From contig NZ_CP071091.1 of the NCBI RefSeq assembly GCF_017301635.1, forward strand, positions 9,664,501-9,728,500: DNA of 64,000 bases. The letters run 5' to 3'. Both the position numbers and the translations under genes were made by a program. Origin of the DNA: Myxococcus landrumus (GTDB lineage Bacteria; Myxococcota; Myxococcia; Myxococcales; Myxococcaceae). Positions 1 through 64,000 of this stretch are shown piece after piece (position 1 is the stretch's first letter; every line of letters starts with the position of its first letter). Under the pieces are notes generated by a model. The model made no database searches and had not been told where the DNA came from. It saw nothing but the letters and a program-made list of their open reading frames with translations.

Positions 1-1
1 C

Positions 2-982
2 CTGGCGGTCATGGGGCGGCCGAGTCCGTGGAACCTGGAGCGGGTGCGCGAGGAGGGGTGGCTCGACATCGACGCGCTCTGGGACTGGGATGGGAAGTCC
101 CTCACCGACAAGGACGCGCAGGAACGGCACTACGCCTCCGCCTGGCTTTGGGTTCACTACCTCATCAACAAGCACCCCGCGCGCTTCGACGCGTTCCAGA
201 GCTTGCTGGCCCGCGCCGAGGCTTCTCGCCGCGCGTGGAAGAGTGTCTTTGGCGATGGGGCGGATTTGAAGGAGGGGCTTCGCGCCTACGTCGAAAGTGG
301 GCTCTACGCCGTCCTCACCCAGCCACTGCCGCCTGTCCCGACAGAGCTCACCTCGCGCGAGCTGGAGTCCGCCGAGGTCCATGCCATTCGCGGGCTGCTC
401 TACTTCAGGGCCGGCGGGGTGATGTCCTACGACGAGCGCCTGAAGAAGGCCCGCGCCGAGGTCGAGCAGGGGCTGCGAGAGGACCCCCTCAACGTGAGTG
501 CCGCCGTCCTCGCCGCGCAGGTGTATGCGGGCAATGACGAACACCTCGAGAGGGCCCGGGCCCTGGTGAAGGCGCATCCGGACAATGGCAGTGCCTGGGA
601 CCTGCTGGCGGTGTACCTGGACGAGGCGGCCGAGCCCGAGGTGATGGCTCAGGCACGGACGTCCGCTGCCCGGCTGCTGCCGCTCAATGCGCGGGTCCAA
701 CAGAACCTCGCGCGACATCACCTGTCGAAGGGACGGCTCGAGCAGGGATTGACCGTGGCCCGTCAGGCCGTGGCGCTCGCGCCCGGTGAGCTCTCTGGAT
801 ATGCACTCCAGGCGGAGGCGCTCTTTCGGCTCGAACGCTGTCCGGAGGCCCTGTCCCACCAGCGTCGCGCGGTGGCCTTGCTGACTGGGAGTCATCCGGA
901 AGCCTTCCGGAAGCACACGCGCTCCATTCTCAAATCCTACGAAGCGAAGTGCGGTGAGGCAGTCAAAACCGCCCCGCCCTGA
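2..982 (+). CDS. TPR-repeat protein, 5' end outside window
   Basis: The frame is open from the first bases of the window, so this is the C-terminal part of a longer protein; the ATG at 11 is probably internal. Residues of roughly 40-90 (ASAWLWVHYLINKHPARFDAF) look like the tail of a DUF1570/peptidase-MA-like region, followed by helical repeats with TPR-style spacing (LNVSAAVLAAQVY, LARHHLSKGRLEQGLTVARQA, YALQAEALFRLERCPEAL). A protein-protein interaction or surface role is likely for TPR proteins but no specific partner can be named. Host gene. Confidence 0.6.
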   Translation: MAVMGRPSPWNLERVREEGWLDIDALWDWDGKSLTDKDAQERHYASAWLWVHYLINKHPARFDAFQSLLARAEASRRAWKSVFGDGADLKEGLRAYVESGLYAVLTQPLPPVPTELTSRELESAEVHAIRGLLYFRAGGVMSYDERLKKARAEVEQGLREDPLNVSAAVLAAQVYAGNDEHLERARALVKAHPDNGSAWDLLAVYLDEAAEPEVMAQARTSAARLLPLNARVQQNLARHHLSKGRLEQGLTVARQAVALAPGELSGYALQAEALFRLERCPEALSHQRRAVALLTGSHPEAFRKHTRSILKSYEAKCGEAVKTAPP

Positions 983-1063
983 GCAGGGCTTGAGCTGCTT
1001 GATAGGGTCTCCCCCGGCGCTCCCATTCCTCGCGAGCGCCGCACCCGCAATGGGGGAGTCCAC

Positions 1064-2068
1064 ATGAGCAGCGTTTCGAGAGGGGCCCGTGGCCTTGCCA
1101 CGCTTTTCGGCATGGCGGCCTTGGTGTCCATGGGTTGTGGTGATGTCCCGGACGCACCGGAGAATTCCCAGACAGCGGAGGAGCAGGCTCCCGCGCCGCG
1201 GGAAGAGCGCTCCGCCCTCGTGGTTGGCGCGCCGACCGTGACGCTCGACTCCCCGAGCGGAGGCAGCTTCCTGCGGGGCGCCGTCACCCTGACGGCGAGC
1301 GCCTATGACGACGTGGGGGTGTCCCGCGTGGACTTCTTCTCGGGCACCACCCTCATCGCCTCCTCCACCCAGGCTCCCTTCATCGTGAGCTGGGACACGA
1401 CGACGGGCACCTCCGGCACGCACGCGCTGACGGCCCAGGCCTTCGACGCGGATGGCAACTCCGGCACGTCCGCGCCCGTGAGCGTCATGGTGGACAACTT
1501 CCTGCCCATCCTCTTGAGCGGCTCACCGAAATACAATCCCCAGGCGCAGAACTACGTGAGGGGCAACATCACCGTGGGTTGGGTTGCCACGGACCAGAAC
1601 CTCTCCGGAATCGCGCTGACGGAGTTCTTCGAGGACGGGGTCCTGCGCGCCACGCAGCCGGGCCACCCGTCCCCTGACTACTCCTTCTCGTGGGACACGC
1701 GGGTGCTGGCGAACCGCAGCTATTCGCTGATGCTTCGCGCGACGGACAACGCGGGCAACGTGCAGACCCTCACGCGCGCGCTGATGGTCGACAACGCGCC
1801 GCCTTCGTCGCTCCTCACCGCTCCGGCCAACGGCGCGGTGGTCTCCGGGCTCGTCACCCTGGCCGCCCAGGCGAGCGACAGCCAGGCGCTCATCTACGTC
1901 GCCTTCGAGATTGATGGCGTCCTCCAGTCGCCCTTCGCGACGACGGCGCCGTTCACCCGGACCTGGGACACCACGGGCAAGTCCGGCACGCATGTGATTG
2001 TCGCCATCGCGTATGACCGCGCGGGCAACAGCAAGCGCAGCAATGCCGTGACAGTCACCGTGCCCTGA
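1064..2068 (+). CDS. Lipoprotein with three Ig-like repeats
   Basis: 334 aa. The N-terminus (residues 1-25) is a lipoprotein signal with lipobox SMGC, so the mature protein should be anchored at an envelope membrane. It is followed by a Pro/Glu-rich linker and three bacterial Ig-like domains of about 90 residues, each containing VTL-A-DDxGVxxVxFF...WDTTxxxxGxHxLTAxAxDxxGN (near residues 66-142, 150-240, 247-334). Such repeats are common in myxobacterial surface proteins and usually mediate binding; no enzymatic motif is seen. Host gene, ending just before a strong hairpin terminator. Confidence 0.75.
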   Translation: MSSVSRGARGLATLFGMAALVSMGCGDVPDAPENSQTAEEQAPAPREERSALVVGAPTVTLDSPSGGSFLRGAVTLTASAYDDVGVSRVDFFSGTTLIASSTQAPFIVSWDTTTGTSGTHALTAQAFDADGNSGTSAPVSVMVDNFLPILLSGSPKYNPQAQNYVRGNITVGWVATDQNLSGIALTEFFEDGVLRATQPGHPSPDYSFSWDTRVLANRSYSLMLRATDNAGNVQTLTRALMVDNAPPSSLLTAPANGAVVSGLVTLAAQASDSQALIYVAFEIDGVLQSPFATTAPFTRTWDTTGKSGTHVIVAIAYDRAGNSKRSNAVTVTVP

Positions 2069-2083
2069 GCCCAGGGCGGAACG

Positions 2084-2116
2084 CCGGAGCTGTCTGTTTC
2101 ATCCAGACAGCTCCGG
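2084..2116. terminator. Bidirectional hairpin terminator
   Basis: A perfect 13-bp inverted repeat (2084-2096 with 2104-2116) with a 7-nt loop lies between the convergent stop codons at 2068 and 2121. It can fold from either strand, so it likely ends both transcripts. There is no long T run, as is usual in very GC-rich genomes. Confidence 0.75.
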
Positions 2117-2120
2117 GCGG

Positions 2121-3686
2121 TCAGTGATGCCGGCCCAGGCGCTCGTGGCTCGTCACCCACTCCTCGGAGCCCCGCTCGGAGGCCACGGCGCACAAGAGGG
2201 ACAGCTCTCCCGCGAGGACAACGCCGGCGACAATCTCCGCGAGCCTGCGCACCTTCCCTCGTCCGTGGCAGTCCATCAGCTCCAGACACTCGCGCTGCGT
2301 GGGCAGGCCCGTGCCGCCTCCATGGGTGGCCAGGACCAGCGAGGGGAGGGTGATGGCCGCATAGAGGTCCCCCTCCTCGGTTTCATGCGTGAACAACGTT
2401 CCGGCCGCGGACTCCGCCAGGGCCGCCACGTCTTGTCCCGTGGCGATGAACAGGGCTGCGAGGGCGTTGGCGGATTGAGCGCCGTTGTTGTGGGCGCCCG
2501 CGAGCCTGGCGCCCTCCGCGCAGATGCGCTGGAAGAGGACGGCCTGGGACACGCGTGTCCGCATCGAGGTCCGCAACAACTCCCGGGGGACGACCACCTC
2601 GGCCGTCACCCGCTTGCCCCGCGTCTGGAGGATGTTCATCTGCGAGGACTTCTTGTCGGTGGAGATGTTTCCCTCCAGGAAGCTGGCGCGAATCGAGGGG
2701 TAGCGCTCGCGAATCCACTTCAGGGCCTCGAAGGTGGCCTTGCCCACCATGTTCTGGCCCGCGGCGTCGCCCGTGCTGAAGTTGAAGCGCAGGAAGACGA
2801 AGCGGTGGACCTGGAAGGTCTCGATGCGCAGCAGCTTCGCCACGTGGCTGGTGGACTCCGCCAGCGTGGTGATGACGCCCTGTTGCTCCTTGACCCATGA
2901 GACGAAGTCTCGCCCCTGCTTCGCGTCGTCGAACACGAAGGCGGGGGCTCGTTGCATGGAATCATCCAACACCGTGCAGCGGGCTCCTCCGCACGCGTTG
3001 AGGAGCTTGATACCTCGGTTGTAGCTCGCGACCATCGTCCCCTCGGTGGTCGCCAGGGGGATGAGATACGGACCGTCCGCGTGCTCTCCATGGATGACGA
3101 GTGGCCCCGCCACTCCGAGCGGGACCTGCGCCACCCCCGTGAAGAGCTCGCACGAGTTTCGCGCGTGTCGTGGGGCGAAGGAGTGCCGCGACACATGATT
3201 CAAGCAGGTGCCCGCCCAGCCCTCCGCATGGGCCCGGCGTGCCTGGACGATGGTTTCGGAGTAATCGTCCTCCTCCTCACGGGGGAGCCGACCCTCCGTC
3301 CGGGAGGGTGACGCCTCGATGCCCTCTGTCGCATCCAGTCGCAAGACACCGTGGAGGCCGCATTCGAGCTCCACCTCGAACCGGTGCTCCCCTGGGTCGA
3401 GCGCCGGAACCGAGGTGCGGATACAGACGGTCCGCTGACGTCCGAAGGGAAAGGGGCGCTCGGCAGAGACATGCTCGCCGCGTGTGACAGCGCCCTCCTC
3501 GGGAAACAGGACGAGGTCTCCTGGAGGAACCTCGTGTCCGTTGACACGCAGCGGCCCCCACCTGACGACATGCAAATCCGCCAGGTGGTTGGTCAGTGAG
3601 ACTTCCACGGCGCCACGCCGGTTTCTCAGGCAGGGCTCCATTGAATTCCTGACGACACCCTCACTGTCTGCCTCTTCGTCGTTCAT
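2121..3686 (-). CDS. Hydroxymethylglutaryl-CoA reductase with N-terminal extension
   Basis: 521 aa. The C-terminal two thirds carries the HMG-CoA reductase signatures: PLATTEGTMVASYNRG (catalytic Glu), FNFSTGDAAGQNMV, STDKKSSQMN (catalytic Lys), AALFIATGQDVA (catalytic Asp), LATHGGGTGLPTQRE and a C-terminal SHERLGR (catalytic His). The enzyme reduces HMG-CoA to mevalonate with NAD(P)H, the committed step to isoprenoids. The first about 140 residues are not part of the core and contain beta-rich segments (PLRVNGHEVPPGDLVLF, RFEVELECGLHGVLRLD) that may form an extra sandwich domain. No mevalonate-pathway neighbour is visible. Host gene, convergent with the upstream lipoprotein gene. Confidence 0.9.
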   Translation of the reverse strand: MNDEEADSEGVVRNSMEPCLRNRRGAVEVSLTNHLADLHVVRWGPLRVNGHEVPPGDLVLFPEEGAVTRGEHVSAERPFPFGRQRTVCIRTSVPALDPGEHRFEVELECGLHGVLRLDATEGIEASPSRTEGRLPREEEDDYSETIVQARRAHAEGWAGTCLNHVSRHSFAPRHARNSCELFTGVAQVPLGVAGPLVIHGEHADGPYLIPLATTEGTMVASYNRGIKLLNACGGARCTVLDDSMQRAPAFVFDDAKQGRDFVSWVKEQQGVITTLAESTSHVAKLLRIETFQVHRFVFLRFNFSTGDAAGQNMVGKATFEALKWIRERYPSIRASFLEGNISTDKKSSQMNILQTRGKRVTAEVVVPRELLRTSMRTRVSQAVLFQRICAEGARLAGAHNNGAQSANALAALFIATGQDVAALAESAAGTLFTHETEEGDLYAAITLPSLVLATHGGGTGLPTQRECLELMDCHGRGKVRRLAEIVAGVVLAGELSLLCAVASERGSEEWVTSHERLGRHH

Positions 3687-3901
3687 GCCCCCTCCGCGCG
3701 CCGGAACATGCCCACGCGCTGGCGCCGGGCTACGGGCTTCCCGTGTGTGTGCTTTGCGGGCTTTGAGACGGAGCTGGAATATGGGGATGAACCGTTTCGG
3801 GATGAACGCGCTCCCGGGCCTGGATGGGAGGCGTTCCTACATCACGTCCTCCGCATCTCTCCTATGCTCCTGGCGCGCCCCCATGAGAGAGGAGTGGTCC
3901 C

Positions 3902-4359
3902 ATGCCAGGCATCACCCATCGAATCGTCGAGACGAACGGTATCCAGCTCCATGTCGCGGAGGCGGGAACAGGCCCCTTGGTCCTGTTGCTCCATGGCTGG
4001 CCAGAGTCCTGGTATTCGTGGCGCCACCAAATCCCGGCGCTCGCCGCCGCGGGCTTTCACGTGGTCGCGCCGGACGTGCGAGGGTATGGCCGCAGCTCCG
4101 CGCCGCGGGAGGTCGAGGCGTACCGGATGAAGGAGCTGCTCGCGGACTTCGTGGGCCTGCTCGATGCGCTGGGAGAGCGCACGGCGGTGGTCGTCGGGCA
4201 TGACTGGGGCGCGGCGATGGCGTGGACCTGCGCGGCGCTCCACCCGGAGCGCTTCCGGGCCGTGGTGGGGCTGAGTGTCCCGCATCTGGGGCGCTCGCCC
4301 ATGCCTCCCATGGAGCTCTTCCGGAACGCCTTCAAGGACCGCTGGTTCTACATGCTCTA
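3902..4359 (+). pseudogene. Epoxide-hydrolase-like alpha/beta hydrolase, 5' half, split by prophage
   Basis: Residues 1-153 of an alpha/beta hydrolase of the soluble epoxide hydrolase type. Seen: oxyanion-hole HGWPE, DVRGYGRS, and the nucleophile elbow VGHDWGA with Asp as nucleophile. The frame enters attL at FYMLY and then reads prophage DNA antisense to the integrase until a stop at 5053, so any product would be a non-functional chimera lacking the acid and His. Joining to 58866-59379 across the 15-bp core restores an intact 318-codon gene in frame. Confidence 0.9.
4345..4359. repeat. attL core
   Basis: Fifteen bases GTTCTACATGCTCTA, identical to 58866-58880. Host coding sequence lies to the left and the integrase stop codon begins 20 bp to the right, the usual int-att arrangement. 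The core encodes FYML within the split hydrolase, so the crossover point is in a conserved coding segment rather than a tRNA gene. Confidence 0.88.
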
Positions 4360-4378
4360 TAACCAGCAGACCGTCGTT

Positions 4379-5662
4379 TCATCTCTTCATCTCCTTGAAA
4401 TTACTACCGAAAGAGAGCTTTCCGCGACCCCTGACCTGCGTCGGCGTAACGTCCGCGTCACGCGCTCGTGCAAATGGGATGTTCTCCGCCGCATCCCGCA
4501 CTTGCTCTGCGTCAACGGCGTAGTAGTGCTTCATCGTCGTCGCCAGTTCCGCGTGTCCGAGGGCGCGCTGTGCCAGGGCAGGGTTCCCAAGGGCAGTGGC
4601 GTACGAGTTCCGCAGATGGCGGAAGGTGTAGTCCCCTGGTTCGACTCGAGCATTCATCCGCCCACCGCAGTGGCACGGCTTCGATTTAGGCCAGGGTGCG
4701 TGCTTAGTCTTCGCGCATTTGACGCACGTCAGTCGCCACCCAGGGGAGAGTCCGGCGCGGGTCAGTGCCGCTCGAAAGGCAGCGTTGTAGATGGCGTCAG
4801 GGCGTCGCTGTTGCATGCCGCTCGGGCCCGGCCAGACGAACACGCTAGTCGTCTCCCGCCGGCGCTTCCGCAGCATCGCGGCAACGGGTTGCGGGAGCGG
4901 GACAATCCGCTCACGCTTCCCCTTGGGAGTGAGCTTTACACCGCTCCGCTTGACGTGAACGCTAGGAGCGTCGTGGCCGAGGTCGAGGTCGCTCCAAAGG
5001 AGCGGAGGAATCTCGCCTTCACGGAGTCCAGTGCACGCCGCAAACCAGAATAGGTTTGCCCATCGCCCAGAGTGGTCAAGCACGAGGTCCATCTCTTGCG
5101 GCCGGAGTTTCTTCGGGTGGCGCTTTGGGGGCTTTGGTTTGGCAGCCTCCCGGACGGGTGACTCACCCATGAATACGCGTGCCTTCTTGGCCCATTTGTA
5201 GATAAGGCTCAGCCGAATGAGCACCTGCCCCACGGTGCCCGGGGCAAGGCGACGGTTTCCGCCAACGCCGCCGAGGAGACCGTTGGCGAACGTCTCCACG
5301 TCCGCGACGGTGACCTGCGCGAGATACTTCTTCCCGAGCGCTGGGATGATGTGTCGGCGCACGTAGATTTCGTCGCTCTTGTAGGAGTCGAGACCCTGCC
5401 GGCTGGCCAACATCTCTGCAGCAGCCTGGTCCACGCGCATCACCTTTCTCGCGGCGGGGATGCGGCCATGCCTTATGGCGTCGGCCTCATCCAACGCTTC
5501 TCTGAGCTTTACCTCTGCCTCTGCCTTGGTTCTGGCGTCAGTGCGTGGTTGGACGCGCGTCCCTCCCGCGTCCCGATAGTCGAGATGCCAAGTCCCATGC
5601 AGCGGCGCCTCCTTGCGCGCTGCTTTGTCGCCCTTGCGTCGGCGGAAGTAGACGCGTGGCAT
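4379..5662 (-). CDS. int: Tyrosine recombinase integrase with Cys-cluster insert
   Basis: 427 aa. N-terminal arm-binding region, then a SAM-like core-binding segment (about 75-165) and the catalytic domain: Arg214 in CTGLREGEI, the box-II segment TFRHLRNSYAT (about 347-356), LGHAEL with His370, and a Tyr nucleophile in KHYYAVD (Tyr380 or 381). The canonical first His of HxxR reads as Arg348 here. Between box I and box II sits an insert with C313-x2-C316 and C330-x-C332, which looks like a small zinc knuckle. It catalyses recombination at the 15-bp core. Its ATG directly abuts the stop of the excisionase gene (TAGATG), indicating translational coupling. Confidence 0.93.
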   Translation of the reverse strand: MPRVYFRRRKGDKAARKEAPLHGTWHLDYRDAGGTRVQPRTDARTKAEAEVKLREALDEADAIRHGRIPAARKVMRVDQAAAEMLASRQGLDSYKSDEIYVRRHIIPALGKKYLAQVTVADVETFANGLLGGVGGNRRLAPGTVGQVLIRLSLIYKWAKKARVFMGESPVREAAKPKPPKRHPKKLRPQEMDLVLDHSGRWANLFWFAACTGLREGEIPPLLWSDLDLGHDAPSVHVKRSGVKLTPKGKRERIVPLPQPVAAMLRKRRRETTSVFVWPGPSGMQQRRPDAIYNAAFRAALTRAGLSPGWRLTCVKCAKTKHAPWPKSKPCHCGGRMNARVEPGDYTFRHLRNSYATALGNPALAQRALGHAELATTMKHYYAVDAEQVRDAAENIPFARARDADVTPTQVRGRGKLSFGSNFKEMKR

Positions 5663-5965
5663 CTATGCTGACTCCTGGGCGGCGGCCCACGCACGGATGG
5701 CGTCGGGGCGATACCTGCGCATGCGACCACCGAGGACGATAGATGGGATGTCTCCTTTGACCGCAAGTCGACTCACCGTCTTCGACGAGACGCGAAGAAA
5801 TGCAGCCACGTCCTCGCGAGTCCACAACTCCCCCGCATCGCGCGGGACGACCCGCAGATGCGGCGCCTCGTTGTCCTTGGGCCCTTCGCAACTCATCTCA
5901 TCAATCCCGTCCGTCATCACATCCCCCACGGTTTGACTGCACATCCTAGCAGGTACATCAGACAT
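5663..5965 (-). CDS. Excisionase-type helix-turn-helix protein
   Basis: 100 aa. The C-terminal half has the MerR/excisionase winged-helix pattern LWTREDVAAFLRVSSKTVSRLAVKG...IVLGGRMRRYRPDAIRAW, typical of small proteins that bend DNA at att sites and bias the integrase to excision. It is encoded immediately upstream of, and coupled to, the integrase. The first about 45 residues are acidic and may be shorter in reality, because in-frame ATGs at MTDGIDE and MSCEG are alternative starts. Confidence 0.82.
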   Translation of the reverse strand: MSDVPARMCSQTVGDVMTDGIDEMSCEGPKDNEAPHLRVVPRDAGELWTREDVAAFLRVSSKTVSRLAVKGDIPSIVLGGRMRRYRPDAIRAWAAAQESA

Positions 5966-5970
5966 GCTTC

Positions 5971-5983
5971 GACCTCAGAGGTC
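5971..5983. promoter_or_regulatory. 13-bp palindrome before excisionase gene
   Basis: GACCTCAGAGGTC: perfect 6-bp arms around one central base, 5 bp upstream of the excisionase ATG. Its position suggests an operator controlling the excisionase-integrase transcript, or a binding site of the excisionase itself. No experimental basis. Confidence 0.4.
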
Positions 5984-6733
5984 TAAGGCTTGAGTGCGAG
6001 ACGTGTGGGCCTGAGGGACGCGCACACGAGTAACCAATGCGGGGAGTTGGCAGCCGTCTGACTCACCCCCGGCGCGCAAGGCGCCTCGTAGTGACGGCTA
6101 CGTGCAAATACTGATAGCAGCCGCAAGTAGCGGTTGCAACTCGCCATGGCGATTTTACTTGACGCGGACGGGTCCGCTGGCGGCGGAGCCCCGAAAACCG
6201 GGCGCCCGCAGGAAGTCGGTGCAGTTTGCTGCACGTCGCGGTGCAGAAACCCGTGAAACAGGCTGGGTGTTTCAGGCACCGTCCGCACAATGGGACTGCG
6301 AGGGGGTACGCCGTGCCCAGCGTCTCGACTCAAAGCTGTGAGGAGTTGGCTGGACACGACGCACCCCGAAAAGACGGCACCGCGACGACGTCGTTCAGGA
6401 ACCGCCGTCGGGCGCCGGAGCAGTAGCTGGACGCGGCGAACCGGCCAGACTCTGCTCTTGAGATTGTCGTGTCGCTCGCTGCCTGAACGTACTGCTTCAG
6501 CGAGGATACTTCGAAGTGCACGATGCGCCGGATTGCCCGGCGCTGTCAAGTCGACTGCTACTGCTTATCGGCGTGCGGCCCGTGCTGCTCGCCGTGGATG
6601 TCACACGCAACGGCGCCTGCGCAATCACAGGCAACGCGCTCGGCACGACGGCAGCAGAGTGCTACGTCCTTGCGGACTGCCATCAGTACAACAGGCCGAG
6701 CCCGTCGCTGTCTGTGTCTGGCTGCGGTGGGAG
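5984..6733. other. Long non-coding stretch with clustered palindromes
   Basis: No convincing gene: the open frames here lack family-like sequence and ribosome sites. It holds several short perfect inverted repeats: CCGC/GCGG at 6121-6133, GCGGAC/GTCCGC at 6164-6177, GTGCAG/CTGCAC at 6219-6234, and TGAAACA/TGTTTCA at 6254-6274 (7-bp arms, 7-bp spacer). It may hold operators or recombinase arm sites. The half-site CGTGAAACA recurs at 51648-51656 on the minus strand. Confidence 0.45.
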
Positions 6734-7180
6734 TCATTGTCCCTCCAGCATCGCCTTGCAGCGCGGGCAGTCCTGCCAGTTGTCGTGGGCTTCCCATGCT
6801 CCGCAGCGGCGCGAATGCCAGCAGTCCATCAGCACCGGCAGCGCCGCCGTCATCGGGGCGAGGGCGTCACGGACCTTTCGTCCCAAACGGATGCGCTCGG
6901 CCTCGGGAATCCTATCCGGATGAGAGAGTGCTGCCAGCGCCTCCCGCACCTTGGCCAGCGGGGAGGGAGTGGGCTCCGGCTCATGCCCTGCCTCGCTCGG
7001 CGCGTCATGTACCAGCGTGGCGTACGCTTCAATCGGACCGTTGCTCCATTTGTCGTCTGTGCCATTCTCGCTCAAGACGTGGAGCCACTGAGGCGTGACC
7101 TTCGTGATGGTCCACTTCTTCTTCGAGCGCCGGTTCTGCCACACCTGCCCGACCTTGACTGTGACAGTGCATGTGCTCAT
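6734..7180 (-). CDS. Hypothetical protein with C-terminal Cys cluster
   Basis: 148 aa, family not recognised. The first about 55 residues form a small beta-rich segment (VTVKVGQVWQNRRSKKKWTITKV) resembling short regulatory barrels. The middle is Pro/Glu-rich and the end (CWHSRRCGAW...CPRC) could bind zinc. Its ATG overlaps the stop of the upstream membrane-protein gene by 4 bp, so both are on one transcript that starts near 8296. Confidence 0.6.
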   Translation of the reverse strand: MSTCTVTVKVGQVWQNRRSKKKWTITKVTPQWLHVLSENGTDDKWSNGPIEAYATLVHDAPSEAGHEPEPTPSPLAKVREALAALSHPDRIPEAERIRLGRKVRDALAPMTAALPVLMDCWHSRRCGAWEAHDNWQDCPRCKAMLEGQ

Positions 7181-7926
7181 GGGGTCCTCTGGATGGTGTT
7201 GTTTGGCAACTCCATGGGTTTGCCGCCCTTGAGTCCGAAGTAGCAGCCGCCGTCATGCTCCACGCTGTTCTTCTTACAGGGCGGGTCCTGTTTGAGATGA
7301 AGCCAGCAGCCGCCATTCACCTCCTCGGCGGGCTCACGGCACGGGGGCCTGTCCTGCCCCGGAAGCGGGCCCTTCGGCATTAGCACCCGCAGGGACTTGT
7401 TCCCCATGCGGAGCGCGTTGAACTCGACCACGTCGGTCAAGTACGCATCCTCGGTGCCCGGCGACGGGTAGGAGTAGGCAACCTGCCCCGAGCCACCAAT
7501 GGCCTGCCCGACGTGGCCCGTGGCGGCTGGCCAGATGAGGGCCGTCAGTGCCGCAGCCGCGACGGCATGAGGCAGCCACGCGCGAGACACAGGGCGTGCC
7601 GGGAGAATCGTCACAGAGACGACGGGGCGCACATCACGCTTGGACGCGAGGTGCGTCTGGCCTCGAGCATCCTCGAGGGCCGCCTCGTAGGCCTCGGCCA
7701 CCGAGTCGAGCACACTGGGCACCAAGTCAGGACGGCCGGCTCGGTGCTCGGCCACCATGCAGTCAGGGTATGCCGTGACGAGCACCTGGCAGGCGCCACC
7801 CGTGTCCTTGCGCACGAGCAGCGCGGGCAGGCCCGTCACTGCGCTCCAGGTAAGGTGCATCCGGCCGACCAACTTGGTGGCTGCCGTCCGGAGGCGGGGG
7901 CCGAGGTGGTAGGGGCGGCCGGTCAT
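7177..7926 (-). CDS. Membrane protein with C-terminal Cys-rich PGQD/GGCW/GGCY module
   Basis: 249 aa. N-terminal soluble part starting GRPYHLGPRLR, one hydrophobic segment (AVAAAALTALIWPAA, about 123-140), then an exported or membrane-proximal C-terminus with PLPGQDRPPC...NGGCWLHL..DPPC..NSVEHDGGCYFGLKGGKPM. The same architecture and motif order are in the prophage protein at 23825-24547. From memory, this Cys module ends many myxobacterial Ser/Thr kinases; here the kinase domain is absent. Function unknown. It overlaps the RHH gene upstream by 4 bp. Confidence 0.65.
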   Translation of the reverse strand: MTGRPYHLGPRLRTAATKLVGRMHLTWSAVTGLPALLVRKDTGGACQVLVTAYPDCMVAEHRAGRPDLVPSVLDSVAEAYEAALEDARGQTHLASKRDVRPVVSVTILPARPVSRAWLPHAVAAAALTALIWPAATGHVGQAIGGSGQVAYSYPSPGTEDAYLTDVVEFNALRMGNKSLRVLMPKGPLPGQDRPPCREPAEEVNGGCWLHLKQDPPCKKNSVEHDGGCYFGLKGGKPMELPNNTIQRTP

Positions 7927-8234
7927 GGCTTGCCACCCTTCTTTGACGGCTTCTTCGCCGCTGGCGTCGATGCCGTCCTGACTTCGCCGTCCGAGAGTTC
8001 GCGGAGCCGGAGCCCTGTCTCGATGAATGACCGAGTGATGTCGTTGCCTGACACCGGGCGCCGCGTATGCGGGCTAACCTTTCCCTCCTTCGCTGCCTCG
8101 GCGGCGAGCGCGTCAATCTTCTCCCACAAGCGCGCAGGCAGCCGGACTGGGCGCTGGACAATCTCGTCTCCCGGCTCCGGCTTCACAAACTCGTCCAATT
8201 TCGACCTCCGTGCGGCCAGCGGATGTGCGGCCAT
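7923..8234 (-). CDS. Ribbon-helix-helix-like DNA-binding protein
   Basis: 103 aa, basic. The segment RPVRLPARLWEKIDALAAEA...VSGNDITRSFIETGLRLREL fits a CopG/Arc-type RHH fold (strand, helix, helix). The C-terminal tail is Lys/Ala-rich. It is first in the minus transcript and faces a divergent promoter pair, so autoregulation and control of the plus block is a reasonable inference. A second RHH protein at 23309-23515 sits in the same position relative to the second Cys-rich membrane protein. Confidence 0.6.
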   Translation of the reverse strand: MAAHPLAARRSKLDEFVKPEPGDEIVQRPVRLPARLWEKIDALAAEAAKEGKVSPHTRRPVSGNDITRSFIETGLRLRELSDGEVRTASTPAAKKPSKKGGKP

Positions 8235-8295
8235 GTGTCCTCCTTAGTGGAAATCGACCCAAACCCTCAAGCCGATTCGTGGGTTAGCAGGAGGC

Positions 8296-8347
8296 ACAAT
8301 ATCTCTTCTCAACCCCACTTGCAATCTGGCGAGTGATACCACATACT
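8296..8347. promoter_or_regulatory. Divergent promoters sharing one palindromic -35 box
   Basis: TTGCAA at 8319-8324 is its own reverse complement. Rightward it is followed after exactly 17 bp by CATACT (8342-8347); leftward it is followed after exactly 17 bp by TATTGT (complement of 8296-8301). Each -10 matches the sigma-70 consensus at four of six positions. It lies in the 254-bp gap between the RHH gene and the first plus-strand gene. Confidence 0.5.
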
Positions 8348-8430
8348 GCATCTCGTGGTTGGCGGACGGGCGTCGCGGGCGGCGGGTTGGAGCTGAGGGG
8401 TTGCCCCTCGGGACGCAGGCCACGGACGTA

Positions 8431-8488
8431 CCCCCTGGGCGGTATGGCAGTTGCCACCCAGGGGGAGTTACCGACACGGGGGTGGCAA
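8431..8488 (+). promoter_or_regulatory. Leader with two mutually exclusive hairpins over a ribosome site
   Basis: Two perfect 9-bp inverted repeats overlap: CCCCCTGGG (8431-8439) with CCCAGGGGG (8457-8465), and TTGCCACCC (8451-8459) with GGGTGGCAA (8480-8488). They share 8457-8459, so only one stem can form fully. The second stem would bury the only G-rich stretch in front of the ATG at 8489. This looks like a translational switch or attenuator in the leader of the plus block. Confidence 0.5.
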
Positions 8489-8677
8489 ATGGCGACACCA
8501 GAAGAAATCAAGTCAATCAAGGACTACTGGACGGAGTACTTCGAGCGGAATCCGGACATCAAGCCGGCGCAGGTTCGCCGCATCCTCGGGGGATTCATCG
8601 AAATCCACCGGGAGCAAGGGAGCGATGACGTCGCCGACCCGCTCCAGAAGCTGCTCAATGAACTGACGACGGACTGA
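8489..8677 (+). CDS. Small helical protein, first gene of plus block
   Basis: 62 aa (ATPEEIKSIKDYWTEYFERN...). It has no recognised family; it looks like a compact all-helical, mostly acidic protein. The ATG at 8489 is chosen over longer frames because sequence upstream of it is a structured leader and not protein-like. Its stop overlaps the next start (TGATG). As first gene after the divergent promoter it could be an early regulator, which is inference only. Confidence 0.6.
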   Translation: MATPEEIKSIKDYWTEYFERNPDIKPAQVRRILGGFIEIHREQGSDDVADPLQKLLNELTTD

Positions 8678-8874
8678 TGAAGCGGGCCCCGGTGATGAGC
8701 CGGGGCCATCTCCCTGTGAGCCCAATGACTCCCACCCAGACGCTCGCCGCTGCCAAGGCGCTGCTCGAGTACCAGCAGGCCAGGCCGCACCTGCACTCCG
8801 ACATGGCCGCCACCCGCAGGTTGATTGAGCGGGCGCAGGCTGAAGTTTCGAACCAACAGAAGGTGACACCGTGA
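8677..8874 (+). CDS. Small hypothetical helical protein
   Basis: 65 aa; the last 45 residues (TPTQTLAAAKALLEYQQARPHL...ATRRLIERAQAEV) predict two helices. No family recognised. The start overlaps the preceding stop by one base, and its own stop overlaps the next GTG. The ATGs at codons 7 and 17 are alternative starts. Confidence 0.5.
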   Translation: MKRAPVMSRGHLPVSPMTPTQTLAAAKALLEYQQARPHLHSDMAATRRLIERAQAEVSNQQKVTP

Positions 8875-9302
8875 CAACGAAGAAGAGTGCCAAGGACCAA
8901 CTGGCGCCGGGCCAGATTCGCACCGGGAAGCATGACTTGCGAGTCCTCATTGGCCACCAGGACGCGGATGGCTGGTGGTCCTACTGGAGCTGGCGCATGG
9001 GTAGTTGGCAGGCGCGGCGCGCCCGGAAGGATGGGCACCTCCTCAAGACTCACCCGCATGTCGAGTCGGAGAGAAACTGCATCCCGACCCAGCAAACGGA
9101 CCATGACTGGAAGGCGCTGCACGAAGAGTCGAATGCGCGCTCATCCAAGGTGGTGGAGGAGCGGAGCGCACTCGCGAAGATGTTGTGCGCGTTGTGGACA
9201 GCGCCACGACGCCCCCTCAAAGACGAAGTTGAACTGCGCGTCCCAGTTGAGACGTGGGAGCAAATCGAACCGCTGTTGCGAAAGGTTGGGGTAATCCGAT
9301 GA
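8871..9302 (+). CDS. Hypothetical phage protein
   Basis: 143 aa beginning at GTG 8871 in a 4-bp overlap with the previous gene. An aromatic stretch (DADGWWSYWSWRMGSW) is followed by a basic, helical second half ending in PVETWEQIEPLLRKVG. No recognised domain. Co-transcribed with its neighbours in the early plus block. Confidence 0.55.
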   Translation: MTTKKSAKDQLAPGQIRTGKHDLRVLIGHQDADGWWSYWSWRMGSWQARRARKDGHLLKTHPHVESERNCIPTQQTDHDWKALHEESNARSSKVVEERSALAKMLCALWTAPRRPLKDEVELRVPVETWEQIEPLLRKVGVIR

Positions 9303-9601
9303 CGAAGCCGTGGGAGCAGGAGTGGAGAGCAGAGGGATGTTCGTGGGTTGAGAGAAGGGACGACGTCACGGCTGTTGCCCAAGTGCAGGTGAGCGGGTCT
9401 GCCGATGAGCAGGCAGTCTACAACCGCTTTCTTGCCGCCGCCCCGGACATGGCGAGGGAGCTGAGACACCTGGTGCGATTGATCGAGCCGCTCGAAACCG
9501 AAGGCGGACTCAACGTGCCAGGACTGGCAACGCTCAACGGGGCACGCCGAGCACTCCGCAAGGCCGGGGTGCTGCCGGAGGATGTCAGACGTACCGAGTA
9601 G
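9299..9601 (+). CDS. Hypothetical phage protein
   Basis: 100 aa starting at ATG 9299, which overlaps the previous stop (ATGA). The N-terminus (KPWEQEWRAEGCSWVERRDDVTAVA) is typical of small phage proteins that accompany recombination genes; the C-terminal half is helical. No function can be assigned. Confidence 0.55.
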   Translation: MTKPWEQEWRAEGCSWVERRDDVTAVAQVQVSGSADEQAVYNRFLAAAPDMARELRHLVRLIEPLETEGGLNVPGLATLNGARRALRKAGVLPEDVRRTE

Positions 9602-9623
9602 ACTAGTGGGCCTTGGAGGTTGA

Positions 9624-11021
9624 GTGGCCTGCAACACCTGCGACGCATACGAGGAGCACCCGGAGAGGAGTTGGGTGCTCTGCCTTCGCAAGAGAGGACA
9701 CGTAGGCCGGCACAGGTGGCGAGGCTTCAAGTGGCACGATGACGCGTCTCGCTCACGTGCCAGTCTGTGGAAGATGAAACGCATTGCCCGGCGCACGTCG
9801 GGACACGGGGAAACTATGACCACCGAGACAGCAATCGTCCCGACGCAGCCCAATGGGCTTGCGAGCCAGCGCGCATCTGTCAGTCGCGAGTTGCTCGCCA
9901 TCGACACCGAGCAGCGCAAGGTGCTGGCCGAGTACGTCGCCAAGCACATGGTGAAGGGGCAGGACTTTGGCGTCATTCCCGGCACCGACAAGCCAACGCT
10001 GCTCAAACCGGGCGCTGAGAAGTTGACGGACCTCTTCCGCTGCACGCCCAAGTTCTCCCTCGTCAAGGAGTTCAGCAAGGAGGACTGGGAAGCCGGATTC
10101 TTCAAGTACACCTTCCGCTGCCGACTCATGCAGAGGGACACCGAGGCCGTACTGGCTGAGGGGTTCGGCAGCGCCAACAGCCGCGAGTCCCGCTACCGGT
10201 GGCGAAGCGCGAAGCGCGTCTGCCCCGAGTGCAGCAAGTCGGATGCGCTCAACAAGTCGAAACCGCCGCGCGAGGGCTACTACTGCTGGGACAAGAAGGG
10301 TGGATGTGGCGCCCAGTTCGCTGCGAATGACAAGCGAATCACTGAGCAGGTGCTTGGGCGCGTCGAGAACATCGACATCGCTGACCTCGACAACACCATT
10401 CTCAAGATGGCGAAGAAGCGGGCCCTGGTGGATGGTGCCATTGCGCTGGCACGGTGCTCGGACATGTTTACTCAGGACGTCGAGGACCTGATGGACATGG
10501 CCACCGAGGGCGACGAGCCTGCACCCAAGGCTGCGCCTCCGGCACGTGAGCCGCCGAAGGCCGAAGTCCTCCCGCCCGAGCAGCCGGTGCAACGCAAGAC
10601 GAAGCAGGCCGAGGTGACGAACTTCGAGAAGCAGGGGGCGTCGGGGTTCGGCACTCAGCGGGACTACGTCAACCACCCGCCGACCCCTGCCGAAATCGTG
10701 GAAGACGTTGCCGCCCGGGCGAAGCAGGGGCGACTCACTGCCGAGCAGAAGGCCAAGGCCGACCAGGTGGCGAAGGCACTAGGTGGCACGGTGGAGACCG
10801 ACGCTCCGCAGTCGGCTGATGACATCGCCTCGATGATTGTCGCCGAGTCCGAAGTCGTCGAGGCCAGTGAGGACTTCGGTCGACTTGCTGCCAGGGCGAA
10901 GTTGCTGCCAGTCGGGACGAACGCCCGAAAGAAGGTGTCGGCTGCGCTCAAGGCTGCGGCTGCACGACTGGGCATCCAAGAGGGAAAAGCGAAGCCGGCG
11001 CGCCAGCCGGGGGAGGACTGA
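9624..11021 (+). CDS. Possible phage ssDNA-annealing/recombination protein with zinc ribbons
   Basis: 465 aa from GTG 9624, which has GGAGG 5 bp upstream. Residues 1-45 have C-x2-C..C..H..H spacing. From MTTETAIVP (about residue 65) the core reads VLAEYVAKHMVKGQDFGVIPGTDKPTLLKPGAEKL, a zinc ribbon CPECSK...GYYCWDKKGGCG, and LKMAKKRALVDGAIALARCSDMFTQDVEDL. The last motif resembles annealing-type phage recombinases (ERF/Rad52-like) by memory. A Pro/Ala/Lys-rich linker precedes a short helical C-terminus. A DNA-replication-associated recombination role is plausible but unproven. An internal start at MTTET is an alternative. Confidence 0.55.
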   Translation: MACNTCDAYEEHPERSWVLCLRKRGHVGRHRWRGFKWHDDASRSRASLWKMKRIARRTSGHGETMTTETAIVPTQPNGLASQRASVSRELLAIDTEQRKVLAEYVAKHMVKGQDFGVIPGTDKPTLLKPGAEKLTDLFRCTPKFSLVKEFSKEDWEAGFFKYTFRCRLMQRDTEAVLAEGFGSANSRESRYRWRSAKRVCPECSKSDALNKSKPPREGYYCWDKKGGCGAQFAANDKRITEQVLGRVENIDIADLDNTILKMAKKRALVDGAIALARCSDMFTQDVEDLMDMATEGDEPAPKAAPPAREPPKAEVLPPEQPVQRKTKQAEVTNFEKQGASGFGTQRDYVNHPPTPAEIVEDVAARAKQGRLTAEQKAKADQVAKALGGTVETDAPQSADDIASMIVAESEVVEASEDFGRLAARAKLLPVGTNARKKVSAALKAAAARLGIQEGKAKPARQPGED

Positions 11022-11024
11022 GCC

Positions 11025-11378
11025 ATGGCTGAGAATCGCGCGCTGGTTGCTGTGACACCGGATGACCGGTGGGTGTTCTTGGGCTGGAAGGGCGGCGCAG
11101 TTGAGTACGAAGTCAGCGAGGTCGGGCAGGACCTTGCCGACAACATCGAGTTCCCGTCGCCCATGCCCTACGGGCTGAGCGTCATGGACTTCGCGGTCGG
11201 CTACACACACTCGCCCGGCACGCCGGACAGCCCGGATGAGGGCGGCCACGCGTATGCCCGCGAAGTCACGGCGCGCCGGCCCACGCCCGATGAGCTGGCG
11301 GCACTGCTGACGGATGGTCCGGAGGCGCTCCACGCGCTCTGGGGTGACGTCACCTCGACGTGGCCACCAGAGCCCTGA
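11025..11378 (+). CDS. Hypothetical phage protein
   Basis: 117 aa, acidic, ATG 11025 just after the preceding stop. Beta-rich start (RALVAVTPDDRWVFLGWKGGAVEYEV) and a helical end (TPDELAALLTDGPEALHALWGDV). No family recognised. Confidence 0.5.
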   Translation: MAENRALVAVTPDDRWVFLGWKGGAVEYEVSEVGQDLADNIEFPSPMPYGLSVMDFAVGYTHSPGTPDSPDEGGHAYAREVTARRPTPDELAALLTDGPEALHALWGDVTSTWPPEP

Positions 11379-11509
11379 GCATCGCTCCCCGTGCCCGTCC
11401 GGGCGGGGCCCTTCACGGCGCAGTACACCGCGCCCGCCGACTGCCACGGGTTTCACCCCCGGCACGTGGCTGTCGGTTCTCTACGCAGTCCAACCCAGAG
11501 GAGCCAGTC

Positions 11510-11908
11510 ATGTACATCCAAATGGTGAATCCGTACGACAACATTGCTCGCCCCAATTGCCGGACGATTCGGCAGCTCGAGTACGCGGACTTCGAGGAGA
11601 AGGGCCGCGAGAATCTCATGAAGTCGGCCGAGTTTGGCAGACAGGAAGCGGCGAAACTCGCGAAGCGCTCGAAGAAGAAGTCTCAGGCACTCAAGGAGCA
11701 GGCTGCGGAGCTCGAAGCCAAGGCCGTCTCGCCGGCGCGGTTCGTCTGGCGCATCCTCTTGAAGGGGTTCGCCGAGTGGACGTGGGTTGGCACGGCCGCG
11801 TCAGCAGAAGGGCGGCGCTACTACGGAGCCGGTTCGTCTGGCGCGTTCTCTGTCGTGGAGGCCATCCGCCCCGCCCTCGAGGATGAGCCCAACGGATTCA
11901 AAGACTGA
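11510..11908 (+). CDS. Hypothetical Lys-rich phage protein
   Basis: 132 aa from ATG 11510, preceded by GAGGAG. The middle is a charged helix (EFGRQEAAKLAKRSKKKSQALKEQAAELEAKA), likely coiled coil. Not recognised. The 130 bp before it shows no other gene. Confidence 0.5.
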   Translation: MYIQMVNPYDNIARPNCRTIRQLEYADFEEKGRENLMKSAEFGRQEAAKLAKRSKKKSQALKEQAAELEAKAVSPARFVWRILLKGFAEWTWVGTAASAEGRRYYGAGSSGAFSVVEAIRPALEDEPNGFKD

Positions 11909-11964
11909 CGCAGGGCAACACGACGCGAATCACGCATCACCACCGCAGCAGAAAGGAAAGAGAC

Positions 11965-12276
11965 ATGGCCACGAAGAAGCAGACTCAGAATCGGAAGGTT
12001 GTTGTCGTCGCGAAGCCCGTTGGCAGCAATTGGGCGCGCGTCATGTACGGGACGCTTGTCGAGCACGACCTCGCGAGCGGCACCGCAGTGCTCGAGGGCG
12101 CCCGTCAGGCTCTGTTCTACGGCCGCGAGTCCGGTGGCGAGGTCGGCCTGGCCGCCGTCGGACCGAGCAAGGACAGCCGGCTGTCGCCCGTTGCGCCTGG
12201 CCGGAGTGAACTCGCCGGTGTGGTGCTGGTGACGGATGCGACGCCGGAGGCTGTGACGGCGTGGAGCCGCGCGTGA
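11965..12276 (+). CDS. Small protein resembling DUF6948
   Basis: 103 aa with an AAAGGAAAG ribosome site. The pattern GTAVLEGARQALFYGRESGG-EVGLAAVGP-KDSRLSPV...VVLVTDATPEAV matches, from memory, a small phage family that modifies nothing known (DUF6948-like). Its stop overlaps the start of the (Gly-X)n gene, so the two are translationally coupled. Confidence 0.5.
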   Translation: MATKKQTQNRKVVVVAKPVGSNWARVMYGTLVEHDLASGTAVLEGARQALFYGRESGGEVGLAAVGPSKDSRLSPVAPGRSELAGVVLVTDATPEAVTAWSRA

Positions 12277-12464
12277 GCACGCTGAACAACGGGTACGGGT
12301 CCGGGTACGGGGACGGGTACGGGTACGGGTCCGGGTACGGGGACGGGTCCGGGGACGGGTCCGGGTACGGGGACGGGTCCGGGTCCGGGGACGGGTACGG
12401 GGACGGGTCCGGGGACGGGTCCGGGTACGGGGACGGGTACGGGTACGGGGACGGGTACGAATAG
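12273..12464 (+). CDS. (Gly-X)28 low-complexity protein
   Basis: 63 aa. After STLNN the protein is 28 uninterrupted Gly-X dipeptides with X = Tyr, Ser or Asp, then a final Glu. The GTG at 12273 is chosen because it overlaps the previous stop (GTGA). No signal peptide. Such Gly/Tyr/Ser/Asp strings are disordered and could drive assembly or phase separation; no function is known to me. Every Gly codon is GGG and each dipeptide is one hexamer, so the gene is effectively a microsatellite. Confidence 0.65.
12291..12458 (+). repeat. 28 tandem hexamers GGG(T/G)(A/C)C
   Basis: 168 bp made only of the hexamers GGGTAC, GGGTCC and GGGGAC, 28 copies in phase with the reading frame. Slippage would add or remove whole Gly-X units without frameshift. 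The other strand would read Pro-Val/Pro-Gly. Confidence 0.9.
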
Positions 12465-12536
12465 TCCGCTTACTCGCGCGTGGTCGGCGCATAGCAGGCC
12501 GACCACGCATTCAATGCGTCGCGCCGAGGTGTCACC

Positions 12537-12812
12537 ATGTTTGTTAAGGCAATTGGATGTCTTTTCGTCGGCCTGCTCACCATGGTGGCCACCACGCTGA
12601 CGGCACGACTGTGTGTACTGCTTGCCGGTGGCGTTATGGCGCCAGTGGGTGCGGGGATGATTGTTGCCGTCTCATGGTTCTGCGGGGCGCTCGCATGCGT
12701 CGCGTGTGCAGACAAAACGCGCGTGTCTGACTGGAAACTGCCGGAAGCGAAGTTGAAGTGGCCACACCTTGGCTGGCCGCGAAAGGAGAGGCGCCATGAC
12801 GACGTGCGATGA
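12537..12812 (+). CDS. Small two-helix membrane protein
   Basis: 91 aa. Two hydrophobic segments (about 5-30 and 33-58, [12 protein letters not shown] and [19 protein letters not shown]) followed by a Lys/Trp-rich tail. It could be holin-like, but it is in the early block, far from the lysis-type genes. The next gene starts 17 bp inside it. Confidence 0.5.
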
Positions 12813-14643
12813 CAAGCCGCAGCACGAGCAGGACTACGAAACGTTGTCGAAGTTGCTGAACAAAGCCGAGAACAGCGAGGAAGAGGTCATTGGAGTGACG
12901 GGCTATGCCGCGAACCTCGCTTGGCCAGCCCTCATCCACCTCCGCGACGAAGCGGCCAAGGTGCCAGGGCTGGTGGCCGACAACGCGACGCTGAGCGACG
13001 CACTTCGCAGCGCCTGTGACTCGCTTGTCTCTGCCGGACACCACGAACTCGCCAACAAGTGGCGGGAGGCATTCTCCCGCAGCGGCCACGGCGCCGCCCT
13101 GTTGGAGCGCCTCGCCAAGGCCGAGTCCGAGCGCGACGCTGTCCGGCAAGAGAGGGACGAAGCGCGGGAGGCGTTCCAAGGTATGACGGAGAGCCGTGAC
13201 GCCGCCGTCCTGTCCGAGACGAAGGCATGGGCGAAGCTCCGCGAGGAAAAGGCCACCCTCCGCGAGCGCGTGGCCACGCTGGAGCGGGATGCACTGCACG
13301 AGGCGGCAATCCACGAGGACTGCATGCGAGAGGAGCACGCCAAAGCGGAGGCTGCCTATGCGCGAGGGCTCGCTGTCCATGCGGATGCAGCCAACGCCGC
13401 CGAGGCGCGCGTGAAGGAGTTGGAGGCGCTGTTGAGCCGTGCTGCCACAGCGCTTCCTGCCAGTCCGCTCTCTTCCGAACTGATTGCGGCCCTCTCCACC
13501 CAGCCCCCGCCCGCCCCGGCGCAGGGCCCCCAGACCGCCGCACCATCGCTGGTGGAGATGCAGAAGAGGGCGGAGTCGTTCGCCAAGTACCACGCCGAGC
13601 ACGCGGCCTACCGTGGCGCGTCGCAGGAGTTCCACGAGCGCGCGACGTCGTTCCTGCGTACGGTGGTCCCGGACGTGGCGGCGCTGTCCACCCGAGACAT
13701 CACCCCCACCCCGCCCGCGCTGGTGGTGAAGTGCAAGCACTGCCAGGGGAAGGGCTTCGACGCCGACACCGACGAAGAGGGCGGCGCCCAGAGCGAGCGG
13801 CGCTGGGCCTGCTCGCGGTGCAAGGGGTCCGGCCAGGAACCCGCTGCAACTTCGCCCGCGCTGGTGGAGGCGCTCGCGCCGCTGGTGCCCATCATGGAGG
13901 AGGCGTTGAGGCGCTACCCGGCGGGGATGCTCGCCCTCTACTCCCACGCGTCCGAGACGCGCGCCATTCTCGCCGCCTACCACGCGGCACGGGCCGCGAT
14001 TCCTCCCGCCGTGGCGCCTGCGTTGGTGGAGGCGGTGGGGAAGGTGCTCGAGGCCCACAGGCGAGTGCTCGACGCCACGGTTGAGGAAGAGGATGCGAGC
14101 GTCATGGCGCGCCACATGGCGATGCGCGAGCTGCGCGCCGCCTACGACGCCGCGAAGGGCGGGGAGGCAGTGCCGAACACCCTCGCGCTTGAGGCCTTGG
14201 CTCACAGCCATGGCTGGCGTGGTGCGGATGACGTCCACGGACTCACCACGTGGCTGTCTGGACGATTGGAGGACGCCGCGAAGTACCGGGCGGCGATGCA
14301 GGTGCTTCGCGACTTGGACGCCCACCTGGACTTCGACGAACCATGGGATGCAGGAGACCTCATCGAGAACCCGAGCGGCATCAACGCGGTGTTCGAGCGC
14401 GTCCGGCTGGTACTTGGTGGCGCCATTCCAACGCCCGCGACGCTGGACAAGGCGCGGGTGGTGGAGGTGCTGGAGAGCCATCTCGGCCCCCAGTTGGTGC
14501 GTGCCATCCTTCGTGACCTCGGCCTCACCCTCGACACGCCCACGTCCGGGCAGGAGGTGGACCCTCTCGTGTGCCGTGACTGCGGTCGCACCAAGGGCGC
14601 CGGGCACGACCCGAAGTGCGAGTTTGGCGGAGGCAGGTCATGA
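12796..14643 (+). CDS. Large coiled-coil protein with DnaJ-type zinc motif
   Basis: 615 aa from ATG 12796, with AAAGGAG upstream. Residues about 85-220 form a long charged coiled coil (LAKAESERDAVRQERDEAREAF, AKLREEKATLRERVATLERD). Around 310-350 two CxxCxGxG motifs (CKHCQGKGFD...CSRCKGSGQE) form a DnaJ-like zinc centre. A last CRDCGRTKGAGHDPKC sits near the C-terminus. The same zinc motif recurs in the prophage protein at 58155-58571. Function unknown; a scaffolding role is inferred. Confidence 0.55.
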   Translation: MTTCDDKPQHEQDYETLSKLLNKAENSEEEVIGVTGYAANLAWPALIHLRDEAAKVPGLVADNATLSDALRSACDSLVSAGHHELANKWREAFSRSGHGAALLERLAKAESERDAVRQERDEAREAFQGMTESRDAAVLSETKAWAKLREEKATLRERVATLERDALHEAAIHEDCMREEHAKAEAAYARGLAVHADAANAAEARVKELEALLSRAATALPASPLSSELIAALSTQPPPAPAQGPQTAAPSLVEMQKRAESFAKYHAEHAAYRGASQEFHERATSFLRTVVPDVAALSTRDITPTPPALVVKCKHCQGKGFDADTDEEGGAQSERRWACSRCKGSGQEPAATSPALVEALAPLVPIMEEALRRYPAGMLALYSHASETRAILAAYHAARAAIPPAVAPALVEAVGKVLEAHRRVLDATVEEEDASVMARHMAMRELRAAYDAAKGGEAVPNTLALEALAHSHGWRGADDVHGLTTWLSGRLEDAAKYRAAMQVLRDLDAHLDFDEPWDAGDLIENPSGINAVFERVRLVLGGAIPTPATLDKARVVEVLESHLGPQLVRAILRDLGLTLDTPTSGQEVDPLVCRDCGRTKGAGHDPKCEFGGGRS

Positions 14644-15698
14644 AGACATTCACCCTCGCGGAAGTCGAGGCTGCTGTGCAAGCCATCTACGCCGAAGCCT
14701 TTCCCACCTCTGGGACCATTTCGGGAGCCACCTATACGGACGGGGCCCGGGAAGTGATGGTGAGACTCGGCATCCCAACGGCAGGACTGGAGCGACACCG
14801 CCAGCGCCTGCCGACGCCCGCGCCGAAGGGCGACAGGCCACTCACACCTGATGAGGCGCAGGCGGAGCTGATTCGGCTCTTTGGCGAGGCTGGCGGGACC
14901 ATCCGGCTGGACACGAGCAAGATGCGTGCGCGACTGGCGACGGCCGTGCCGGAGGTCCCGGCGCTCAAGGCCGAGACGCACTACCGCTGCGCCGACCCCG
15001 ACTGCGAGGCGCCCGAGCGACCGGCGCCGAAGGACCCGACCGACCCCGACTGGGTGGAGGGCTACGTCGTAGACACGGAGGGCGCTGAGCGGCTGACGAT
15101 GCGCTGTGCGACTCCGGGATGCAGGAGCACGGCAACTTTCACGGGTCCAGACCGGCACAAAGCAGCGTCGCGCCTTGGCTGGACTATGCCGGTCGGTGGT
15201 GTCGTCTACTGCCGAGGTCCACATGCGAACCGGTTGGCGACAGTGGCGCAGGCACCCGAGGCCGCCGCGCCCGAGGTGGTGTGGGAGGGTGAAGGGGTGC
15301 GCGTCTCGAAGCATCCCGACTCACCCCCCGGAGACTACATGGTCAGCTATCCAGGGCGCATCGGAGAGGGAGGAGCGCTGGTCATCCTCGCCCGCGCGCT
15401 GGCCGAGGCGAAGCAAGAGGCGGAACCTGTCATCCACGCCCTGCGCCAGTACCAGCACCGCGACGAGCATCGCCTGACTGAAACCGTTGCGCGACTGGTT
15501 GGCGAACGGCTGGCTCTCTCGGATTCGGCATGGAAGAATGGAGCCGAGTCCATGCGCGAGCGGGCGGCGGACTTCGTTCTGGACACGTCCATCCCCATCC
15601 CCATCGACTTTTGGCAGGGGACGAAGAAGGGGCTGGTGGCCGAATTCGCCAAACGCCTTGCGGAGCGAATCCGCGCCCTGTCGCTGGAGGGGGAGTGA
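14640..15698 (+). CDS. Hypothetical protein with Cys pairs
   Basis: 352 aa from ATG 14640 in ATGA overlap. The centre has CADPDCEAP...CATPGCRSTATF, a likely zinc ribbon, and the C-terminal third is helical (AREL-like ETVARLVGERLALSD...FAKRLAERIRAL). No family recognised. Confidence 0.5.
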   Translation: MKTFTLAEVEAAVQAIYAEAFPTSGTISGATYTDGAREVMVRLGIPTAGLERHRQRLPTPAPKGDRPLTPDEAQAELIRLFGEAGGTIRLDTSKMRARLATAVPEVPALKAETHYRCADPDCEAPERPAPKDPTDPDWVEGYVVDTEGAERLTMRCATPGCRSTATFTGPDRHKAASRLGWTMPVGGVVYCRGPHANRLATVAQAPEAAAPEVVWEGEGVRVSKHPDSPPGDYMVSYPGRIGEGGALVILARALAEAKQEAEPVIHALRQYQHRDEHRLTETVARLVGERLALSDSAWKNGAESMRERAADFVLDTSIPIPIDFWQGTKKGLVAEFAKRLAERIRALSLEGE

Positions 15699-15835
15699 AA
15701 CGCGCGGTGCTGCTGGGAATCCTATCCTGTGTCCTCTGGGTGCTGTGTGGATGGGCACTGGCACACGAGAAGACAGCCTACACAAGACATGAGGCCGTGC
15801 GCTGTCCCGTGCGGCCGGAGGACTTCAGGCGATGA
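15695..15835 (+). CDS. Tiny single-span membrane protein
   Basis: 46 aa. GTG 15695 overlaps the previous stop and the own stop overlaps the next ATG. A hydrophobic span (AVLLGILSCVLWVLCGWALA) is followed by a short polar tail. Too short for most gene finders but tightly embedded in the operon. Confidence 0.55.
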   Translation: MKRAVLLGILSCVLWVLCGWALAHEKTAYTRHEAVRCPVRPEDFRR

Positions 15836-16032
15836 CGTTCGAGTTTGGGGACAAAGACAAGACACCTCTCGACGATGTGCCAGACGGCATCCAGGTGTGG
15901 AAGGCGTACGACCACAAGGACAAGTGCGCTCGTCTCGTCTTCTACACCGGCCGCTGGGAAGTTGGATTTGACCGAGACGAAGTGACCGACCTGCGGGACG
16001 CACTGAGCCAGTGGCTCAAGGAGACGAGATGA
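15832..16032 (+). CDS. Small hypothetical acidic protein
   Basis: 66 aa (TFEFGDKDKTPLDDVPDGIQVWKAYDH...), ATGA-coupled on both sides. Beta strands followed by a C-terminal helix. No family recognised. Confidence 0.5.
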   Translation: MTFEFGDKDKTPLDDVPDGIQVWKAYDHKDKCARLVFYTGRWEVGFDRDEVTDLRDALSQWLKETR

Positions 16033-16325
16033 GCGACATGCAGACGTACATCATCAGCGAGAGTGAGTACCCGGACGAGGGTTGCTACCTGATTGAGGCG
16101 CCGAGTAAGGAGGATGCCGTCAAGCAGTGGCTGGAGGAGACCGGCACGAAGCCGGGCGAGGAACCGGAGTTGAGCGTGGCCGTGGCGACTCCTCTGCTTC
16201 TTGCCCTCCATGCCGCTGACGACGCGCGGGAAGCGGCCAATGCCACGTACGAGGCCATCCGCAAGATGGTGGATGTCGAGTCGGCAGGGGCGAAGGCCCG
16301 CAGACGGCAGACAGCAGCGGCGTGA
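16029..16325 (+). CDS. Small hypothetical acidic helical protein
   Basis: 98 aa from ATG 16029 (overlap ATGA). Opening YIISESEYPDEGCYLIEAPSKEDAVKQWLEE has the strand-helix pattern of small phage proteins. The basic tail ARRRQ is notable. Function unknown. Confidence 0.5.
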   Translation: MSDMQTYIISESEYPDEGCYLIEAPSKEDAVKQWLEETGTKPGEEPELSVAVATPLLLALHAADDAREAANATYEAIRKMVDVESAGAKARRRQTAAA

Positions 16326-16346
16326 CTGACCAAGTGCGAGGGCGAA

Positions 16347-16565
16347 ATGACGCACTACCCATGTGATTTCTGCGGCACGCTGCTGGCCGTTGAACCGGCG
16401 TCTATGCCTGGGCCAAGGTGCAAACTCTGGTGTGACGCAGACTGCGCCGACGCGTGGGAGGCTGTCAGCCCGCTGCGGCGCGAAGGCTGGGTCAAGGTTG
16501 AAGACTTGGACCCAATGCTCGTGGCCGAAATCAAGGCCAGCCTGGGTAACGGGGCGAAGGCGTAG
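16347..16565 (+). CDS. Small zinc-finger protein
   Basis: 72 aa. HYPCDFCGTLL...CKLWCDADCADAW gives four or five Cys in treble-clef-like spacing, so zinc binding is likely. The rest is a short helical tail. A small regulatory or nucleic-acid-binding role is possible. Confidence 0.55.
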   Translation: MTHYPCDFCGTLLAVEPASMPGPRCKLWCDADCADAWEAVSPLRREGWVKVEDLDPMLVAEIKASLGNGAKA

Positions 16566-16570
16566 CGCCT

Positions 16571-16762
16571 ATGGCACTGCCGCGCCTCCGAGACTGGTCC
16601 ATGCGCCCTCCTGCCGTGTGGGAGGTGCGAAACATCAAGGCCATCTGGATGAGGCAGGCGCGGCGCGGCCCACCACGAGGAAAACGTCGAAGGCCATTCG
16701 TGCATGGGGCCTTTGACGCGAGCCTCTTCCGTCCGTACAACAAACCTGGAGGGATTCGGTGA
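16571..16762 (+). CDS. Small basic protein, paralogue of next gene
   Basis: 63 aa, Arg-rich. The segment PPAVWEVRNIKAIWMRQ resembles APWEVRNREAMDEWRNR in the following protein, suggesting a short duplication. GTGA overlap with the next gene. Confidence 0.45.
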   Translation: MALPRLRDWSMRPPAVWEVRNIKAIWMRQARRGPPRGKRRRPFVHGAFDASLFRPYNKPGGIR

Positions 16763-17010
16763 GTCGCCCACTTGCGCCCTGGGAAGTCCGTAACCGGGAG
16801 GCCATGGACGAGTGGCGCAACCGGATGCCGCATGAGCGCGCCGAGACGCGCGACTACCACGCGCGGATGCGGCTCGGGTGGGGCCCCTTCCTCACTTGCA
16901 TCCAATGGCGCGGGCGCGGCTCGCAGTGCGGCGGGCCGCTGGGCCATGGCGTCGTGCACGTCAGTGGGCAGGGCGCTCCGTTGCTTTGCGAGCGGCACCG
17001 GCGTGGCTAG
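16759..17010 (+). CDS. Small protein with Cys/His cluster
   Basis: 83 aa from GTG 16759. After the WEVRN motif the C-terminus FLTCIQWRGRGSQCGG...LLCERHRRG looks metal-binding and resembles small HNH-like or treble-clef phage proteins. Its 3' end overlaps the convergent gene at 17007 by 4 bp, closing the plus block. Confidence 0.5.
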   Translation: MSRPLAPWEVRNREAMDEWRNRMPHERAETRDYHARMRLGWGPFLTCIQWRGRGSQCGGPLGHGVVHVSGQGAPLLCERHRRG

Positions 17011-17498
17011 CGGCAGCCGCCAGCCACCTTGCAGCCCAGGTAGCCGCCAGCCAGGACGCCCACGACGGCAGCGCCGATGACGACTCGGGTGGGCCACCCT
17101 CGGTCAGCACCGATGACGGACGGTGTAACTGGGACGCCAGGTAGCGGCGCCTGGGCCCGCGCCAGTTCGTCTCTCAGGCCGTCCCGCTCAGCGCGCAACG
17201 CAGCCACCTCGCGCGAGACGCTGGCCTCGAGGTTGGCCATTCCTGCCGCCGTCACGTAGAGGCCCGTTGGCACCTTGGTGGCGGCCTTGGCCGGCGTGCC
17301 GTCAGCAAGCACCAGCCAGACGAGGCCGTGCGACACCTCGAGTGCCTCTGGGGCGGTGGAGAGGTCAGCAGGGGCCTGGGTCACTCGGCCGTCCTGCCCA
17401 CGCTCTGGAGGCGTCGCCAAGTCCCTGGGCCCGGCTGCCAGGGTGAGGAGGAGTGCGACGGTCAGCACAGCCCACGAATCCGGTCGTAGATGCTGCAC
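17007..17498 (-). CDS. Membrane-anchored coiled-coil protein, spanin/Rz-like candidate
   Basis: 163 aa. Hydrophobic N-terminus (WAVLTVALLLTLAAG), a periplasmic-type region with a coiled coil (LEASVSREVAALRAERDGLRDELARAQ, about 95-125) and a second hydrophobic segment near the C-terminus (VVIGAAVVGVLAGGYLGC). The order fits lysis accessory proteins, and it follows a holin-like gene. GTG 17468 is an alternative start 7 bp into the upstream stop overlap. Confidence 0.45.
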   Translation of the reverse strand: MQHLRPDSWAVLTVALLLTLAAGPRDLATPPERGQDGRVTQAPADLSTAPEALEVSHGLVWLVLADGTPAKAATKVPTGLYVTAAGMANLEASVSREVAALRAERDGLRDELARAQAPLPGVPVTPSVIGADRGWPTRVVIGAAVVGVLAGGYLGCKVAGGCR

Positions 17499-17908
17499 GT
17501 GGGGTCAACCGGGGCCGCAGCCGGGCCGGACGGCAGGTTGCCGGTGGCGTCCGGGGCGCCTCCAGTCACCTTGAGCGGCTCGGGCTCGACGACGCCGGCG
17601 AGCAGAGAGAGCAACCCCGTCACGGGTACCACGTAGGGCTGGAGACTCGGCGGCAGTGAGCCGCCGAAGGCGTTGAGCATCTGCACGACACTCAGGGCCA
17701 TGGGGACGAGCGCGGCTGGCAGCAGGGGCTTGCCGACGGCCCACTGAGGAGTCCTCCACCCCTTGCCTCCGAGGTAGAGGGCGACGCTGCCGAGGATGGC
17801 GCAACCGGCGCTGTAGGGGGCGGGTACAAACTGGCCCGCGCCGAAGAGAGCGGCGCCGAGCGAGAGGGCCACCCAGGTGAGGGACTGAGGGATGAGGGGC
17901 TTGAGCAA
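17462..17908 (-). CDS. Multi-span membrane protein, holin-like candidate
   Basis: 148 aa with three or four hydrophobic spans (LTWVALSLGAALFGAG, YSAGCAILGSVALYLGG, LLPAALVPMALSVVQML, VPVTGLLSLLAGVV) and a Cys-containing tail. Its place between two TM/coiled-coil proteins at the end of a tail-fibre block suggests a lysis role. No endolysin was recognised next to it. Confidence 0.45.
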   Translation of the reverse strand: MLKPLIPQSLTWVALSLGAALFGAGQFVPAPYSAGCAILGSVALYLGGKGWRTPQWAVGKPLLPAALVPMALSVVQMLNAFGGSLPPSLQPYVVPVTGLLSLLAGVVEPEPLKVTGGAPDATGNLPSGPAAAPVDPTCSIYDRIRGLC

Positions 17909-17919
17909 GTGGGTGTCTC

Positions 17920-18375
17920 CTACTGCGGGTAGTCCCGGCGCTGCCGGGGTGTGGCGTTGAGTCTGTCGAGGAGGACGCGGATGTCGCCGCCGACTGTCTG
18001 CATCTGGCTGCCGAGCGACTTGAGTTGCTCCTCCATGCGGATGATGCGCTCGCGGTCCTGGGCGCTTGCGGAGGCCATCTCAGAGAGGCGCTTGTCCAGC
18101 GCGGCCTGGTCCTCCTTGCGCTGCCTGTCCTGTGCCTCGCGGAGCTGCGACACGCTGGCGCTGGCGGCCTTGGCCTCTGCCTTGGCGCTCTCCGCCGTCT
18201 CGTGCGTGCGCCCCACCTGGCTGGTGACGCCGTAGTAGGCAGCAGCAGCTGGGCCTCCCAGGGCGATGACGGAGCCGACAATGACGGCAACCACCTTGGC
18301 TGCGCGCTCGAGCGACTCCAGCCGCACCTGTGGCGGCTCAACATGCGGCGGGGGTGGCAAGGGTGGAGGCGACAT
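17920..18375 (-). CDS. Membrane-anchored coiled-coil protein
   Basis: 151 aa: Pro-rich start, one span (VVAVIVGSVIALGGPAAAAYY, about 28-48), then a long coiled coil (AESAKAEAKAASASVSQLREAQDRQRKEDQAAL...). The layout resembles XhlA-type hemolysin/holin accessory proteins or fibre anchors. Family not certain. Confidence 0.45.
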   Translation of the reverse strand: MSPPPLPPPPHVEPPQVRLESLERAAKVVAVIVGSVIALGGPAAAAYYGVTSQVGRTHETAESAKAEAKAASASVSQLREAQDRQRKEDQAALDKRLSEMASASAQDRERIIRMEEQLKSLGSQMQTVGGDIRVLLDRLNATPRQRRDYPQ

Positions 18376-18383
18376 GGCTGCTC

Positions 18384-19160
18384 CTACGGGTCGCAGCAGA
18401 TGCGGTACGTCCCGTTGGGGATGTTGATGATGGCGGACAGGAGCGCTGACGTGCCCTCCCAGCGCAGCGTCCCAGTACCAGCCGGGGACACCACCACCAC
18501 GGGCTTAGCCCCCAGTGGGACAAACGCCGGCATTCCCACGCGGCAGGACGTGCCGGCAGGCGCGCCCGTCAGTGTCACCGTGGTTGTCGAGGAGATGCCG
18601 GTGAGGGGGACGCTGATGCCACTGAGGGTTGTGGTGGTGCAAATGGGAGTCGCAGCCTGGGCCGCCGTGAGCGCCGCATTGGCTGTCGTCTGGGCGTTGC
18701 CGGCTGCAGTCTGGGCGGCATTCGCCGTCGACTGCGCGGCCGCAGCAGCGGTGCCGGCATTGGTGGCTGCTGTCTGTGCGCTGGTGGCCGTGGTCTGAGC
18801 GTTGGATGCCGCCGTAGATGCCGCATTGGCAGTGGACTGCGCCGTAGCTGCTGCAGTGCCAGCGCTCGTCGCGGTTGACTGCGCGGCGTTGGCGCTACTC
18901 TGGGCGTTGGCGGCGGCCGTAGCAGCTGTGTCAGCGGAGGACTGAGCGGCTGTGACTGCCGACTGCTTGGCGAGGCACGTCCACGCGCTGCCTTGCGTCT
19001 GTTGGATGCACTGGAGCGTGGTGTTGTAGACGATGCCGTTTGGGCACAGCACCGGGTTGGCACCATTGGCCTCAGGCGGTTCCGGGTAGGGAGTCACGCG
19101 GAGGGGAATCGTCTGGGCAGACGCAACCACGGGGAGGAGCAGCAGGGGCAGGAGTCGCAT
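18384..19160 (-). CDS. Exported Ala/Thr/Ser-repeat fibre-like protein
   Basis: 258 aa. Signal peptide MRLLPLLLLPVVASA, a Cys-containing head (CPNGIVYNTTLQCIQQ), then about 110 residues of degenerate 7-11-residue repeats of the type AAxxAQSTANAA (residues about 67-172), which form trimeric coiled coils in tail fibres, and a beta-rich C-terminus with CTTTTLSGISVPLTG and CCDP. Likely a surface or fibre protein; export signal is unusual for a virion protein. Confidence 0.6.
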   Translation of the reverse strand: MRLLPLLLLPVVASAQTIPLRVTPYPEPPEANGANPVLCPNGIVYNTTLQCIQQTQGSAWTCLAKQSAVTAAQSSADTAATAAANAQSSANAAQSTATSAGTAAATAQSTANAASTAASNAQTTATSAQTAATNAGTAAAAAQSTANAAQTAAGNAQTTANAALTAAQAATPICTTTTLSGISVPLTGISSTTTVTLTGAPAGTSCRVGMPAFVPLGAKPVVVVSPAGTGTLRWEGTSALLSAIINIPNGTYRICCDP

Positions 19161-19846
19161 CAGAGTCCCCTCATCTGGCGGATGGCCTGGTCAATGGACG
19201 CCGCGAGCGCGTCGGCGCCGGCTTGCAGCAGGTGGATGCCGTCGCAGTCGTAGGCGGGCAGCAGGTAGCCTTGGTTCGGCCGGGCTGGGTCCTCGAAGGC
19301 CGAGAAGTTGAAGACGCAGCGCAGGCGCGGGTTGCTCGAGCGCGCGTTGCACTCGGCGAGCATGAGCGCGTTGTAGGTGGTGTTTCGCGCGTAGGAGTTG
19401 TCTCTCATCTCCTGGCCACAGAAGTTGCAGCCCGTCGCGGGCAACACGTCCGTCCACACCACCCAGTGGCCCTGGGCCAGCGCATCGTCGACGACGGCCA
19501 CCATGTCGGCCACGGTTGCGGCAGGAGACACCGCGTTGTTGAGGCTGTTGACGCCGCCCTCCACGACGACGTGCTCGCACATCTCGCCCAGGCACCCGGT
19601 GGGAGACTCCGACAGGTAGCGGGCGCGAATCTGCGCCGCCGTCTCGCTGGGCACTCCGTGGTTGGACGAGAGCCAGCCGGCGCCGAGGAGGTTGCGCGTC
19701 ACCGTCAGTGGGTCCGTCCCATTGCAGCTGCCGGCGAGGATGGAATCTCCCCAGCCACCGAGCGTCGGACGTGGAGGCAGTGGGCTTGGTGGCATGCATA
19801 CGGCCTGTGCCAACAGAAGCGCGGCGAGAGACGAGAGTGCACTCAT
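19160..19846 (-). CDS. Exported SGNH/GDSL hydrolase
   Basis: 228 aa from ATG 19846 (ATGA overlap). Signal peptide SALSSLAALLLAQAVC, then SGNH blocks: GWGDSILAGSC (Ser nucleophile), EGGVNSLNN (Asn of block III) and DCDGIHLLQ (catalytic Asp-His near the C-terminus). The family hydrolyses acyl esters on polysaccharides or lipids. In a tail-fibre cluster it may deacetylate surface polysaccharide, either as a virion enzyme or as a lysogenic-conversion enzyme. Several Cys pairs could form disulfides. Confidence 0.8.
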   Translation of the reverse strand: MSALSSLAALLLAQAVCMPPSPLPPRPTLGGWGDSILAGSCNGTDPLTVTRNLLGAGWLSSNHGVPSETAAQIRARYLSESPTGCLGEMCEHVVVEGGVNSLNNAVSPAATVADMVAVVDDALAQGHWVVWTDVLPATGCNFCGQEMRDNSYARNTTYNALMLAECNARSSNPRLRCVFNFSAFEDPARPNQGYLLPAYDCDGIHLLQAGADALAASIDQAIRQMRGL

Positions 19847-20463
19847 AATGGGCAGTCGCCGCCTCCCGTTCCAATGAAACCCGTCGCCACGTTCTGCCAG
19901 TGGTACGCGGGAGAGGCCGCGCCATCGCTCGTGCAGTAACAGAGCCTCGTCGTGTTGCCGCTGCCAGCCGCGAATGTCAGCGACTGAAGCGTGCCTTCGA
20001 GCGCTGATGTGCATGTCTTGAGCGTGGTGGCAGGCGCAACCTTGAGCCCGTCAGCGTCACTCACCACCACGGGGTAGTCGGGCCATGAGTTGACCATGAA
20101 TGCGTTGAAGTTGAGGTCAATGGCCGCGCCGACGATGAGATTTGTCTTGAGGGACAGGCTGCCGCTCAGGCGGACTTCGGTCGCACCGCCACCGTCATCA
20201 GGTCCGAGCAGGATGCGGCCTGCCGCGTCGGTGCCGATGTGGTTGCGCGTGCCTGGCCCGAGGTCGACGCATGAGGTGACGGTGGCATCGCACTGAAACC
20301 CAGGCCCGGTACCCGTCGTCGCCCGGAAGTACTCGGCAATGGCCGGCTGACTCCCGTCGAGCGTACACATGCCCCCGGAGCCGCCACCGCTACCGCCGCG
20401 CCACGGGAAAACGTTGGACGGAGGAGTGGCAGCCAGCAGCAGTGCGAGTGCCGCCGGGCTCAC
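19843..20463 (-). CDS. Exported tail-fibre-like protein
   Basis: 206 aa from GTG 20463. Short signal-like start SPAALALLLAATPPS, Gly/Ser linker, then beta-structured fibre repeats (NHIGTDAAGRILLGPDDGGGATEVRLSGSLSLKTNLIVG) and a Cys-containing tail with YHWQNVATGFIGTGGG. The AAGRILLG and LNF motifs resemble phage tail-spike head domains. GTGA overlap with the gene upstream. Confidence 0.55.
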   Translation of the reverse strand: MSPAALALLLAATPPSNVFPWRGGSGGGSGGMCTLDGSQPAIAEYFRATTGTGPGFQCDATVTSCVDLGPGTRNHIGTDAAGRILLGPDDGGGATEVRLSGSLSLKTNLIVGAAIDLNFNAFMVNSWPDYPVVVSDADGLKVAPATTLKTCTSALEGTLQSLTFAAGSGNTTRLCYCTSDGAASPAYHWQNVATGFIGTGGGDCPL

Positions 20464-20810
20464 AGCGCCTCCGAGACGACGGTGGCCGCACCCGTCACCT
20501 GTGCCGCTGTCTCAGCAACGCACCACCAGGCGTCGGGCGCGTTGAATGGGAAGGCATTGCTCGGGGCCTCGGACGCTGGACCGACTCGATGCGCCTTGCC
20601 CACCACCGTCGCCGCCGAAGACATGGCGCACCAGATGGCGTTGGGGCCCTGGTTCTCGATGAGGAGCCCACGCCTGAGAGGGTTGGCCGGGAGCGCCGTG
20701 GGCGTCGTGTTGCTGACGAGCACCTCCGTCGTCACTCCGGCCTGGGCCGAGTGTGAGACGAGCACAACGACACTGAGAATCAGCACACCACCCACTAGCC
20801 ATAGACGCAT
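20460..20810 (-). CDS. Exported small beta protein of fibre cluster
   Basis: 116 aa with signal peptide (RLWLVGGVLILSVVVLVSHSAQA). The mature part ALPANPLRRGLLIENQGPNAIWC...GKAHRV...WCVAETAAQVTGAATVV matches a pattern I recall from small phage structural proteins. One disulfide is possible between the two WC motifs. Confidence 0.5.
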   Translation of the reverse strand: MRLWLVGGVLILSVVVLVSHSAQAGVTTEVLVSNTTPTALPANPLRRGLLIENQGPNAIWCAMSSAATVVGKAHRVGPASEAPSNAFPFNAPDAWWCVAETAAQVTGAATVVSEAL

Positions 20811-20819
20811 GGCGTCCTC

Positions 20820-21926
20820 CTACTGGTCGCCAATCGCGACCACGTGGAATGTCGTGTCGGAACCTGACGCATTGGTGAAGTCGCGCTCTGGAAGAGGGAT
20901 TGCGCCAGCAGCGAGATTCCGCGCCTTGATTTGTACGGTCGTCGTCCCCGTCACATTCGAGTAGTACGCATAGGGTGCGCCAGAGCCAGATGTCACGACG
21001 ACAGCGTAGTTGGTGTTGGCAAAGGCTGATGCGAACGTCAGCGTGGCGGTTGTTGTGCTAGCGCTGACGCTGGAGACGTTGAATCCTTCAGTAATGGCGA
21101 CACCACCCGCCATTGGGATGAGGATGCGAGCCCATGCCTTGACGATGTTCTTTGGTGTCAGAACGTCGGTGAACGCGACATTGCTATTGGGGCTGGTGAC
21201 AAACCCCATGTCCAGGTTGCCGTTGATAAGTTGCGCTGCGTTTCGAGGGACAGTCGCAGTGGCGGCAGTGCCGGCGACTGCGACGACACCGACTCCGGTG
21301 CCTGCGGAAGTACCAACGACACCATGGCCATTTGGAGCACCACCCTGGCCGCGCAGCCCATCTCCACTCGAAGAGCCTCCGAAGCCAGCTACTCCAGGGG
21401 CAGTTGTTGGGCCAGTCGACGAGATGCCGAGTGCGAATGTGGATGGCTGCGCAAACGTCGACGTGCCGCCTACCGCAAGAGCCCCAGTCACGCTGGTGTT
21501 CCCGGAGATTGTGGCCACCGAGAGTGGAACGCTGATTGTGCTCCCGGCCGCAGTCCATGTCTGAGCCTGAGCAGAATCCACCTGCATCCGAATGTCGCCG
21601 GCGCCAGCCCGATAGATGCCGCTGTCAGGGTCGCTCGTCCACGAGATAGACGGCGCGGCCGAGCTGCCGTTGACGAGTTTTAGTGGTGCCAACATGCCGC
21701 CACGGCCCTGTCGGTCGAGGCTGTTGGTGAGTTCGGTGCTGATGTCGCCCAGCGTGTTGTTGGCCCACGCGCTGGAGATGGTGGTGCCAGACACCACCGG
21801 GTTACCTGCAGGCAGAGAGTAGGTGCCTGACGAGTTGCGCGTAGCCTGGGCGGGGCCAGCCGTCGACAGCGCGACTCCGAGGACGAGTCCCACGAGCACT
21901 GCGATGGCGGATGGGCGGACGCTCAT
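20820..21926 (-). CDS. Exported tail-fibre protein
   Basis: 368 aa from ATG 21926. Signal peptide (AIAVLVGLVLGVALSTAGPAQA), then a phage-fibre head YSLPAGNPVVSGTTISSAWANNTLGDISTELTNSLDRQGRGGM, WTSDPDSGIYRAGAGDIRM (a motif of fibre shafts), Gly-rich collagen-like repeats and a beta C-terminus with SSVSASTTTATLTF. It probably forms host-recognition fibres. First gene of the minus block; no promoter recognised in the 340 bp upstream. Confidence 0.65.
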   Translation of the reverse strand: MSVRPSAIAVLVGLVLGVALSTAGPAQATRNSSGTYSLPAGNPVVSGTTISSAWANNTLGDISTELTNSLDRQGRGGMLAPLKLVNGSSAAPSISWTSDPDSGIYRAGAGDIRMQVDSAQAQTWTAAGSTISVPLSVATISGNTSVTGALAVGGTSTFAQPSTFALGISSTGPTTAPGVAGFGGSSSGDGLRGQGGAPNGHGVVGTSAGTGVGVVAVAGTAATATVPRNAAQLINGNLDMGFVTSPNSNVAFTDVLTPKNIVKAWARILIPMAGGVAITEGFNVSSVSASTTTATLTFASAFANTNYAVVVTSGSGAPYAYYSNVTGTTTVQIKARNLAAGAIPLPERDFTNASGSDTTFHVVAIGDQ

Positions 21927-22203
21927 AGCGGCAGCGTCCTGTCCGTCGTGGACAAGGTCCACTCAAAGCGGAATGTGGGTACTGGGCGGTGGCTCATCCC
22001 CCAAGCGTCGCGGGCCCCGTGGAGTCCGTACGCTCAATGGAGGCAGGTCGGCTCGTCGATGGAAACATGCGACATGCGTAGTGGCGAGCAGGTGGTGCAG
22101 TTATTTCTCGCGGCCGGCGGCATTGAAAGGTATCCGCTGGAGAGACAACGCAGCCCACTCGAATAAGCCGCATGCCAAGCACCATCCCCGCAAGGCAATG
22201 CGC
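21927..22203. other. Divergent intergenic region, nothing recognised
   Basis: About 280 bp between the fibre operon and the KilA-N gene. No gene, no tRNA, and no promoter with acceptable spacing could be identified by eye. Confidence 0.4.
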
Positions 22204-22241
22204 CACCCCTCCGCCGGAACGTGGGCTTCGGCGGAGGGGTG
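22204..22241 (+). promoter_or_regulatory. Perfect 13-bp hairpin in KilA-N leader
   Basis: Arms 22204-22216 and 22229-22241 (CACCCCTCCGCCG and its complement) with a 12-nt loop, followed by TCTTTCC, 27 bp before the ATG at 22269. It may be an intrinsic terminator/attenuator or a processing stem. Confidence 0.5.
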
Positions 22242-22268
22242 TCTTTCCATGCCCATACAGGAGACCCC

Positions 22269-23051
22269 ATGGCCTGCCAGACTAACCCCATCACTATCAA
22301 CAACATCCTTGTGAACCAGGACGCCCGTGGCAGGTACTGCCTCAACGACCTGCACCGCGCCGCAGGGCTCGAGGGCCGTCACCAGCCGTCGAACTTCCTC
22401 CGCCTTGAGTCCACCCAGGGGCTCGTCGGCGAGTTGTCGGCCGACCACTCCTCAGAAGTGAGGAGTGCCCCAGCAGAGGTCGTCAACGGAGGGCCCGACC
22501 GGGGCACCTACGTCTGCCGCGAGCTCGTCTACGCGTACGCCGCCTGGGTGTCCCCGGCCTTCCATCTCCGGGTGCTGCGGACCTTCGACGCCGTGGCGAC
22601 GGGCCAGGTCCAGGCGGAGCAGCCCACGCCGCGCCAGTTGCCCACGGCCACAGAGGAGAAGGTGGCGGGACACCGCGCCGTGTTGGGCATCCTCCAGGGC
22701 ATCCCCGGCATTCGCACCGGCATCGCCGCGTCCGTCATGCTCGACGCCATCCACCAGGACACCGGGCTCACCATGGAGCCGTACCGCAAGGCGCTCCCGC
22801 CCGGCGAGGGGCCTACCGGCTCGCTCAACGCTACGGCAGTGGGAGAGTCCCTTGGAATCTCCGCTAGGAAGGCGAATCAGCGCCTCGAGGCTGCTGGACT
22901 TCAGCACAAGAGTGAGCGCGGCGATTGGGAACTGACGGTGGAAGGGGCAAAGGTCGGTGAGGCCATCCCATACACGCGAGGCAGCCACTCCGGCTACCAG
23001 GTGCTGTGGAAGCCGGAGGTACTCAACGTGCTGCGCACGGCGAAGCCGTGA
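22269..23051 (+). CDS. KilA-N domain antirepressor-like protein
   Basis: 260 aa. Residues 6-105 match KilA-N: ITINNILVNQDARGRYCLNDLHRAAG...FLRLESTQGLV...GTYVCRELVYAYAAWVSPAFHLRVLRTFD. The C-terminal part (NATAVGESLGISARKANQRLEAAGLQ...GDWELTVEGAKVG) looks like a phage antirepressor DNA-binding domain. Such proteins counteract lysogenic repressors or regulate early genes. ATG 22269 follows a hairpin leader. Confidence 0.8.
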   Translation: MACQTNPITINNILVNQDARGRYCLNDLHRAAGLEGRHQPSNFLRLESTQGLVGELSADHSSEVRSAPAEVVNGGPDRGTYVCRELVYAYAAWVSPAFHLRVLRTFDAVATGQVQAEQPTPRQLPTATEEKVAGHRAVLGILQGIPGIRTGIAASVMLDAIHQDTGLTMEPYRKALPPGEGPTGSLNATAVGESLGISARKANQRLEAAGLQHKSERGDWELTVEGAKVGEAIPYTRGSHSGYQVLWKPEVLNVLRTAKP

Positions 23052-23055
23052 GTCC

Positions 23056-23223
23056 CTACGCCTCGCGCGCCCTCGGCCACTCCCAGCCGCAGGCGGTGCA
23101 GGTGAGTGTCTGGGTCAGCTCGGGCTGCACCGCCTGGCACGAGGGACACCGCATCCAGCCTTCGGGGAGCGGCACATCCGCGTCCTCAACGTCCTCGACT
23201 GGCACGGCTGCTGGCTGAGTCAT
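23056..23223 (-). CDS. Small zinc-ribbon protein
   Basis: 55 aa, shorter than usual gene-finder limits. CPSC-x15-CTAC forms a zinc ribbon after an acidic start (VEDVEDADVPLPEGW). GGGGGAG lies 6 bp before the ATG at 23223. A plus-strand frame overlaps it but has no domain-like features. Function unknown. Confidence 0.65.
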   Translation of the reverse strand: MTQPAAVPVEDVEDADVPLPEGWMRCPSCQAVQPELTQTLTCTACGWEWPRAREA

Positions 23224-23308
23224 GGTCTCCCCCGAGGCCCAGCGTCACTGAGTCGTGACGCCGGAGTCAAACGGCTGGACCTACCACTGGAGGGTGATGC
23301 TCACCGGG

Positions 23309-23515
23309 CTACTTCTTCCCCTTCGGCTCGACCCGTTCAGCCATCTGCTCAAGTTCGGGCAGTGCTCCCTCCAGTGCCTTCGTCACCAACTCGCTCCGCC
23401 CTCGGTAGCCGAGTGCCTCCGCAAGTTGGTCGAGACGGTCCACAAGCCAGATTGGAAGCGACACCGTCACCGGCTTTGTCTTTTCCTCGGCGCCGCGCGG
23501 TGGAAGGACTGGCAT
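23309..23515 (-). CDS. Ribbon-helix-helix regulator
   Basis: 68 aa. KTKPVTVSLPIWLVDRLDQLAEALGYRGRSELVTKALEGAL is a clear CopG/Arc-type RHH motif (strand TVSLP, two helices). The ATG at 23515 is preferred to 23575 because the latter lies inside the operator-like repeats. Divergent from 23613-24547 and likely to repress the promoter at 23558-23586. It parallels the RHH gene at 7923-8234. Confidence 0.7.
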   Translation of the reverse strand: MPVLPPRGAEEKTKPVTVSLPIWLVDRLDQLAEALGYRGRSELVTKALEGALPELEQMAERVEPKGKK

Positions 23516-23557
23516 GCGCGCAAAGGTACGACCTGACCTCGCAGGAATCAACGCCGC

Positions 23558-23592
23558 TTGACTATGCAGAGTCATATGAGGATTATTATGAC
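23558..23592 (+). promoter_or_regulatory. Promoter with overlapping operator palindromes
   Basis: TTGACT (23558-23563), 17-bp spacer, GATTAT (23581-23586): five and four of six consensus matches. Two inverted repeats overlay it: TGACT/AGTCA (23559-23574) and GTCATA/TATGAC (23571-23592). An RHH protein encoded divergently next door is the obvious candidate ligand. Confidence 0.6.
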
Positions 23593-23612
23593 ATCGGTCC
23601 GGGGGTGTTTGC

Positions 23613-23828
23613 ATGACCAAGTCGAAGCGGAGCCGTCGTGTCCGGGTAGGTGCGGGGCAGCAGGTTGTGCTGCGTGGATTCGTTGTGAAGGCCGTGAAGT
23701 CTCGAGGAAAGTGGCGCATCTACGCGAAGTCTCAGGGGAAATCCTCGAGTGGGTGCAGTGAGTCGTTGCTGGAGTCCATGGCGGACGCGCTGACGAGCCT
23801 TGTGGCCCGCTTGGGGAGGGCGCCATGA
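23613..23828 (+). CDS. Small basic hypothetical protein
   Basis: 71 aa. Very basic N-terminus (KSKRSRRVRVG) then beta strands (VVLRGFVVKAVKSRGKWRIYAK) and a C-terminal helix. GGGGG precedes the ATG. ATGA-coupled to the Cys-rich membrane protein, of which it may be a partner. Confidence 0.5.
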   Translation: MTKSKRSRRVRVGAGQQVVLRGFVVKAVKSRGKWRIYAKSQGKSSSGCSESLLESMADALTSLVARLGRAP

Positions 23829-24547
23829 CATGCCCCAAGCGCCACTGGTGGCCGTACCACCTAGGCCCACGGGTGAAGGGGCTTTCGGCCCTGCTACCCT
23901 TCGGGCGCGTCTACCTCACTCACAACCGTGAAACCGGAGCCCCAACGCTCCTGGAGGTGTCAGTGGAGTCGAGCCCCAACCGGGCGCCGCGTGGCTACCT
24001 GCGGATGCTCATCACCCGTAGGCCGGGCGCCAAGGCGGCTACAGCCATCGAAATCCAAGAGGGCAGCCCTGCGGAGGCCCTCAAGGCTTGCGACGACGTG
24101 GCGGACCTCCTGGACGCTTCTGGCCGCAACCCCGAGGTGGTAACACACCTGCGCGCGTGGAAACGGTTCGGCGGTGTGCTGGAGCGGGCACGGGCCTGGA
24201 CTCCACGAGCGGCGGCCGCTGCCATGGGTGCGCTGCTCATCTGGCCTGGGCCTGCGGTCAACGAACGCGTGAGCGAGACGGTGCGCGACGTGGTGCCAAC
24301 CATCGGCGACGTTTTCCTGGCCGACGCGGCCCGCATCCGCTTCGTCATGCCTCCGGAGCCGCTGCCGGGACAGGATGTGCCGCCGTGTGGCAAGGGCTAC
24401 GTGGCTATCAAGGGTGGGTGCTGGGCGAAGTTGGAGGCCAAGGCTCCCGAGTGTCCGGAGAAGTCCGTCGAACACAAGGGCGGGTGCTACCTGCCGGTGA
24501 AGGGCGCGACGCCCGTCCCTATGTCCCTCGAGCGGGCGAAGCCATGA
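23825..24547 (+). CDS. Second membrane protein with Cys-rich PGQD/GGCW/GGCY module
   Basis: 240 aa, diverged paralogue of 7177-7926. Shared: N-terminal PYHLGPR, an unstructured mid-region, one span (AAAAAMGALLIWPGPAV, about 130-146), and the C-terminal PLPGQDVPPC..KGGCWAKLEAKAPEC..KSVEHKGGCYLPVKGATPVPM with six conserved Cys. The module probably lies outside the inner membrane. Function unknown; the pairing with an RHH regulator is conserved between both copies. Confidence 0.65.
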   Translation: MTCPKRHWWPYHLGPRVKGLSALLPFGRVYLTHNRETGAPTLLEVSVESSPNRAPRGYLRMLITRRPGAKAATAIEIQEGSPAEALKACDDVADLLDASGRNPEVVTHLRAWKRFGGVLERARAWTPRAAAAAMGALLIWPGPAVNERVSETVRDVVPTIGDVFLADAARIRFVMPPEPLPGQDVPPCGKGYVAIKGGCWAKLEAKAPECPEKSVEHKGGCYLPVKGATPVPMSLERAKP

Positions 24548-25839
24548 GCAGAAAGGGAACGAAGCATGTGAATAAGCGGAAGCTCCGCCCCACCGCCGAG
24601 CGATTCTGGGCACGCGTCCAGAAGTCCGAGGGGTGCTGGGAGTGGCATGGCAGTCGCAGCCATTGCGGCTACGGCGCCTTCGCCACACAGGAGTCCCACG
24701 GGACGCCGCAGCGCAACTGGAGAGCGCACCGCTTCTCCTGGGTGCTCCATAATGGCCCCATTCCAGACGGCATGTTGGTGTGTCATCATTGTGACAACCC
24801 TCCGTGCGTCCGGCCAGACCACCTCTTCCTCGGCACGCCGACCGACAACATGCGAGACAGGGTGGCCAAGGGACGCCACCACGCTCCCAGGGGAGAGGAG
24901 AACGGGTCCTCGCTTCTGACGGAAGCGAATGTTATCGATATCCGTAGGCGGCATGCTGACGGGAGCGCTGGGGCCAGAAGATTGGCAAGAGAGTATGGAG
25001 TTTCGCTCGGCGCCATCTACGGCGCGCTCTACGGCAAGACATGGCAGCACATTCCATCGCCACATGTTTCCCGATCTCGGGTTGGCGGCAAGAGGCTTAG
25101 AGAACTTGCTGCGTTGACTCCGAATGACAAAGAAACGATTCGAGAGCGCTATGCGGTGGGCGGAATCAGCACTCGGTATCTTGCGTCTGAGTATGACGTG
25201 AAGCGCGACGCCATCATTCACATCGTGCATGATGTTTGCCCACCGCATACGCGTCCAGGGGAAGTCGCCAGCCACGCAAAACTCACGCCCGAGCAGGTAC
25301 AAACCATCCGACAACTCTACGTGGTCGGCGCAGCAGGAACCTGGCGACTCGCCCGTGAGTTCGGTATCGACCGTGCGGCAATCTCCCGCATCATCCGAGG
25401 CAAAAACTGGAAGGTTGCCTCGGGGCCAATTGCTGAACCGGATCGCGTCCGGCCTCCTTATCGCGGCGAGGTTGCCCACAACGCGCGTCTCACTAAGTCA
25501 ATAGTGTGCGAGATGCGTCGCCTCTACACGTCGTCGACCCTCTCGGTTGGGGCGCTCGCACGACGCTTCGGCATTTCGGATACGGCGGCCTTTAGAGCCA
25601 TCACGGGCGAGACGTGGGGCCATGTCACTGATGTGCCACCCGTGACGGCAATGCGTAGTTGCGGGCTCCCTGGTGAGCGTCACAATCTAGCACGGCTGAC
25701 AGAGGGCGATGTGAGAGCCATCCGGGCGCGACGTGCGGCTGGTGGAGTGTCGCTTGCCGCCATCGCGCGCGAGTACGGCATCACCAAGACCGCTGTGCTG
25801 TGGGTGGTCCAGCGCAAGACCTGGAAGCATGTGCAGTAG
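24544..25839 (+). CDS. HNH endonuclease with five tandem helix-turn-helix repeats
   Basis: 431 aa. Residues about 15-110 are a phage HNH_3 nuclease (CWEWHGSRSHCGYGAF, AHRFSWVLHNGPIPDGMLVCHHCDNPPCVRPDHLFLGTPTDNM). Then five about 50-residue repeats of the form LTxxxVxxIRxxYxxGxxSxxxLAREYGVxxxxIxxIxxGKTWxHV start near residues 120, 190, 255, 320 and 383. These resemble the DNA-reading modules of homing endonucleases. It probably nicks or cuts a long specific site; homing or packaging roles are both possible. ATGA overlap with the gene before it. Confidence 0.8.
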   Translation: MSRKGTKHVNKRKLRPTAERFWARVQKSEGCWEWHGSRSHCGYGAFATQESHGTPQRNWRAHRFSWVLHNGPIPDGMLVCHHCDNPPCVRPDHLFLGTPTDNMRDRVAKGRHHAPRGEENGSSLLTEANVIDIRRRHADGSAGARRLAREYGVSLGAIYGALYGKTWQHIPSPHVSRSRVGGKRLRELAALTPNDKETIRERYAVGGISTRYLASEYDVKRDAIIHIVHDVCPPHTRPGEVASHAKLTPEQVQTIRQLYVVGAAGTWRLAREFGIDRAAISRIIRGKNWKVASGPIAEPDRVRPPYRGEVAHNARLTKSIVCEMRRLYTSSTLSVGALARRFGISDTAAFRAITGETWGHVTDVPPVTAMRSCGLPGERHNLARLTEGDVRAIRARRAAGGVSLAAIAREYGITKTAVLWVVQRKTWKHVQ

Positions 25840-25885
25840 GCGGACCGTTGACGGGAGCACTGGCAGTGCGAGAGGCTTGGGGGAT

Positions 25886-26557
25886 ATGCGCGTCCTCATC
25901 TTCGTTACTGGCCTTGGGATTGCTGGATGTACGACCCCATATCAACGGATGGGCTTCGCTGGAGGCTATCGGGACAGTCTTGCAGCGCCAGGCGTCAACC
26001 GGATTGAGGTGCGCGGGAACGCATTCACAGGCATTGAGCAACTTGAAGCGTATTTTCATCGTCGTGCGTCGGAGATTTGCAACGGAAACAAATATGACTG
26101 GAGAATGGATTCCGGCGCCTCAAACGACCCGAGCACATGGACTGCTCGGCGAATTGGAAGTTCCGTGCGCATCACCGAAACCCCAGGATTTAGGAAAGGC
26201 TGGGTAACGGGGCTTATCGCATGTGAGGACAAGGGTATGACTGTCGCCGCCAAAAGCGGTCATGTCCCAGAGGACAAGATGCAGGTCATCGAGGTTGGCT
26301 CTGGGCGCATTGCCGCCATCTCTGCGGATGTGGCAATCTCGAAGGTCCCCGGCTCATACCGCTTTGCCTTTGTCTCAGACGGGAAGGTTGCCGCTATGAC
26401 GCCAGAGGGCCACCGCGTGCTGGTCGATGTAGCGAATATTGACCCCGCGAAGGCGCTTGGGTATCGCTTCTTGGGTGACGCCGAGATTGAGCGACCTTCC
26501 GACTCGCCGTCGCAACCATCGGATAGTGGCGCAGTACCAGCTGCGGAACGCCGCTGA
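25886..26557 (+). CDS. CC0125/CC1285-family lipoprotein
   Basis: 223 aa from ATG 25886. Lipobox GIAGC at about residue 14, followed directly by TTPYQRMGFAGGYRDSLAAPGVNRIEVRGNAFTGIEQLEAYFHRRASEIC, the signature of this lipoprotein family as I remember it. The rest is beta-rich with no enzymatic motif. A lysogenic-conversion envelope protein is plausible. Convergent with the next gene, 1 bp between stop codons. Confidence 0.65.
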   Translation: MRVLIFVTGLGIAGCTTPYQRMGFAGGYRDSLAAPGVNRIEVRGNAFTGIEQLEAYFHRRASEICNGNKYDWRMDSGASNDPSTWTARRIGSSVRITETPGFRKGWVTGLIACEDKGMTVAAKSGHVPEDKMQVIEVGSGRIAAISADVAISKVPGSYRFAFVSDGKVAAMTPEGHRVLVDVANIDPAKALGYRFLGDAEIERPSDSPSQPSDSGAVPAAERR

Positions 26558-26558
26558 G

Positions 26559-26810
26559 TTAGGTATCGTCGGACGGGCGCCGCTCTTTAGGCGTATACCC
26601 CCGCTGGGTGGCCGCCCAATAGTCGACCATTCGTCCCCAGACGAATCTGCAAGCGGCATACAGCGCCCAAGGTCCAACCCCCAATAACATGAGTTGGCAG
26701 AGGAGAATTGTCTCGTCGCGGGGGAGGACGATGGACGCCCCAAACGCCAAAACAGGGGCACCGACAAGGGCCACAAGGAGAGGAAGATTCTCAGTGTCCG
26801 AGTCCGACAT
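26559..26810 (-). CDS. Small two-span membrane protein
   Basis: 83 aa with spans LLVALVGAPVLAFGASIVL and LLCQLMLLGVGPWALYAACRFV and a basic C-terminal tail. No family recognised. It is the last gene of the long minus-strand run and might serve lysis or superinfection functions. Confidence 0.45.
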   Translation of the reverse strand: MSDSDTENLPLLVALVGAPVLAFGASIVLPRDETILLCQLMLLGVGPWALYAACRFVWGRMVDYWAATQRGYTPKERRPSDDT

Positions 26811-26842
26811 GTGGTCACACTGCCGGACTCACCTGCCTGGCG

Positions 26843-28660
26843 TCAAGGTGCGCTGCGAAGTACCTGTTGCTGTGCACGACTTCTCGCCTCCGCATAGATG
26901 GGGGACGAACTTGCCAGGAGGGCATCCGTCGCTTCAAGGGCGGCTGGGCCACGTGCTGCTGCCTGGGCCAGAGTGTCGGCGAACTGGGCCATACCCGGAA
27001 CCGTCTCGGCCAGCCCTGCCATGGCATTCCAGTAGCCATGTCGCACTGCGGGGTACTGTGTCGCAGTGCGATATAGGGCCTGGAGAGCCGGCCGAAGACC
27101 CGCGCCGCCGAGGGCGCCAATGGCGGCCGGCGCGCCTCCTCCGACTGCCACCCCAGCAAGGCCTCCAGCCACACCACCTACTTCGCTCCCTACGAGTCCT
27201 CCGGCGACGCTGCCCACTAGTGGTGGCCCGTAGCGAACGCCGAGTTGCTTGAGTCGCTCCTTCGCAGCTCGTCCAGAAATCAATTCTTCCGCCCGCTTTG
27301 CTGTTTGGGCTGGCTGGCTCGCGAGTGCCTCCTGGAACACGGCTCGCTTGGCGACAGCGTCAGCAGCGTCGCGGTTGAACCCAGCCAAGGCATTCTTGAG
27401 TACATTCTCCTTCACGTCCTGGAAGTATGGAGACTGCCGCAAGGCGGCCTGCTGTTGCGCCAGTTCCTCCGCCGCGCCTGGGATAATGGCGGAGTCCGCA
27501 AGGTCCGCCATGCCTGCCAAGCGGTCGCGAAGGTCCATAACAGTTTGCTGGTAGGTGCCAATTTTGGCTGCTGCTTGTTGGGCCTTGTCCAACTTGCTGC
27601 CCTTGGCAAGCATCTCTCCAATTCGCCCGACGCCAACATTGCTGATGTCGATGCCACTGGCCAGGGCCTTGGCTTTGGCCTCTGCGATGTCCTTCTCAAG
27701 CTCCACGACTTGCTGGCGGATGCTCTCTCTGACGTGAGCGGCCGTTCGGTTCGAACTGTTGGGGGCGATGGCAATCTCTTCGATGTTCTGAATGGTGTTG
27801 CCCGCCCTTGAGGCAGCGCCACCAGCTTCACCTCGCAGCGAATCGACGGTTTTCTGAACGTCGCGTTCGGCCATGGCCTTTGCCAGCACGCGCGCGGCCT
27901 CCTTCCCCTTCTCAGAGCGAGACGCAAGCCACCGCGCGAATCTCCCGCCCGCCTCTCTTATGCCAGCGCCAGCGACGCCGAGACCTGCGCCAACGACTCC
28001 GCCCAGCGCCGTGTCAAGCGTAGCCGCAGGAGCGGTGCTGGATGTCGAGACCGTGAGGTCAGCGTCGCTCTGCCCTAGGCCGCTAATTGCACCCGTCGCG
28101 AACCCAGTTAGGCCGGCGTTGACGAGTTGCCGCGCAACCGTAGGGTTTGCCTTCCCGAACGCGAAAGCCGGCAGGGCCAACATTGAAGCTGGAATGCCCG
28201 TTCCATAGTAAATAACAGGGCTTTCGTCTCGGAGGGCCGCATCCTTGCGTCGATAGTCATCGCGCCTTGCGCGATACCATTCGGCCGGGTCTGGCGTAGC
28301 CCCACCGCTACGGCGGCCAAGGGCCTCGTGGATAGTGTTCTCTGTGTTGGCACGTAGCGCGCCTCGGAGTCCTGCAAGTTCATCTGCGTATCCGAAGCTC
28401 ATTAGGTTGACTGGGCCTGCTACGGCGGCGCGAAACTCTGGGCTATTGAATGCCTCCTTGGCGCGCTTGAGTAGCGAAGGTGTCGATGGGACTTGCTCCT
28501 TTTGGCTAGAAACTGGCTCGGCGGGAGCCATACTCGCCGCAGGCGGCGACGCGGTTGGCTCACTTGTCTCCGCGACAGGTTCAAGGCCGTATTCCGCTAC
28601 GTCATCGTCGACCGGCTCCAGCCCATACTCCTCAATGTCGGACTGAGGAGGCGTGGCCAT
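26843..28660 (-). CDS. Probable internal virion (ejection) protein
   Basis: 605 aa from ATG 28660 (TGATG overlap). N-terminal repeat EEYGLEPV appears twice, followed by a Pro/Ala linker, long helices (DIAEAKAKALASGIDISNVGVGRIGEMLAKG) and Gly-rich membrane-active stretches (GPPLVGSVAGGLVGSEVGGVAGGLAGVAVGGG). This composition fits podovirus ejection proteins that form a channel through the envelope. Placement beside the tail genes supports this. Confidence 0.55.
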   Translation of the reverse strand: MATPPQSDIEEYGLEPVDDDVAEYGLEPVAETSEPTASPPAASMAPAEPVSSQKEQVPSTPSLLKRAKEAFNSPEFRAAVAGPVNLMSFGYADELAGLRGALRANTENTIHEALGRRSGGATPDPAEWYRARRDDYRRKDAALRDESPVIYYGTGIPASMLALPAFAFGKANPTVARQLVNAGLTGFATGAISGLGQSDADLTVSTSSTAPAATLDTALGGVVGAGLGVAGAGIREAGGRFARWLASRSEKGKEAARVLAKAMAERDVQKTVDSLRGEAGGAASRAGNTIQNIEEIAIAPNSSNRTAAHVRESIRQQVVELEKDIAEAKAKALASGIDISNVGVGRIGEMLAKGSKLDKAQQAAAKIGTYQQTVMDLRDRLAGMADLADSAIIPGAAEELAQQQAALRQSPYFQDVKENVLKNALAGFNRDAADAVAKRAVFQEALASQPAQTAKRAEELISGRAAKERLKQLGVRYGPPLVGSVAGGLVGSEVGGVAGGLAGVAVGGGAPAAIGALGGAGLRPALQALYRTATQYPAVRHGYWNAMAGLAETVPGMAQFADTLAQAAARGPAALEATDALLASSSPIYAEARSRAQQQVLRSAP

Positions 28661-30111
28661 CACTTCACCTCTTTGTAGACGCCGGGCTTGTCTCGCTGGA
28701 GGTCGGCCCATCGTTTGGTGGATACCATGAATTTGGCCTTCGTCCCCGTGTGCTCGATTTTGACCTTCCCTTCGGGGAGGGGCGTCCCGTCGGGAGGCGG
28801 CCGCCATCCCTCTGGTTTGGGGGTGGATTGAGGGACTCGTGACGATTCTTGCCGTGGCGGCAGAGGAGCGTCTGCGGGAGCGGACGGCGACCCGATTGGC
28901 TTGTACTTGTATGCCTTGGCTGTCGAGCCAACGAGGTCGTCAACTTGCTGCCTGAGCGTGTCGAACTTGACGCCGATGGTCTTGTTTGCAGTGGTCGAAG
29001 CGCCGAGCCCAACCGTCTGTGGAATCTGTTTGGCCAGCATCTCATAGTCGCGACCGTTCGGGACACCCATGTCGCTTAGCATGCGGACCTGGTCGGTAAT
29101 GTTCTTCCACTCCGATTCCATCTGCGATGCTACGGGGCCGGCAATCTCGGTTCCATGCTCGTCAAAGAGGTTTTGTAGTCTCCCGAGACTACCGGTGATT
29201 GCGTCGCGAGCAGTCACAACGGCTGCCATCTTCTTTGCCGCGTCGACAGACGGCGGGCTCTCCGGATTCACGAAGTCGAATCCACCGACCTCTCGCTCAG
29301 CCAGCGTTAGCCGCCTCTTTTCCTCCCTCTCTTCGCGACGTGCATCGTTCTCTTCTTGGCGCTGGAGCAACCCAATGAGTGCGCGCTGTTCCTCTGAACT
29401 CAGTTCATTGTGTCGGGCTGCGAGATTCCCGAAGCCGAGCCGCTTTGCCGTGTCAATCTGGTCTGCCGTGAGGAGAAGTCGCGCGTCTCCCTGGACGCCC
29501 TGTCGCGCTTCACCGAGTGCCTGGAGGAGGAGACGGCGGTTCCCTTGTTCAAGCGTCTGTGCTCGAAGACTTCCAGGCGCCCCAGCCTGAGCTTGTTCAA
29601 CCTGTGAGGCACCAAAATTCCCTAGGACTCTATCCCCAGTCAGGAGGCTGAAATTCCCAATGGCTCGCTGACCAGCGAGTCCTCCTGGCATTGCCGACGA
29701 CGATGACTCTGTAATTGGTGCTTCGGGCTTGAGCAACTCGGCAAGGGCCGCCTCCCGACTGAGCGGGGAGCCCATTCCTGTGGGAGAACTACCGGCCCTT
29801 GGACTCGATGGGATAGAAGATGCTGCTGCCATCGCCTTGCGAGGCGCGCCCTGGAGTTGGTCGATGGGGATGGCCCCCGGCAACTCTGCTCGCGTCGGCG
29901 CAGCGGGAAGCGGAGCCGCAGTAGGGATGCCACCAGGAGGGGCCCCGGCCCCACTGAGGGCTTCTGCCAGCGCCATCTGGTACTGCGCCTGCTCCGGGCT
30001 GAGTCCAGGAGGCACCTGCCCATTGACGGGCGTGCGACGGGTGAGAAGGTCGGCCATGGCGCGCTGCTGCGCCATCGGGTCAAACAAGCCGAGCAGCGGG
30101 TCAGTGGCCAT
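28660..30111 (-). CDS. Probable internal virion/structural protein
   Basis: 483 aa. Gln/Ala/Pro-rich N-terminal 160 residues, helical centre (RALIGLLQRQEENDARREEREEKRRLTLAE) and a region TARDAITGSLGRLQNLFDEHG...QVRMLSDMGVPNGRDYEMLAKQIPQTVG typical of large phage ejection-type proteins. The C-terminal 60 residues end with a small beta unit. Function inferred from position. Confidence 0.5.
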   Translation of the reverse strand: MATDPLLGLFDPMAQQRAMADLLTRRTPVNGQVPPGLSPEQAQYQMALAEALSGAGAPPGGIPTAAPLPAAPTRAELPGAIPIDQLQGAPRKAMAAASSIPSSPRAGSSPTGMGSPLSREAALAELLKPEAPITESSSSAMPGGLAGQRAIGNFSLLTGDRVLGNFGASQVEQAQAGAPGSLRAQTLEQGNRRLLLQALGEARQGVQGDARLLLTADQIDTAKRLGFGNLAARHNELSSEEQRALIGLLQRQEENDARREEREEKRRLTLAEREVGGFDFVNPESPPSVDAAKKMAAVVTARDAITGSLGRLQNLFDEHGTEIAGPVASQMESEWKNITDQVRMLSDMGVPNGRDYEMLAKQIPQTVGLGASTTANKTIGVKFDTLRQQVDDLVGSTAKAYKYKPIGSPSAPADAPLPPRQESSRVPQSTPKPEGWRPPPDGTPLPEGKVKIEHTGTKAKFMVSTKRWADLQRDKPGVYKEVK

Positions 30112-30115
30112 GCTC

Positions 30116-30493
30116 TCAGCCTCCGAAGGTGAAGGGGACGGGGGCGCTCACGTCGTATGTGGGCGCGGGCTGGCCATACCGCTGAATGCCCTGGAGCATC
30201 AGGTTCCGGCCCGCGTCCTTCTGGGCGAGGAGCGCGGCCTGCTCGGCCTGGAGTTTCTCGAGTTGCCCTTGGCTGTGAATCATCCTCAGCCCGTTGGCGA
30301 GCTCACCCATGGCCGCTCCAGCACCCGTGCTGTACTGCCGCTCGCGGGGCTTGCCCAACATCTCGGCCAGAGCCATCTGCTGCTGCATCTGGGCGTCGCG
30401 CTCGTCCAACGTGCCAAGCGCCATGAGTTGCTGCTGCTCTTCGGGCGAGAGGGTGGCGAGGAAGGCGTTGAAGTCGTCGGGTCCGTTCATCAT
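30116..30493 (-). CDS. Small Gln-rich virion-associated protein
   Basis: 125 aa. Helical and Gln/Met-rich (LSPEEQQQLMALGTLDERDAQMQQQMALAEMLGKPRERQYSTG, described by composition). It lies between two structural genes with a 4-bp overlap upstream. Probably a minor virion or ejection component. Confidence 0.5.
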   Translation of the reverse strand: MMNGPDDFNAFLATLSPEEQQQLMALGTLDERDAQMQQQMALAEMLGKPRERQYSTGAGAAMGELANGLRMIHSQGQLEKLQAEQAALLAQKDAGRNLMLQGIQRYGQPAPTYDVSAPVPFTFGG

Positions 30494-31491
30494 GAAATGC
30501 GCTCCGGGGCGAGTGAGGGGTGAACGCGCAGCAGGCCGTCTCCATCCTCGAGAACGAGGTCAGGCCGCACGGCTTGGACGTCCTGGGCGACGACTCCGAG
30601 GTAGCGGACGCCAGGCTCGGACTCGTACTCCCACGTGGCGAGCGGCACGCCGGGCATGGCCTCGGTCTCGAGACGCTGCACGCCAGTTTTGACGCGCTCG
30701 TCACACATCATGTAGGCCGTCGAGGCAAGTTGCAGCGCGGACTGCCACATGTCCGCGTTGGCCTGGTTGGTGGCCCCCCATGCCTGAATGCCGTACTGCC
30801 CCTGTCCCATGGCCGCCTGGAGGGCGTTGGGCGCCTGGCCAGCGCTGGCGCCCTGGAAGCCCGGCATCGTGGTGAGAAGTTGCTGGAGGGACTGCGCCTC
30901 TGATAGCGGCTGCGTGCGCTGGCGGAGCATCTCCTGGAGACGTTGGTTTCTCGCTCCCATGTTCTGGTTGAACACGGCTTGCCCAGCGGCAGTGCCCTGG
31001 CCGATGGCCGAGTTCATCGCCGACGTGTACGCGTCGTTGCGGTCCCGTCCGAGCTCACCCATGGAATTGCGGTACGCCTCGGAGTTCTCCGCCAATCCCT
31101 GGTTGAGCAACTGCGTGCGCTGGGACTCCTCGCGCAACCGCCACTGAGGGTCGAGACGACTTGCCGCCTGGGTGTACGCGGCGTTGATGGCCTGGTCTCG
31201 AGCGGCGTCGCCAGTGCCGAGCTCGCCCAGCGAGGACAAGTCCAGTGGCTTGCCGAGGGAGTCGGCCAGTTGCTGCTGGAGTGCATCGTGCGTCTGGCCA
31301 AATGCGCCGGTGAAGCGATTGTTCATCGTCCACTGGCCATCGGGGCCCTGGCTCCAAGACTGGCTCACATATGGCGTGTTGATGTTTGGCCGGTTGGCGG
31401 CCGTCTGCTCTCGCGCGATGTCTCGCGAGGCATTCGCTTGTTCTCTCGCTGCACCGACGTAGTCGGGAGCGTCAGGAGCGCCCTTGCCCAC
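30490..31491 (-). CDS. Virion protein with S74-like C-terminal chaperone domain
   Basis: 333 aa from GTG 31491, with AAAGGCAGG upstream. The first 250 residues are helical, Gln/Asn/Ala-rich. The C-terminus CDERVKTGVQRLETEAMPGVPLATWEYE...VRYLGVVAQDVQAVRPDLVL...GLLRVH matches the intramolecular chaperone (peptidase S74) pattern of tail spikes and fibres. The usual catalytic SDER/Ser-Lys start reads CDERVK, so self-cleavage is uncertain. Confidence 0.6.
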   Translation of the reverse strand: MGKGAPDAPDYVGAAREQANASRDIAREQTAANRPNINTPYVSQSWSQGPDGQWTMNNRFTGAFGQTHDALQQQLADSLGKPLDLSSLGELGTGDAARDQAINAAYTQAASRLDPQWRLREESQRTQLLNQGLAENSEAYRNSMGELGRDRNDAYTSAMNSAIGQGTAAGQAVFNQNMGARNQRLQEMLRQRTQPLSEAQSLQQLLTTMPGFQGASAGQAPNALQAAMGQGQYGIQAWGATNQANADMWQSALQLASTAYMMCDERVKTGVQRLETEAMPGVPLATWEYESEPGVRYLGVVAQDVQAVRPDLVLEDGDGLLRVHPSLAPERIS

Positions 31492-31906
31492 ACTTGCCTG
31501 CCTTTCTTGATTGGCGCCAGTCCTCGCGCCGCAACTCGTGAACCACCAAGTCCTCGCCAACCGCCCAGCCATCCCGGACACGGTGTGACTCGACGAAACC
31601 CGCCGCCCGGGCCATGGCGCAGCTCCGCATGTTGCTGGCCGGGATGATGCCGAGCAGCACCGAGCGCCCGGCCTGGAGAAACGGGTACTCGAGCGCCGGA
31701 CGGAGCAGATGTCGCCAGACAATGGGACTGTCGACGGCCATGTGCAGTTGCACGGCATTGACGGTCCACATGTCGTAGCCCACCACGCCGCGTATGCGGC
31801 CCGTGTCGTCGACGGCCTGCACTGCCTTGGCCGTGCCCGTCAGGACGCAACCAGTGCGCTCCTGGAGCCACCGGAGGGCAGCGGCGTGGCCTGCCTCAAC
31901 CCTCAC
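31472..31906 (-). CDS. GNAT-like acetyltransferase in virion operon
   Basis: 144 aa from GTG 31906 (GTGA overlap). Pattern AVDDTGRIRGVVGYDMWT...MAVDSP...RPALEYPFLQAGRSVLLGIIPASNMRSCAMARAAGFVE resembles a degenerate GNAT fold, with the N-x-x-A-x-x-x-A-x-x-x-G-F helix at the end. Substrate unknown. Similar genes sit between the tail genes of other P22-like phages in my memory. Confidence 0.55.
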   Translation of the reverse strand: MRVEAGHAAALRWLQERTGCVLTGTAKAVQAVDDTGRIRGVVGYDMWTVNAVQLHMAVDSPIVWRHLLRPALEYPFLQAGRSVLLGIIPASNMRSCAMARAAGFVESHRVRDGWAVGEDLVVHELRREDWRQSRKAGKCGQGRS

Positions 31907-33516
31907 AGGACACCTCCAGTGGTGTACGTGACGTCCGTGCCCACCCAAATGGTCCGGGCAGTGGCCGTGCCGCGAATGCCGACGGCGACGGCGAATCCAA
32001 TGCCGGATGCCCCTGCCGCCTGTTGCAGCGCTGAGTACTCGCCAGCCCAGACAGCTTGGTCCCAGATGCCTCCGTCCCACACGCTGCCGTCTGCGCCGCT
32101 GGCAGAGACGGGTGGCAACTCCGTCATGTTGAAGTCGTAGAGCGCCTGCACCTCAAGCGCCGGCGCAGCGCTGTCTGAGAGCATGACGGGGCGGAGCAAC
32201 TGCACCTGCTTGGTGCGCCCGTCTCGCAGGTGGAATGCCGTCAGCGCGGACCATTGCACCGGCATGTACGTGTTGGGGTCCGCAAGCGTGACGCCATCCA
32301 CATACCCATCGTTGATGAGGACGCGACCGTCAGTCGTGCCGAAGTAGAACTTGCCGCCCCACACCTCGGTGCTGAACATCGGCAAGTCGCGGTAGCGGCT
32401 CCACGAGCGTCCGGCGAGCGCCATGACGAGTTGCTCCGTCGGCTGCCCGGTGTACGTCGGGTACGTCACCACGAGCGCGTTGTCCTCGGGGTGGATGCGG
32501 AGACTCCAGCCAGGCAACGTGGCGCGCGAGGCCATGAGGAACGAGAAGCGGTTGGCCACCTTCGCAGTGACGTACGTGTCCTTGTCCACCTCTCCGGCCA
32601 CGAGGCGCGACAGCGGGAGGATGCCCAGCGGGCTGAGCAGCAGCAGGTCGCCACCGGTGTCCGTGGCAATGCGGCGCCCGGCAGGAGGCGGCCCGCCCAG
32701 GCTCCAGACGCCGTGGAGTCCAAACGTCGTCGCGCTCGCCGGGTCCGTTCCCTTGTAGATGACGACGTCACCGCCACCGCTCACGCCGACGAGTGCGTCG
32801 TCAACACCAGCGCCGCCGTCATAGGTCCAGTTCCACAAGCCCACGAGTGGGCCACCTGCCTTGAAGCGCTGCGCCACCTCGAACAGCGTGGCCGTGCCGG
32901 CAATGGCTCCGGCTGGCAGATACCAAGCGCGCGCGGTGTTGCGTTGGGTGAACCACGCGCGGCCTTTGAACACGGCGACATGGACGAAGTTTGCTGGGTC
33001 GACGCCGGCAATCTGCCCAGTGGCGCCCCCCATGGTCACCTTGGTCCACGTGGCGGACGACTCCTCGTACCTGTAGAGGCCGTTTTCTTCGTCGGTGTAC
33101 AGGAGGTAGTGCCCACCTGCCGCGACAAAGACGGTGCTGACGCCGTACCCGGCCTGCCCAGTCTGCGTGGGGAATGTCACCACTTGAGTCGGTGTCACCG
33201 TCGAAGCGCTCGCGTCCCAGATGCCAGTCGACGTGGTGACAAACAGCCTGTCTCCGGCGCCATTCGCCTGCGCCCCGGTGAATGGCAACTCACTGCGCAC
33301 CTCGTTGTCCACGAGCCCCGTCAGTCCCGTCACCCACTCACGCCAGCCGAGCCGCACGCGGAGTCCGTACTCGCTGGCGATGAGGTTGTATAGCCTCGTC
33401 GCGTCCGTCAGCGGCATGGCCGACGCCACCGACACCGAATTCTCCCCACCCATGGGGGCAGGGAGGTGTGCCGGCGTCGCGGCGGCCTGCACTGGGCGAC
33501 GTGCCAATGCCATCAC
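31903..33516 (-). CDS. Phage stabilisation protein, P22 gp10-like
   Basis: 537 aa beta-rich protein. N-terminus NSVSVASAMPLTDATRLYNLIASEYGLRVRLGWREW and repeating strand motifs (DRLFVTTSTGIWD, HYLLYTDEENGLYRYEE, GKFYFGTTDGRVLINDGY) are typical of the tail/neck stabilisation proteins that close the DNA-filled head of P22-like phages. Located next to the gp4-like gene, as in P22. Confidence 0.65.
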   Translation of the reverse strand: MMALARRPVQAAATPAHLPAPMGGENSVSVASAMPLTDATRLYNLIASEYGLRVRLGWREWVTGLTGLVDNEVRSELPFTGAQANGAGDRLFVTTSTGIWDASASTVTPTQVVTFPTQTGQAGYGVSTVFVAAGGHYLLYTDEENGLYRYEESSATWTKVTMGGATGQIAGVDPANFVHVAVFKGRAWFTQRNTARAWYLPAGAIAGTATLFEVAQRFKAGGPLVGLWNWTYDGGAGVDDALVGVSGGGDVVIYKGTDPASATTFGLHGVWSLGGPPPAGRRIATDTGGDLLLLSPLGILPLSRLVAGEVDKDTYVTAKVANRFSFLMASRATLPGWSLRIHPEDNALVVTYPTYTGQPTEQLVMALAGRSWSRYRDLPMFSTEVWGGKFYFGTTDGRVLINDGYVDGVTLADPNTYMPVQWSALTAFHLRDGRTKQVQLLRPVMLSDSAAPALEVQALYDFNMTELPPVSASGADGSVWDGGIWDQAVWAGEYSALQQAAGASGIGFAVAVGIRGTATARTIWVGTDVTYTTGGVL

Positions 33517-34250
33517 GGCACCCCGAAGCCAGTCTCAGGCACGTTGGCGCAGTCCAACATGCGGTTGGCCGCAAACGGGCGGTTGTTGAGAGACAGCACC
33601 GGCGCGGCGCCATCTCCGCCCTGCGCGCGTGTCAGGGCCAGCCGGTAGGCATTCTCCGCCGCAGCGGCCTGAGGCAGCGACTTGGCCTCGAGCCACGCCC
33701 ACTTGAGTCCCAACACCAACAGCCGCCTGTCAAACCAGAGCGTGTCGGTGGCCGCCGCTGGCGCGTCGAGCGTCGGCAATGTCTGGCCAATGGGCTGCAC
33801 CCAGTAACTCGTCACGTATTCAAATGAGACGGCATCCGCAGATTGCGGGGTGGGGTAGACGACGAAGCGGTCACCCACCGTGCGGAAGTAGATGTCGACG
33901 ACGCCAGCAGACGTGAGCGCCTGGAGCAACTGCCAGCCCTGCGGAGACAGCGGCCCCAGCATGGGCATCCGCTGCGTCAGGTTCCACTGCGTCTGGTCGA
34001 TGGGGCGCACGAATCCGCCCGGCAGCGGATAGGACTCGTCGCCCGGCACTAGCGTGAACGTGTACGAACCCTGGAGGTGCGTCCACTGGTAGTCACGCAC
34101 CATGTCCTGGCCGAGCCCCTTGAGGAGCCGGCACAGGAGCGCAATCGCCTGGTCCTGGGACGCATACGGGTCCGCCAAGTCGGATGTGCGCAGGCCGAGT
34201 TCAACCGCCGCGTCGTTGAGAATGTTGCCTGCGGTATCCCAGCCGGGCAT
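33513..34250 (-). CDS. Head-to-tail adaptor, P22 gp4-like
   Basis: 245 aa. Starts TAGNILNDAAVELGLRTSDLADPYASQDQAIALLCRLLKGLGQDMVRDYQWTHL and contains YPLPGGFVRPIDQTQW and FRTVGDRFVVYPTPQSADAVSFEYVTSYWV, the pattern of tail accessory factor/adaptor proteins that attach to the portal. GTGA overlap with the stabilisation gene. Confidence 0.65.
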   Translation of the reverse strand: MPGWDTAGNILNDAAVELGLRTSDLADPYASQDQAIALLCRLLKGLGQDMVRDYQWTHLQGSYTFTLVPGDESYPLPGGFVRPIDQTQWNLTQRMPMLGPLSPQGWQLLQALTSAGVVDIYFRTVGDRFVVYPTPQSADAVSFEYVTSYWVQPIGQTLPTLDAPAAATDTLWFDRRLLVLGLKWAWLEAKSLPQAAAAENAYRLALTRAQGGDGAAPVLSLNNRPFAANRMLDCANVPETGFGVP

Positions 34251-34258
34251 GCCTCACC

Positions 34259-34858
34259 TCACTTCCGCTGCTGCTGCTTGGCCAACTGCTCGAGTTGCTC
34301 GCCCTGCTTCTTGAGTTGCTGTCGCATGGCCTCCATCTCGGCCTCCTTCGCCTTGAGCGCCTCGGCCATGCGCTGCTGCGGGGCCTGCTCCTTCGCAGCC
34401 GAGATGAATGCCTGAGCCTTGGTGACGATGTGCCGAATCGGATAGCCGATGTCGGAGATGGCGCCATCGGAGAGTCCTGCCAGGTCCTCGACCGTCCTCA
34501 CTTTGAAGTGGGCCAGCATCTCCACCTCGGAGCGCGTCACCTGCGGCCACTCCTTGAGAGGCATGCCGCTGACGCCCTCGGCCTGCCCGGCCCTGAAGTC
34601 TTCGTACTGACGCCGGAATCGCCGGAAATCACCATCCCACGCTGGCCGGTGGATGATGTTCTTGTTGTCGCCGGGCGTGATGATTCGGATGTAGACGCGC
34701 TCCCCGAAAATGGGGTGCCCGGCCTTGGCGCTGGCCTCCTCGTCCTTGTGAGGGTGCAACCCAAACGTCACGTTGAGGCGATTGTCCAACTCCGAATGCC
34801 GCCCGCTCTGCTGCGCCTCGGCCAACTGCACCCAAGACTCGTCTGCCACTCCAGCCAT
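34259..34858 (-). CDS. Structural protein with C-terminal coiled coil
   Basis: 199 aa. The centre FGERVYIRIITPGDNKNIIHRPAWDGDFRRFRRQYEDFRAGQ is characteristic of a small virion-protein family in tailed phages; the last 45 residues form a Glu/Lys/Gln-rich coiled coil (MAEALKAKEAEMEAMRQQLKKQGEQLEQLAKQ). It lies between capsid and adaptor genes. Exact role unknown. Confidence 0.55.
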   Translation of the reverse strand: MAGVADESWVQLAEAQQSGRHSELDNRLNVTFGLHPHKDEEASAKAGHPIFGERVYIRIITPGDNKNIIHRPAWDGDFRRFRRQYEDFRAGQAEGVSGMPLKEWPQVTRSEVEMLAHFKVRTVEDLAGLSDGAISDIGYPIRHIVTKAQAFISAAKEQAPQQRMAEALKAKEAEMEAMRQQLKKQGEQLEQLAKQQQRK

Positions 34859-34935
34859 GTCTCACTCCACTTGGGTGCCTGGGTGAAAGTGGGCGCCGGC
34901 CAGCCACCCAGAGAACCGACCGGCGCCCGGTGCTG

Positions 34936-35418
34936 CTAGCCGTTGCCGTTGGCGCTGGGACGCGAGAGTTGCAGCACCGCGAGCCCAGCCGAGGGAGTGC
35001 CGTCCGCCGTCTTGTAGCGGGCACCCTCGAGCTTGTCGGTGGCCACCACCGCGTCGTCCACCGTGCCGGCAGTCGCCGTCAGGTACACGCTGGCACCCGC
35101 CACCGCCGCGCCCGACTTGACGACAGCGGCGCCGCCCACCTGGTACCAGCCATACTGGTTGGCCACGTTTGAGGACATGGCGACAGCGACAGGGCCGCGA
35201 CTGCCTGCCACCGTGCGAGTCGTTGTGCCAGCACGCTGGTCATAGATGACGAGGTCACCGACGGCCGTGCTGGCGACACCCTTGAGGTAGATGAATTCAC
35301 CCTCGCCGTTGGTGCTGTCCTGCCCTCGGCGGATGGTACCGAGCGGCGCGAGCTGCACCGTCGAGGTGTCGGCGAAGTTCTGCGGGAGGATGGTTGCTTC
35401 CGTGCTTTGGTAGGCCAT
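34936..35418 (-). CDS. Head decoration/structural protein
   Basis: 160 aa, beta-rich, Ala/Thr/Val-rich (YQSTEATILPQNFADTSTVQL, GVASTAVGDLVIYDQRAGTTTRTVAGSRGPVAVAMS). Position directly after the capsid gene in transcription order suggests a decoration or capsid-stabilising protein. Confidence 0.55.
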   Translation of the reverse strand: MAYQSTEATILPQNFADTSTVQLAPLGTIRRGQDSTNGEGEFIYLKGVASTAVGDLVIYDQRAGTTTRTVAGSRGPVAVAMSSNVANQYGWYQVGGAAVVKSGAAVAGASVYLTATAGTVDDAVVATDKLEGARYKTADGTPSAGLAVLQLSRPSANGNG

Positions 35419-35433
35419 GGTTGTCTTCTCCTC

Positions 35434-36399
35434 TCACTCGCCGATGAGGCGACCCTGAAACATCGAGCCGCTGGTGGTCATGTTTCCGGCCCAGGCCAAA
35501 ATCTGCGCCTCCGCATCTTGATTGAATGCAGTGCGCCGATTGGGCGACAGCGGGACCATGTTGCGGTCCTTGTGTGGCCGGTAGTGGATGTACTTGGTGT
35601 TGAGGTAGTACATCGTATTCGTCCCGGCGAAGCCGCCGATGCCGCCGTCCAACACCACCGGCGTGCCCATGAACTCGACGTTGCGGAACCCGAGGTTGGC
35701 CGTCTCGGCATTGGTGATTCGCTGAATCGTCTGGAGCGAGTTGACGTACGTCGTCCAGATGGCGTTGCCGGCCATGATGAGGTCCGGCGTGTCGCTGCCG
35801 CGCACGCACTGAGTCCAGAGCTGCGTCATTGCAGGCTGGATGGTGGTGACGGTGGCGAGCGCTGGCATGTCGAGCACCTGCGAGCGCCAGAAAGCCCAGA
35901 CGGCGCGGTCGATGCCGCCGTAGACGCCAGTCGTGGGCGCGATGGGCACCGCCGCGTCGAGACCCGTCAACTGCCGGCCGCCGAAGCCAGTGCCGTCTGA
36001 GTAGAGGCCCTGGGCGATGGCATTGGCCATCGTGCTCTCCGCCACCTTGATGCGGCTTTCAAGCAGGTCGATGATGGCTTCCTTGCCCGAGTTCTGGAGC
36101 ATCTCCAGGCCGGAGATGACGACCGGCACGGCGTACTGCTTGAACGCGAACTCGGCCGCGCTCAGCACGTCCTGCGGCGCCATGGGCAGCACATCGTACC
36201 CCGAGTACCATCCGCCGTTTCCGTTCTCGGCGAACGACAACTCCTCGAGGATGGTGCGTCCGCCGTTGACGGGCCGCTGGTTGCCGCGCTTCTGAAGGAA
36301 GGAGAGCAGCGCGTTGTTCTTCGTGACGTTGTCGGCAATCTTGCCGCTTCGCGACTCAATGGTGGTCGCGATGATGTCTGAGACGTTGGGAAAGGCCAT
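35434..36399 (-). CDS. Major capsid protein
   Basis: 321 aa. Starts AFPNVSDIIATTIESRSGKIADNVTKNNALLSFLQKRG, with GRTILEELSFAENGNGGWYSGYDVL, KQYAVPVVISGLEMLQNSGKEAIIDLLESRI and the C-terminal NMVPLSPNRRTAFNQDAEAQILAWAGNMTTSG. This is the layout of HK97-fold major capsid proteins of a family found in several podo- and siphoviruses. It follows the scaffold gene in transcription order. Confidence 0.8.
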   Translation of the reverse strand: MAFPNVSDIIATTIESRSGKIADNVTKNNALLSFLQKRGNQRPVNGGRTILEELSFAENGNGGWYSGYDVLPMAPQDVLSAAEFAFKQYAVPVVISGLEMLQNSGKEAIIDLLESRIKVAESTMANAIAQGLYSDGTGFGGRQLTGLDAAVPIAPTTGVYGGIDRAVWAFWRSQVLDMPALATVTTIQPAMTQLWTQCVRGSDTPDLIMAGNAIWTTYVNSLQTIQRITNAETANLGFRNVEFMGTPVVLDGGIGGFAGTNTMYYLNTKYIHYRPHKDRNMVPLSPNRRTAFNQDAEAQILAWAGNMTTSGSMFQGRLIGE

Positions 36400-36562
36400 G
36401 AGTGGCCCTCGCTTCGTTGAGAGTCCTTGCTCGCAGCCTTTTGCGCGTGGACGGCGATTGCCGTTCGCTCACGCCCCGGTGCGAATAGGGGCCATCAAGA
36501 AGCGAGTGGGCCACTCGGGCTCTCGCTGACTTCGGACACTGCTACTGCCACGTCACCTGCGA

Positions 36563-37735
36563 CTACCTGCCGGAAAGCGCTCCCATCGCGGCCTCGATGT
36601 CTCCCCGGAGAGACGTAGGCTTTGCCGGCGCGCCACCGACAGGCCGAGTCTGGACAGAGGAGGCTGCTGCTTTCGCCCGCGTCGTGGCCGCCTGGGTTGC
36701 GGTCGCCTGCTGGGCTTGGGCCTGCTGCTGCTGCCTCGACTGCAACACCTTGGACAACTCAGGGTGCTGCTGTACAGCGAGATTGTATGCGTCCCGAAGG
36801 GGCAACGCAACACCACGCTGCGACGCTGCACTCATGAGGATGCCCATTGTCTCCCGCACGTCATCGAGAAACTCAGTGTCCCCAGACGCGAGAAACGCTT
36901 CCATCTCCTGGTTGGCCTTGCTCTGAGCGAGAGTGGTGGACTGCTGCTTGAGGCGTTCCATCATCCGCGCCTCGGCCCGCTGCTCGGCCTGTCGCAACAG
37001 CGCCTCTGGGTCCATGGGCGCCTGCTGTTGCTGCCCCTGCGGTGGGGCCTGCCCGGCCAGCGCCGCGTCCAGCGCATCGATGGGGATGCTGAACTGCTGA
37101 ACGAGCCCAGCGACGAGTTGCGCCCTGTACTGGGGCGGGGCGGTCCGGAGCGCAGCGGCGGTCTGGAGCAGGCTGCCGACTGCCTTGTACGGGTCGGCAC
37201 CTTCGGCCTGAATCATCGCCAGGTAGGGGTTGACCGTCTCCTGGAAGCGCTCCGAGACATGCTTGTGCTGGGCGTTCTGCTGGTGGGCGTGGGTCATTTC
37301 CTTCTCGCGCCGGACGACCTCAGAGCGCACGTCCGGGTCCAGGGCCGCCCACTTCTCGCGCACGGCAGGGCGCCAAGACTGGGGGGCCTTGAGTTCTGGA
37401 CCGGCGGCCTTGGCCGGCTCCGGTGACGCGGGCGTCGCGGCGGCAGGTGCCCCATTCGCCGGCGCGGGCTTGGCCGTCGGCGGCTTGGCGGCAACCGGAG
37501 CAGGCTTCGCCACCGGGGCCTTGGCGGACGGGGCAGGCTTGGCCTGTGCCTCGGCTGGCTTCGCCTCGTCTGCCGGCGCGGCTTCGGCATCTAGTGCCTC
37601 CACGGGCTCGCCAGCGGGCTCAGGCGCGGCCTGCACCTCTGCCACCGGGGCAGGGGCGTCCTGCGTGCTTCCGCCCTCGTGCTTGTCGTAGGCGGCTCTC
37701 ACCGAGTCGCCGATGCTGTCTCCCTCACCGCTCAC
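36563..37735 (-). CDS. Scaffolding-type protein
   Basis: 390 aa. Ala/Pro/Lys-rich, probably disordered first 110 residues, then a helical centre (SWRPAVREKWAALDPDVRSEVVRREKEMTHAHQQNAQHKHVSE) and Gln-rich coiled coil at the end. A protein of this kind between portal and capsid genes is the assembly scaffold. A 163-bp gap to the capsid gene contains a small CGAGTG/CACTCG hairpin. Confidence 0.7.
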   Translation of the reverse strand: MSGEGDSIGDSVRAAYDKHEGGSTQDAPAPVAEVQAAPEPAGEPVEALDAEAAPADEAKPAEAQAKPAPSAKAPVAKPAPVAAKPPTAKPAPANGAPAAATPASPEPAKAAGPELKAPQSWRPAVREKWAALDPDVRSEVVRREKEMTHAHQQNAQHKHVSERFQETVNPYLAMIQAEGADPYKAVGSLLQTAAALRTAPPQYRAQLVAGLVQQFSIPIDALDAALAGQAPPQGQQQQAPMDPEALLRQAEQRAEARMMERLKQQSTTLAQSKANQEMEAFLASGDTEFLDDVRETMGILMSAASQRGVALPLRDAYNLAVQQHPELSKVLQSRQQQQAQAQQATATQAATTRAKAAASSVQTRPVGGAPAKPTSLRGDIEAAMGALSGR

Positions 37736-38076
37736 GTCTGCCTCCTGGGTGTACGACTCAACTGGTGCATGGCGCGGGCAACGTCCTCACGCCTCTCCTG
37801 GGTGCCAGCGCGGCCTTGGTAGTGGTCCGCGCGCTGCTGCTCTGCCTTGGCCCACGACTCCTTGTAGTCGTCGGCATCCGCGAGGCCGTTGAGGCGCATG
37901 TACTCGCGCCGCTTTCCACGGCTGGAAATGTCCGTGCCGTCCGTGGCCCGGAGTCCCTCCATGTACCTGTCGGTGTACACGGGCGGACGCGCCTCGGCGG
38001 ACTGGTAGTCCGGCGTCACCTCAATGCAGTCCACGCCGCCCTCGGCGTTGGGGCGGTAGACGTAGCGGCGCCTCAT
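37732..38076 (-). CDS. Small virion-assembly protein
   Basis: 114 aa from ATG 38076 (ATGA coupling with the scaffold gene). RRRYVYRPNAEGGVDCIEVTPDYQ...VYTDRYMEGLRATDGTDISSRGKRREYMRLNGLADADDYKESW is a recurring small phage protein near scaffold and portal genes. Specific role unknown. Confidence 0.55.
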   Translation of the reverse strand: MRRRYVYRPNAEGGVDCIEVTPDYQSAEARPPVYTDRYMEGLRATDGTDISSRGKRREYMRLNGLADADDYKESWAKAEQQRADHYQGRAGTQERREDVARAMHQLSRTPRRQT

Positions 38077-38321
38077 GGCCGGGCTCTCTTCCAGCCAGGA
38101 CGCGCTGCGGTCTCTGCCCATAACCACACGAGCGAGTCTCCCGTCACGGTCTCCCTCTCGCTGCGTTTGAGGGTGGGCCACACCAACACGCGCCCCTTCC
38201 GCGCGGCACGCTGAACCATGCAGCCGACGACCCATTCCTCGAAGTGCGCGCGCGTTTCAGGCTGCCACCACTTCCGCATTTGGGTGGGACCCTGAATTAC
38301 TCGCCGCTTTGGCGTCTTCAT
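38073..38321 (-). CDS. Small hypothetical protein, paralogue of 38929-39180
   Basis: 82 aa, Trp/Arg-rich. The stretch KGRVLVWPTLKRSERETVTGDSLVWLWAETAARPGWKR aligns with KGRVPVWPTLKRHERLEPG...GWKR of the protein encoded at 38929-39180. No known domain. Confidence 0.5.
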   Translation of the reverse strand: MKTPKRRVIQGPTQMRKWWQPETRAHFEEWVVGCMVQRAARKGRVLVWPTLKRSERETVTGDSLVWLWAETAARPGWKRARP

Positions 38322-38339
38322 TGCGCATCTCCGCTCGAC

Positions 38340-38651
38340 TCATCCCCAAATCGACCGCCTCGGAGCGCTTCGTTGAGCCAGTCGCGCAGGCGCAGCAGCG
38401 TGGTAGCCGATGCTCACGGATGTGCCAGTCACACAGTCCGCGACGGCAAAACTGAAGAGACGCCCGCTACTGTCCTCCCACCTGTCGACTCTCACAGTCC
38501 CGAAGTCTGGAGAGGCAGCCAACGCCAGAAACTCAGAGGGCGAGTTCCCCGTTGCGATGCCTGCTTCAAGCACGACGACTCCTGGCATGCAGCGTTCATT
38601 GCACCGGTTGCTGACCGGGGCATTGTGGCGCTCGCACATCTTGTCGCTCAC
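38340..38651 (-). CDS. Small Cys-containing hypothetical protein
   Basis: 103 aa from GTG 38651 (GTGA overlap). CERHNAPVSNRCNERC at the start could bind a metal; VVVLEAGIATGNSP...FGTVRVDRWEDSSGR reads as a small beta domain. Not recognised. Confidence 0.45.
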   Translation of the reverse strand: MSDKMCERHNAPVSNRCNERCMPGVVVLEAGIATGNSPSEFLALAASPDFGTVRVDRWEDSSGRLFSFAVADCVTGTSVSIGYHAAAPARLAQRSAPRRSIWG

Positions 38652-38932
38652 GTCGCACCCCCGCGCTTCATGCGCTTCCGCGTCTGCTGTACATTCCACT
38701 TCACGCGCATCCACCAGTTGGACGCAGCGTCCTCAGCGATGCCGCGCCAGCAGCGCGGCGGCACCTTGTGTCCGGCGTGCACGTGACGTCGGAGATGCAG
38801 CAACATGCCAAGAGAAGTCCGCCCCTCGTGGTCGCTGTCGCCGAGAGCGCACCAGTGACAATAGAGATGTCCCGTGTCTGTGTTGAAAACGTAGACCTCA
38901 GAATCTCTACCGTTCAGCCGTGCGTAACTCAC
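38648..38932 (-). CDS. Small zinc-finger-like phage protein
   Basis: 94 aa. SEVYVFNTDTGHLYCHWCALGDSDHEGRTSLGMLLHLRRHVHAGHKVP has a CxxC pair followed by HLxxHxxAGH, a small phage family seen near capsid genes. Zinc binding is likely. Overlaps both neighbours by 4 bp. Confidence 0.55.
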   Translation of the reverse strand: MSYARLNGRDSEVYVFNTDTGHLYCHWCALGDSDHEGRTSLGMLLHLRRHVHAGHKVPPRCWRGIAEDAASNWWMRVKWNVQQTRKRMKRGGAT

Positions 38933-39180
38933 GCCGCACCTCCTCGGCGACGCTTCCAGCCAGCCTTGCTGGATGTCTGTGCCTGAAAATGCACCATAAT
39001 GCCGATTCCTGGCTCTAGACGCTCATGTCTCTTGAGGGTCGGCCAGACAGGCACGCGCCCTTTCACGCTCGCCAGTGCAGTGAGGGTCGAGATAGCAACC
39101 ACCTCGCGGACACGCGCCAGTTCCTCGGGGAATCCCGTCGGGATGACGACCGTGGAATTCACCAGCCGCTTGAGATTCAC
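38929..39180 (-). CDS. Small hypothetical protein, paralogue of 38073-38321
   Basis: 83 aa from GTG 39180 (GTGA overlap). VKGRVPVWPTLKRHERLEPGIGIMVHFQAQTSSKAGWKRRR mirrors the paralogue nearby. The duplication brackets two unrelated small genes. Confidence 0.5.
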   Translation of the reverse strand: MNLKRLVNSTVVIPTGFPEELARVREVVAISTLTALASVKGRVPVWPTLKRHERLEPGIGIMVHFQAQTSSKAGWKRRRGGAA

Positions 39181-39521
39181 GCCGCGCCTCCTGGGCGAGG
39201 CCCCGTGTCCGGCTCGCTCCAGCCAATCACCATGTCGGGCCCACAACTCATTGTGACGAAGCGGCGCGGGAGCGAAGGGTCGTACGGCATCTCAGTGGCC
39301 CCGTGCACGCTGTCAGCGCTGCACTCCTTTGCGGCCGCCTCCTCGTACATCTTCGCCATTTCCAACAGGGCGGCGCGATGCACGGTGATTCGCGTACAGG
39401 CCACCGGGTGGCTGAAGTGCCCGGCCTTCACCACCATCTCAGGCCCGTTGCCGTTGTCCTCGACGGAGTACGTCACACCGCCGTTGTTGATGTGGAAGTA
39501 CCTGCTGGCGAGAATCGTCAT
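39177..39521 (-). CDS. Small hypothetical phage protein
   Basis: 114 aa; beta-rich first half (SRYFHINNGGVTYSVEDNGNGPEMVVKAGHF) and a helical middle (RAALLEMAKMYEEAAAKECSA). ATGA overlap with the portal gene. Not recognised. Confidence 0.5.
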   Translation of the reverse strand: MTILASRYFHINNGGVTYSVEDNGNGPEMVVKAGHFSHPVACTRITVHRAALLEMAKMYEEAAAKECSADSVHGATEMPYDPSLPRRFVTMSCGPDMVIGWSEPDTGPRPGGAA

Positions 39522-41515
39522 TGCGCTCCTCCTGGGTTGAAGCCATTGCCGTGCGGACGCTGGGCGCGTGCCGCCTCTGAAATCATCGTCTTCTGCGCCT
39601 GCTCGCGGACGTTGAATTCCATCTGCTGGCGCTCCTTCTCCGCGTTGGCCTGCACCTCCGCCTGAGTGCGCGCGAGGTCGGCCTGGAGTTCCGCCTGTAC
39701 CTTCACCAACTCCTGCTGCCCCTTGAGTTGCTGCTGGAGCAACTTCGGGTCGGGAGGAGGGGGCTTGGGCCCCTCGGCCTCCTGCTGCGCCTGTACCTTC
39801 TCAGCCTGCGCAATCGCCTTGTCGAGGACGCCCTGAATCTCGCTGCTACCCTTCGTGCCGGAGACGGCCCAGCGGAGCATCTGCAAGAGAAACGGCGCAC
39901 TGCCGGGCACCTGAGACGCCAACGGGCCCATGGCCTGGATGAAACTGGCAATCGTGGTGAGGACTTCGGCCCGCTCATTGCGGAGCGCCGCGAAGTCCTG
40001 GAGTGCCACCGACTCGGGCTTCACCTCGATGCGGTAGTGGGCGAACTGGGACTTGATGAGCGCGACGGCCTGCTGCAACTGGTCCGTGTCGAAGGTGTGC
40101 AGCCCGTTGGCCTGAGAGACGATGCTCTCCGGGTCGAAGTGCTTGGCGATGATTTCGGCCTTCAACTTCTGGATGCCGGTGGCAAACTCGGCCACCTCGT
40201 CCTGGAGGCGCTGGAGACGGATGGAGCCGAACCGCGCCTTGATGCCCTGGGCAGTGGCCGTCTCACTCGGGTCGCTGGCGCCGCGCATGATGTCCGACAT
40301 GCCGGTGACTTGGTACAGCGCGTCCACCAACTCGCGCCGGTAGTCACGAAGTGCAGTGAGCGCCTCCACAATCTGCTCAAGCGGCAGCCATGCCACGGCC
40401 CCGGTGATGCCGCCCCTTTCAGCGAACGCCGCCCAGTTGTCGACCGGAATGAGTTCGTTCTGCTTGGCCTCGCCCAGGAGGCGCTGAATGCCGGGGTTGG
40501 TCTTGTCGTAGACGCCAACGACGCGGATGGCCCGCTCAAGCAGGGTGATGCGCGTCGAGACGAGGTCAACCTCGTTGTAGAGGTCCATGGCCAGGACGAA
40601 GTCCGGACGCGGCACTACCTTGTCCGTTGTCCAGTTCGCGATGAGGGGGCGAGAGCAGGGGAAGAAGCCTTCGAGGCCGAGTGGGTCGTCCTTGCTGTCG
40701 AGCGTCGTCTGCCACCCGTCGACGTACCACTGGACGCGCTTCGACTCCTTGTCCCAGCACTCCCACACCTCGACACGGTCCCACGGCTGGCATTTGTCGT
40801 CTTCGCGCCCGTCGTTGGGTTTGCCGTGCTTCGGCACCTGCGCCCAGAGGTTGCCCGTGCCGTCCGGGTCAAAGCGGGCGTTGAAGTCCTTCTCGCCCAT
40901 GAGGCTGCGGAAGGCCAGCCAGCGCACCTCGTGCCAGACGCGGGCAGGGCTCCACAGCACGTCCTGCCAGTGGACGTAATCCGTCTCGACGCACTCGTAC
41001 GTCTTGCGGTCGTACGCCTCGACGGCCTCCACCAGCACGCGGCCAGTCACCGGCTCGACTTGCGCTTCGGTGGCCTCGACGTGCTCAAACTCCGCGACGT
41101 ACCGCACGCGTGCCGTGCCGAAGCCAGGCAGGAGCCGGTCCTGGAGGGCGTACTCGAGCGCCTGCTCGAAGGTGTCGCTGTCCTTCTCGATGTCGGCATT
41201 CAACAGCCGCTCGAGCAACTCCGACGCGACGCGGGCCACGTTGTCGTTGGCATCCGCGTACCGGCGAGACACCGACACCTTCGGCGTCTGGCCGTAGAGC
41301 GACGCCATCTGCGTCTGGACGTTGGTGGTGAAGAGATTCCACCGCGTGTCCCCGTCGCGCTCGGAGTCGCGCTCGTCGCGGAATCGCTTGACGATGTCTC
41401 GGCCCTGCTTGTGCCACTTCTCGAGCGCGTCCTTGCTGGCCTTGAGCTCGGCCTGCCACCGCTTGGCCCAGCCGGCAGGCGTGTCTGCGTAGTCTGTCGG
41501 CTGGGACTCGGTCAC
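39518..41515 (-). CDS. Portal protein
   Basis: 665 aa from GTG 41515. Clip/stem features of a P22-like portal: WNLFTTNVQTQMASLYGQTPKVSVSRRYAD, VETDYVHWQDVLWSPARVWHEVRWLAFRSLM, ITLLERAIRVVGVYDKTNPGIQRLL, YQVTGMSDIMRGASDPSETATAQGIKARFGSIRLQRLQDEVAEFA and a long C-terminal Gln/Glu coiled coil (the barrel). The dodecameric portal is the DNA entry vertex and works with the terminase encoded just upstream. Confidence 0.82.
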   Translation of the reverse strand: MTESQPTDYADTPAGWAKRWQAELKASKDALEKWHKQGRDIVKRFRDERDSERDGDTRWNLFTTNVQTQMASLYGQTPKVSVSRRYADANDNVARVASELLERLLNADIEKDSDTFEQALEYALQDRLLPGFGTARVRYVAEFEHVEATEAQVEPVTGRVLVEAVEAYDRKTYECVETDYVHWQDVLWSPARVWHEVRWLAFRSLMGEKDFNARFDPDGTGNLWAQVPKHGKPNDGREDDKCQPWDRVEVWECWDKESKRVQWYVDGWQTTLDSKDDPLGLEGFFPCSRPLIANWTTDKVVPRPDFVLAMDLYNEVDLVSTRITLLERAIRVVGVYDKTNPGIQRLLGEAKQNELIPVDNWAAFAERGGITGAVAWLPLEQIVEALTALRDYRRELVDALYQVTGMSDIMRGASDPSETATAQGIKARFGSIRLQRLQDEVAEFATGIQKLKAEIIAKHFDPESIVSQANGLHTFDTDQLQQAVALIKSQFAHYRIEVKPESVALQDFAALRNERAEVLTTIASFIQAMGPLASQVPGSAPFLLQMLRWAVSGTKGSSEIQGVLDKAIAQAEKVQAQQEAEGPKPPPPDPKLLQQQLKGQQELVKVQAELQADLARTQAEVQANAEKERQQMEFNVREQAQKTMISEAARAQRPHGNGFNPGGAQ

Positions 41516-41763
41516 GGCAGGGACTCCTTGCCCTGATCCGCCGCCGTTCCGGGCACATACCAAACGCGAACGGCATGCTTCGTGATGCCTTCGAAATCTG
41601 GCGCCTGCCGAGTCACCCACGTCGGGAAGATGATTTGCCCACACTCCTCACGGATGGATGCCATCAGCCTGCTGTCGCGCTCGCGCAGCCGGCGCTCAAC
41701 ACGGCAGGGACATTCCTCCGACAGCACATAGGCTGCGCAGCCGGCGATTCGAATGTTGCTCAT
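41512..41763 (-). CDS. Small Cys-containing hypothetical protein
   Basis: 83 aa from ATG 41763 (ATGA). IAGCAAYVLSEECPCRVERRLRERDSRL suggests an exposed Cys cluster; the rest is aromatic and basic. Function unknown, co-transcribed with the portal gene. Confidence 0.45.
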   Translation of the reverse strand: MSNIRIAGCAAYVLSEECPCRVERRLRERDSRLMASIREECGQIIFPTWVTRQAPDFEGITKHAVRVWYVPGTAADQGKESLP

Positions 41764-42074
41764 CCCGGCACCTCCATGAGGAGCCACGGCCATTGGTGCT
41801 TCCACAGGCTGACATCGCCTGCACGCCCTCTGCGCAGCGGGGCAGCCAGGTTCGCCTTCGACATGGCTTCCATCTCGCGGGCGAACTGCCCAACTCCCAG
41901 GGCCAAGCGACCCTCTCGCGTTCGTTCGGCACGGCGCAGCACCCTTCGCAGTCTCCGCGCGCCCGAGCGATTCCTATGCAGCACGTAGGCGTCACGGCTG
42001 GCAACGGGAGAAAGGCATGGGGTCAAGGCCGACAGCCCTGCCTCAATCAGGACAACCCGAGGGATGAGACTCAC
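41760..42074 (-). CDS. Small basic hypothetical protein
   Basis: 104 aa, Arg-rich (SGARRLRRVLRRAERTREGRLALGVGQFAREMEAMSKA). GTG start at 42074 overlapping the previous stop. No domain recognised. Confidence 0.45.
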   Translation of the reverse strand: MSLIPRVVLIEAGLSALTPCLSPVASRDAYVLHRNRSGARRLRRVLRRAERTREGRLALGVGQFAREMEAMSKANLAAPLRRGRAGDVSLWKHQWPWLLMEVPG

Positions 42075-42325
42075 GCCGGCACCCCCGTCTCAGCAGGCGT
42101 CGTCTCAGTCTCGCTTGGGGCAGGCGTCTCCGTACCGAGGGTGCCGGTGAAGCCCAGCTTGGCCGCCACGTCCGCGAGGTTGCCGCGCACGAGCTCCTCG
42201 CCGCCCGACTTGGTGCGCACCGTGACGACGTCCTGTGCTCGCCAGCGAAGGCGGAGCGACTCCACGGAGTCAGCCGCGACGATGATGGGGCTGCCGTCCT
42301 CGTAGGCGTCCAGCTTCACGAGCAT
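42071..42325 (-). CDS. Small beta-strand protein
   Basis: 84 aa. LVKLDAYEDGSPIIVAADSVESLRLRWRAQDVVTVRTKSGGEELVRGNLADVAAKL looks like a compact beta fold (regulator- or cap-like), followed by a Thr/Glu/Pro tail. Overlaps the next gene upstream by 10 bp. Confidence 0.5.
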   Translation of the reverse strand: MLVKLDAYEDGSPIIVAADSVESLRLRWRAQDVVTVRTKSGGEELVRGNLADVAAKLGFTGTLGTETPAPSETETTPAETGVPA

Positions 42326-43257
42326 GGCTTCTCCGTCAGGTCAGGGGCGAAGGTGTGCCGCCCAGGGTGGTGCGCCACGCTCGTGCACCGGCCGGACGGG
42401 TGCAGCCCCTTGAAGTCAGCACCACGCGCGGCACATCGCTCCTGAGCGAGTTGCACCCGCATTTGAGTGGCACGCACGCTCTCCGCGTCTCGCCGCTCCT
42501 TGAGCGCGCGCCGGAAGAACCCACGCAGCGACAAGTCGTCCTGCTGGCCCTTCCAGCCGTATTCCTCCGCCAGCGACACCAGTCCGCGAACCTGCTCCTC
42601 GCGGAGGTCGAGTTGCGACAGTTTGTCCAGCGTGCTGCCAGGGGGGGCGCCGAACGAACCAGAGAGCCGCTGCGCGGCGTCCATGGTCGCCACCGCCTGT
42701 CCGACGCCCATGCCAATCGCGGCGCCGACACCAATCGGAGGCGGAGACACCTGCGCGACGCCGCCTCGCAGCGCGTGATTCACCCTGTCGTATTTCGTTC
42801 CGGGACCATGCCCGTCGAACTCCGCATACGGGTAGTCAGGCAGGCCGGCGAGCAGGTCGCGCTCGCTGTCGTGGAAGTGCCACGCGGCCTGTCCCGTCGG
42901 CAGGTCGACGAGGAGCACCGTGCGCCAATCAGCCTTCGAGAAGTTGGCCTTGTGTCCGACACCGACGCGCCACCCCAGTGCCAGTGCCATGCGCGCAAGC
43001 AGCGCCAGCACCTGGTTGCGCTCGTGGTACACCTTGTCTTCCGCCTTTGTGGCAGCCACTGTCGACTTGAGACCCACGCGCTCCAGCACGTCCTCAAGGC
43101 CGTCCTGGCCCACGACGCGGCGGATTTCGGCGATGGCTGCATGCAGGTTTGCAGCCCGAGCCGCTCGCTCGATGGAGTCCCGATTGCGGCTGTACTCCCG
43201 GCACTCCGCGCAGAAGTTATTGCCGCCAATGCCGCACATGTGTGGGCTCTCAGTCAT
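42316..43257 (-). CDS. Hypothetical protein between terminase and portal genes
   Basis: 313 aa from ATG 43257 (TGATG overlap with the terminase stop). CGIGGNNFCAECREYSRNRDSI at the start gives a CxxC pair; WRTVLLVDLPTGQAAWHFHDSERDLLAGLPDYPYAEFDGHGPG is a conserved-looking core; C-terminal RCAARGADFKGLHPSGRC...HHPGRHTF could bind metal. Not recognised. Confidence 0.5.
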   Translation of the reverse strand: MTESPHMCGIGGNNFCAECREYSRNRDSIERAARAANLHAAIAEIRRVVGQDGLEDVLERVGLKSTVAATKAEDKVYHERNQVLALLARMALALGWRVGVGHKANFSKADWRTVLLVDLPTGQAAWHFHDSERDLLAGLPDYPYAEFDGHGPGTKYDRVNHALRGGVAQVSPPPIGVGAAIGMGVGQAVATMDAAQRLSGSFGAPPGSTLDKLSQLDLREEQVRGLVSLAEEYGWKGQQDDLSLRGFFRRALKERRDAESVRATQMRVQLAQERCAARGADFKGLHPSGRCTSVAHHPGRHTFAPDLTEKPCS

Positions 43258-44711
43258 CACGCGATACTCCTTCCGGAGCCACGCGAAGGCGCGGTGTCCC
43301 ACAAGTCGTCGAGCCTGAATTCCACGGGCGCCGTTGGGTCCGCCGGGCGCTTGGCCACCTCCTGCGGAGACATGGCCGCCGCCACCTGCGCGAAGGTGGC
43401 GAGGTAGCGGAACGCGTCTGCGTCATGGCTGGCCCAGTCATGCATGGGCTCACGCTTGAATGTCTGGAGCCGCTCGTCATAGGCATAGCGGTAGTTGCGC
43501 AGTGCCTCCAGGCCCGACTCCAAGCCCGGCACGGGAGTCACGTCACAGCGGACGTGGAAGCGGATGTCGCCTTCCAGAAGCGCGCGGGCAGCAGCAATGC
43601 CGTCCTCGACGGAGAGTTGCGGCCCAATGGTGACGGCACCTGCCCCGTACTTGGCCAGGAATTGCTCCAGCACCGAGGAGCGCGTCACCAGCGTCTTGGC
43701 GCGGGCGTCATGCGGCAGGACGTGCTTCCGGTACTTGTAGCCGCGCGCCGACGCTCGCTCATCCAGCACGCCGAAGTAGTGCGACAGCGGCTCGCCGTTG
43801 TTGCGGTAGTGCTCGAGCACGTCGACAGCGCCACCCGGGCGCGGCGACCACCACCAAATGGAGGTGCTGTCGGCCCGGCCCAAGTCCCACGTGGTGAAGG
43901 TGCCACTGCCGTCATGGGCGAAGTCCAGCAGGCTGCCGCGTGCCTCCAGCGCAGCGAGCAGGTCGCCGTAGATGCTGCCCTTGTCGTGGCTCGGGTACTT
44001 GCTGTCGATGTACTCGGCAATCCACTCCGAGTCCTTCCCGGCCACCTGCCGCTCGTAGTACCCAGGCGGGAGGTTCTCCAGGTTCTCGGCGTCGGGGGCC
44101 CGCCCACCAGGCTGCTCATAGAGCTCGTAGCCCTCCGGCCGGGTCTTGGAGAAAAGCTTGTAGCCCCAGTGGCCGGTGTGCCACGGGTTGGTGTCCATCC
44201 ACACGCCGAACCAGGTGGCGCCGCCCTGTGCCTTGCTGGGGTAGCGGCCCACGCGGCTGCACAGCACATCGAGGATGGCCTTGGGCACCTGCCGTGCCTC
44301 GTTGACGTAGGCACCCGTCAGTTCCAGGGAGAGGAGTTTCTTGACGTGCTCGGGCCTGTCCAACGCGCGGAATAGCACCTCGCAGTGCAGTCGCGTGCCG
44401 TCCTTGAGGGGCTTGTCGAGGGTGAAGGTGAAGTCCTGCTCATGCCACTTGCCCGTCTCGGCAGGCACCCACTGCTCGAACGTCTTGCGCGTGGTGTCCT
44501 TGAGCTCGCGGTAGGTATTGCGAATCACCGCGAAGCGCGTGCGACGCACCCCGTCCGGACTCGCCGCCTGCTCCGCCGCGCGCCGCACAATCTCCACCAC
44601 GGCAGCAGAGGACTTGCCGCTGCCCACCGGGCCCACGCAGCAACGCACGAAGGCGCCGCTGCGCATGAAGCGCGCGAGCGTCGGCGGGGCCTTGTAGGCG
44701 ACGGAGGTCAC
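43257..44711 (-). CDS. terL: Terminase large subunit
   Basis: 484 aa. ATPase: Walker A GPVGSGKSS (about residues 27-35), Walker B LTGAYVNEA (about 130-138). Nuclease: TWDLGRADSTSIWWW, VLPHDARA and HDWASHDADAFRYL supply acidic residues of an RNase-H-like fold. The protein drives DNA into the prohead at the portal and cuts it. Terminase_6-like. It is followed by portal, scaffold and capsid genes. Confidence 0.88.
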   Translation of the reverse strand: MTSVAYKAPPTLARFMRSGAFVRCCVGPVGSGKSSAAVVEIVRRAAEQAASPDGVRRTRFAVIRNTYRELKDTTRKTFEQWVPAETGKWHEQDFTFTLDKPLKDGTRLHCEVLFRALDRPEHVKKLLSLELTGAYVNEARQVPKAILDVLCSRVGRYPSKAQGGATWFGVWMDTNPWHTGHWGYKLFSKTRPEGYELYEQPGGRAPDAENLENLPPGYYERQVAGKDSEWIAEYIDSKYPSHDKGSIYGDLLAALEARGSLLDFAHDGSGTFTTWDLGRADSTSIWWWSPRPGGAVDVLEHYRNNGEPLSHYFGVLDERASARGYKYRKHVLPHDARAKTLVTRSSVLEQFLAKYGAGAVTIGPQLSVEDGIAAARALLEGDIRFHVRCDVTPVPGLESGLEALRNYRYAYDERLQTFKREPMHDWASHDADAFRYLATFAQVAAAMSPQEVAKRPADPTAPVEFRLDDLWDTAPSRGSGRSIA

Positions 44712-44956
44712 CGAGCGACCCCCTCGGGAAACACCTGCGCCAAGCGCCCGCGCCTATCGTAGTCCGCCACGCCATTGCGCAGTGCCGCATGCCCTCGCTC
44801 ATTCAGCCGGATGCGTGGCGTCGTGCCCTCTCCGTCAACAAAACCCTGGCGCTCAAGCCAGCCGCGCATGCCACCCATGCCACGCGGCATCCACATCCAT
44901 CCACGGGGCTCCATCGCCATGCGGTTGAGCCAGCGCAATTGGTTTGCGCGAATCAC
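44708..44956 (-). CDS. Small winged-helix-like protein
   Basis: 82 aa from GTG 44956, which has GAGGTGG upstream and overlaps the previous stop. MRGWLERQGFVDGEGTTPRIRLNERGHAALRNGVADYDRRGRL has the helix-wing pattern of small DNA-binding proteins (MarR-like end). Possibly a terminase accessory. Confidence 0.5.
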   Translation of the reverse strand: MIRANQLRWLNRMAMEPRGWMWMPRGMGGMRGWLERQGFVDGEGTTPRIRLNERGHAALRNGVADYDRRGRLAQVFPEGVAR

Positions 44957-45243
44957 GCTGCCACCTCGCGCCATGCCCATAGGCGCAGCCCATTGGGGCC
45001 GCCAATGGTGCCCACCCGAAATGACCGCCTTCGGACGGAGGCACTGAGAGGAGGAGGCTCCGGCCACATCATCCCGGACGATTCGACAACCTCTATGGCC
45101 TCGCACCGAGGCGAGCCGTTGCTGCGAGCGCAACCCGGGGCAGGGCAGGGCAATCTCGCTGGCCCCGCTCCTTGACCGCATGTGTCACAGACGACGTCTC
45201 CAGGGGAGAGGAGTCCGAGCGCCTGCGGCGTCCAGTAGGTCAC
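44953..45243 (-). CDS. Small Cys-rich hypothetical protein
   Basis: 96 aa from GTG 45243 (GTGA overlap). CDTCGQGAGPARLPCPAPGCARSNGSPRC likely binds zinc. The rest is short beta strands. Found between the terminase subunits. Confidence 0.5.
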   Translation of the reverse strand: MTYWTPQALGLLSPGDVVCDTCGQGAGPARLPCPAPGCARSNGSPRCEAIEVVESSGMMWPEPPPLSASVRRRSFRVGTIGGPNGLRLWAWREVAA

Positions 45244-45626
45244 TCCCCCCATTTGGCCGCCCCCATGTCGATGGTGATGGAGAGGGCCTGCCCGTCCTTG
45301 CCCGCCACCTCGTGCTTCTGGGCTACGGGCCCGCAAATCTCCTCGCGGATGATGGTGGCTGCCTTCAGGACGGACGGAGCGTTCTGGAAGTAGACCTGCT
45401 CCTCAAGCACGTCCACCACGCGCTGGAAGGCCCTGTCTGCCAGCACCTTGGCCTCAGGCGGGGCATTCTCAGGCACTCGCAGGGACAGCGCAGTCACAGC
45501 AGCCACAGCGCCGCGAGGCAGGGCGTTGAAGGTACCAGGCGGACGCCCAGCGCCGGGACGCTTCCCACCCGGGGGCTTCTTCCCAGTTGCCCTGTGCTTG
45601 CGCTTCGGCGCCGGACTCTCATTCAC
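45240..45626 (-). CDS. Probable terminase small subunit
   Basis: 128 aa. Basic N-terminal stretch KRKHRATGKKPPGGKRPGAGRPPGTFNALPRG followed by helices (ADRAFQRVVDVLEEQVYFQNAPSVLKAATIIREEI). Basic RPGAGRPPG starts plus a helical body are common for small-terminase-type proteins next to the large subunit. Role inferred from position. Confidence 0.6.
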   Translation of the reverse strand: MNESPAPKRKHRATGKKPPGGKRPGAGRPPGTFNALPRGAVAAVTALSLRVPENAPPEAKVLADRAFQRVVDVLEEQVYFQNAPSVLKAATIIREEICGPVAQKHEVAGKDGQALSITIDMGAAKWGE

Positions 45627-45692
45627 CTGTGGCCTTCCCTGGGTAATTCAACAGCCTCAGGGTCAGCGACACTGTGGACAACGTCCACTGGC

Positions 45693-46010
45693 TCAGGACG
45701 GGGTGCTACTCCTCGGCTGCCGTCCATTGCGGTACGGGTTGCTGGGCTTGTCCGCCTTGACGTACCGGACGGCTGCCTTGCGGACTCTGTCCCACGCCTT
45801 GCGCCATGCCTGCTTGTCCGAGGCGTCCACTTCCACCAGGTCCCAGATGGCCTCGAGGAGCACCCGCTTTGGACTCTGCCCGCGCTCGAGTAGGTCGGTA
45901 CCCGGCATGTTGCGCTGGTGCCGCTTGGTATGCCCCCAGCACAGGCCGCCACGCCGAGCAGGGCGCAGGCATCCGTCCACCGTGCACTCGCTGGGGAGGC
46001 AGTCAGCCAC
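45693..46010 (-). CDS. Small zinc-cluster protein
   Basis: 105 aa from GTG 46010, overlapping the previous TAG by one base. CTVDGCLRPARRGGLCWGHTKRHQR is a Cys3His zinc cluster typical of phage HNH-like or DNA-binding proteins; the rest is helical and basic. Confidence 0.55.
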   Translation of the reverse strand: MADCLPSECTVDGCLRPARRGGLCWGHTKRHQRNMPGTDLLERGQSPKRVLLEAIWDLVEVDASDKQAWRKAWDRVRKAAVRYVKADKPSNPYRNGRQPRSSTPS

Positions 46011-46678
46011 TACGCTGCCTCCTCTCGGATTTCCCGGGCCCATGCCTCGAAGTGTCGGTCAATCGACTGGAATCTCTCGCTCACAGCCTGGGGTGTAACG
46101 CCCAGCTGGTGTGCATACGGTCTGGAGTCCGCCCCTCTGAATCTACACTCGAGCCAAGCGTGGACGAGCAATGGCGTCTGCCTCCGACTCCGCTCCGACT
46201 TGCAAGAGCGGGTGATGACCTGCGTCAATTCGCACTCGACCAGCGCGAATGCCCGCTCAGCGTCAATCGCGTCGTAAGGAGCATCTTCTGTCGCGATGCG
46301 CTCGGAGGCATCCTCTGGTGGCGAAGACCATTCGGCGTCATCTCCCATCCGTCGAGTATCGATGCTGAGGCTGGCCGCAAGGCTCGGACGGGCGTCCGGG
46401 CCCCTGGGAACGCGCACGATTTGGCTCCCCTCCGTCTCCATTCGCCGGACGAAGTGGACAACCCACCAGCGAAGGCACTTGGGGAAAACACCCCTGTTTT
46501 CCTCCCAGGTCCTTGCCGCGCCACATAGTGCCTCGTTGGCGAGGCTGTATGTCTCGTCAAAGTAATGCCACAGGTGGCGACGTCGCGACAGTTCCGACCT
46601 GGTGTATTTGACCGCCAGTCTCCACCACTGCTCACACAGGGCCTGCTGGTCCGGAGTGAGTGGCTGCTTGCAAGCCAT
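46010..46678 (-). CDS. Sigma-70-like regulator
   Basis: 222 aa from ATG 46678. LTPDQQALCEQWWRLAVKYTRSELSRRRHLWHYFDETYSLANEALCGAARTWEENRGVFPKCLRWWVVHFVRR resembles sigma region 2 (helical, aromatic), and near the C-terminus YAHQLGVTPQAVSERFQSIDRHFEAWA resembles the region-4 HTH. A phage sigma factor controlling the late operon directly downstream is plausible. Family match is by pattern only. Confidence 0.6.
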   Translation of the reverse strand: MACKQPLTPDQQALCEQWWRLAVKYTRSELSRRRHLWHYFDETYSLANEALCGAARTWEENRGVFPKCLRWWVVHFVRRMETEGSQIVRVPRGPDARPSLAASLSIDTRRMGDDAEWSSPPEDASERIATEDAPYDAIDAERAFALVECELTQVITRSCKSERSRRQTPLLVHAWLECRFRGADSRPYAHQLGVTPQAVSERFQSIDRHFEAWAREIREEAA

Positions 46679-46680
46679 GG

Positions 46681-47079
46681 CTACCTCGCCGGAGGGCCGA
46701 ATGGGACGAGGCACCAGTTGCGCTGACGGGGCCTCCCGTTGGCAATCGCCAGTCCGTCCACGTCGAACCCCATGCGCTCCTTGATGGCAGAGAGCGGCAC
46801 CCCATCGTCAATGAGTTGGAGGGCCACCTTCTCGCGCCGTGCCCGCTCCTCCTCGGCGGTAGCCCACAGCAGCGGCCTGTCCAGAGAGCCCTTGGCTTTG
46901 CGTGCCACCTTGGCCTTCGCCCACGCGGCCTTTGCCATGCACGCCTTGCGGCAATACCGGGCAGTGCTCGGTACATCCGGCCGCTTCGGGACGAACAACT
47001 TCTTGCAGACCTTGCACGGGCGTGGGCCGATGATTGCCTCCAGGATGCCCTTGCCTCTGACTTTCTTCTTCCCACCCAT
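46681..47079 (-). CDS. Zinc-finger protein with C-terminal HTH-like segment
   Basis: 132 aa from ATG 47079. CKVCKKLFVPKRPDVPSTARYCRKAC is a treble-clef zinc site, followed by a Lys/Ala-rich helix and LIDDGVPLSAIKERMGFDVDGLAIANG, an HTH-like stretch. Likely DNA-binding. Confidence 0.55.
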   Translation of the reverse strand: MGGKKKVRGKGILEAIIGPRPCKVCKKLFVPKRPDVPSTARYCRKACMAKAAWAKAKVARKAKGSLDRPLLWATAEEERARREKVALQLIDDGVPLSAIKERMGFDVDGLAIANGRPRQRNWCLVPFGPPAR

Positions 47080-47080
47080 G

Positions 47081-47290
47081 TCACATCTCCCAGGACTGGA
47101 CTCCACCAGTCCGCTTCGACACCCGGGCGAGACACCCGGGGCAACACACGTTGGTGTCGGCAGTCGCCCAGTGCATGAGGCACCAGATGATTTGGGGCTC
47201 GCGGAGGTTCTCCACGGGCTCGAAGCATTCAGCCGTCGACGGGGCCACTGTCGCGAGCAGGTCAACGAAGTGGAGCATGGAGTCAGTCAT
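47081..47290 (-). CDS. Small Cys/His protein
   Basis: 69 aa from ATG 47290. Helical start (DSMLHFVDLLATVAPS) and IIWCLMHWATADTNVCCPGC, a possible zinc site. No family recognised. Part of a chain of tiny genes. Confidence 0.45.
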   Translation of the reverse strand: MTDSMLHFVDLLATVAPSTAECFEPVENLREPQIIWCLMHWATADTNVCCPGCLARVSKRTGGVQSWEM

Positions 47291-47564
47291 CGGCGCCCTC
47301 TCTGCGCCCGCGCAGAGCCAGACCACGTGGCGCGTTCGCGATATTGAGGAGACGCCACGCCATCTCCCGTGCCGCCTCTGGAGTCAGAGACTTCTCGATG
47401 ATGAGTTCGGCCGTCTCAGTCTTGACGATGGGGTGGTTTGGCATGTCTGGGTCTTGCTCAACCGTGACCGTCGCTGTCTCGTCCTCCCATCCCTCTCCGC
47501 GCTCGACCTTCCCATCCCAATCTTTCTGCCGCCGCACCGCCGCAAGGTCGACTACGTCAGTCAT
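47283..47564 (-). CDS. Small acidic protein
   Basis: 93 aa from ATG 47564 (ATGA). DVVDLAAVRRQKDWDGKVERGEGWEDETATVTVEQDPDMPNHPIVKTETAELIIEKSLTPEAAREMAWRLLNIAN, described by composition: charged start, beta middle, C-terminal helix. Function unknown. Confidence 0.5.
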   Translation of the reverse strand: MTDVVDLAAVRRQKDWDGKVERGEGWEDETATVTVEQDPDMPNHPIVKTETAELIIEKSLTPEAAREMAWRLLNIANAPRGLALRGRREGADD

Positions 47565-47689
47565 GGCATGACCCCGCGCCGGCAGCGAACGCAGACCGCG
47601 AAGTGGACGCGGCCCGTTACCGTGTCGCGCACGATGGCGGTCCACTCATGGCCGACGATGAAACACCACAGTCGCACGCGCCAGTTCAT
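47561..47689 (-). CDS. 42-aa zinc-binding miniprotein
   Basis: Sequence NWRVRLWCFIVGHEW...CVRCRRGVMP. One CxxC, a further Cys and a His suggest zinc binding. Both ends overlap neighbouring genes by ATGA, which argues that it is real despite its length. Confidence 0.55.
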   Translation of the reverse strand: MNWRVRLWCFIVGHEWTAIVRDTVTGRVHFAVCVRCRRGVMP

Positions 47690-47931
47690 GGCTTCGGCCT
47701 CTGCCCGAGCATGATGGCCTCGAGACGATAGGCACCCATCTCCCGCGCCTTCTCAGGGCTCGCGAACGTCACGCAGTCACCCACGGCAGCCTCGCAGATG
47801 TTCCGCTGTCGCTTCACCTCAGACTTGGATGAAGACTTGAGCGACTCCCTCCACTCCAGCGTCGCGAGATTCCATTCCGTCAGTCGGACGAGCGCATCCG
47901 CTGCATCGTCGGCATGAGCCTTCTCACTCAT
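47686..47931 (-). CDS. Small helical protein
   Basis: 81 aa, helical (DAADALVRLTEWNLATLEWRESL) with a CEAAVGDC pair. ATGA-coupled on both sides. Not recognised. Confidence 0.45.
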   Translation of the reverse strand: MSEKAHADDAADALVRLTEWNLATLEWRESLKSSSKSEVKRQRNICEAAVGDCVTFASPEKAREMGAYRLEAIMLGQRPKP

Positions 47932-48122
47932 GGCTTCGCCTTGCTAGAAATCCGGTCATACAACTGGACGCCCCGCTCCACGTAGAGTGACATCACGAAG
48001 CGGCGCGCCTCGGCATCAGACTTTTGTCTCATGCCGTCAAACATCTGCCGAGTGCAGACCTCGCAGAGATAGACGGATTCCCATCCCGGCCCCATCCGCT
48101 GCCGGATGCAGTCATGGCTCAT
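47928..48122 (-). CDS. Small CxxC protein
   Basis: 64 aa. HDCIRQRMGPGWESVYLCEVCTRQMFDG suggests a Cys3 or Cys4 zinc site; the second half is helical. Function unknown. Confidence 0.5.
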   Translation of the reverse strand: MSHDCIRQRMGPGWESVYLCEVCTRQMFDGMRQKSDAEARRFVMSLYVERGVQLYDRISSKAKP

Positions 48123-48125
48123 GGC

Positions 48126-48269
48126 TTACCCCTCCTCAACATCGTTCGGGTGCGGCGCTGCGAGCACTCCGCACCGCGCACACTTCGACTCCCACGGGCG
48201 GCGCACGTTGATGCCACTCGGCCACACACAGCCGATGAGGGTGCAACTCAGGCTCCTCAACCACTTCAT
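48126..48269 (-). CDS. 47-aa zinc-binding miniprotein
   Basis: KWLRSLSCTLIGCVWPS...SKCARCGVLAAPHPNDVEEG: two Cys pairs in zinc-ribbon spacing. Start overlaps the previous stop (ATGA), and an AGGAGG-like GAGGAGGGG follows for the next gene. Confidence 0.55.
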   Translation of the reverse strand: MKWLRSLSCTLIGCVWPSGINVRRPWESKCARCGVLAAPHPNDVEEG

Positions 48270-48493
48270 GACTCCCCCACCTGTTGCGCGCGGCGGCGCC
48301 ACACGGCAATTACACCTTGGTCCTCTTGGCGCTCTTGCTCCAACTCACGAATCCTCTCCACCAGCGCCAGCACAACAGCGGCACTTGCCGCATTCTCGAA
48401 ATCGCACAGCGCCTTAATCGTTGGCAGGTCCGCTTGCTCAACCGCTTTCGCCTTGGTCTCCAGGTCGGCCAGCATCTCGTCGGTGATGGTCAT
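48266..48493 (-). CDS. Small coiled-coil protein, Ead/Ea22-like context
   Basis: 75 aa, helical: DEMLADLETKAKAVEQADLPTIKALCDFENAASAAVVLALVERIRELEQERQED. The start resembles short helical proteins encoded in early regions of lambdoid phages. No function known. Confidence 0.5.
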   Translation of the reverse strand: MTITDEMLADLETKAKAVEQADLPTIKALCDFENAASAAVVLALVERIRELEQERQEDQGVIAVWRRRAQQVGES

Positions 48494-48747
48494 GACTCCT
48501 CCTTCTGGGAGAGCAGGAAGGCGAGGTGCTCGCCGTAGTCGTACTCTTCGTCATCGCCCTTCATGAGTTCGTGTGCATACTTCGTCGCTGCATCAATGCG
48601 ACGCTGGGCACACCGAAGACGTTCGGCCGATTCGGTGGCGTGTCTGCATGCGGCTCGGTTGGCGTCTCGCATCAGCCAGCCCATGAGTTGGCCGCCCAGG
48701 ATGAATCCAGCCACGCCGACCAGAGCGACTACCAACTCGGTGGTCAT
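48490..48747 (-). CDS. Single-span membrane protein
   Basis: 85 aa from ATG 48747. One hydrophobic span (ELVVALVGVAGFILGGQLMGWLM), then a charged cytoplasmic helix (ATESAERLRCAQRRIDAATKYAHELM). Function unknown. Confidence 0.5.
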   Translation of the reverse strand: MTTELVVALVGVAGFILGGQLMGWLMRDANRAACRHATESAERLRCAQRRIDAATKYAHELMKGDDEEYDYGEHLAFLLSQKEES

Positions 48748-48926
48748 AGCGTCTCCTCGAACGTGACCTTCGCCCACAGCGCAAGCGAGGGAATCATGGC
48801 CGCGCTCAGGAAGAGAATCGCGCCGATGCGCTCGCCAGCGACGGCACACCCCCAGCCGAATGCAATCCATGCACATGCCGCTGACGCGAGGTGCCGCGCC
48901 GAGACACCCCTCAGGCGCCGTCTCAC
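48744..48926 (-). CDS. Small two-span membrane protein
   Basis: 60 aa from GTG 48926 (GTGA). Spans SAACAWIAFGWGCAVA and IGAILFLSAAMIPSLALWA. Directly precedes another membrane miniprotein; the pair may act together. Confidence 0.45.
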   Translation of the reverse strand: MRRRLRGVSARHLASAACAWIAFGWGCAVAGERIGAILFLSAAMIPSLALWAKVTFEETL

Positions 48927-49129
48927 TTGACGCCTCCCATGGCCGCACGGACGCTCGCCTCAGTCACGAGCCAAACGCGCGTTGGGGCATAGGTCGTGTC
49001 CATCCTCGTGTTGAGCCGCTCGCCGCAGACGACGCAGTTGAACGCGTCGTCATTCCCGTCGGCCTCGGCTGGGATGCCAGCCGGGTTGTCGCAGGCCGGG
49101 CACTGGTCGTTCACTTCGAGGTGAATCAT
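48923..49129 (-). CDS. Small zinc-ribbon protein
   Basis: 68 aa from ATG 49129 (ATGA). CPACDNPAG...FNCVVCGERL is a standard zinc ribbon. Likely nucleic-acid- or protein-binding. Confidence 0.55.
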   Translation of the reverse strand: MIHLEVNDQCPACDNPAGIPAEADGNDDAFNCVVCGERLNTRMDTTYAPTRVWLVTEASVRAAMGGVK

Positions 49130-49359
49130 GGTTTGCCTCCACTGACCCTCAATGCCCATGCTTTGAATGCCTTGGTGTACCCAACCCCACGCCCGCCGAT
49201 GTTCGCGCAGAAGGCGTCGTAATGCTCCCTAGACCTTTCCCACTCCATGAGGTGGCGCTCGCATGCTCTCAGACTGTCGAGATAGCCTCGGAGATTTGGC
49301 GCGACGCGCTCGTCGCACACCAAACAGGCTCGGGTATCAGCGCTTGGGTCAAAACTCAC
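49126..49359 (-). CDS. Small CxxC helical protein
   Basis: 77 aa from GTG 49359. ACLVCDERV then helices ([25 protein letters not shown]). Possible zinc site with distal Cys. Not recognised. Confidence 0.45.
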
Positions 49360-49781
49360 GGCGCATCCCCTCCGAAGAAGTACGACGGCGGCTTGCTGTC
49401 CACTGAGTCCGCTGTCTCGGCAGGCGCCACGTCCACGCGAGCAATACTCGCCGCCGAGGAGAAACCCTCGGGGTAGCGCTTGCGGAGCTTGTCGACGTTC
49501 ATCTGTGCGACGGTCTCGAGTGTGTACCCAAGACGCGCCGCGATGACGGCGACGTACCAGAGAGTGTCACCCAACTCCTTCGCGGCCTTCTCCTTGTCGA
49601 GGGCGTGCCCGTGGCCGACGTGTTTCTTAACCAGGTCAGCGCACTCTCCTGCCTCGCCCGTCAGGCCCAGCGCATCCCGAGCGAGTCCGAGTGCGTCGAG
49701 CGGCCTTTCGTTGTCGATGCTCGCCGTCCGGAGGGCTGCCAACTGGTACTCGTTCAGTGCAGTCACGCGGCATGCTGTCAT
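49356..49781 (-). CDS. MazG-like nucleotide pyrophosphohydrolase
   Basis: 141 aa. [11 protein letters not shown]...[70 protein letters not shown] carries the ExxE-12-28-ExxD metal-binding pattern ([13 protein letters not shown]). MazG-like enzymes hydrolyse NTPs or alarmone-type nucleotides; phage versions are thought to tune host nucleotide pools. The C-terminal 35 residues are a variable tail. Confidence 0.85.
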
Positions 49782-49942
49782 TCGGCCACCTCGCTCTCGA
49801 TGACGCCATGGCGCTCAGGAAACTTGCAGGTGTTGGTGGCCGGCGGACGGCAGCAGTAGTCGCACAAGCCGCGCTGGCGAAGTTCCTCCCGCCGCTTGAC
49901 CTCGGCCCTCAGGTCTTCCTCGTCGTGCTCATCCAGGTCCAT
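49778..49942 (-). CDS. 54-aa zinc-binding miniprotein
   Basis: Acidic helix ([23 protein letters not shown]) then [21 protein letters not shown], a likely zinc knuckle. Start overlaps the upstream stop (TGATG) and its own stop overlaps the MazG start (ATGA). Confidence 0.6.
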
Positions 49943-50451
49943 CACTTCACTCCCTTTCTGTAACTCGCAGACGTGGCCAGCGCCTTGATGTCGGCCAACT
50001 TCTTTCGCGCGATAGGGAGAGCCTCCAGCGCGGTAGCACGGAGCCCAGGGAAGTCGTCCATGGTGGACGCCTGCTCGAGCGACCGAACTTCAGCAGCCGC
50101 CTGCGCCAACTCGCCGCCACCCCAATCCACCTCGACGGTGACGAGCGGTTCCGGGCCCTTGGCCTGCGCGTAGAGCCACGACACCAGCGGCGTCCTGTCG
50201 TCCACGCGTAACCACTGCGCCACCGCGTCGCGGTAGGCCTTCAAGGCACCACGCAGATTGTCATCATCCAGCGCACGAGGGGCCACACGAGTCAGGCGCA
50301 CCACGAGCAGCGGTCCAGCCTGCCACTCTGGGCACCTGCGACGCGTGGCTGCCTTCTGCGCGTCGGTTCGCTTCGCCCTGGTGGCCCAGTGTTCTCTCAG
50401 GTTGCTGACCGAAGGTGCCTTGATGGGCACGTCGAACTTGATGCAGGTCAT
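49942..50451 (-). CDS. RusA-like endonuclease
   Basis: 169 aa. IKAPSVSNLREHWATRAKRTDAQKAATRRR...LLVVRLTRVAPRALDDDNLRGALKAYRDAVAQWLRVDDRTPLVSWLY fits the RusA Holliday-junction resolvase fold, with the acidic DDDN and DDR residues in place of the catalytic Asp. The C-terminal extension of about 50 residues is helical and not part of the core. It would resolve replication/recombination junctions before packaging. Confidence 0.65.
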   Translation of the reverse strand: MTCIKFDVPIKAPSVSNLREHWATRAKRTDAQKAATRRRCPEWQAGPLLVVRLTRVAPRALDDDNLRGALKAYRDAVAQWLRVDDRTPLVSWLYAQAKGPEPLVTVEVDWGGGELAQAAAEVRSLEQASTMDDFPGLRATALEALPIARKKLADIKALATSASYRKGVK

Positions 50452-50630
50452 GCCTTCGCTCCCAGCACCTTCGACGTCTCGATGCGGTCTTCCGGCTTAC
50501 CCAGACGCCGGATGTACTCGTGGCCGCCATCCACGCCGACCTTGCGGCATGAGCACCACGCCATCATGTGCACGACTTCGTCACCACACCGCTTGCACTT
50601 GGCGCTGTTGCGCAGGATTCGCTGATTCAC
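50448..50630 (-). CDS. DUF7695-like zinc-ribbon protein
   Basis: 60 aa from GTG 50630. AKCKRCGDEVVHMMAWCSCRKVGVDGGHEYIRRLG matches, from memory, a small family with a CxxC...CxC zinc ribbon and VDGG motif widespread in phages and bacteria. GTG follows GGAGGTAG. Confidence 0.6.
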   Translation of the reverse strand: MNQRILRNSAKCKRCGDEVVHMMAWCSCRKVGVDGGHEYIRRLGKPEDRIETSKVLGAKA

Positions 50631-50632
50631 GG

Positions 50633-51010
50633 CTACCTCCCATCCCGGTCGTAGAGGTACTGGCGCGCAGCGCGGGCCAACTGCGCCGTGGAGACAAACA
50701 TGCTCCACGCCGTGGGGTAGCGCATCGGCTCCTCCGGTTTCCCCCACGCCTCGGCCCACCAGTAACAACAGGCACCCAGCAACTCCTGGTAGCCATCCAC
50801 CGCATGGTCTCGCCCATTGTCCGGCCGATGGCGCACGCCGTACTTCTCAGCGCCCTGCGCATCACGAATGCCCGCGTCGTGGACCAAAAGGCTCCATCCA
50901 ACCCCGCCGCTATTGGAGGCCATCCGCTCGAAGTATCGCGTCACGTCGAACCACGTCGGGTGCGCGGTGCCTTCCTTGGGCGGAGGCTGAGGTTTCACGT
51001 AGTCGCTCAC
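50633..51010 (-). CDS. MazG-related-looking phage protein
   Basis: 125 aa. AEKYGVRHRPDNGRDHAVDGYQELLGACCYWWAEAW resembles the KYG...NGRDxxxDAYxELLD core of small MazG/dUTPase-associated phage proteins. Preceding FERMASNSGGVGWSLLVHDAGIRD is less clear. Enzyme activity not established. Confidence 0.5.
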   Translation of the reverse strand: MSDYVKPQPPPKEGTAHPTWFDVTRYFERMASNSGGVGWSLLVHDAGIRDAQGAEKYGVRHRPDNGRDHAVDGYQELLGACCYWWAEAWGKPEEPMRYPTAWSMFVSTAQLARAARQYLYDRDGR

Positions 51011-51255
51011 GGCTTCACCTTTCGGATGAGAGCGCGGATGCCAGCCGTCAGGGCATGACTCTGGGTCGAATCGATGTGCCCGTCATCGAAACAGCCAAGC
51101 ACTTCGCCGATGGCGGATTGCAGCGCCGCGTTCCACTCAGCGTCCAGTGCGTCATTCTGGCACTTGAAGCACGCCAACACCGAGTCTTCGTCGTGGTCGG
51201 CGCCTCCGGGACACGTGGTTGAATTCCACCGTCCCCACCGCTCAGATTCTTTCAC
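51007..51255 (-). CDS. Small protein, paralogue of next gene
   Basis: 82 aa. CPGGADHDEDSVLACFKCQ then DAEWNAALQSAIGEVLGCFD...TAGIRALIRKVKP. The DAxWNAAL and IRAL-R-VKP motifs recur in the following protein (51252-51575), and IRALKARKP ends the protein at 57943-58158. Confidence 0.5.
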   Translation of the reverse strand: MKESERWGRWNSTTCPGGADHDEDSVLACFKCQNDALDAEWNAALQSAIGEVLGCFDDGHIDSTQSHALTAGIRALIRKVKP

Positions 51256-51575
51256 GGCTTCACCTCACGCTTGAGCGCACGGATTGCCAGCATCGACTCA
51301 ACTCCGATGTCCACCTTTCCTTCGAGGTAGGCGAACGTGGCCGAGTCAGTCCCCATGCACTGGTCCGCGTTGATGTCTTGCAGCGCCTCATTGCTGCGAC
51401 GTTCAACCTCTGCCGCAGCAGCCTCAAGGGCTGCATTCCACTGGGCATCCGATGCCTTCTGCTCCTTTGACTCGACCCGGCGTCCTTGCTCCTCCGAAAA
51501 CTCACGGTTGATTTGGTCGCAAGCAGTGCAGGTTTCGTGAAAGAGGACTCCGTGCATGCACTTGTCGATAACCAT
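51252..51575 (-). CDS. Small protein, paralogue of previous gene
   Basis: 107 aa from ATG 51575. CMHGVLFHETCTAC could bind zinc; DAQWNAALEAAAAEVERRSNEAL...LAIRALKREVKP matches the paralogue. An 88-bp gap upstream holds a palindrome and an AT-rich stretch, so this is likely the first gene of a new transcript. Confidence 0.5.
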   Translation of the reverse strand: MVIDKCMHGVLFHETCTACDQINREFSEEQGRRVESKEQKASDAQWNAALEAAAAEVERRSNEALQDINADQCMGTDSATFAYLEGKVDIGVESMLAIRALKREVKP

Positions 51576-51631
51576 TAACCACCTCGCACCGGACTCGGAA
51601 GTCCTCACGAAATCACCGTGTGTATTTGATG

Positions 51632-51648
51632 CACGTCCGTGCGACGTG
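51632..51648. promoter_or_regulatory. 17-bp palindrome in likely promoter region
   Basis: CACGTCCGTGCGACGTG: perfect 6-bp arms, 5-bp centre, in the only sizeable gap of the small-gene cluster, about 57 bp upstream of the ATG at 51575. Reading leftward, it is followed by the AT-rich ATCAAATACA. The motif CGTGAAACA just upstream also occurs in the 6254-6274 palindrome. Confidence 0.4.
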
Positions 51649-51663
51649 TTTCACGATGAATTG

Positions 51664-52104
51664 CTACGGCCACTGCTGGATGCGCACCATGTTACCCGCC
51701 GCGTCAAGCAGCAGCAGGGCACCCGGCACTCCTACCGGAAGCAGCACGTTGTGAATCATGTCGCGCGTACCTCTGCCCAAGTCCTCGCGAGTGTGCGCAG
51801 CGACGAAGTACGTGGGCTGGATGGCGTCAAACATGCGCCGGTTGCGCTTCGGACCTGCTGCCGCGCCCTCGGACTTCCAGCGCGCGGGGAAAGGGCGCTC
51901 CGGCATCCACAGCGCCGGCTCCCGTGACGCGCACCATGCCAGCGCGTCAGCGAGCAGGGTGTCAGCGCCACGCTGAGCGCCGTGCCCAAAGACGAAGCCC
52001 GTCTCGTACGGCACGTGGGCGCGGAGCACTGTCCGCAGGAAGAGGCGCAGTTGCGGCACATGCACCTCTGTCAGCGCCCGGCTGCCGGTGGCCACGAGTC
52101 TCAC
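51664..52104 (-). CDS. SLOG-family (DUF2493/YspA-like) protein
   Basis: 146 aa from GTG 52104 (GTGA). RLVATGSRALTEVHVPQLRLFL...GFVFGHGAQRGADTLLADALAWCA...ERPFPARWKSEGAAAGPKRNRRMFDAIQPTYFVAAHTREDLGRGTRDMI is the SLOG nucleotide-binding pattern (GSR, HG-x-RGAD, AGPxRN, GT--MI). Such proteins bind nucleotide-derived ligands and are found in phage and defence contexts. It sits directly downstream of the XRE regulator. Confidence 0.75.
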   Translation of the reverse strand: MRLVATGSRALTEVHVPQLRLFLRTVLRAHVPYETGFVFGHGAQRGADTLLADALAWCASREPALWMPERPFPARWKSEGAAAGPKRNRRMFDAIQPTYFVAAHTREDLGRGTRDMIHNVLLPVGVPGALLLLDAAGNMVRIQQWP

Positions 52105-53099
52105 ACGCCCACCGCCTGCGCAATGCGCTCGAGCGTCTCGGCACTGAGCGACTCCCACTGAGCGGAGAGCGCAGCGGCAATGAAGTCGCGGCGCAGCTCG
52201 GCCGTCCGATACAGGGGTACCTCTCCGCGCCAGCGGGCCCACTGACTGAGCACTACGGCTGGGTCGACGCCATACAATGCGGCCATCTGCAACGCCCTGG
52301 CGTGGGTTGGCAACTTGCGGCCTCGCTCGTAGGCGCTTACGCGTGTTATGGACGTGCCGAGGTGACGTGCCACGTCCGACTGTGCCAGTCCGGCCTCTTG
52401 GCGCGCGCCCACCAATACGGCAGAGCAGGACATGTCATACATGCGCCCCTGGCCTGGCGAGGTCGTCGAGCCCCGTGGGAGACGGACTACCGCAGCCGGC
52501 CCGGTGTCTGCGTTCCCTGCGGGAGCATGGACTCCGATGCCTTCCGCGACGACGACGCCAATGACGAGCCCACGCTCCCAAGCGACCCGGCGGATGCTGG
52601 GCTCTTCGCAGTCAAACCGCTCGCGGAGGGCGTCGATGGGCACCCCTTGGCGAATCGCCTTGGCGATTCTCTCGTCCCGGGCACGGGCGCGGCTCGCCTC
52701 GGTGCTGCCGTCCAGCGGCCGGTCGAACTCCATTCCTGGGTCATCGCCCCAGGTCTCACGAGTGCGGTACGGGCGGGACGCCCCTTTCCTCGATGCCGCC
52801 CCCGCACAGCCCGGGCTGCACCACTTCCGCAGCGGATGGTCCTGGAGGAACTTCTCGCCGCAGTGGCACGTCAGCATCTTCTGCGGCTGTGCGGGGCGCA
52901 CCGGCGGCGGACTCGCAAGCACGCACTCCCATCTGGCCAGCAGCTCCGGGCCAGGAAGCCTTGTCAGCCCCCTCTCGACGAGCGAGACGTACGAATAGGA
53001 GACGCCGACAGCCTCTCCGACTTGGTGGAGTGTGAGTGCAGCCCTTTGCCTTGCTTCCCGGAGAGCCCTGCCGACTTCGCTCGCGTTGTCGCACGTCAT
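52101..53099 (-). CDS. Multi-domain XRE regulator (XRE - zinc - HTH - XRE)
   Basis: 332 aa from ATG 53099 (ATGA). Residues about 5-60: Cro/CI-type HTH (VGRALREARQRAALTLHQVGEAVGVSYSYVSLVERG). Residues 75-100: CHCGEKFLQDHPLRKWCSPGC, a zinc site. Residues 130-180: IAKAIRQGVPIDALRERFDCEEPSIRRVAWERG, a further HTH. Residues about 220-275: second XRE domain (VGARQEAGLAQSDVARHLGTSITRVSAYERGRKLP). It could bind two operators at once. Candidate lysogeny regulator; no peptidase/autocleavage domain. Confidence 0.65.
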   Translation of the reverse strand: MTCDNASEVGRALREARQRAALTLHQVGEAVGVSYSYVSLVERGLTRLPGPELLARWECVLASPPPVRPAQPQKMLTCHCGEKFLQDHPLRKWCSPGCAGAASRKGASRPYRTRETWGDDPGMEFDRPLDGSTEASRARARDERIAKAIRQGVPIDALRERFDCEEPSIRRVAWERGLVIGVVVAEGIGVHAPAGNADTGPAAVVRLPRGSTTSPGQGRMYDMSCSAVLVGARQEAGLAQSDVARHLGTSITRVSAYERGRKLPTHARALQMAALYGVDPAVVLSQWARWRGEVPLYRTAELRRDFIAAALSAQWESLSAETLERIAQAVGV

Positions 53100-53257
53100 G
53101 GGGTGGACCCGAGTGGCCACGAGGAGCGCCACCAGCCGAGTTGCAGCACATAGTCATCGCACCATCCGCAATCATCGGGGGACTTGCACGCGGCATCGCT
53201 CTCGTCTCGAGCCGATGCATAGACTGCATCCACCAGCGCGAAGAGGACGTGGGTCAT
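53096..53257 (-). CDS. 53-aa Cys-rich miniprotein
   Basis: THVLFALVDAVYASARDESDAACKSPDDCGWCDDYVLQLGWWRSS..., with C-x6-C-x2-C spacing. ATGA overlap at both ends supports it as a gene. Function unknown. Confidence 0.5.
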   Translation of the reverse strand: MTHVLFALVDAVYASARDESDAACKSPDDCGWCDDYVLQLGWWRSSWPLGSTP

Positions 53258-53535
53258 ACGCCAGCCTCCTCGGCCTCATGGGCTGCGCAGAGTCCAGACG
53301 GCATGGCAGGCATGCCACAGCCGCCCCATGCCGTCGTCACCCAGCACCGGCCACGCGTGTCGGGAGGAGAGTAGCCATCGGAGTCTCGAGCGCCGACACG
53401 TGCCAGCTTCCCGGCAAGGCGTTTCACCTCGCGCTGTGACTTGTCGACTTCCTGCCGGAGTGCTCCGGACTTCGCTTCAGCGCGCATCCACTTCTCCAGG
53501 TTCGGGCAGGATTGCCCATGTTTTCGACACGTCAT
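53254..53535 (-). CDS. Small Cys-rich protein with coiled coil
   Basis: 93 aa. CRKHGQSCPNLEKW start, coiled coil (ALRQEVDKSQREVKRLAGKLARV), and CWVTTAWGGCGMPAMPSGLCAAH at the end, a probable zinc site. Overlaps the helicase stop by 4 bp. Confidence 0.5.
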   Translation of the reverse strand: MTCRKHGQSCPNLEKWMRAEAKSGALRQEVDKSQREVKRLAGKLARVGARDSDGYSPPDTRGRCWVTTAWGGCGMPAMPSGLCAAHEAEEAGV

Positions 53536-54971
53536 GAGTCGCCTCCGAAGAGTGGTGCCCGTGCGCGCTTGCTCATCGCCTTTGCCTCCTGCTGCGCCTG
53601 CCTCTCCGCCTCGAAGTCGACCGGATAGCCGCCACGCAGACGGAGGAGGCCAGCGCCTCCGTCAATCTCAAGCGCTGCAGTAGCGCCCTCTTTGCCCTTG
53701 GTTGCTTTAACCACGGTGACGAGTTGGTGCCCGGCTCTCGACGACTGCCGCCACAGGCCAAGAATCACGCGTGCCGCAGCGTCGAGGTAGCCCGACTCCT
53801 TGAGGTCGCTCCGCTTTGGCATGCTCTCGTCGTCACTGCTCCGATTGAGGTGCCACAGCATGATGATGGGCGTGTTGGTGCGCATACCGAGGTTGGCCAA
53901 TGCGTCCATGGCCTTGCCGATGGCCTGGTCCTCGCGCTGCTCTCGGTGGCTACGCGGGTACTCGATGCGCAGCCCGTGGTCGATGACGATGAAGCGAGCT
54001 CCATGGTGAATCATGCGCCGCGCCTCCGCGAGGAGGTCCGGGAAGGAGATGCTCGGGGTGTCGACATCCACGCCCGTGTCGGTGACGTCGTAGATGAACA
54101 GCCGCTCCTCGAAAGCGGAATGCATCTCACCCATCCACTGTTGCAACCTCTCCTCGTTGTAGGCCACCGCACTCGGCCCATTGCCTCCCAATCGGCAGGC
54201 GCCGACATCCCCGTACTGGATGCCCATGTGCTGGGCGGTGGGCCTGTCCGTCAGCCACTCCACGCCGTCCTCGAGGCCAAAGACGCCGCCGCACATTCGC
54301 TGGCGAAACACCCAGTGCGTGATGCAACCAGTCACGAGTCCCGTTTTGAAGTTCCCGCTGCGTCCCGCGATGACGTTGAGGTTGGGAACGAATCCTCGGA
54401 ATGGCGCCTCGTTGAGTGCCTCATACGGCAGCGTCAGGTACGGCTCCGTCTTGCCGCTGGCAAAGTCCTCCCACCGCTGTGCCAGCCGGAGGACGGCTCG
54501 GCCACCACGCACGAGAGGGCGCTCCAGCCGCACAGCCGCAAAGCCCTGCGCTGACTCCACGGCAGCTCGAGCCGGAGAGAGGGACATGTCCAGTGCCCGG
54601 GCCCGGGCCTTGTCGGCCTCGTCAAGCATCGCGCGGCGCGCAGACAAGTCGCGCAGCCGGGCGACGTAGGACGGCAGATTGGAGGCGGCGAGTGGCACCA
54701 CCTGGTCAAGTCGCATGAGGTAGGCAGGGCCCCCGACGGTGGCCAACTCCCCCCGGTCCTTGAGCCGCGTCGCCACGGTGATGTGGTCGACGGCACGGCC
54801 CTCTGCGGCCAGGGAGACCATCGAAGCCCACGTGAGGCGCTCCGGCTGCCCGGCGAACGCTTCGAGCGGCAGAGGGCCCGTCTCGTTGACGTGGAGGCCG
54901 TGGAGGACGCAGCCCAGCACGGCACGCTCCGTCTGCTCGTCACGTGGCTCTGCTTGGGTGGCGCAACTCAT
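53532..54971 (-). CDS. DnaB-like replicative helicase
   Basis: 479 aa from ATG 54971 (ATGA). N-terminal DnaB domain (TERAVLGCVLHGLHVNETGPLPLEAFAGQPERLTWASMVSLA...ITVATRLKDRGELATVGGPAYLMRL) and a RecA-like core: Walker A AGRSGNFKTGL, Walker B FIVIDHGLRIEY, and LWHLNR/KESGYLDAAARVILGLWR (sensor and arginine region). It unwinds DNA at the phage origin, presumably loaded by the initiator encoded immediately upstream. Confidence 0.85.
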   Translation of the reverse strand: MSCATQAEPRDEQTERAVLGCVLHGLHVNETGPLPLEAFAGQPERLTWASMVSLAAEGRAVDHITVATRLKDRGELATVGGPAYLMRLDQVVPLAASNLPSYVARLRDLSARRAMLDEADKARARALDMSLSPARAAVESAQGFAAVRLERPLVRGGRAVLRLAQRWEDFASGKTEPYLTLPYEALNEAPFRGFVPNLNVIAGRSGNFKTGLVTGCITHWVFRQRMCGGVFGLEDGVEWLTDRPTAQHMGIQYGDVGACRLGGNGPSAVAYNEERLQQWMGEMHSAFEERLFIYDVTDTGVDVDTPSISFPDLLAEARRMIHHGARFIVIDHGLRIEYPRSHREQREDQAIGKAMDALANLGMRTNTPIIMLWHLNRSSDDESMPKRSDLKESGYLDAAARVILGLWRQSSRAGHQLVTVVKATKGKEGATAALEIDGGAGLLRLRGGYPVDFEAERQAQQEAKAMSKRARAPLFGGDS

Positions 54972-55846
54972 GCTGCACCCCGTGTCGCCTTGGACTCCCA
55001 TGTACTCCTGCTGGCGACGAAGTAACCAAGCGAATACGCCGGGTCCCTCGCGGCATTCTCCGGCGAGTCCAAATACAAGTGCCACGCTGACTGGAACAGA
55101 CTGGCGGCAGCCCCCTCAAGACGAGCCGCTTCGCCAAGCTGCTTGTTGATTCGTGCTGGCAGCCACGCCTCTGCGACGTAGGTGCAGCCAGCCCGCTCGC
55201 ACTCAAGCTGCCGGTCCTGCTCCATCGCGGCATATAGCGTCTCGGCTTTGCTGGGCTTGCGGGGTGGCTTGCCTGCCTGCTGGACGGAAAGCGTCAGTTC
55301 CTCCCGGACCGCAGTGGGCGGCGCAGCCGCATGCGAAGCAACATCTAGGCTAGGCACAGCACAGCTAGGCACGGCTAGGCTAGGCGTGACGGCGTGTGAC
55401 GCGGCGTGACCGTCTGTGACAGCGTGTGACGGCGTGTGACTTTCTGTCACGTTTTGTGACGAATCGTCACGTTTTGTGACAGCAGTTGACGCCGCAACAT
55501 CTCTTGCGAGTTCGCGAGCCTTTGATTGTCGTGCCTTGTCGGATGCCCGCGCCTCCTGTGCTGCGAGGAAGTTGCGGACGAGGAGCGTGCCGCCGTCGGC
55601 GGTCATTCCAATGCAGCCGTCAGTCAAGAGTTCCTCGAGTGCTGACTCCAGGCGCTCCCATTCATGGGCGTGCCCGATTGCGATGGCGATGCCACGGCGC
55701 CCGTGTTTCCCAAGTGGGAGCAACCCGGCGCGGTCCACCTTGCGCAGAAGCATCATGAAGAGGGCTTGGGCGTCGAACGACAGGGCAAGCCAGTCAGTCG
55801 TATCCCGCGTGTAGACCCTCACGTATCGCTCGTCTTCCCAGCGCAT
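54968..55846 (-). CDS. Replication initiator/helicase-loading protein with internal origin
   Basis: 292 aa. N-terminal winged-helix part (WLALSFDAQALFMMLLRKVDRAGLLPLGKHGRRGIAIAIGHAHEWERLESALEELLTDGCIGM, about 17-80) typical of phage replisome organisers; centre about 105-170 is Ser/Thr/His/Val-rich, low complexity and encoded by the iteron array at 55345-55480; C-terminal helical domain (AWLPARINKQLGEAARLEGAAASLFQSAWHLYLDSPENAARDPAYSLGYFV) probably contacts helicase. The arrangement is like lambda O. Confidence 0.7.
   Translation of the reverse strand: MRWEDERYVRVYTRDTTDWLALSFDAQALFMMLLRKVDRAGLLPLGKHGRRGIAIAIGHAHEWERLESALEELLTDGCIGMTADGGTLLVRNFLAAQEARASDKARQSKARELARDVAASTAVTKRDDSSQNVTESHTPSHAVTDGHAASHAVTPSLAVPSCAVPSLDVASHAAAPPTAVREELTLSVQQAGKPPRKPSKAETLYAAMEQDRQLECERAGCTYVAEAWLPARINKQLGEAARLEGAAASLFQSAWHLYLDSPENAARDPAYSLGYFVASRSTWESKATRGAA
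55345..55480. repeat. Iteron array, predicted phage replication origin
   Basis: Inside the initiator gene. Part one: five CTAGGC units starting at 55345, 55350, 55365, 55375 and 55380. Part two: ten GTGAC/GTCAC units at an exact 10-bp spacing, from 55386-55390 to 55476-55480; six are direct, then GTCAC and GTGAC alternate, giving two copies of GTCACGTTTTGTGAC (55446-55460, 55466-55480). A 10-bp period is not a multiple of three, so it is kept at DNA level rather than by the protein. Confidence 0.75.
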
Positions 55847-55908
55847 ACGCGCAACTCCTTTGAATCGAATCCACGCCAGCCAGCACGAAGCACAGCACCG
55901 GCGAACCG

Positions 55909-56184
55909 TCAGGGGAGAATCTCGTCTCCGAGGTCGGCGCCGTCTGTGCGCGCCAACGTCAATGCGTCGTTGAAACTGCTGGCCTCGAGGTGGCCCATGG
56001 GCTCGCCGTCAGCGTCCAGCCTCGTGACACGCCACTCGCCAATGTGGCCAGGGTGCGTGTTGAGGTGGACGACGCAGCACCCACGCCCGCACCTGAATGC
56101 GCACGGGCGTGGAGACTTGGCGAGCACCGCCTGGAGGGCGCGCTGTGCCGTAATGCGGCCAACGATGTCATTGGCACACGTCAT
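55909..56184 (-). CDS. Small hypothetical protein with Cys cluster
   Basis: 91 aa. CAFRCGRGCCVVHLNTHPGHIGEWRVTRLDADGEPMGHLEASSFNDALTLA: Cys cluster followed by a small beta domain. ATGA overlap with the methyltransferase gene. The 62 bp between this gene's stop and the initiator start contains nothing clear. Confidence 0.5.
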   Translation of the reverse strand: MTCANDIVGRITAQRALQAVLAKSPRPCAFRCGRGCCVVHLNTHPGHIGEWRVTRLDADGEPMGHLEASSFNDALTLARTDGADLGDEILP

Positions 56185-57059
56185 GGAGTCATGCCTCCAT
56201 GGACAGCGGGCCAGAGGAGTCGGAGAGCTGCGGCGGCCTGCTCAGGGACGACTCCGTTGCCGAGCAGGTAGATTGAGTCTCGCCGGCCCACCCCTCCAAC
56301 CACCATGTCCAGCCCATCATCCACGCGGCGAAGAGCGGGTTGAGGCGCAACCGGGGCCAGGTATGGATGGGCCCGGAGAACTCGTGCCCAAAGGCCAACG
56401 TCATCAGGTCCTGGTGGGTACGTGCCCATCTCCACGCCACCTCGTTCAGAGGTTTGCCCTTCGGACGTGCCCAGTGGGCCTCGGAGTGGTCGGGATTCCT
56501 CCAGTCTCGCGCCGTCACGGTGGGCCAAGACGAAAACTCGCGCCCTTGGACTCGAGGCTCCAACATCGCTTGCGCGAACCCGTGCCCACGCCCCGGTGAA
56601 GCCGCTGGCCGCAAGGTGCGCGAAGCAGAGGGGAAGAGCGTCAGTTGCTCCACCGACGTTCTCCCAGAGCAGCCACGGAGCGGCGCACTCGTCAGCGATG
56701 TCGACGAGCCGGCAGAAGAGGCTCCCTCTTGCAGTTGCGAGTCGCTCCTCTGGAGTTGCCTTGCGCTCCGGGTTGGCGAGGCTGAACTCGGGGCATGGAG
56801 TCCCTCCAGCGACGCAATCCACGACGCCACGCCAGCGTCGGCCGTCGAAGGTGGTGGCATCGCTCCACACAGGAGCCTCACACAGCGCTCCCGACGCCAT
56901 GCCTGCAACCAGCGCTGCGACGGCAGGTGCTTCCCTCTCCAGGTAGCACACCGTGCGAGAGCCTGGAGCTGCCAGGCGGATGCCGACATCGAGACCTCCG
57001 CCGCCGGAGCAGACGGAGAGGACCCGGAGGGGAGGAATGCCTTGGGCACATAGAGCCAT
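56181..57059 (-). CDS. C5 cytosine DNA methyltransferase (orphan)
   Basis: 292 aa from ATG 57059. Motif I VLSVCSGGGGLDVGI (SAM), motif IV GGTPCPEFS (catalytic Cys), motif VI WENVGGA, motif VIII RARVFVLAHR, and motif X LLGNGVVPEQAAAAL near the C-terminus. A short target-recognition region lies between VIII and X, so the recognised sequence cannot be read. No restriction enzyme gene is adjacent, so protection of the phage genome or gene regulation is more likely than restriction-modification. Confidence 0.85.
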   Translation of the reverse strand: MALCAQGIPPLRVLSVCSGGGGLDVGIRLAAPGSRTVCYLEREAPAVAALVAGMASGALCEAPVWSDATTFDGRRWRGVVDCVAGGTPCPEFSLANPERKATPEERLATARGSLFCRLVDIADECAAPWLLWENVGGATDALPLCFAHLAASGFTGAWARVRASDVGASSPRARVFVLAHRDGARLEESRPLRGPLGTSEGQTSERGGVEMGTYPPGPDDVGLWARVLRAHPYLAPVAPQPALRRVDDGLDMVVGGVGRRDSIYLLGNGVVPEQAAAALRLLWPAVHGGMTP

Positions 57060-57060
57060 G

Positions 57061-57393
57061 TCACGCCGTCCTCCGGGACTCTTCGACCTCGTGGCGAATC
57101 TGCTCGAGCCAGAGGACACGCGGGGCGACGACGATGGTCGCGAGAAATGGCCCGCGCGCCGTCTCGAAGAACATCCACACGTACTTGCCATCGACGCGTG
57201 CGATGTTGCCCCGGAGCTTGGACTGGCCTTGAACGAACTTGGCCATGATGCCCGTCTTGGGCGGGGCGTAGCGCTTGTCGGACCAGACGATGTGGGCGCG
57301 GGCACGGACTTCGGCCGGAGTGAGCCGGAGGCGTTCCGCCGCACGCTGGCATGCATGGTCTGAGACATGGATTCGAGATCCACTGCACGTCAT
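57061..57393 (-). CDS. Hypothetical protein with HxxxRxxER motif
   Basis: 110 aa from ATG 57393 (ATGA). VSDHACQRAAERLRLTPAEVRARAHIVW...KFVQGQSKLRGNIARVDGKYVWMFFETARGPFLATIVV: a helical start and a beta sheet, reminiscent of small RelE/BrnT-like folds, without conserved catalytic residues that I can identify. Function unknown. Confidence 0.5.
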   Translation of the reverse strand: MTCSGSRIHVSDHACQRAAERLRLTPAEVRARAHIVWSDKRYAPPKTGIMAKFVQGQSKLRGNIARVDGKYVWMFFETARGPFLATIVVAPRVLWLEQIRHEVEESRRTA

Positions 57394-57677
57394 GGCGAGA
57401 CTCCCTTCCGCGCGCCACGGTGGGTGTACCAAGCGCTCTTGCCTGCAACTGTTGCGACCAGCCCACGTGACGTGGCCTTGGTGCGCTCAAGCAGCCCACG
57501 GGATGCAAGCGCCTTGAGGTGGTCGTTGACTCCGTTGGTGGACTTGATGCCGAGCTTGTCGCCCAACTCGCGGATGCTCGGGGGGAAGCCCTTGGTGGCA
57601 GTCAGCGTGATAATCCAGCCAAGGACTTCCAACTGCCGCAACGTGGGCGGCTCGTAGACAGGCTCAGGGCACGTCAT
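57390..57677 (-). CDS. Stand-alone LexA-type DNA-binding protein
   Basis: 95 aa. TLRQLEVLGWIITLTATKGFPPSIRELGDKLGIKSTNGVNDHLKALASRGLLERTKATSRGLVAT is the LexA N-terminal winged helix (PSIRELGxxLGIxSxNGVxxHLxALxxxGLL). The C-terminal S24 self-cleavage domain is absent; the protein ends in a short basic tail. It could read SOS-box-like sites without being RecA-cleavable. Confidence 0.8.
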   Translation of the reverse strand: MTCPEPVYEPPTLRQLEVLGWIITLTATKGFPPSIRELGDKLGIKSTNGVNDHLKALASRGLLERTKATSRGLVATVAGKSAWYTHRGARKGVSP

Positions 57678-57946
57678 TGGGCACGGTTCCTGTCGAATGG
57701 GATGCCTGCTGGGCGGTTCGCCAGCACGCGCTTGAGACAGGCGATGTTGTCCTCAACCTCGCGGATGGCCGCGCCGAAACACGTCTCGGTGCGGACGTAC
57801 GCGAGCAAGTCGCCACTCGTGTCAATCCACGTGGCCCGGTGGACTCGGCCGTTGCTCTCCTCCCACCGCATGGCGACCTCGACGGTGCGAGGCCGCTGAT
57901 AGGCCGGCGGCGAGAGCGTGGACCACTCGATGCGCTCGATGCTCAT
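57674..57946 (-). CDS. Small hypothetical protein
   Basis: 90 aa, charged, beta then helix (VEVAMRWEESNGRVHRATWIDTSGDLLAYVRTET...IREVEDNIACLKRVLA). ATGA-coupled. Not recognised. Confidence 0.45.
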   Translation of the reverse strand: MSIERIEWSTLSPPAYQRPRTVEVAMRWEESNGRVHRATWIDTSGDLLAYVRTETCFGAAIREVEDNIACLKRVLANRPAGIPFDRNRAQ

Positions 57947-58158
57947 GGCTTCCTCGCCTTCAGCGCGCGGATGCCGTCGGCACAGGATTGAGCCTCATCA
58001 CAGTGGCGACACTGGAGTGGTGTCTCACCATCTCCGCACCCGCACTCATAACGGCGGTTGTCGCAGAACGCGGCTGCCTCTTCGAGCGCGGCAAGTCGTG
58101 CCTGAGATGCCGCATCCTTGGCGATGCGTTCGGCATCGCTGACCCACTGGCTGGTCAT
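57943..58158 (-). CDS. Small Cys-rich protein
   Basis: 71 aa from ATG 58158 (ATGA). CDNRRYECGCGDGETPLQCRHCDEAQSCADGIRALKARKP has seven Cys; likely zinc-binding. The terminal IRAL-KP motif links it to 51007-51255 and 51252-51575. Confidence 0.5.
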   Translation of the reverse strand: MTSQWVSDAERIAKDAASQARLAALEEAAAFCDNRRYECGCGDGETPLQCRHCDEAQSCADGIRALKARKP

Positions 58159-58571
58159 GGCGTCACCGCCTTCCCGGAGCCGTTGCAGCGGGTACAGGTG
58201 CGGTAGCGGGAGCCGCCTTCCTTCGACCACCCGGCACCTTCCTCGCCGCTGCCTCCGCACTTGCTGCACTTGCCGGTTTCGGCCTCCCACTGCGCCTTGC
58301 AGGCATCGAGCTCGACGAATGAGATGACGAGGCGGCGCTCCGTCCCCGGGTCAGGCTTGCCGTAGTTCGGCTTCCCCTTGCGCGGGCCAGACTTGACGAG
58401 CGTCGAGTAGACGCCGCCGGAAACGAGGCAGTGGGCCTGGTCGCGAGGGACGGTGTGGTCGATGGTCTCGACGGTGAGCCAGCGCCACGCAGGATGGCAT
58501 CCTCGCTGGTGCGCGATGAGGTTCCACCAGTCGGGAGGCTCGACGCGGACGGGAGGCGCTTGCGTGCTCAT
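58155..58571 (-). CDS. Protein with DnaJ-like zinc motif
   Basis: 138 aa. C-terminal CSKCGGSGEEGAGW...TCTRCNGSGKA is a single DnaJ-type CxxCxGxG pair, as in the large protein at 12796-14643. The N-terminal part (VRVEPPDWWNLIAHQRGCHPAWRWLTV...VSGGVYSTLVKSGPRKGKPNYGKPDPGTERRLVISFVELDACKAQWE) is not recognised. Confidence 0.5.
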   Translation of the reverse strand: MSTQAPPVRVEPPDWWNLIAHQRGCHPAWRWLTVETIDHTVPRDQAHCLVSGGVYSTLVKSGPRKGKPNYGKPDPGTERRLVISFVELDACKAQWEAETGKCSKCGGSGEEGAGWSKEGGSRYRTCTRCNGSGKAVTP

Positions 58572-58741
58572 CGCGCACCTCGAGCGGCCAGGGACTCGAG
58601 GGCGGCGGCGATGGCTTCGAGCAGACTGGGCCGCTCGTAGCCTGTGGACTCGCCAGCCTCCGGGCCGTCAACGGACGCGAGCCAGCCGGCCGGAGTCCGG
58701 TCCAGGATGAGGGGGATGCGGTCGGGGAGGGTCGGCGTCAC
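58568..58741 (-). CDS. Small hypothetical protein near attR, start uncertain
   Basis: 57 aa from GTG 58741. TLPDRIPLILDRTPAGWLASVDGPEAGESTGYERPSLLEAIAAALESL: a beta hairpin and a helix. The frame stays open through attR into host DNA, so the natural start may lie in the circular phage genome, upstream in what is now the attL side. ATGA overlap with the next gene. Confidence 0.45.
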   Translation of the reverse strand: MTPTLPDRIPLILDRTPAGWLASVDGPEAGESTGYERPSLLEAIAAALESLAARGAR

Positions 58742-58865
58742 GCCGGCGTCACGCGTTCGCGTCTCCTGGTGTCCCTTTGCGGCCTTCTTGGGGCCAACAG
58801 CGGCAACACCAGTCTCCGTCAGTCCCTCTGCGTCCCCTTGCGTTCTTTCCTGTCCACACTCCCGC

Positions 58866-58880
58866 GTTCTACATGCTCTA
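58866..58880. repeat. attR core
   Basis: GTTCTACATGCTCTA, identical to attL at 4345-4359. Phage sequence lies to the left and the host hydrolase continues on the right (CTTCCAGGAG encodes FQE). Confidence 0.88.
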
Positions 58881-59379
58881 CTTCCAGGAGCCCGGGGTGG
58901 CGGAGGCGGAGCTGGAGGCGGACATTCCGAGGACGATGCGCACGATTCTCGCGGGCACCCCCGGCTTCGATGTGACGGCGGAGGCGGTGCGTTCACGCAA
59001 GCCCGGAGATGGCTTCTTCACGGGCGTCGAGCCGCCGGCGCGGCTGCCCTCGTGGCTCACGGAGGAGGACCTCGCCTTCTTCGCGAAGGAGTTCGCGCAC
59101 AGCGGCTTTCGGGGTGGGCTCAACCGCTATCGCAACATGGACCGCGACTGGGCGGACCTGCCGGAGCTGGCGACGGTGAAGATTGAGCAGCCCGCGCTCT
59201 TCCTCATCGGCGAGAAGGACCCGGGACGCGCCTTCACCCCCGTGGACCTCATGAAGCCCCTGGTCCCCCACCTCCGAGAGATGCGTGTCCTGCCAGGCGC
59301 CGGGCACTGGATTCAGCAGGAGCGCGCGGACGAGGTGAACGCCGCGCTCCTGTCGTTCCTGAAGTCGTTGCCCGCCTGA
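58866..59379 (+). pseudogene. Epoxide-hydrolase-like alpha/beta hydrolase, 3' half
   Basis: Continues the gene interrupted at 4359. FYMLYFQEPGVAEAELE is the expected epoxide-hydrolase segment; LIGEKDPGRAFTP supplies the catalytic acid and GAGHWIQQERADEVN the catalytic His. The frame is open into phage DNA, with an ATG at 58777, so a separate C-terminal product is possible but would lack the nucleophile Asp. Confidence 0.9.
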
Positions 59380-59399
59380 AGAGACAGGGCGGCGCGGGC

Positions 59400-59433
59400 G
59401 GGGACCTCAGGGGCTCTTTTCGACGAGGTCCCC
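59400..59433. terminator. Hairpin between convergent genes
   Basis: 9-bp arms GGGGACCTC (59400-59408) and GAGGTCCCC (59425-59433) with a 16-nt loop, straddling the stop codon of the minus-strand gene and lying 21 bp after the hydrolase stop. It may act as a bidirectional terminator. Confidence 0.5.
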
Positions 59434-60723
59434 AGGCAGGCGCGGCGAGGACAGCAGCTCCCGCAGGAGCTCCCAGCTTCGGGTGGGGTTGTCCTTCGTG
59501 CCGCCCTGCCGCTCGATGAAGTCCGCGACCAGGTCCCGGCCGAGGTTGTAGTTGATGAGGTAGGTGCGCTCCTCGGTGGCGTTGAGCAGGAACTTCTCCA
59601 CCTGGGGTTTGGTGAGCAGCCGATAGCGGACCAGGTAGTCGCTGGCCTGCTCCCGGGTGAACCGGCCGTCGAGGAACCGGCGCGCGGCCTCGTTGTCGAC
59701 ATAGGTGAGCTTCTTGAGCAGCGCCTCGACCTTCAGGTAGGGCTCCACCCGGTCCGGAGGGAGCCCCGCGAGCGGGAAGAGGACTTCCCTCAGGTAGGCC
59801 GCCTCATCCGGGAATACGACCTCGGGACAGTAGGTGGCGCTGCCCTCGGCGATGAGCGATTGCGGCGAGTAGAGCGGGTAGATGGTGAACTCCACCCAGC
59901 CTCGCTCCTTCACGAGGTGCTGCTCGAGCAGGACGTTGTAGACGTGGTGTCCGGGGTAGCTCTCGTGGGCGCCCACTTCGATGGCGCGGGAGATGGTGAT
60001 GGGCAGGTCCGTGTTGATTTGCACCACGCTCTTGTTGCGGCCCTTGTACCAGTTGTAGGCGCCCCAGCTCTGTCCCGTCACGAACTCGAGGGTGACCTCC
60101 TCATCGTCGGGGAGCGGGATGTGTTGCTTCGTGCGGCGGCGCGCCTCGTCGATGGCGGTCTGGAACACCCCGCGGAGCTTCTCGGGGGGAATGACGAAGC
60201 CCCGGTGGAACACCTCGAGCCGCTCGGCCAGGGTGCCTTGTCCTGGAAGGAGCTGCTCCAGCTCGGCGAGTGCCTGCGCGAACTCCGCCTCGGTGTGGGC
60301 CGGGGCGCGTGCGTTGTAGAGCGCCTCGCTCTCCGCGTCGAAGGAGAGCTTCTCTCCCTGGAGCAACCTCGCGCGCGCGGCCATGGCGCCCACCTGACGC
60401 AGCAGGAAGGTCCGCCTCATGGCGATGAGCGGGTCTGCGGGAACAGGCGAGGACTCAATCAGTGCATGCAGCGCCGTCGCGCGGGTGCCCACCTCCGCGA
60501 GAGGTGCCGGCGCGCGCTTCGCTTCGTCGGCCCAGGTCTGGGGCCCATGGTACGCATCCACGAGCGCGGCGTCGTGCTGGCCCAGTGCGAGCACCAGCTT
60601 CACGTACTGCTCCGCGAACGAGTCCAACGAGGTGCCCGTGCCCGGAGGCATGGAGCCTCGACTGGCACACCCGACGACCCACAAGAAGAAGAGGACCAGC
60701 GCCGACGAGCGTCGTGGAGTCAT
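59407..60723 (-). CDS. DUF885-like lipoprotein metallopeptidase
   Basis: 438 aa from ATG 60723 (TTG 60732 also in frame). Signal with lipobox VVGC. Helical body and GAHESYPGHH (His-Glu zinc site with flanking His) followed by LIAEGSATY (third ligand Glu), the gluzincin pattern of DUF885 proteins. Probably an envelope-anchored peptidase. Host gene convergent with the split hydrolase. Confidence 0.75.
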   Translation of the reverse strand: MTPRRSSALVLFFLWVVGCASRGSMPPGTGTSLDSFAEQYVKLVLALGQHDAALVDAYHGPQTWADEAKRAPAPLAEVGTRATALHALIESSPVPADPLIAMRRTFLLRQVGAMAARARLLQGEKLSFDAESEALYNARAPAHTEAEFAQALAELEQLLPGQGTLAERLEVFHRGFVIPPEKLRGVFQTAIDEARRRTKQHIPLPDDEEVTLEFVTGQSWGAYNWYKGRNKSVVQINTDLPITISRAIEVGAHESYPGHHVYNVLLEQHLVKERGWVEFTIYPLYSPQSLIAEGSATYCPEVVFPDEAAYLREVLFPLAGLPPDRVEPYLKVEALLKKLTYVDNEAARRFLDGRFTREQASDYLVRYRLLTKPQVEKFLLNATEERTYLINYNLGRDLVADFIERQGGTKDNPTRSWELLRELLSSPRLPGDLVEKSP

Positions 60724-60865
60724 TGCGTCCAAACCTAGTCCTGGAGGTTCGAGGTGTCGATGCGACGAACCCCGCGTCCCATGGCCGGTCGTTCAGTGCG
60801 GGCGGCGTGCAACGCGCCAGAGTTGCCATGGCGTTGCTGATGTCCTTTAGGGACGTTCGCTCCGG
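60724..60865. other. Intergenic, nothing recognised
   Basis: About 140 bp between the DUF885 gene and the reverse transcriptase stop; no gene or clear signal seen. Confidence 0.4.
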
Positions 60866-62194
60866 TCAGTCCCAGGTGATGCGGTCGAACGTCGCGCGCA
60901 GCCGTGCCCCTCGGGACGGATGAAGGTGGCTCACCCAGGCAATCCGTCCGAGCAGGTGGGCCCGGAAGTCGTGATGGCCCTCGGTGTTCTGGCTCGTGGG
61001 CCCTCGTGTCCGGCACAAGTGCAGCACGGCCTTCAAGCGCTCGTAGTCCTCGCGCGGGACGGTGGGGTGTGCGTTCACGACGACCCCCGCGAGCCGCTGT
61101 TGCTGCCCCTGGTGCATGACGCGCGTCTTGTCGGCGCGGATCGCGAAGCCTTCCTCCCGGACGATGGCCGCCACGCACCGCACCAGTCGAAGGGGCCTTT
61201 GGAGAAGCGACGCGCCACCGGAGAACGCCAGGTCATCGGCGTAGCGTGTGTAGCGCGCGCCCAGCGCCGCCGCGAGCGCGCTCAGCCGGACGTCCAGCCG
61301 ATAGGCGGCGAGGTTCGCGAGCGCGGGTGACGTGGGAGCGCCTTGGGGGAGGTGGCGCGCCGTGAGCCTGCGTGTCATCCGCCAGCGGGCCTTCTGTTCC
61401 CCGAGGTGGGTGGCGCGAGGCGCCTCCTCCACCACCGTGCCTGGCGTGCGATTGGTGCAGAGCCCGGCGAGGACCTCGGTGACGCTGTCCGGATATCCCG
61501 CGGCCCGGAAGACGCCCCAGACCTTCGAGGGCCGCACGGAATGGAAGAAGTCCTCCAGGTCCATGTGCACCACCACGGCCTGGCCCACATGGGGTTCGGC
61601 GAAGTCTCGCACCCCACGGCCTCGGACGAAGCCTCGCGCCGCATCGTGAGGTGGAATGAGGTCCAGGAGGCCATGGAGCACCTGCCGCTGGAGCCGCCCG
61701 AGGTCCACCCCGGGTTGCTCCAGCAGCCGCTTTCCGCCCGCGCGCTTCGGAATCCAGACGTAGCGGTAGCGCCGCCATTGTCCTGGCCTGGAGGTGCGCT
61801 CGAAGCCCGAACCATCCGCGAGCCAGCCGAGCTGCGCATCCGTCACGCCGAGCCACCGCGCCACCTCCGCCTGGGTGGACAGCTCGGGAACGGGCCATGG
61901 GCGCTGCCCCATGGAGGGCTCGGGGATGAGCCAACGGTGGAGGTGCACCGGCACCGCGGGGTTGCGGCAGGCCTTGATGAGCGCGGGGCGCGTCGCGAGC
62001 AGCTCCGTGAGCAGCTCCATCCGCGCGACAGGGGGATGTGGGAAGAACCGCCGGATGCCACGGACGACGGCCAGGAGCCAGGGAGCGCGGCCACCCACGA
62101 CGTGGGCTCCGCGCTCGACCATTCCCTCGTACGTCCAGGGGCCCGCGAGGAACGCGGAGGCGAGCGCCGACGCCACGGACTGGCGGTTGCTCAC
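60866..62194 (-). CDS. Retron-type reverse transcriptase
   Basis: 442 aa from GTG 62194 (GGAG 8 bp upstream); GTG 62233 and ATG 62215 are alternatives, but the latter lies inside the candidate a2 arm. Reverse transcriptase blocks: IPKRAGGKRLLEQP, RGFVRGRGVRDFAEPHVGQAVVVHMDLEDFFHSV (first catalytic Asp), HLPQGAPTSPALANLAAYRLD, RYTRYADDLAFSG (catalytic YADD), and KTRVMHQGQQQRLAGVVVN (the retron VTGLVVN-like block). The first about 120 residues are an N-terminal extension with an HTH-like stretch. It would make msDNA from the RNA encoded just upstream. Host gene, not prophage. Confidence 0.85.
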   Translation of the reverse strand: MSNRQSVASALASAFLAGPWTYEGMVERGAHVVGGRAPWLLAVVRGIRRFFPHPPVARMELLTELLATRPALIKACRNPAVPVHLHRWLIPEPSMGQRPWPVPELSTQAEVARWLGVTDAQLGWLADGSGFERTSRPGQWRRYRYVWIPKRAGGKRLLEQPGVDLGRLQRQVLHGLLDLIPPHDAARGFVRGRGVRDFAEPHVGQAVVVHMDLEDFFHSVRPSKVWGVFRAAGYPDSVTEVLAGLCTNRTPGTVVEEAPRATHLGEQKARWRMTRRLTARHLPQGAPTSPALANLAAYRLDVRLSALAAALGARYTRYADDLAFSGGASLLQRPLRLVRCVAAIVREEGFAIRADKTRVMHQGQQQRLAGVVVNAHPTVPREDYERLKAVLHLCRTRGPTSQNTEGHHDFRAHLLGRIAWVSHLHPSRGARLRATFDRITWD

Positions 62195-62210
62195 CGCCGA
62201 GTCTCCGAGG

Positions 62211-62391
62211 GCCATGCGGCGGCAGGCGCCCACCTGCCCCGTCTGGCGTGGCCCGAGTCGCGGCTTGCCGCGGACCCGGCCTCGCGTGGGGATGTGCTCC
62301 TCGAGAAGACTCCCCGGGGGTACCCCGGAGAAGTAGCGGGCCGTGTCTCCACGGTCCGTCTACGCGCTGGGTTGCCTGGCCGCCGCATGGC
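62211..62391 (-). ncRNA. Candidate retron msr-msd RNA
   Basis: 181 nt directly upstream of the RT gene, bounded by a 17-bp inverted repeat with one bulged base (62211-62227 with 62374-62391), as expected for retron a1/a2 arms. Inside, reading the minus strand: a stem GTAG...CCGTG-GAGA-CACGG...CTAC, a second stem built on CTCC/GGAG and GGGG/CCCC, then a long hairpin around CGCGGC-AA-GCCGCG with outer CCCC/GGGG, matching the usual msr stems followed by an msd hairpin. The branch G cannot be fixed by eye. Confidence 0.6.
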
Positions 62392-62401
62392 GCGGAGCAC
62401 C

Positions 62402-63619
62402 CTAGCGAGACTCTCGCAAGGCTTCCAGCAGCGCGGCCTGGAGCGCCTTGCGGTTCTCCGGGAATCCCTGGCTGGGGAAGGGGCGCGCACCGTCAATCAA
62501 TGGCGCGAACTTGCGATACATGACGTCCGAGCGCGCGGGCTCGCGCTCGTAGAAGGCGCGGTTGGCCTGGAGGAGGTAGCGGGGCAAGGTGCCCGAGGGC
62601 CCTTCACCGCTGAAGGCGATGAGGCTTCGCACCTCGGGGCGGCTGAGGAACGTGGTGAAGGCCCGCGCGTCCTGCGCGCACGTGCCGGTGCAGTTCGCGT
62701 TGACCACCAGCGCATCCACGAAGACGGTGGTCGCGGAGCCCTTCCCCAGCGGCACGGAGATGACGTCTGGCAGCGCCATCCCGGGACGGGACTTCAGGAT
62801 GGGCGCCAGTCGCTCCGTGTAGCCGATGAAGCCGTTGGCCTGTTCCTGGGCGAAGGCCTCCTCCGCCGCCGTGTTGTCCGCATAGGCGCCGTCGAGGCAG
62901 GGATTGACGCCCGGCTCGCTCGCGCAGCTCTCGACGACCGTCTCGAAGGAGGCCAGCGCCGCGGAGTCCAGGGGCAGGGCGAGCGCGTTGGGAATCGCGC
63001 TTGCGGGGTGCGTGTCCCTCCAGGCATCCAGGTACGAGGAGGGCAGCGTCCAGCTTCCGCTGAAGTTCGCGGCCAGGGGGCGCTTCCCGGGGGCGCTGGC
63101 CCGCAGGATGTCCACCAGCGACGCGCCATCGGTCGCGGACCGGATGTTCGTCGTCCGCGAATAGACGACGTAGGTGCACAGATACGTGGGAACACCGTAG
63201 CCCGTGCCGGAGATGCGGACGGCCTCCTCTGCGGCGGGATGGAGCGTGTCCGGCTCCGGGGCCACGGGCTGAATCCAACCCTTCGACGCGAGCGAGCCGA
63301 GGATGAGCGTGTCCACCTCCACCACCTGCGCCGCCGCGGGGCCCGTGCCGAGGAGCTGGCTCAGGACGCCGTCATCCGCCAGGTCATAGGTGTCCAAGGT
63401 GGCGTCGAACACGATGTCCAGGTCGATGTCCGAATGCTCCCGCTCGAAGTCCGCCTCGAGCCGGGCCTTGAGGCTCGCGAAGCCGTCACCCACCGTGTCC
63501 GGGATGTATGGGAAGAGAACAGCCCGCACGGGGCGGGGCGGCGTGGGTTCCGGGTCCGGGGACTCCGAGCACGCCACCAGCGTGAGGGCCAGCGCGCCCA
63601 GTGAGGCTTTCCAGGTCAT
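62402..63619 (-). CDS. Thiaminase-I-like solute-binding lipoprotein
   Basis: 405 aa from ATG 63619. Lipobox VAC, then a periplasmic-binding-protein fold (RAVLFPYIPDTVGDGFASLKARLEADFEREHSDIDLDIVFD...VVEVDTLILGSLASKGWIQPVA). GVPTYLCTYVVYSR aligns with the thiaminase I active-site segment LPQILCTNLLFYR, whose Cys is the nucleophile. It may cleave thiamin or only bind a pyrimidine-like ligand. Family assignment from memory. Confidence 0.6.
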   Translation of the reverse strand: MTWKASLGALALTLVACSESPDPEPTPPRPVRAVLFPYIPDTVGDGFASLKARLEADFEREHSDIDLDIVFDATLDTYDLADDGVLSQLLGTGPAAAQVVEVDTLILGSLASKGWIQPVAPEPDTLHPAAEEAVRISGTGYGVPTYLCTYVVYSRTTNIRSATDGASLVDILRASAPGKRPLAANFSGSWTLPSSYLDAWRDTHPASAIPNALALPLDSAALASFETVVESCASEPGVNPCLDGAYADNTAAEEAFAQEQANGFIGYTERLAPILKSRPGMALPDVISVPLGKGSATTVFVDALVVNANCTGTCAQDARAFTTFLSRPEVRSLIAFSGEGPSGTLPRYLLQANRAFYEREPARSDVMYRKFAPLIDGARPFPSQGFPENRKALQAALLEALRESR

Positions 63620-63795
63620 GAAGGGTTCCTTCTGGAGAAAAAGGGCTCGCACTCTAGGGCTGGCTGGGCGGGTTTGCCGCTCTTTCTTGAGGGAGATTGT
63701 CTTTGTGCCTCGTGCCCGGCAGGCTCGTTCGGGCAGGGGCGCGAGGCGGACCTGCCGCTTGGGTTGCCGGGCATCTCCCTGAAACAGGAGTCATC

Positions 63796-64000
63796 ATGAA
63801 GCTGGTATCGAGCAGTGCCATCGTGACGGGCGCGGGACAGGGCATCGGCTTGGGAATCGCCTCGCGGCTCATGCGGGACGGCGCCAACGTGCTGCTCTTC
63901 GGGCGAACGAGGGAGAAGGTGGAGGCGGCCGCCGAGGAGCTCAACAAGGCGGCGGAGGGGCGCACGCGGGCCGTGGCCTTCGCGGGCGACGTGGTCCGGG
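63796..64000 (+). CDS. Short-chain dehydrogenase, 3' end outside window
   Basis: 68 codons seen from ATG 63796 (AGGAG upstream). SSAIVTGAGQGIGLGIASRLMRDGANVLLFGRTREKVEAAAEEL is the SDR Rossmann start (TGxxxGIG), and GDVV is the following Asp strand. NAD(P)-dependent oxidoreductase; substrate unknown. Confidence 0.85.
   Translation, partial: MKLVSSSAIVTGAGQGIGLGIASRLMRDGANVLLFGRTREKVEAAAEELNKAAEGRTRAVAFAGDVVR

Follow-up and report, generated by a model that had tools for sequence, protein, structure and literature searches.

A one-turn GTSAC box array inside the initiator gene of a Myxococcus prophage is a probable replication origin

A prophage of Myxococcus landrumus very probably carries its replication origin inside the gene of its own replication initiator. 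Ten GTSAC boxes (GTCAC or GTGAC) follow one another there, and at this site the boxes would be bound, the DNA opened, and the DnaB helicase loaded. The window is the whole 64-kb stretch of DNA that was analyzed. The first-pass annotation had proposed an in-gene iteron-type origin, and this appears to be the best-supported reading, because the phasing is kept in most homologues and is lost in synonymous shuffles. In-gene phage origins are an established kind, represented by the lactococcal replisome organizers, SPP1 oriL, and the RepA_N plasmids. The window would present this known type in an unusually clear and quantifiable form and gives an Mx8-like prophage of a myxobacterium a specific candidate origin. 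The boxes, their phasing and frame independence, their conservation in most relatives, the pentamer register, and the gene neighborhood were all computed. The features of the locus are listed below.

54968 to 55846, minus strand: initiator gene of 292 aa, with a winged-helix N-terminal domain, a disordered linker, and a C-terminal helical region
55493 to 55846, minus strand: codons 1–118, winged-helix domain and basic helix, predicted box binder (model, homologue conservation)
55486 to 55490, no strand assigned: degenerate eleventh box in phase, TTGAC on the plus strand (sequence reading)
55386 to 55480, minus strand: ten GTSAC boxes at an exact 10-bp step, all three codon frames used
55386, 55396, 55406, 55416, 55426, 55436, 55456, and 55476, plus strand: starts of GTGAC (sequence reading)
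55446 and 55466, plus strand: starts of GTCAC (sequence reading)
55446 to 55460, minus strand: inverted pair GTCAC-AAAAC-GTGAC (coding strand), peptide SQNVT
55466 to 55480, minus strand: second, identical inverted pair GTCAC-AAAAC-GTGAC (coding strand), peptide VTKRD
55346 to 55385, minus strand: pentamer lattice of eight units (GCCTA, GCCGT, or GCTGT) that holds five CTAGGC, in register with the last box
54971 to 55249, minus strand: codons 200–292, C-terminal helical region, probable helicase-side module (model; related stretch in Mx9 p49 and in locus L271)
53532 to 54971, minus strand: DnaB-like helicase gene (Pfam DnaB_C, 4.9e-18)

The ten boxes start at 55386–55476 on the plus strand with nine intervals of exactly 10 bp each, and our re-reading agrees with the annotation on both counts. 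The array lies 366–461 bp into the initiator ORF. The window holds 160 GTSAC sites, and all nine pairs that are exactly 10 bp apart are inside the array, where about 0.4 pairs in the 64 kb would be expected with the sites evenly random. When the codons of the ORF were shuffled synonymously with the protein kept, the mean was 5.5 GTSAC sites against the 10 observed, and 5000 such shuffles gave a mean of 0.56 one-turn pairs and a maximum of 5 against the 9 observed. All sites had been placed on one face of the DNA. This is correct locally but not across the array: the step is 10.0 bp and not 10.5 bp, so the boxes share a face only locally, and the drift over nine intervals is nearly half a turn. 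The 15-mer GTCACAAAACGTGAC occurs twice in the gene in different frames and encodes the peptides VTKRD and SQNVT. The most AT-rich 60 bp of the initiator gene (55440–55499, GC 0.48) are at the end of the array opposite the pentamer lattice.

The repeats lie, as annotated, in an initiator gene preceding DnaB (ORF 55846 to 54968, with the DnaB_C match next), and the likely ATG of DnaB at 54971 overlaps the initiator stop (ATGA). The initiator protein matches the PHROG replication-initiation families 1408 (1.4e-5), 8064 (2.8e-4), and 3171 (2.6e-3); the matches are weak but agree with one another. With PHROG 1408 and DnaB side by side, a phage replication-initiation family and an adjoining helicase gene are found together. 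Up to an E value of 1, no Pfam family was detected in the initiator, including RepA_N, Rep_Org_C, and Phg_2220_C. The structure model (49 sequences; mean pLDDT 71.5, pTM 0.44) predicts a confident winged helix at residues 21–90 (block means of pLDDT 94–98), a helix reaching residue 120, then a stretch (residues 121–199) of low confidence and no secondary structure, and a helical C-terminal region. Residues 123–167, which are encoded by the boxes and the pentamers, fall wholly within the stretch 121–199 that is predicted to be disordered, and the array is therefore predicted to occupy the linker.

Foldseek with the full model returned nothing at 0.001 or better, a PDB search by sequence gave nothing meaningful, and tblastn of the initiator against the named phages gave no match. 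In a second structural comparison, the first three rows were 4pql, 4pt7, and 5kbj (Z 8.1, 8.0, and 7.6; rmsd 7.0–7.6). The top row has an rmsd of 7.0 over 92 residues with unrelated winged helices within 1 Z, and the modeled likeness to plasmid RepA_N-type initiators is only a hint. By their titles, 4pql and 5kbj are probably plasmid-type initiators. 4pt7 and 4pta are plasmid RepA structures (PMC7145576).

The ten window proteins that were scanned include the prophage genes for an integrase, a terminase, a major head protein, a portal, and an amidase. The portal shares 69% identity with its counterpart in Myxococcus phage Mx8 and 66% with the Mx9 one, and the Mx8/Mx9-like prophage spans approximately 4.4–58.6 kb of the window. 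A gene for a LexA-type DNA-binding protein is close by (57677–57390). The prophage region also has a strong ACGGGT tandem repeat at 12289–12459 (171 bp, period of 6/12/30 bp). The cumulative GC-skew minimum lies near 55–57 kb, a position confounded by gene direction and by the host flank, and we rejected GC skew as origin evidence for this reason.

A first search for relatives found 13 loci in viruses and one in a Myxococcales MAG. Two of the six search peptides were inside the array, so the search was run again using only the N-terminal domain (patterns MRWEDER and Y[VI]RxY[TK]RDT). This gave 58 viral loci which, with the window and the MAG locus (L016), make 60 ORFs in 54 clusters at 90% identity. 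The full-length representatives number 52, of which 50 are viral and the others are the window and the MAG locus. L276 (196 aa) and L311 (64 aa) were left out, and L002/L318 are outside the 60 family ORFs and were read separately. Counted over the whole ORF, so that some pairs fall outside the linker, at least one one-turn pair is present in 47 of the 52 representatives, at least two in 41, and at least three in 34. The window and the MAG locus both have at least two. The expectation that homologues would keep 10- or 11-bp phasing despite amino-acid drift is borne out in most of the full-length viral representatives (at least two pairs in 39 of 50) but not in a minority without the array. A one-turn GTSAC pair is absent in 5 of the 52 (L264, L274, L275, L280, and L286). 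If GTNAC is allowed, 43 of the 52 have at least two pairs and three have none (L274, L275, and L280).

In most relatives the array keeps about the same place in the ORF. The distances between boxes in the family peak at 10, 20/21, 30/31, 40–42, 50–52, and 60–62 bp, while steps of 7–9 and 12–14 bp are much rarer than steps of 10 or 11 bp. These peaks indicate tolerance of 11-bp steps and of skipped boxes. A DnaB- or DnaC-like match lies no more than about 2.5 kb downstream in 38 of 52 viral representatives (DnaB-like in 31, DnaC-like in 14), and the other 14 have neither at 1e-4. Only 2 of the 96 bacterial genomes examined from the family, and 2 of the 195 from the phylum, carry the initiator gene, with the window genome counted. 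The other carrier (G015) has four GTCAC at 10 bp and the pentamer GACGA in a register equal to that of the window.

Selection on the box array acts on the DNA and not on the peptide. The annotation had argued for a DNA constraint from a period that breaks codon phase, and the use of three frames in the window bears this out. Across 53 ORFs of the family there are 231 one-turn pairs, against a mean of 24.5 and a maximum of 43 in 200 synonymous shuffles, and 37 of the 53 are individually significant (p<=0.01). The phased boxes of the family are distributed over the codon frames as 136, 96, and 92. The inverted pair GTCAC-N5-GTGAC occurs 67 times, 31 in frame 0 and 36 in frame 2; the third frame, which would contain an in-frame stop, is unused. 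The exact 15-mer GTCACAAAACGTGAC is found in both frames among the relatives too. The use of all frames together with the synonymous shuffles led us to reject a peptide repeat.

The spacers vary while the boxes are kept, and in places the 10-bp spacing is replaced by 11, 20, 21, or 31–33 bp. In the 67 GTCAC-to-GTGAC spacers, positions 2–4 on the coding strand are A in 40, 44, and 43 cases; 57% of the bases are A+T, and 34 of the 67 pairs have at least three A in the 5-bp spacer. The GTGAC-to-GTCAC spacers (30 pairs) are 55% A+T without the A-tract pattern, and the GTCAC-to-GTCAC spacers (109 pairs) are GC-rich, with 31% A+T against an ORF mean of 36%. Judged by eye, the arrays often begin with alternating boxes and continue with a GTCAC run; exceptions include L260, L268, L261, L309, L310, and L316.

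In the coding direction, the pentamer lattice starts immediately after the last box. On the coding strand from 55385 down to 55346, its units are GCCTA, GCCTA, GCCGT, GCCTA, GCTGT, GCTGT, GCCTA, and GCCTA. The five CTAGGC units annotated beside the boxes were found again (starts 55345, 55350, 55365, 55375, and 55380), so their count stands, but they belong to this separate eight-unit lattice and are not standalone units. In the 39 loci that have three or more phased boxes, the self-match at lag 5 in the 60 nt past the last phased box is 0.407, against 0.262 in the remaining ORF, and lags 10 and 15 are likewise raised. Synonymous shuffles give 0.334, with the observed value higher in 31 of the 39 loci, and so account for part of the pentamer signal. 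In the window, the lag-5 value is 0.545 against 0.388 shuffled, and none of 200 shuffles reaches it. Measured from the last box, CCTA/CCGT share a single register modulo 5 in 84 of 109 cases from the 39 family loci. In the 22 loci with a lag-5 match of at least 0.45 (135 units), the unit consensus is G/T-C-C/T-T/G-A/T. Other initiators have GACGA-, AGGAT-, GATAA-, or GATAAA-like units. The window lattice is GC-rich and is thus no classical AT-rich unwinding element, a real difficulty for an unwinding role.

Mx9 p49, which has an equal gene order, has no one-turn GTSAC array, and neither do Mx8 p19, BcepMigl, and TP901-1 rep; in Mx8 p19, GTSAC is wholly absent. Mx9 p49 resembles the window C-terminal domain (36% over 56 residues, E 1e-4 as a pair and 7e-4 in another run), and the Mx9 DnaB is related to the window DnaB (24%). 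Between Mx9 p49 and the window N-terminal domain there was no convincing match. This comparison fits a box array and winged helix that move as one module, and the RepA of PLE and its origin are described as moving together as a module (PMC8263062). In L278, L288, L304, and Mx8 p19 (L319:9248-10429), a T5orf172/MUG113 nuclease-type domain lies between the initiator winged helix and the remainder of the protein. The ORF at L276:3001-3588 consists of the winged helix and a T5orf172/MUG113-type nuclease, ends there, and is without a GTSAC array. The origin-directed nuclease Odn of ICP1 has an equal pairing of winged helix and nuclease (PMC8263062), and by analogy the L276 protein could be an anti-origin weapon.

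The closest known plans are those of lactococcal phages. The r1t ORF11, Tuc2009 Rep, and TP901-1 Rep genes have repeats within the initiator gene, as in the window. Inside rep, r1t has four GGAACC at exactly 11 bp followed by pentamers, and Tuc2009 has four CAACC at exactly 11 bp followed by AGGAT-like pentamers; both differ from the window in box sequence and in the 11-bp step. TP901-1 has no one-turn chain, unlike the window. The r1t origin is presumably located in the ORF11 repeats. The TP901-1 and Tuc2009 proteins are reported to bind direct repeats in their own genes, which serve as origins (PMC8965321), and a note in the Tuc2009 sequence record likewise reports an in-gene origin. The Tuc2009 and r1t proteins match the C-terminal families Rep_Org_C / Phg_2220_C (2e-44 and 2.3e-25), whereas the window protein matches neither (E <=1). 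Profile comparison of the initiator N-terminal domain with that of r1t/Tuc2009 was weak (probability 22%, 70 columns), and that with the N-terminus of the type found in Escherichia phage Evi covered only 18 columns of the basic helix. These profile matches do not show a common descent of the winged helices.

RepA_N plasmids offer another near model. In pSK41, the winged-helix N-terminal domain binds Rep boxes in the center of rep, the linker (residues 121–199) is the origin-coded part, a protein lacking the linker works in trans, and the C-terminal domain contacts the DnaG primase (PMC5703833). Most characterized RepA_N iterons contain inverted repeats converging on a poly-A tract (PMC7145576); the window has this arrangement in the two copies of GTCACAAAACGTGAC, which resemble the A-tract inverted repeats of RepA_N initiators (pSK41, pTZ2162) and of PLE RepA. 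Unlike the window, the RepA_N systems have no long one-turn array in the published descriptions consulted, and the PLE origin lies outside the rep gene. In SPP1 oriL, gp38 binds direct repeats inside its own gene 38, and the module has a DnaB-type helicase (PMC6316719). That likeness is one of layout, and oriL has an AT-rich DUE, whereas the neighboring lattice in the window is GC-rich.

The annotation had likened the plan to the lambda ori, with its iterons inside the initiator gene O. The lambda ori consists of four longer iterons about 20 bp apart and an AT-rich region. This plan differs from the ten 5-bp boxes at 10 bp and the GC-rich sequence after the run, and r1t, Tuc2009, and the RepA_N plasmids are nearer models. 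The 10-bp phasing and mixed orientation, which had been called distinctive, are not unique to the locus.

The favored reading, a prophage origin inside the initiator gene, has to be weighed against three others. One is that the phased boxes are an operator through which the initiator or a phage repressor, once bound, regulates how the replication genes are transcribed, with replication starting elsewhere. Short boxes phased on the DNA helix suit cooperative regulators, and the LexA-type gene lies near the array. We still consider an operator unlikely, given the position of the array inside the ORF, kept at about that place in most relatives, the pentamer lattice that comes next in register, and the shared plan of Tuc2009 with its reported in-gene origin. 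It is very unlikely that the region is a minisatellite grown by slippage where the linker tolerates it, or that protein function preserves a peptide repeat (SHAVT, AVPSR). The boxes persist between varying spacers, spacings of 11, 20, 21, or 31–33 bp replace 10 bp in places, all frames are used, one 15-mer gives two peptides, the shuffles lose the box signal, and the codon-phased 9-bp control described below is largely found in tail-fibre-like proteins. These points stand against a linker that is disordered in the model, TRF scoring of the box and pentamer region as tandem repeats, and the modest excess of the pentamers over synonymous shuffles (0.407 against 0.334, 31 of 39 loci); slippage can also lengthen short arrays. 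A simple microsatellite was rejected for the boxes, and for the pentamers it may hold in part.

The third reading takes the pentamers for a VIPR-type guide RNA (vrRNA) transcribed from the plus strand, made of RGC/NN repeats and no part of an origin. The vrRNA is described as 9–16 YNNGG units with hypervariable NN (2026 preprint, PMC13142463), and the plus-strand units of the window (GGC/TA, GGC/AC, and AGC/AC) resemble it, with six of eight fitting YNNGG. However, there are only eight units against the 9–16 reported, the pentamers are within coding sequence and in register with the boxes, and other initiators carry units of other kinds. The dinucleotides are not hypervariable, with GT, TA, and GA making up 99 of 135 units in 22 loci, and we therefore judge the likeness to be a coincidence. 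A guide RNA appears extremely improbable at this locus.

Returning to the in-gene origin, we infer box binding, strand opening, helicase loading, and origin activity from the anatomy of the locus and the named precedents. The winged-helix N-terminal domain would bind the GTSAC boxes, probably as a dimer at each of the two GTCAC-AAAAC-GTGAC inverted pairs. Along the GTCAC run, the initiator complex would grow by one box for about every helical turn. Once assembled, it may open the DNA beside the boxes, in the pentamer lattice, in the A+T-rich spacers of the boxes, or in both, and its C-terminal domain may hand over DnaB, the product of the next gene. The lattice could alternatively serve strand-specific recognition of short repeats, as described for DnaD (PMC10201434). 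The encoded peptide would be a flexible linker with little constraint on its sequence, which would leave the DNA free to maintain the code.

A search through 2.9 million viral contigs for runs of five GTSAC with a 10-bp step found 99 stretches, 88 of them distinct after duplicates were removed by flanking sequence, and 59 in ORFs of at least 150 aa. Among the best 25 of 53 PHROG families matched, all annotated ones are initiation, primosomal, DnaD-like loader, replisome organizer, or O-like families; phrog_270 is matched in 12 of the 59 ORFs, some of which may be spurious, and the profiles may include the linker and inflate the matches. At 11 bp there are 40 stretches and 24 ORFs of at least 150 aa, and among the best 25 of 48 families these are initiators again (DnaD-like loader in 9 of 24), with one tail-protein match. 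The codon-phased 9-bp control gave 92 stretches and 63 ORFs of at least 150 aa (62 of the 63 in one ORF alignment, with L163 left out), whose most-matched families, among the best 25 of 133, are tail fibres (up to 22 of 62). GASTC at 10 bp gave 8 stretches. We rejected the array count alone as evidence, as 92 stretches at 9 bp stand against 99 at 10 bp. The protein that holds the array, and not the count, separates the 10- and 11-bp sets from the 9-bp control. This separation is not absolute, since L187, with a 9-bp array, resembles an initiator linker followed by a lag-5 repeat. In nine loci (L029, L058, L075, L078, L079, L081, L022, L070, and L092), 10-bp GTSAC arrays occur without an initiator, in stretches whose only ORFs are short (at most 48 aa), and these stretches are two sets of look-alikes.

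The strongest short lag is 5 after the 10-bp arrays (56 loci, z 17) and 6 after the 11-bp arrays (24 loci, z 8; lag 5, z 2.7), and only lag 9 appears after the 9-bp arrays (60 loci); these z-scores treat loci as independent, and further lags such as 2 and 10 are also raised. Judged from these sequences, many phage initiators combine one-turn boxes with a short array of 5 or 6 bp, with real exceptions. The array unit tends to lengthen with the box step (10 with 5, 11 with 6). Fisher's test of this link gives p 0.0036 for the strong loci, which are non-independent, and p 0.039 after the table was altered by hand for named phages. Against the link are r1t and Tuc2009 (11 with 5) and Evi and pAEv1818 (10 with 6).

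Tentatively, these elements may form a general two-part origin code in the linkers of divergent phage initiators, in which the boxes would seat the initiator and a drifting, in-register array would open the strand or load the helicase. Such a code would be a phage counterpart of DnaA boxes and DnaA-trios. There, as with the DnaD recognition element, duplex boxes are followed by an array of short period that is recognized as a single strand (PMC10201434); unit length, sequence, and protein differ from the window, and the parallel is an analogy only. In the open-access literature searched, we found no paper describing a grammar of one-turn boxes and a short array. The 2006 review by Weigel and Seitz, said to cover phage replication modules, may well treat in-gene repeats. 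If the two-part code is true, many phage origins could be read from frame-rotating linkers. As a rule, candidate phage origins would be marked by one-turn boxes that rotate through the codon frames of a disordered linker, together with a lattice of 5 or 6 bp. This rule tells DNA from peptide constraint computationally and predicts which bases can be recoded, and the role of the short array in strand opening or helicase loading becomes testable in a small plasmid.

GTSAC boxes spaced by 10 or 11 bp are also present in three named phages (Escherichia phage Evi, Aeromonas pAEv1818, and Pseudomonas phi1), with a hexamer array that is clear in Evi and pAEv1818 and weaker in phi1. All three also have a second GTSAC cluster (steps 10, 10, and 11) inside the conserved winged-helix coding part, about 128–192 bp into the gene in L322 and L323 and 200–274 bp in L321.
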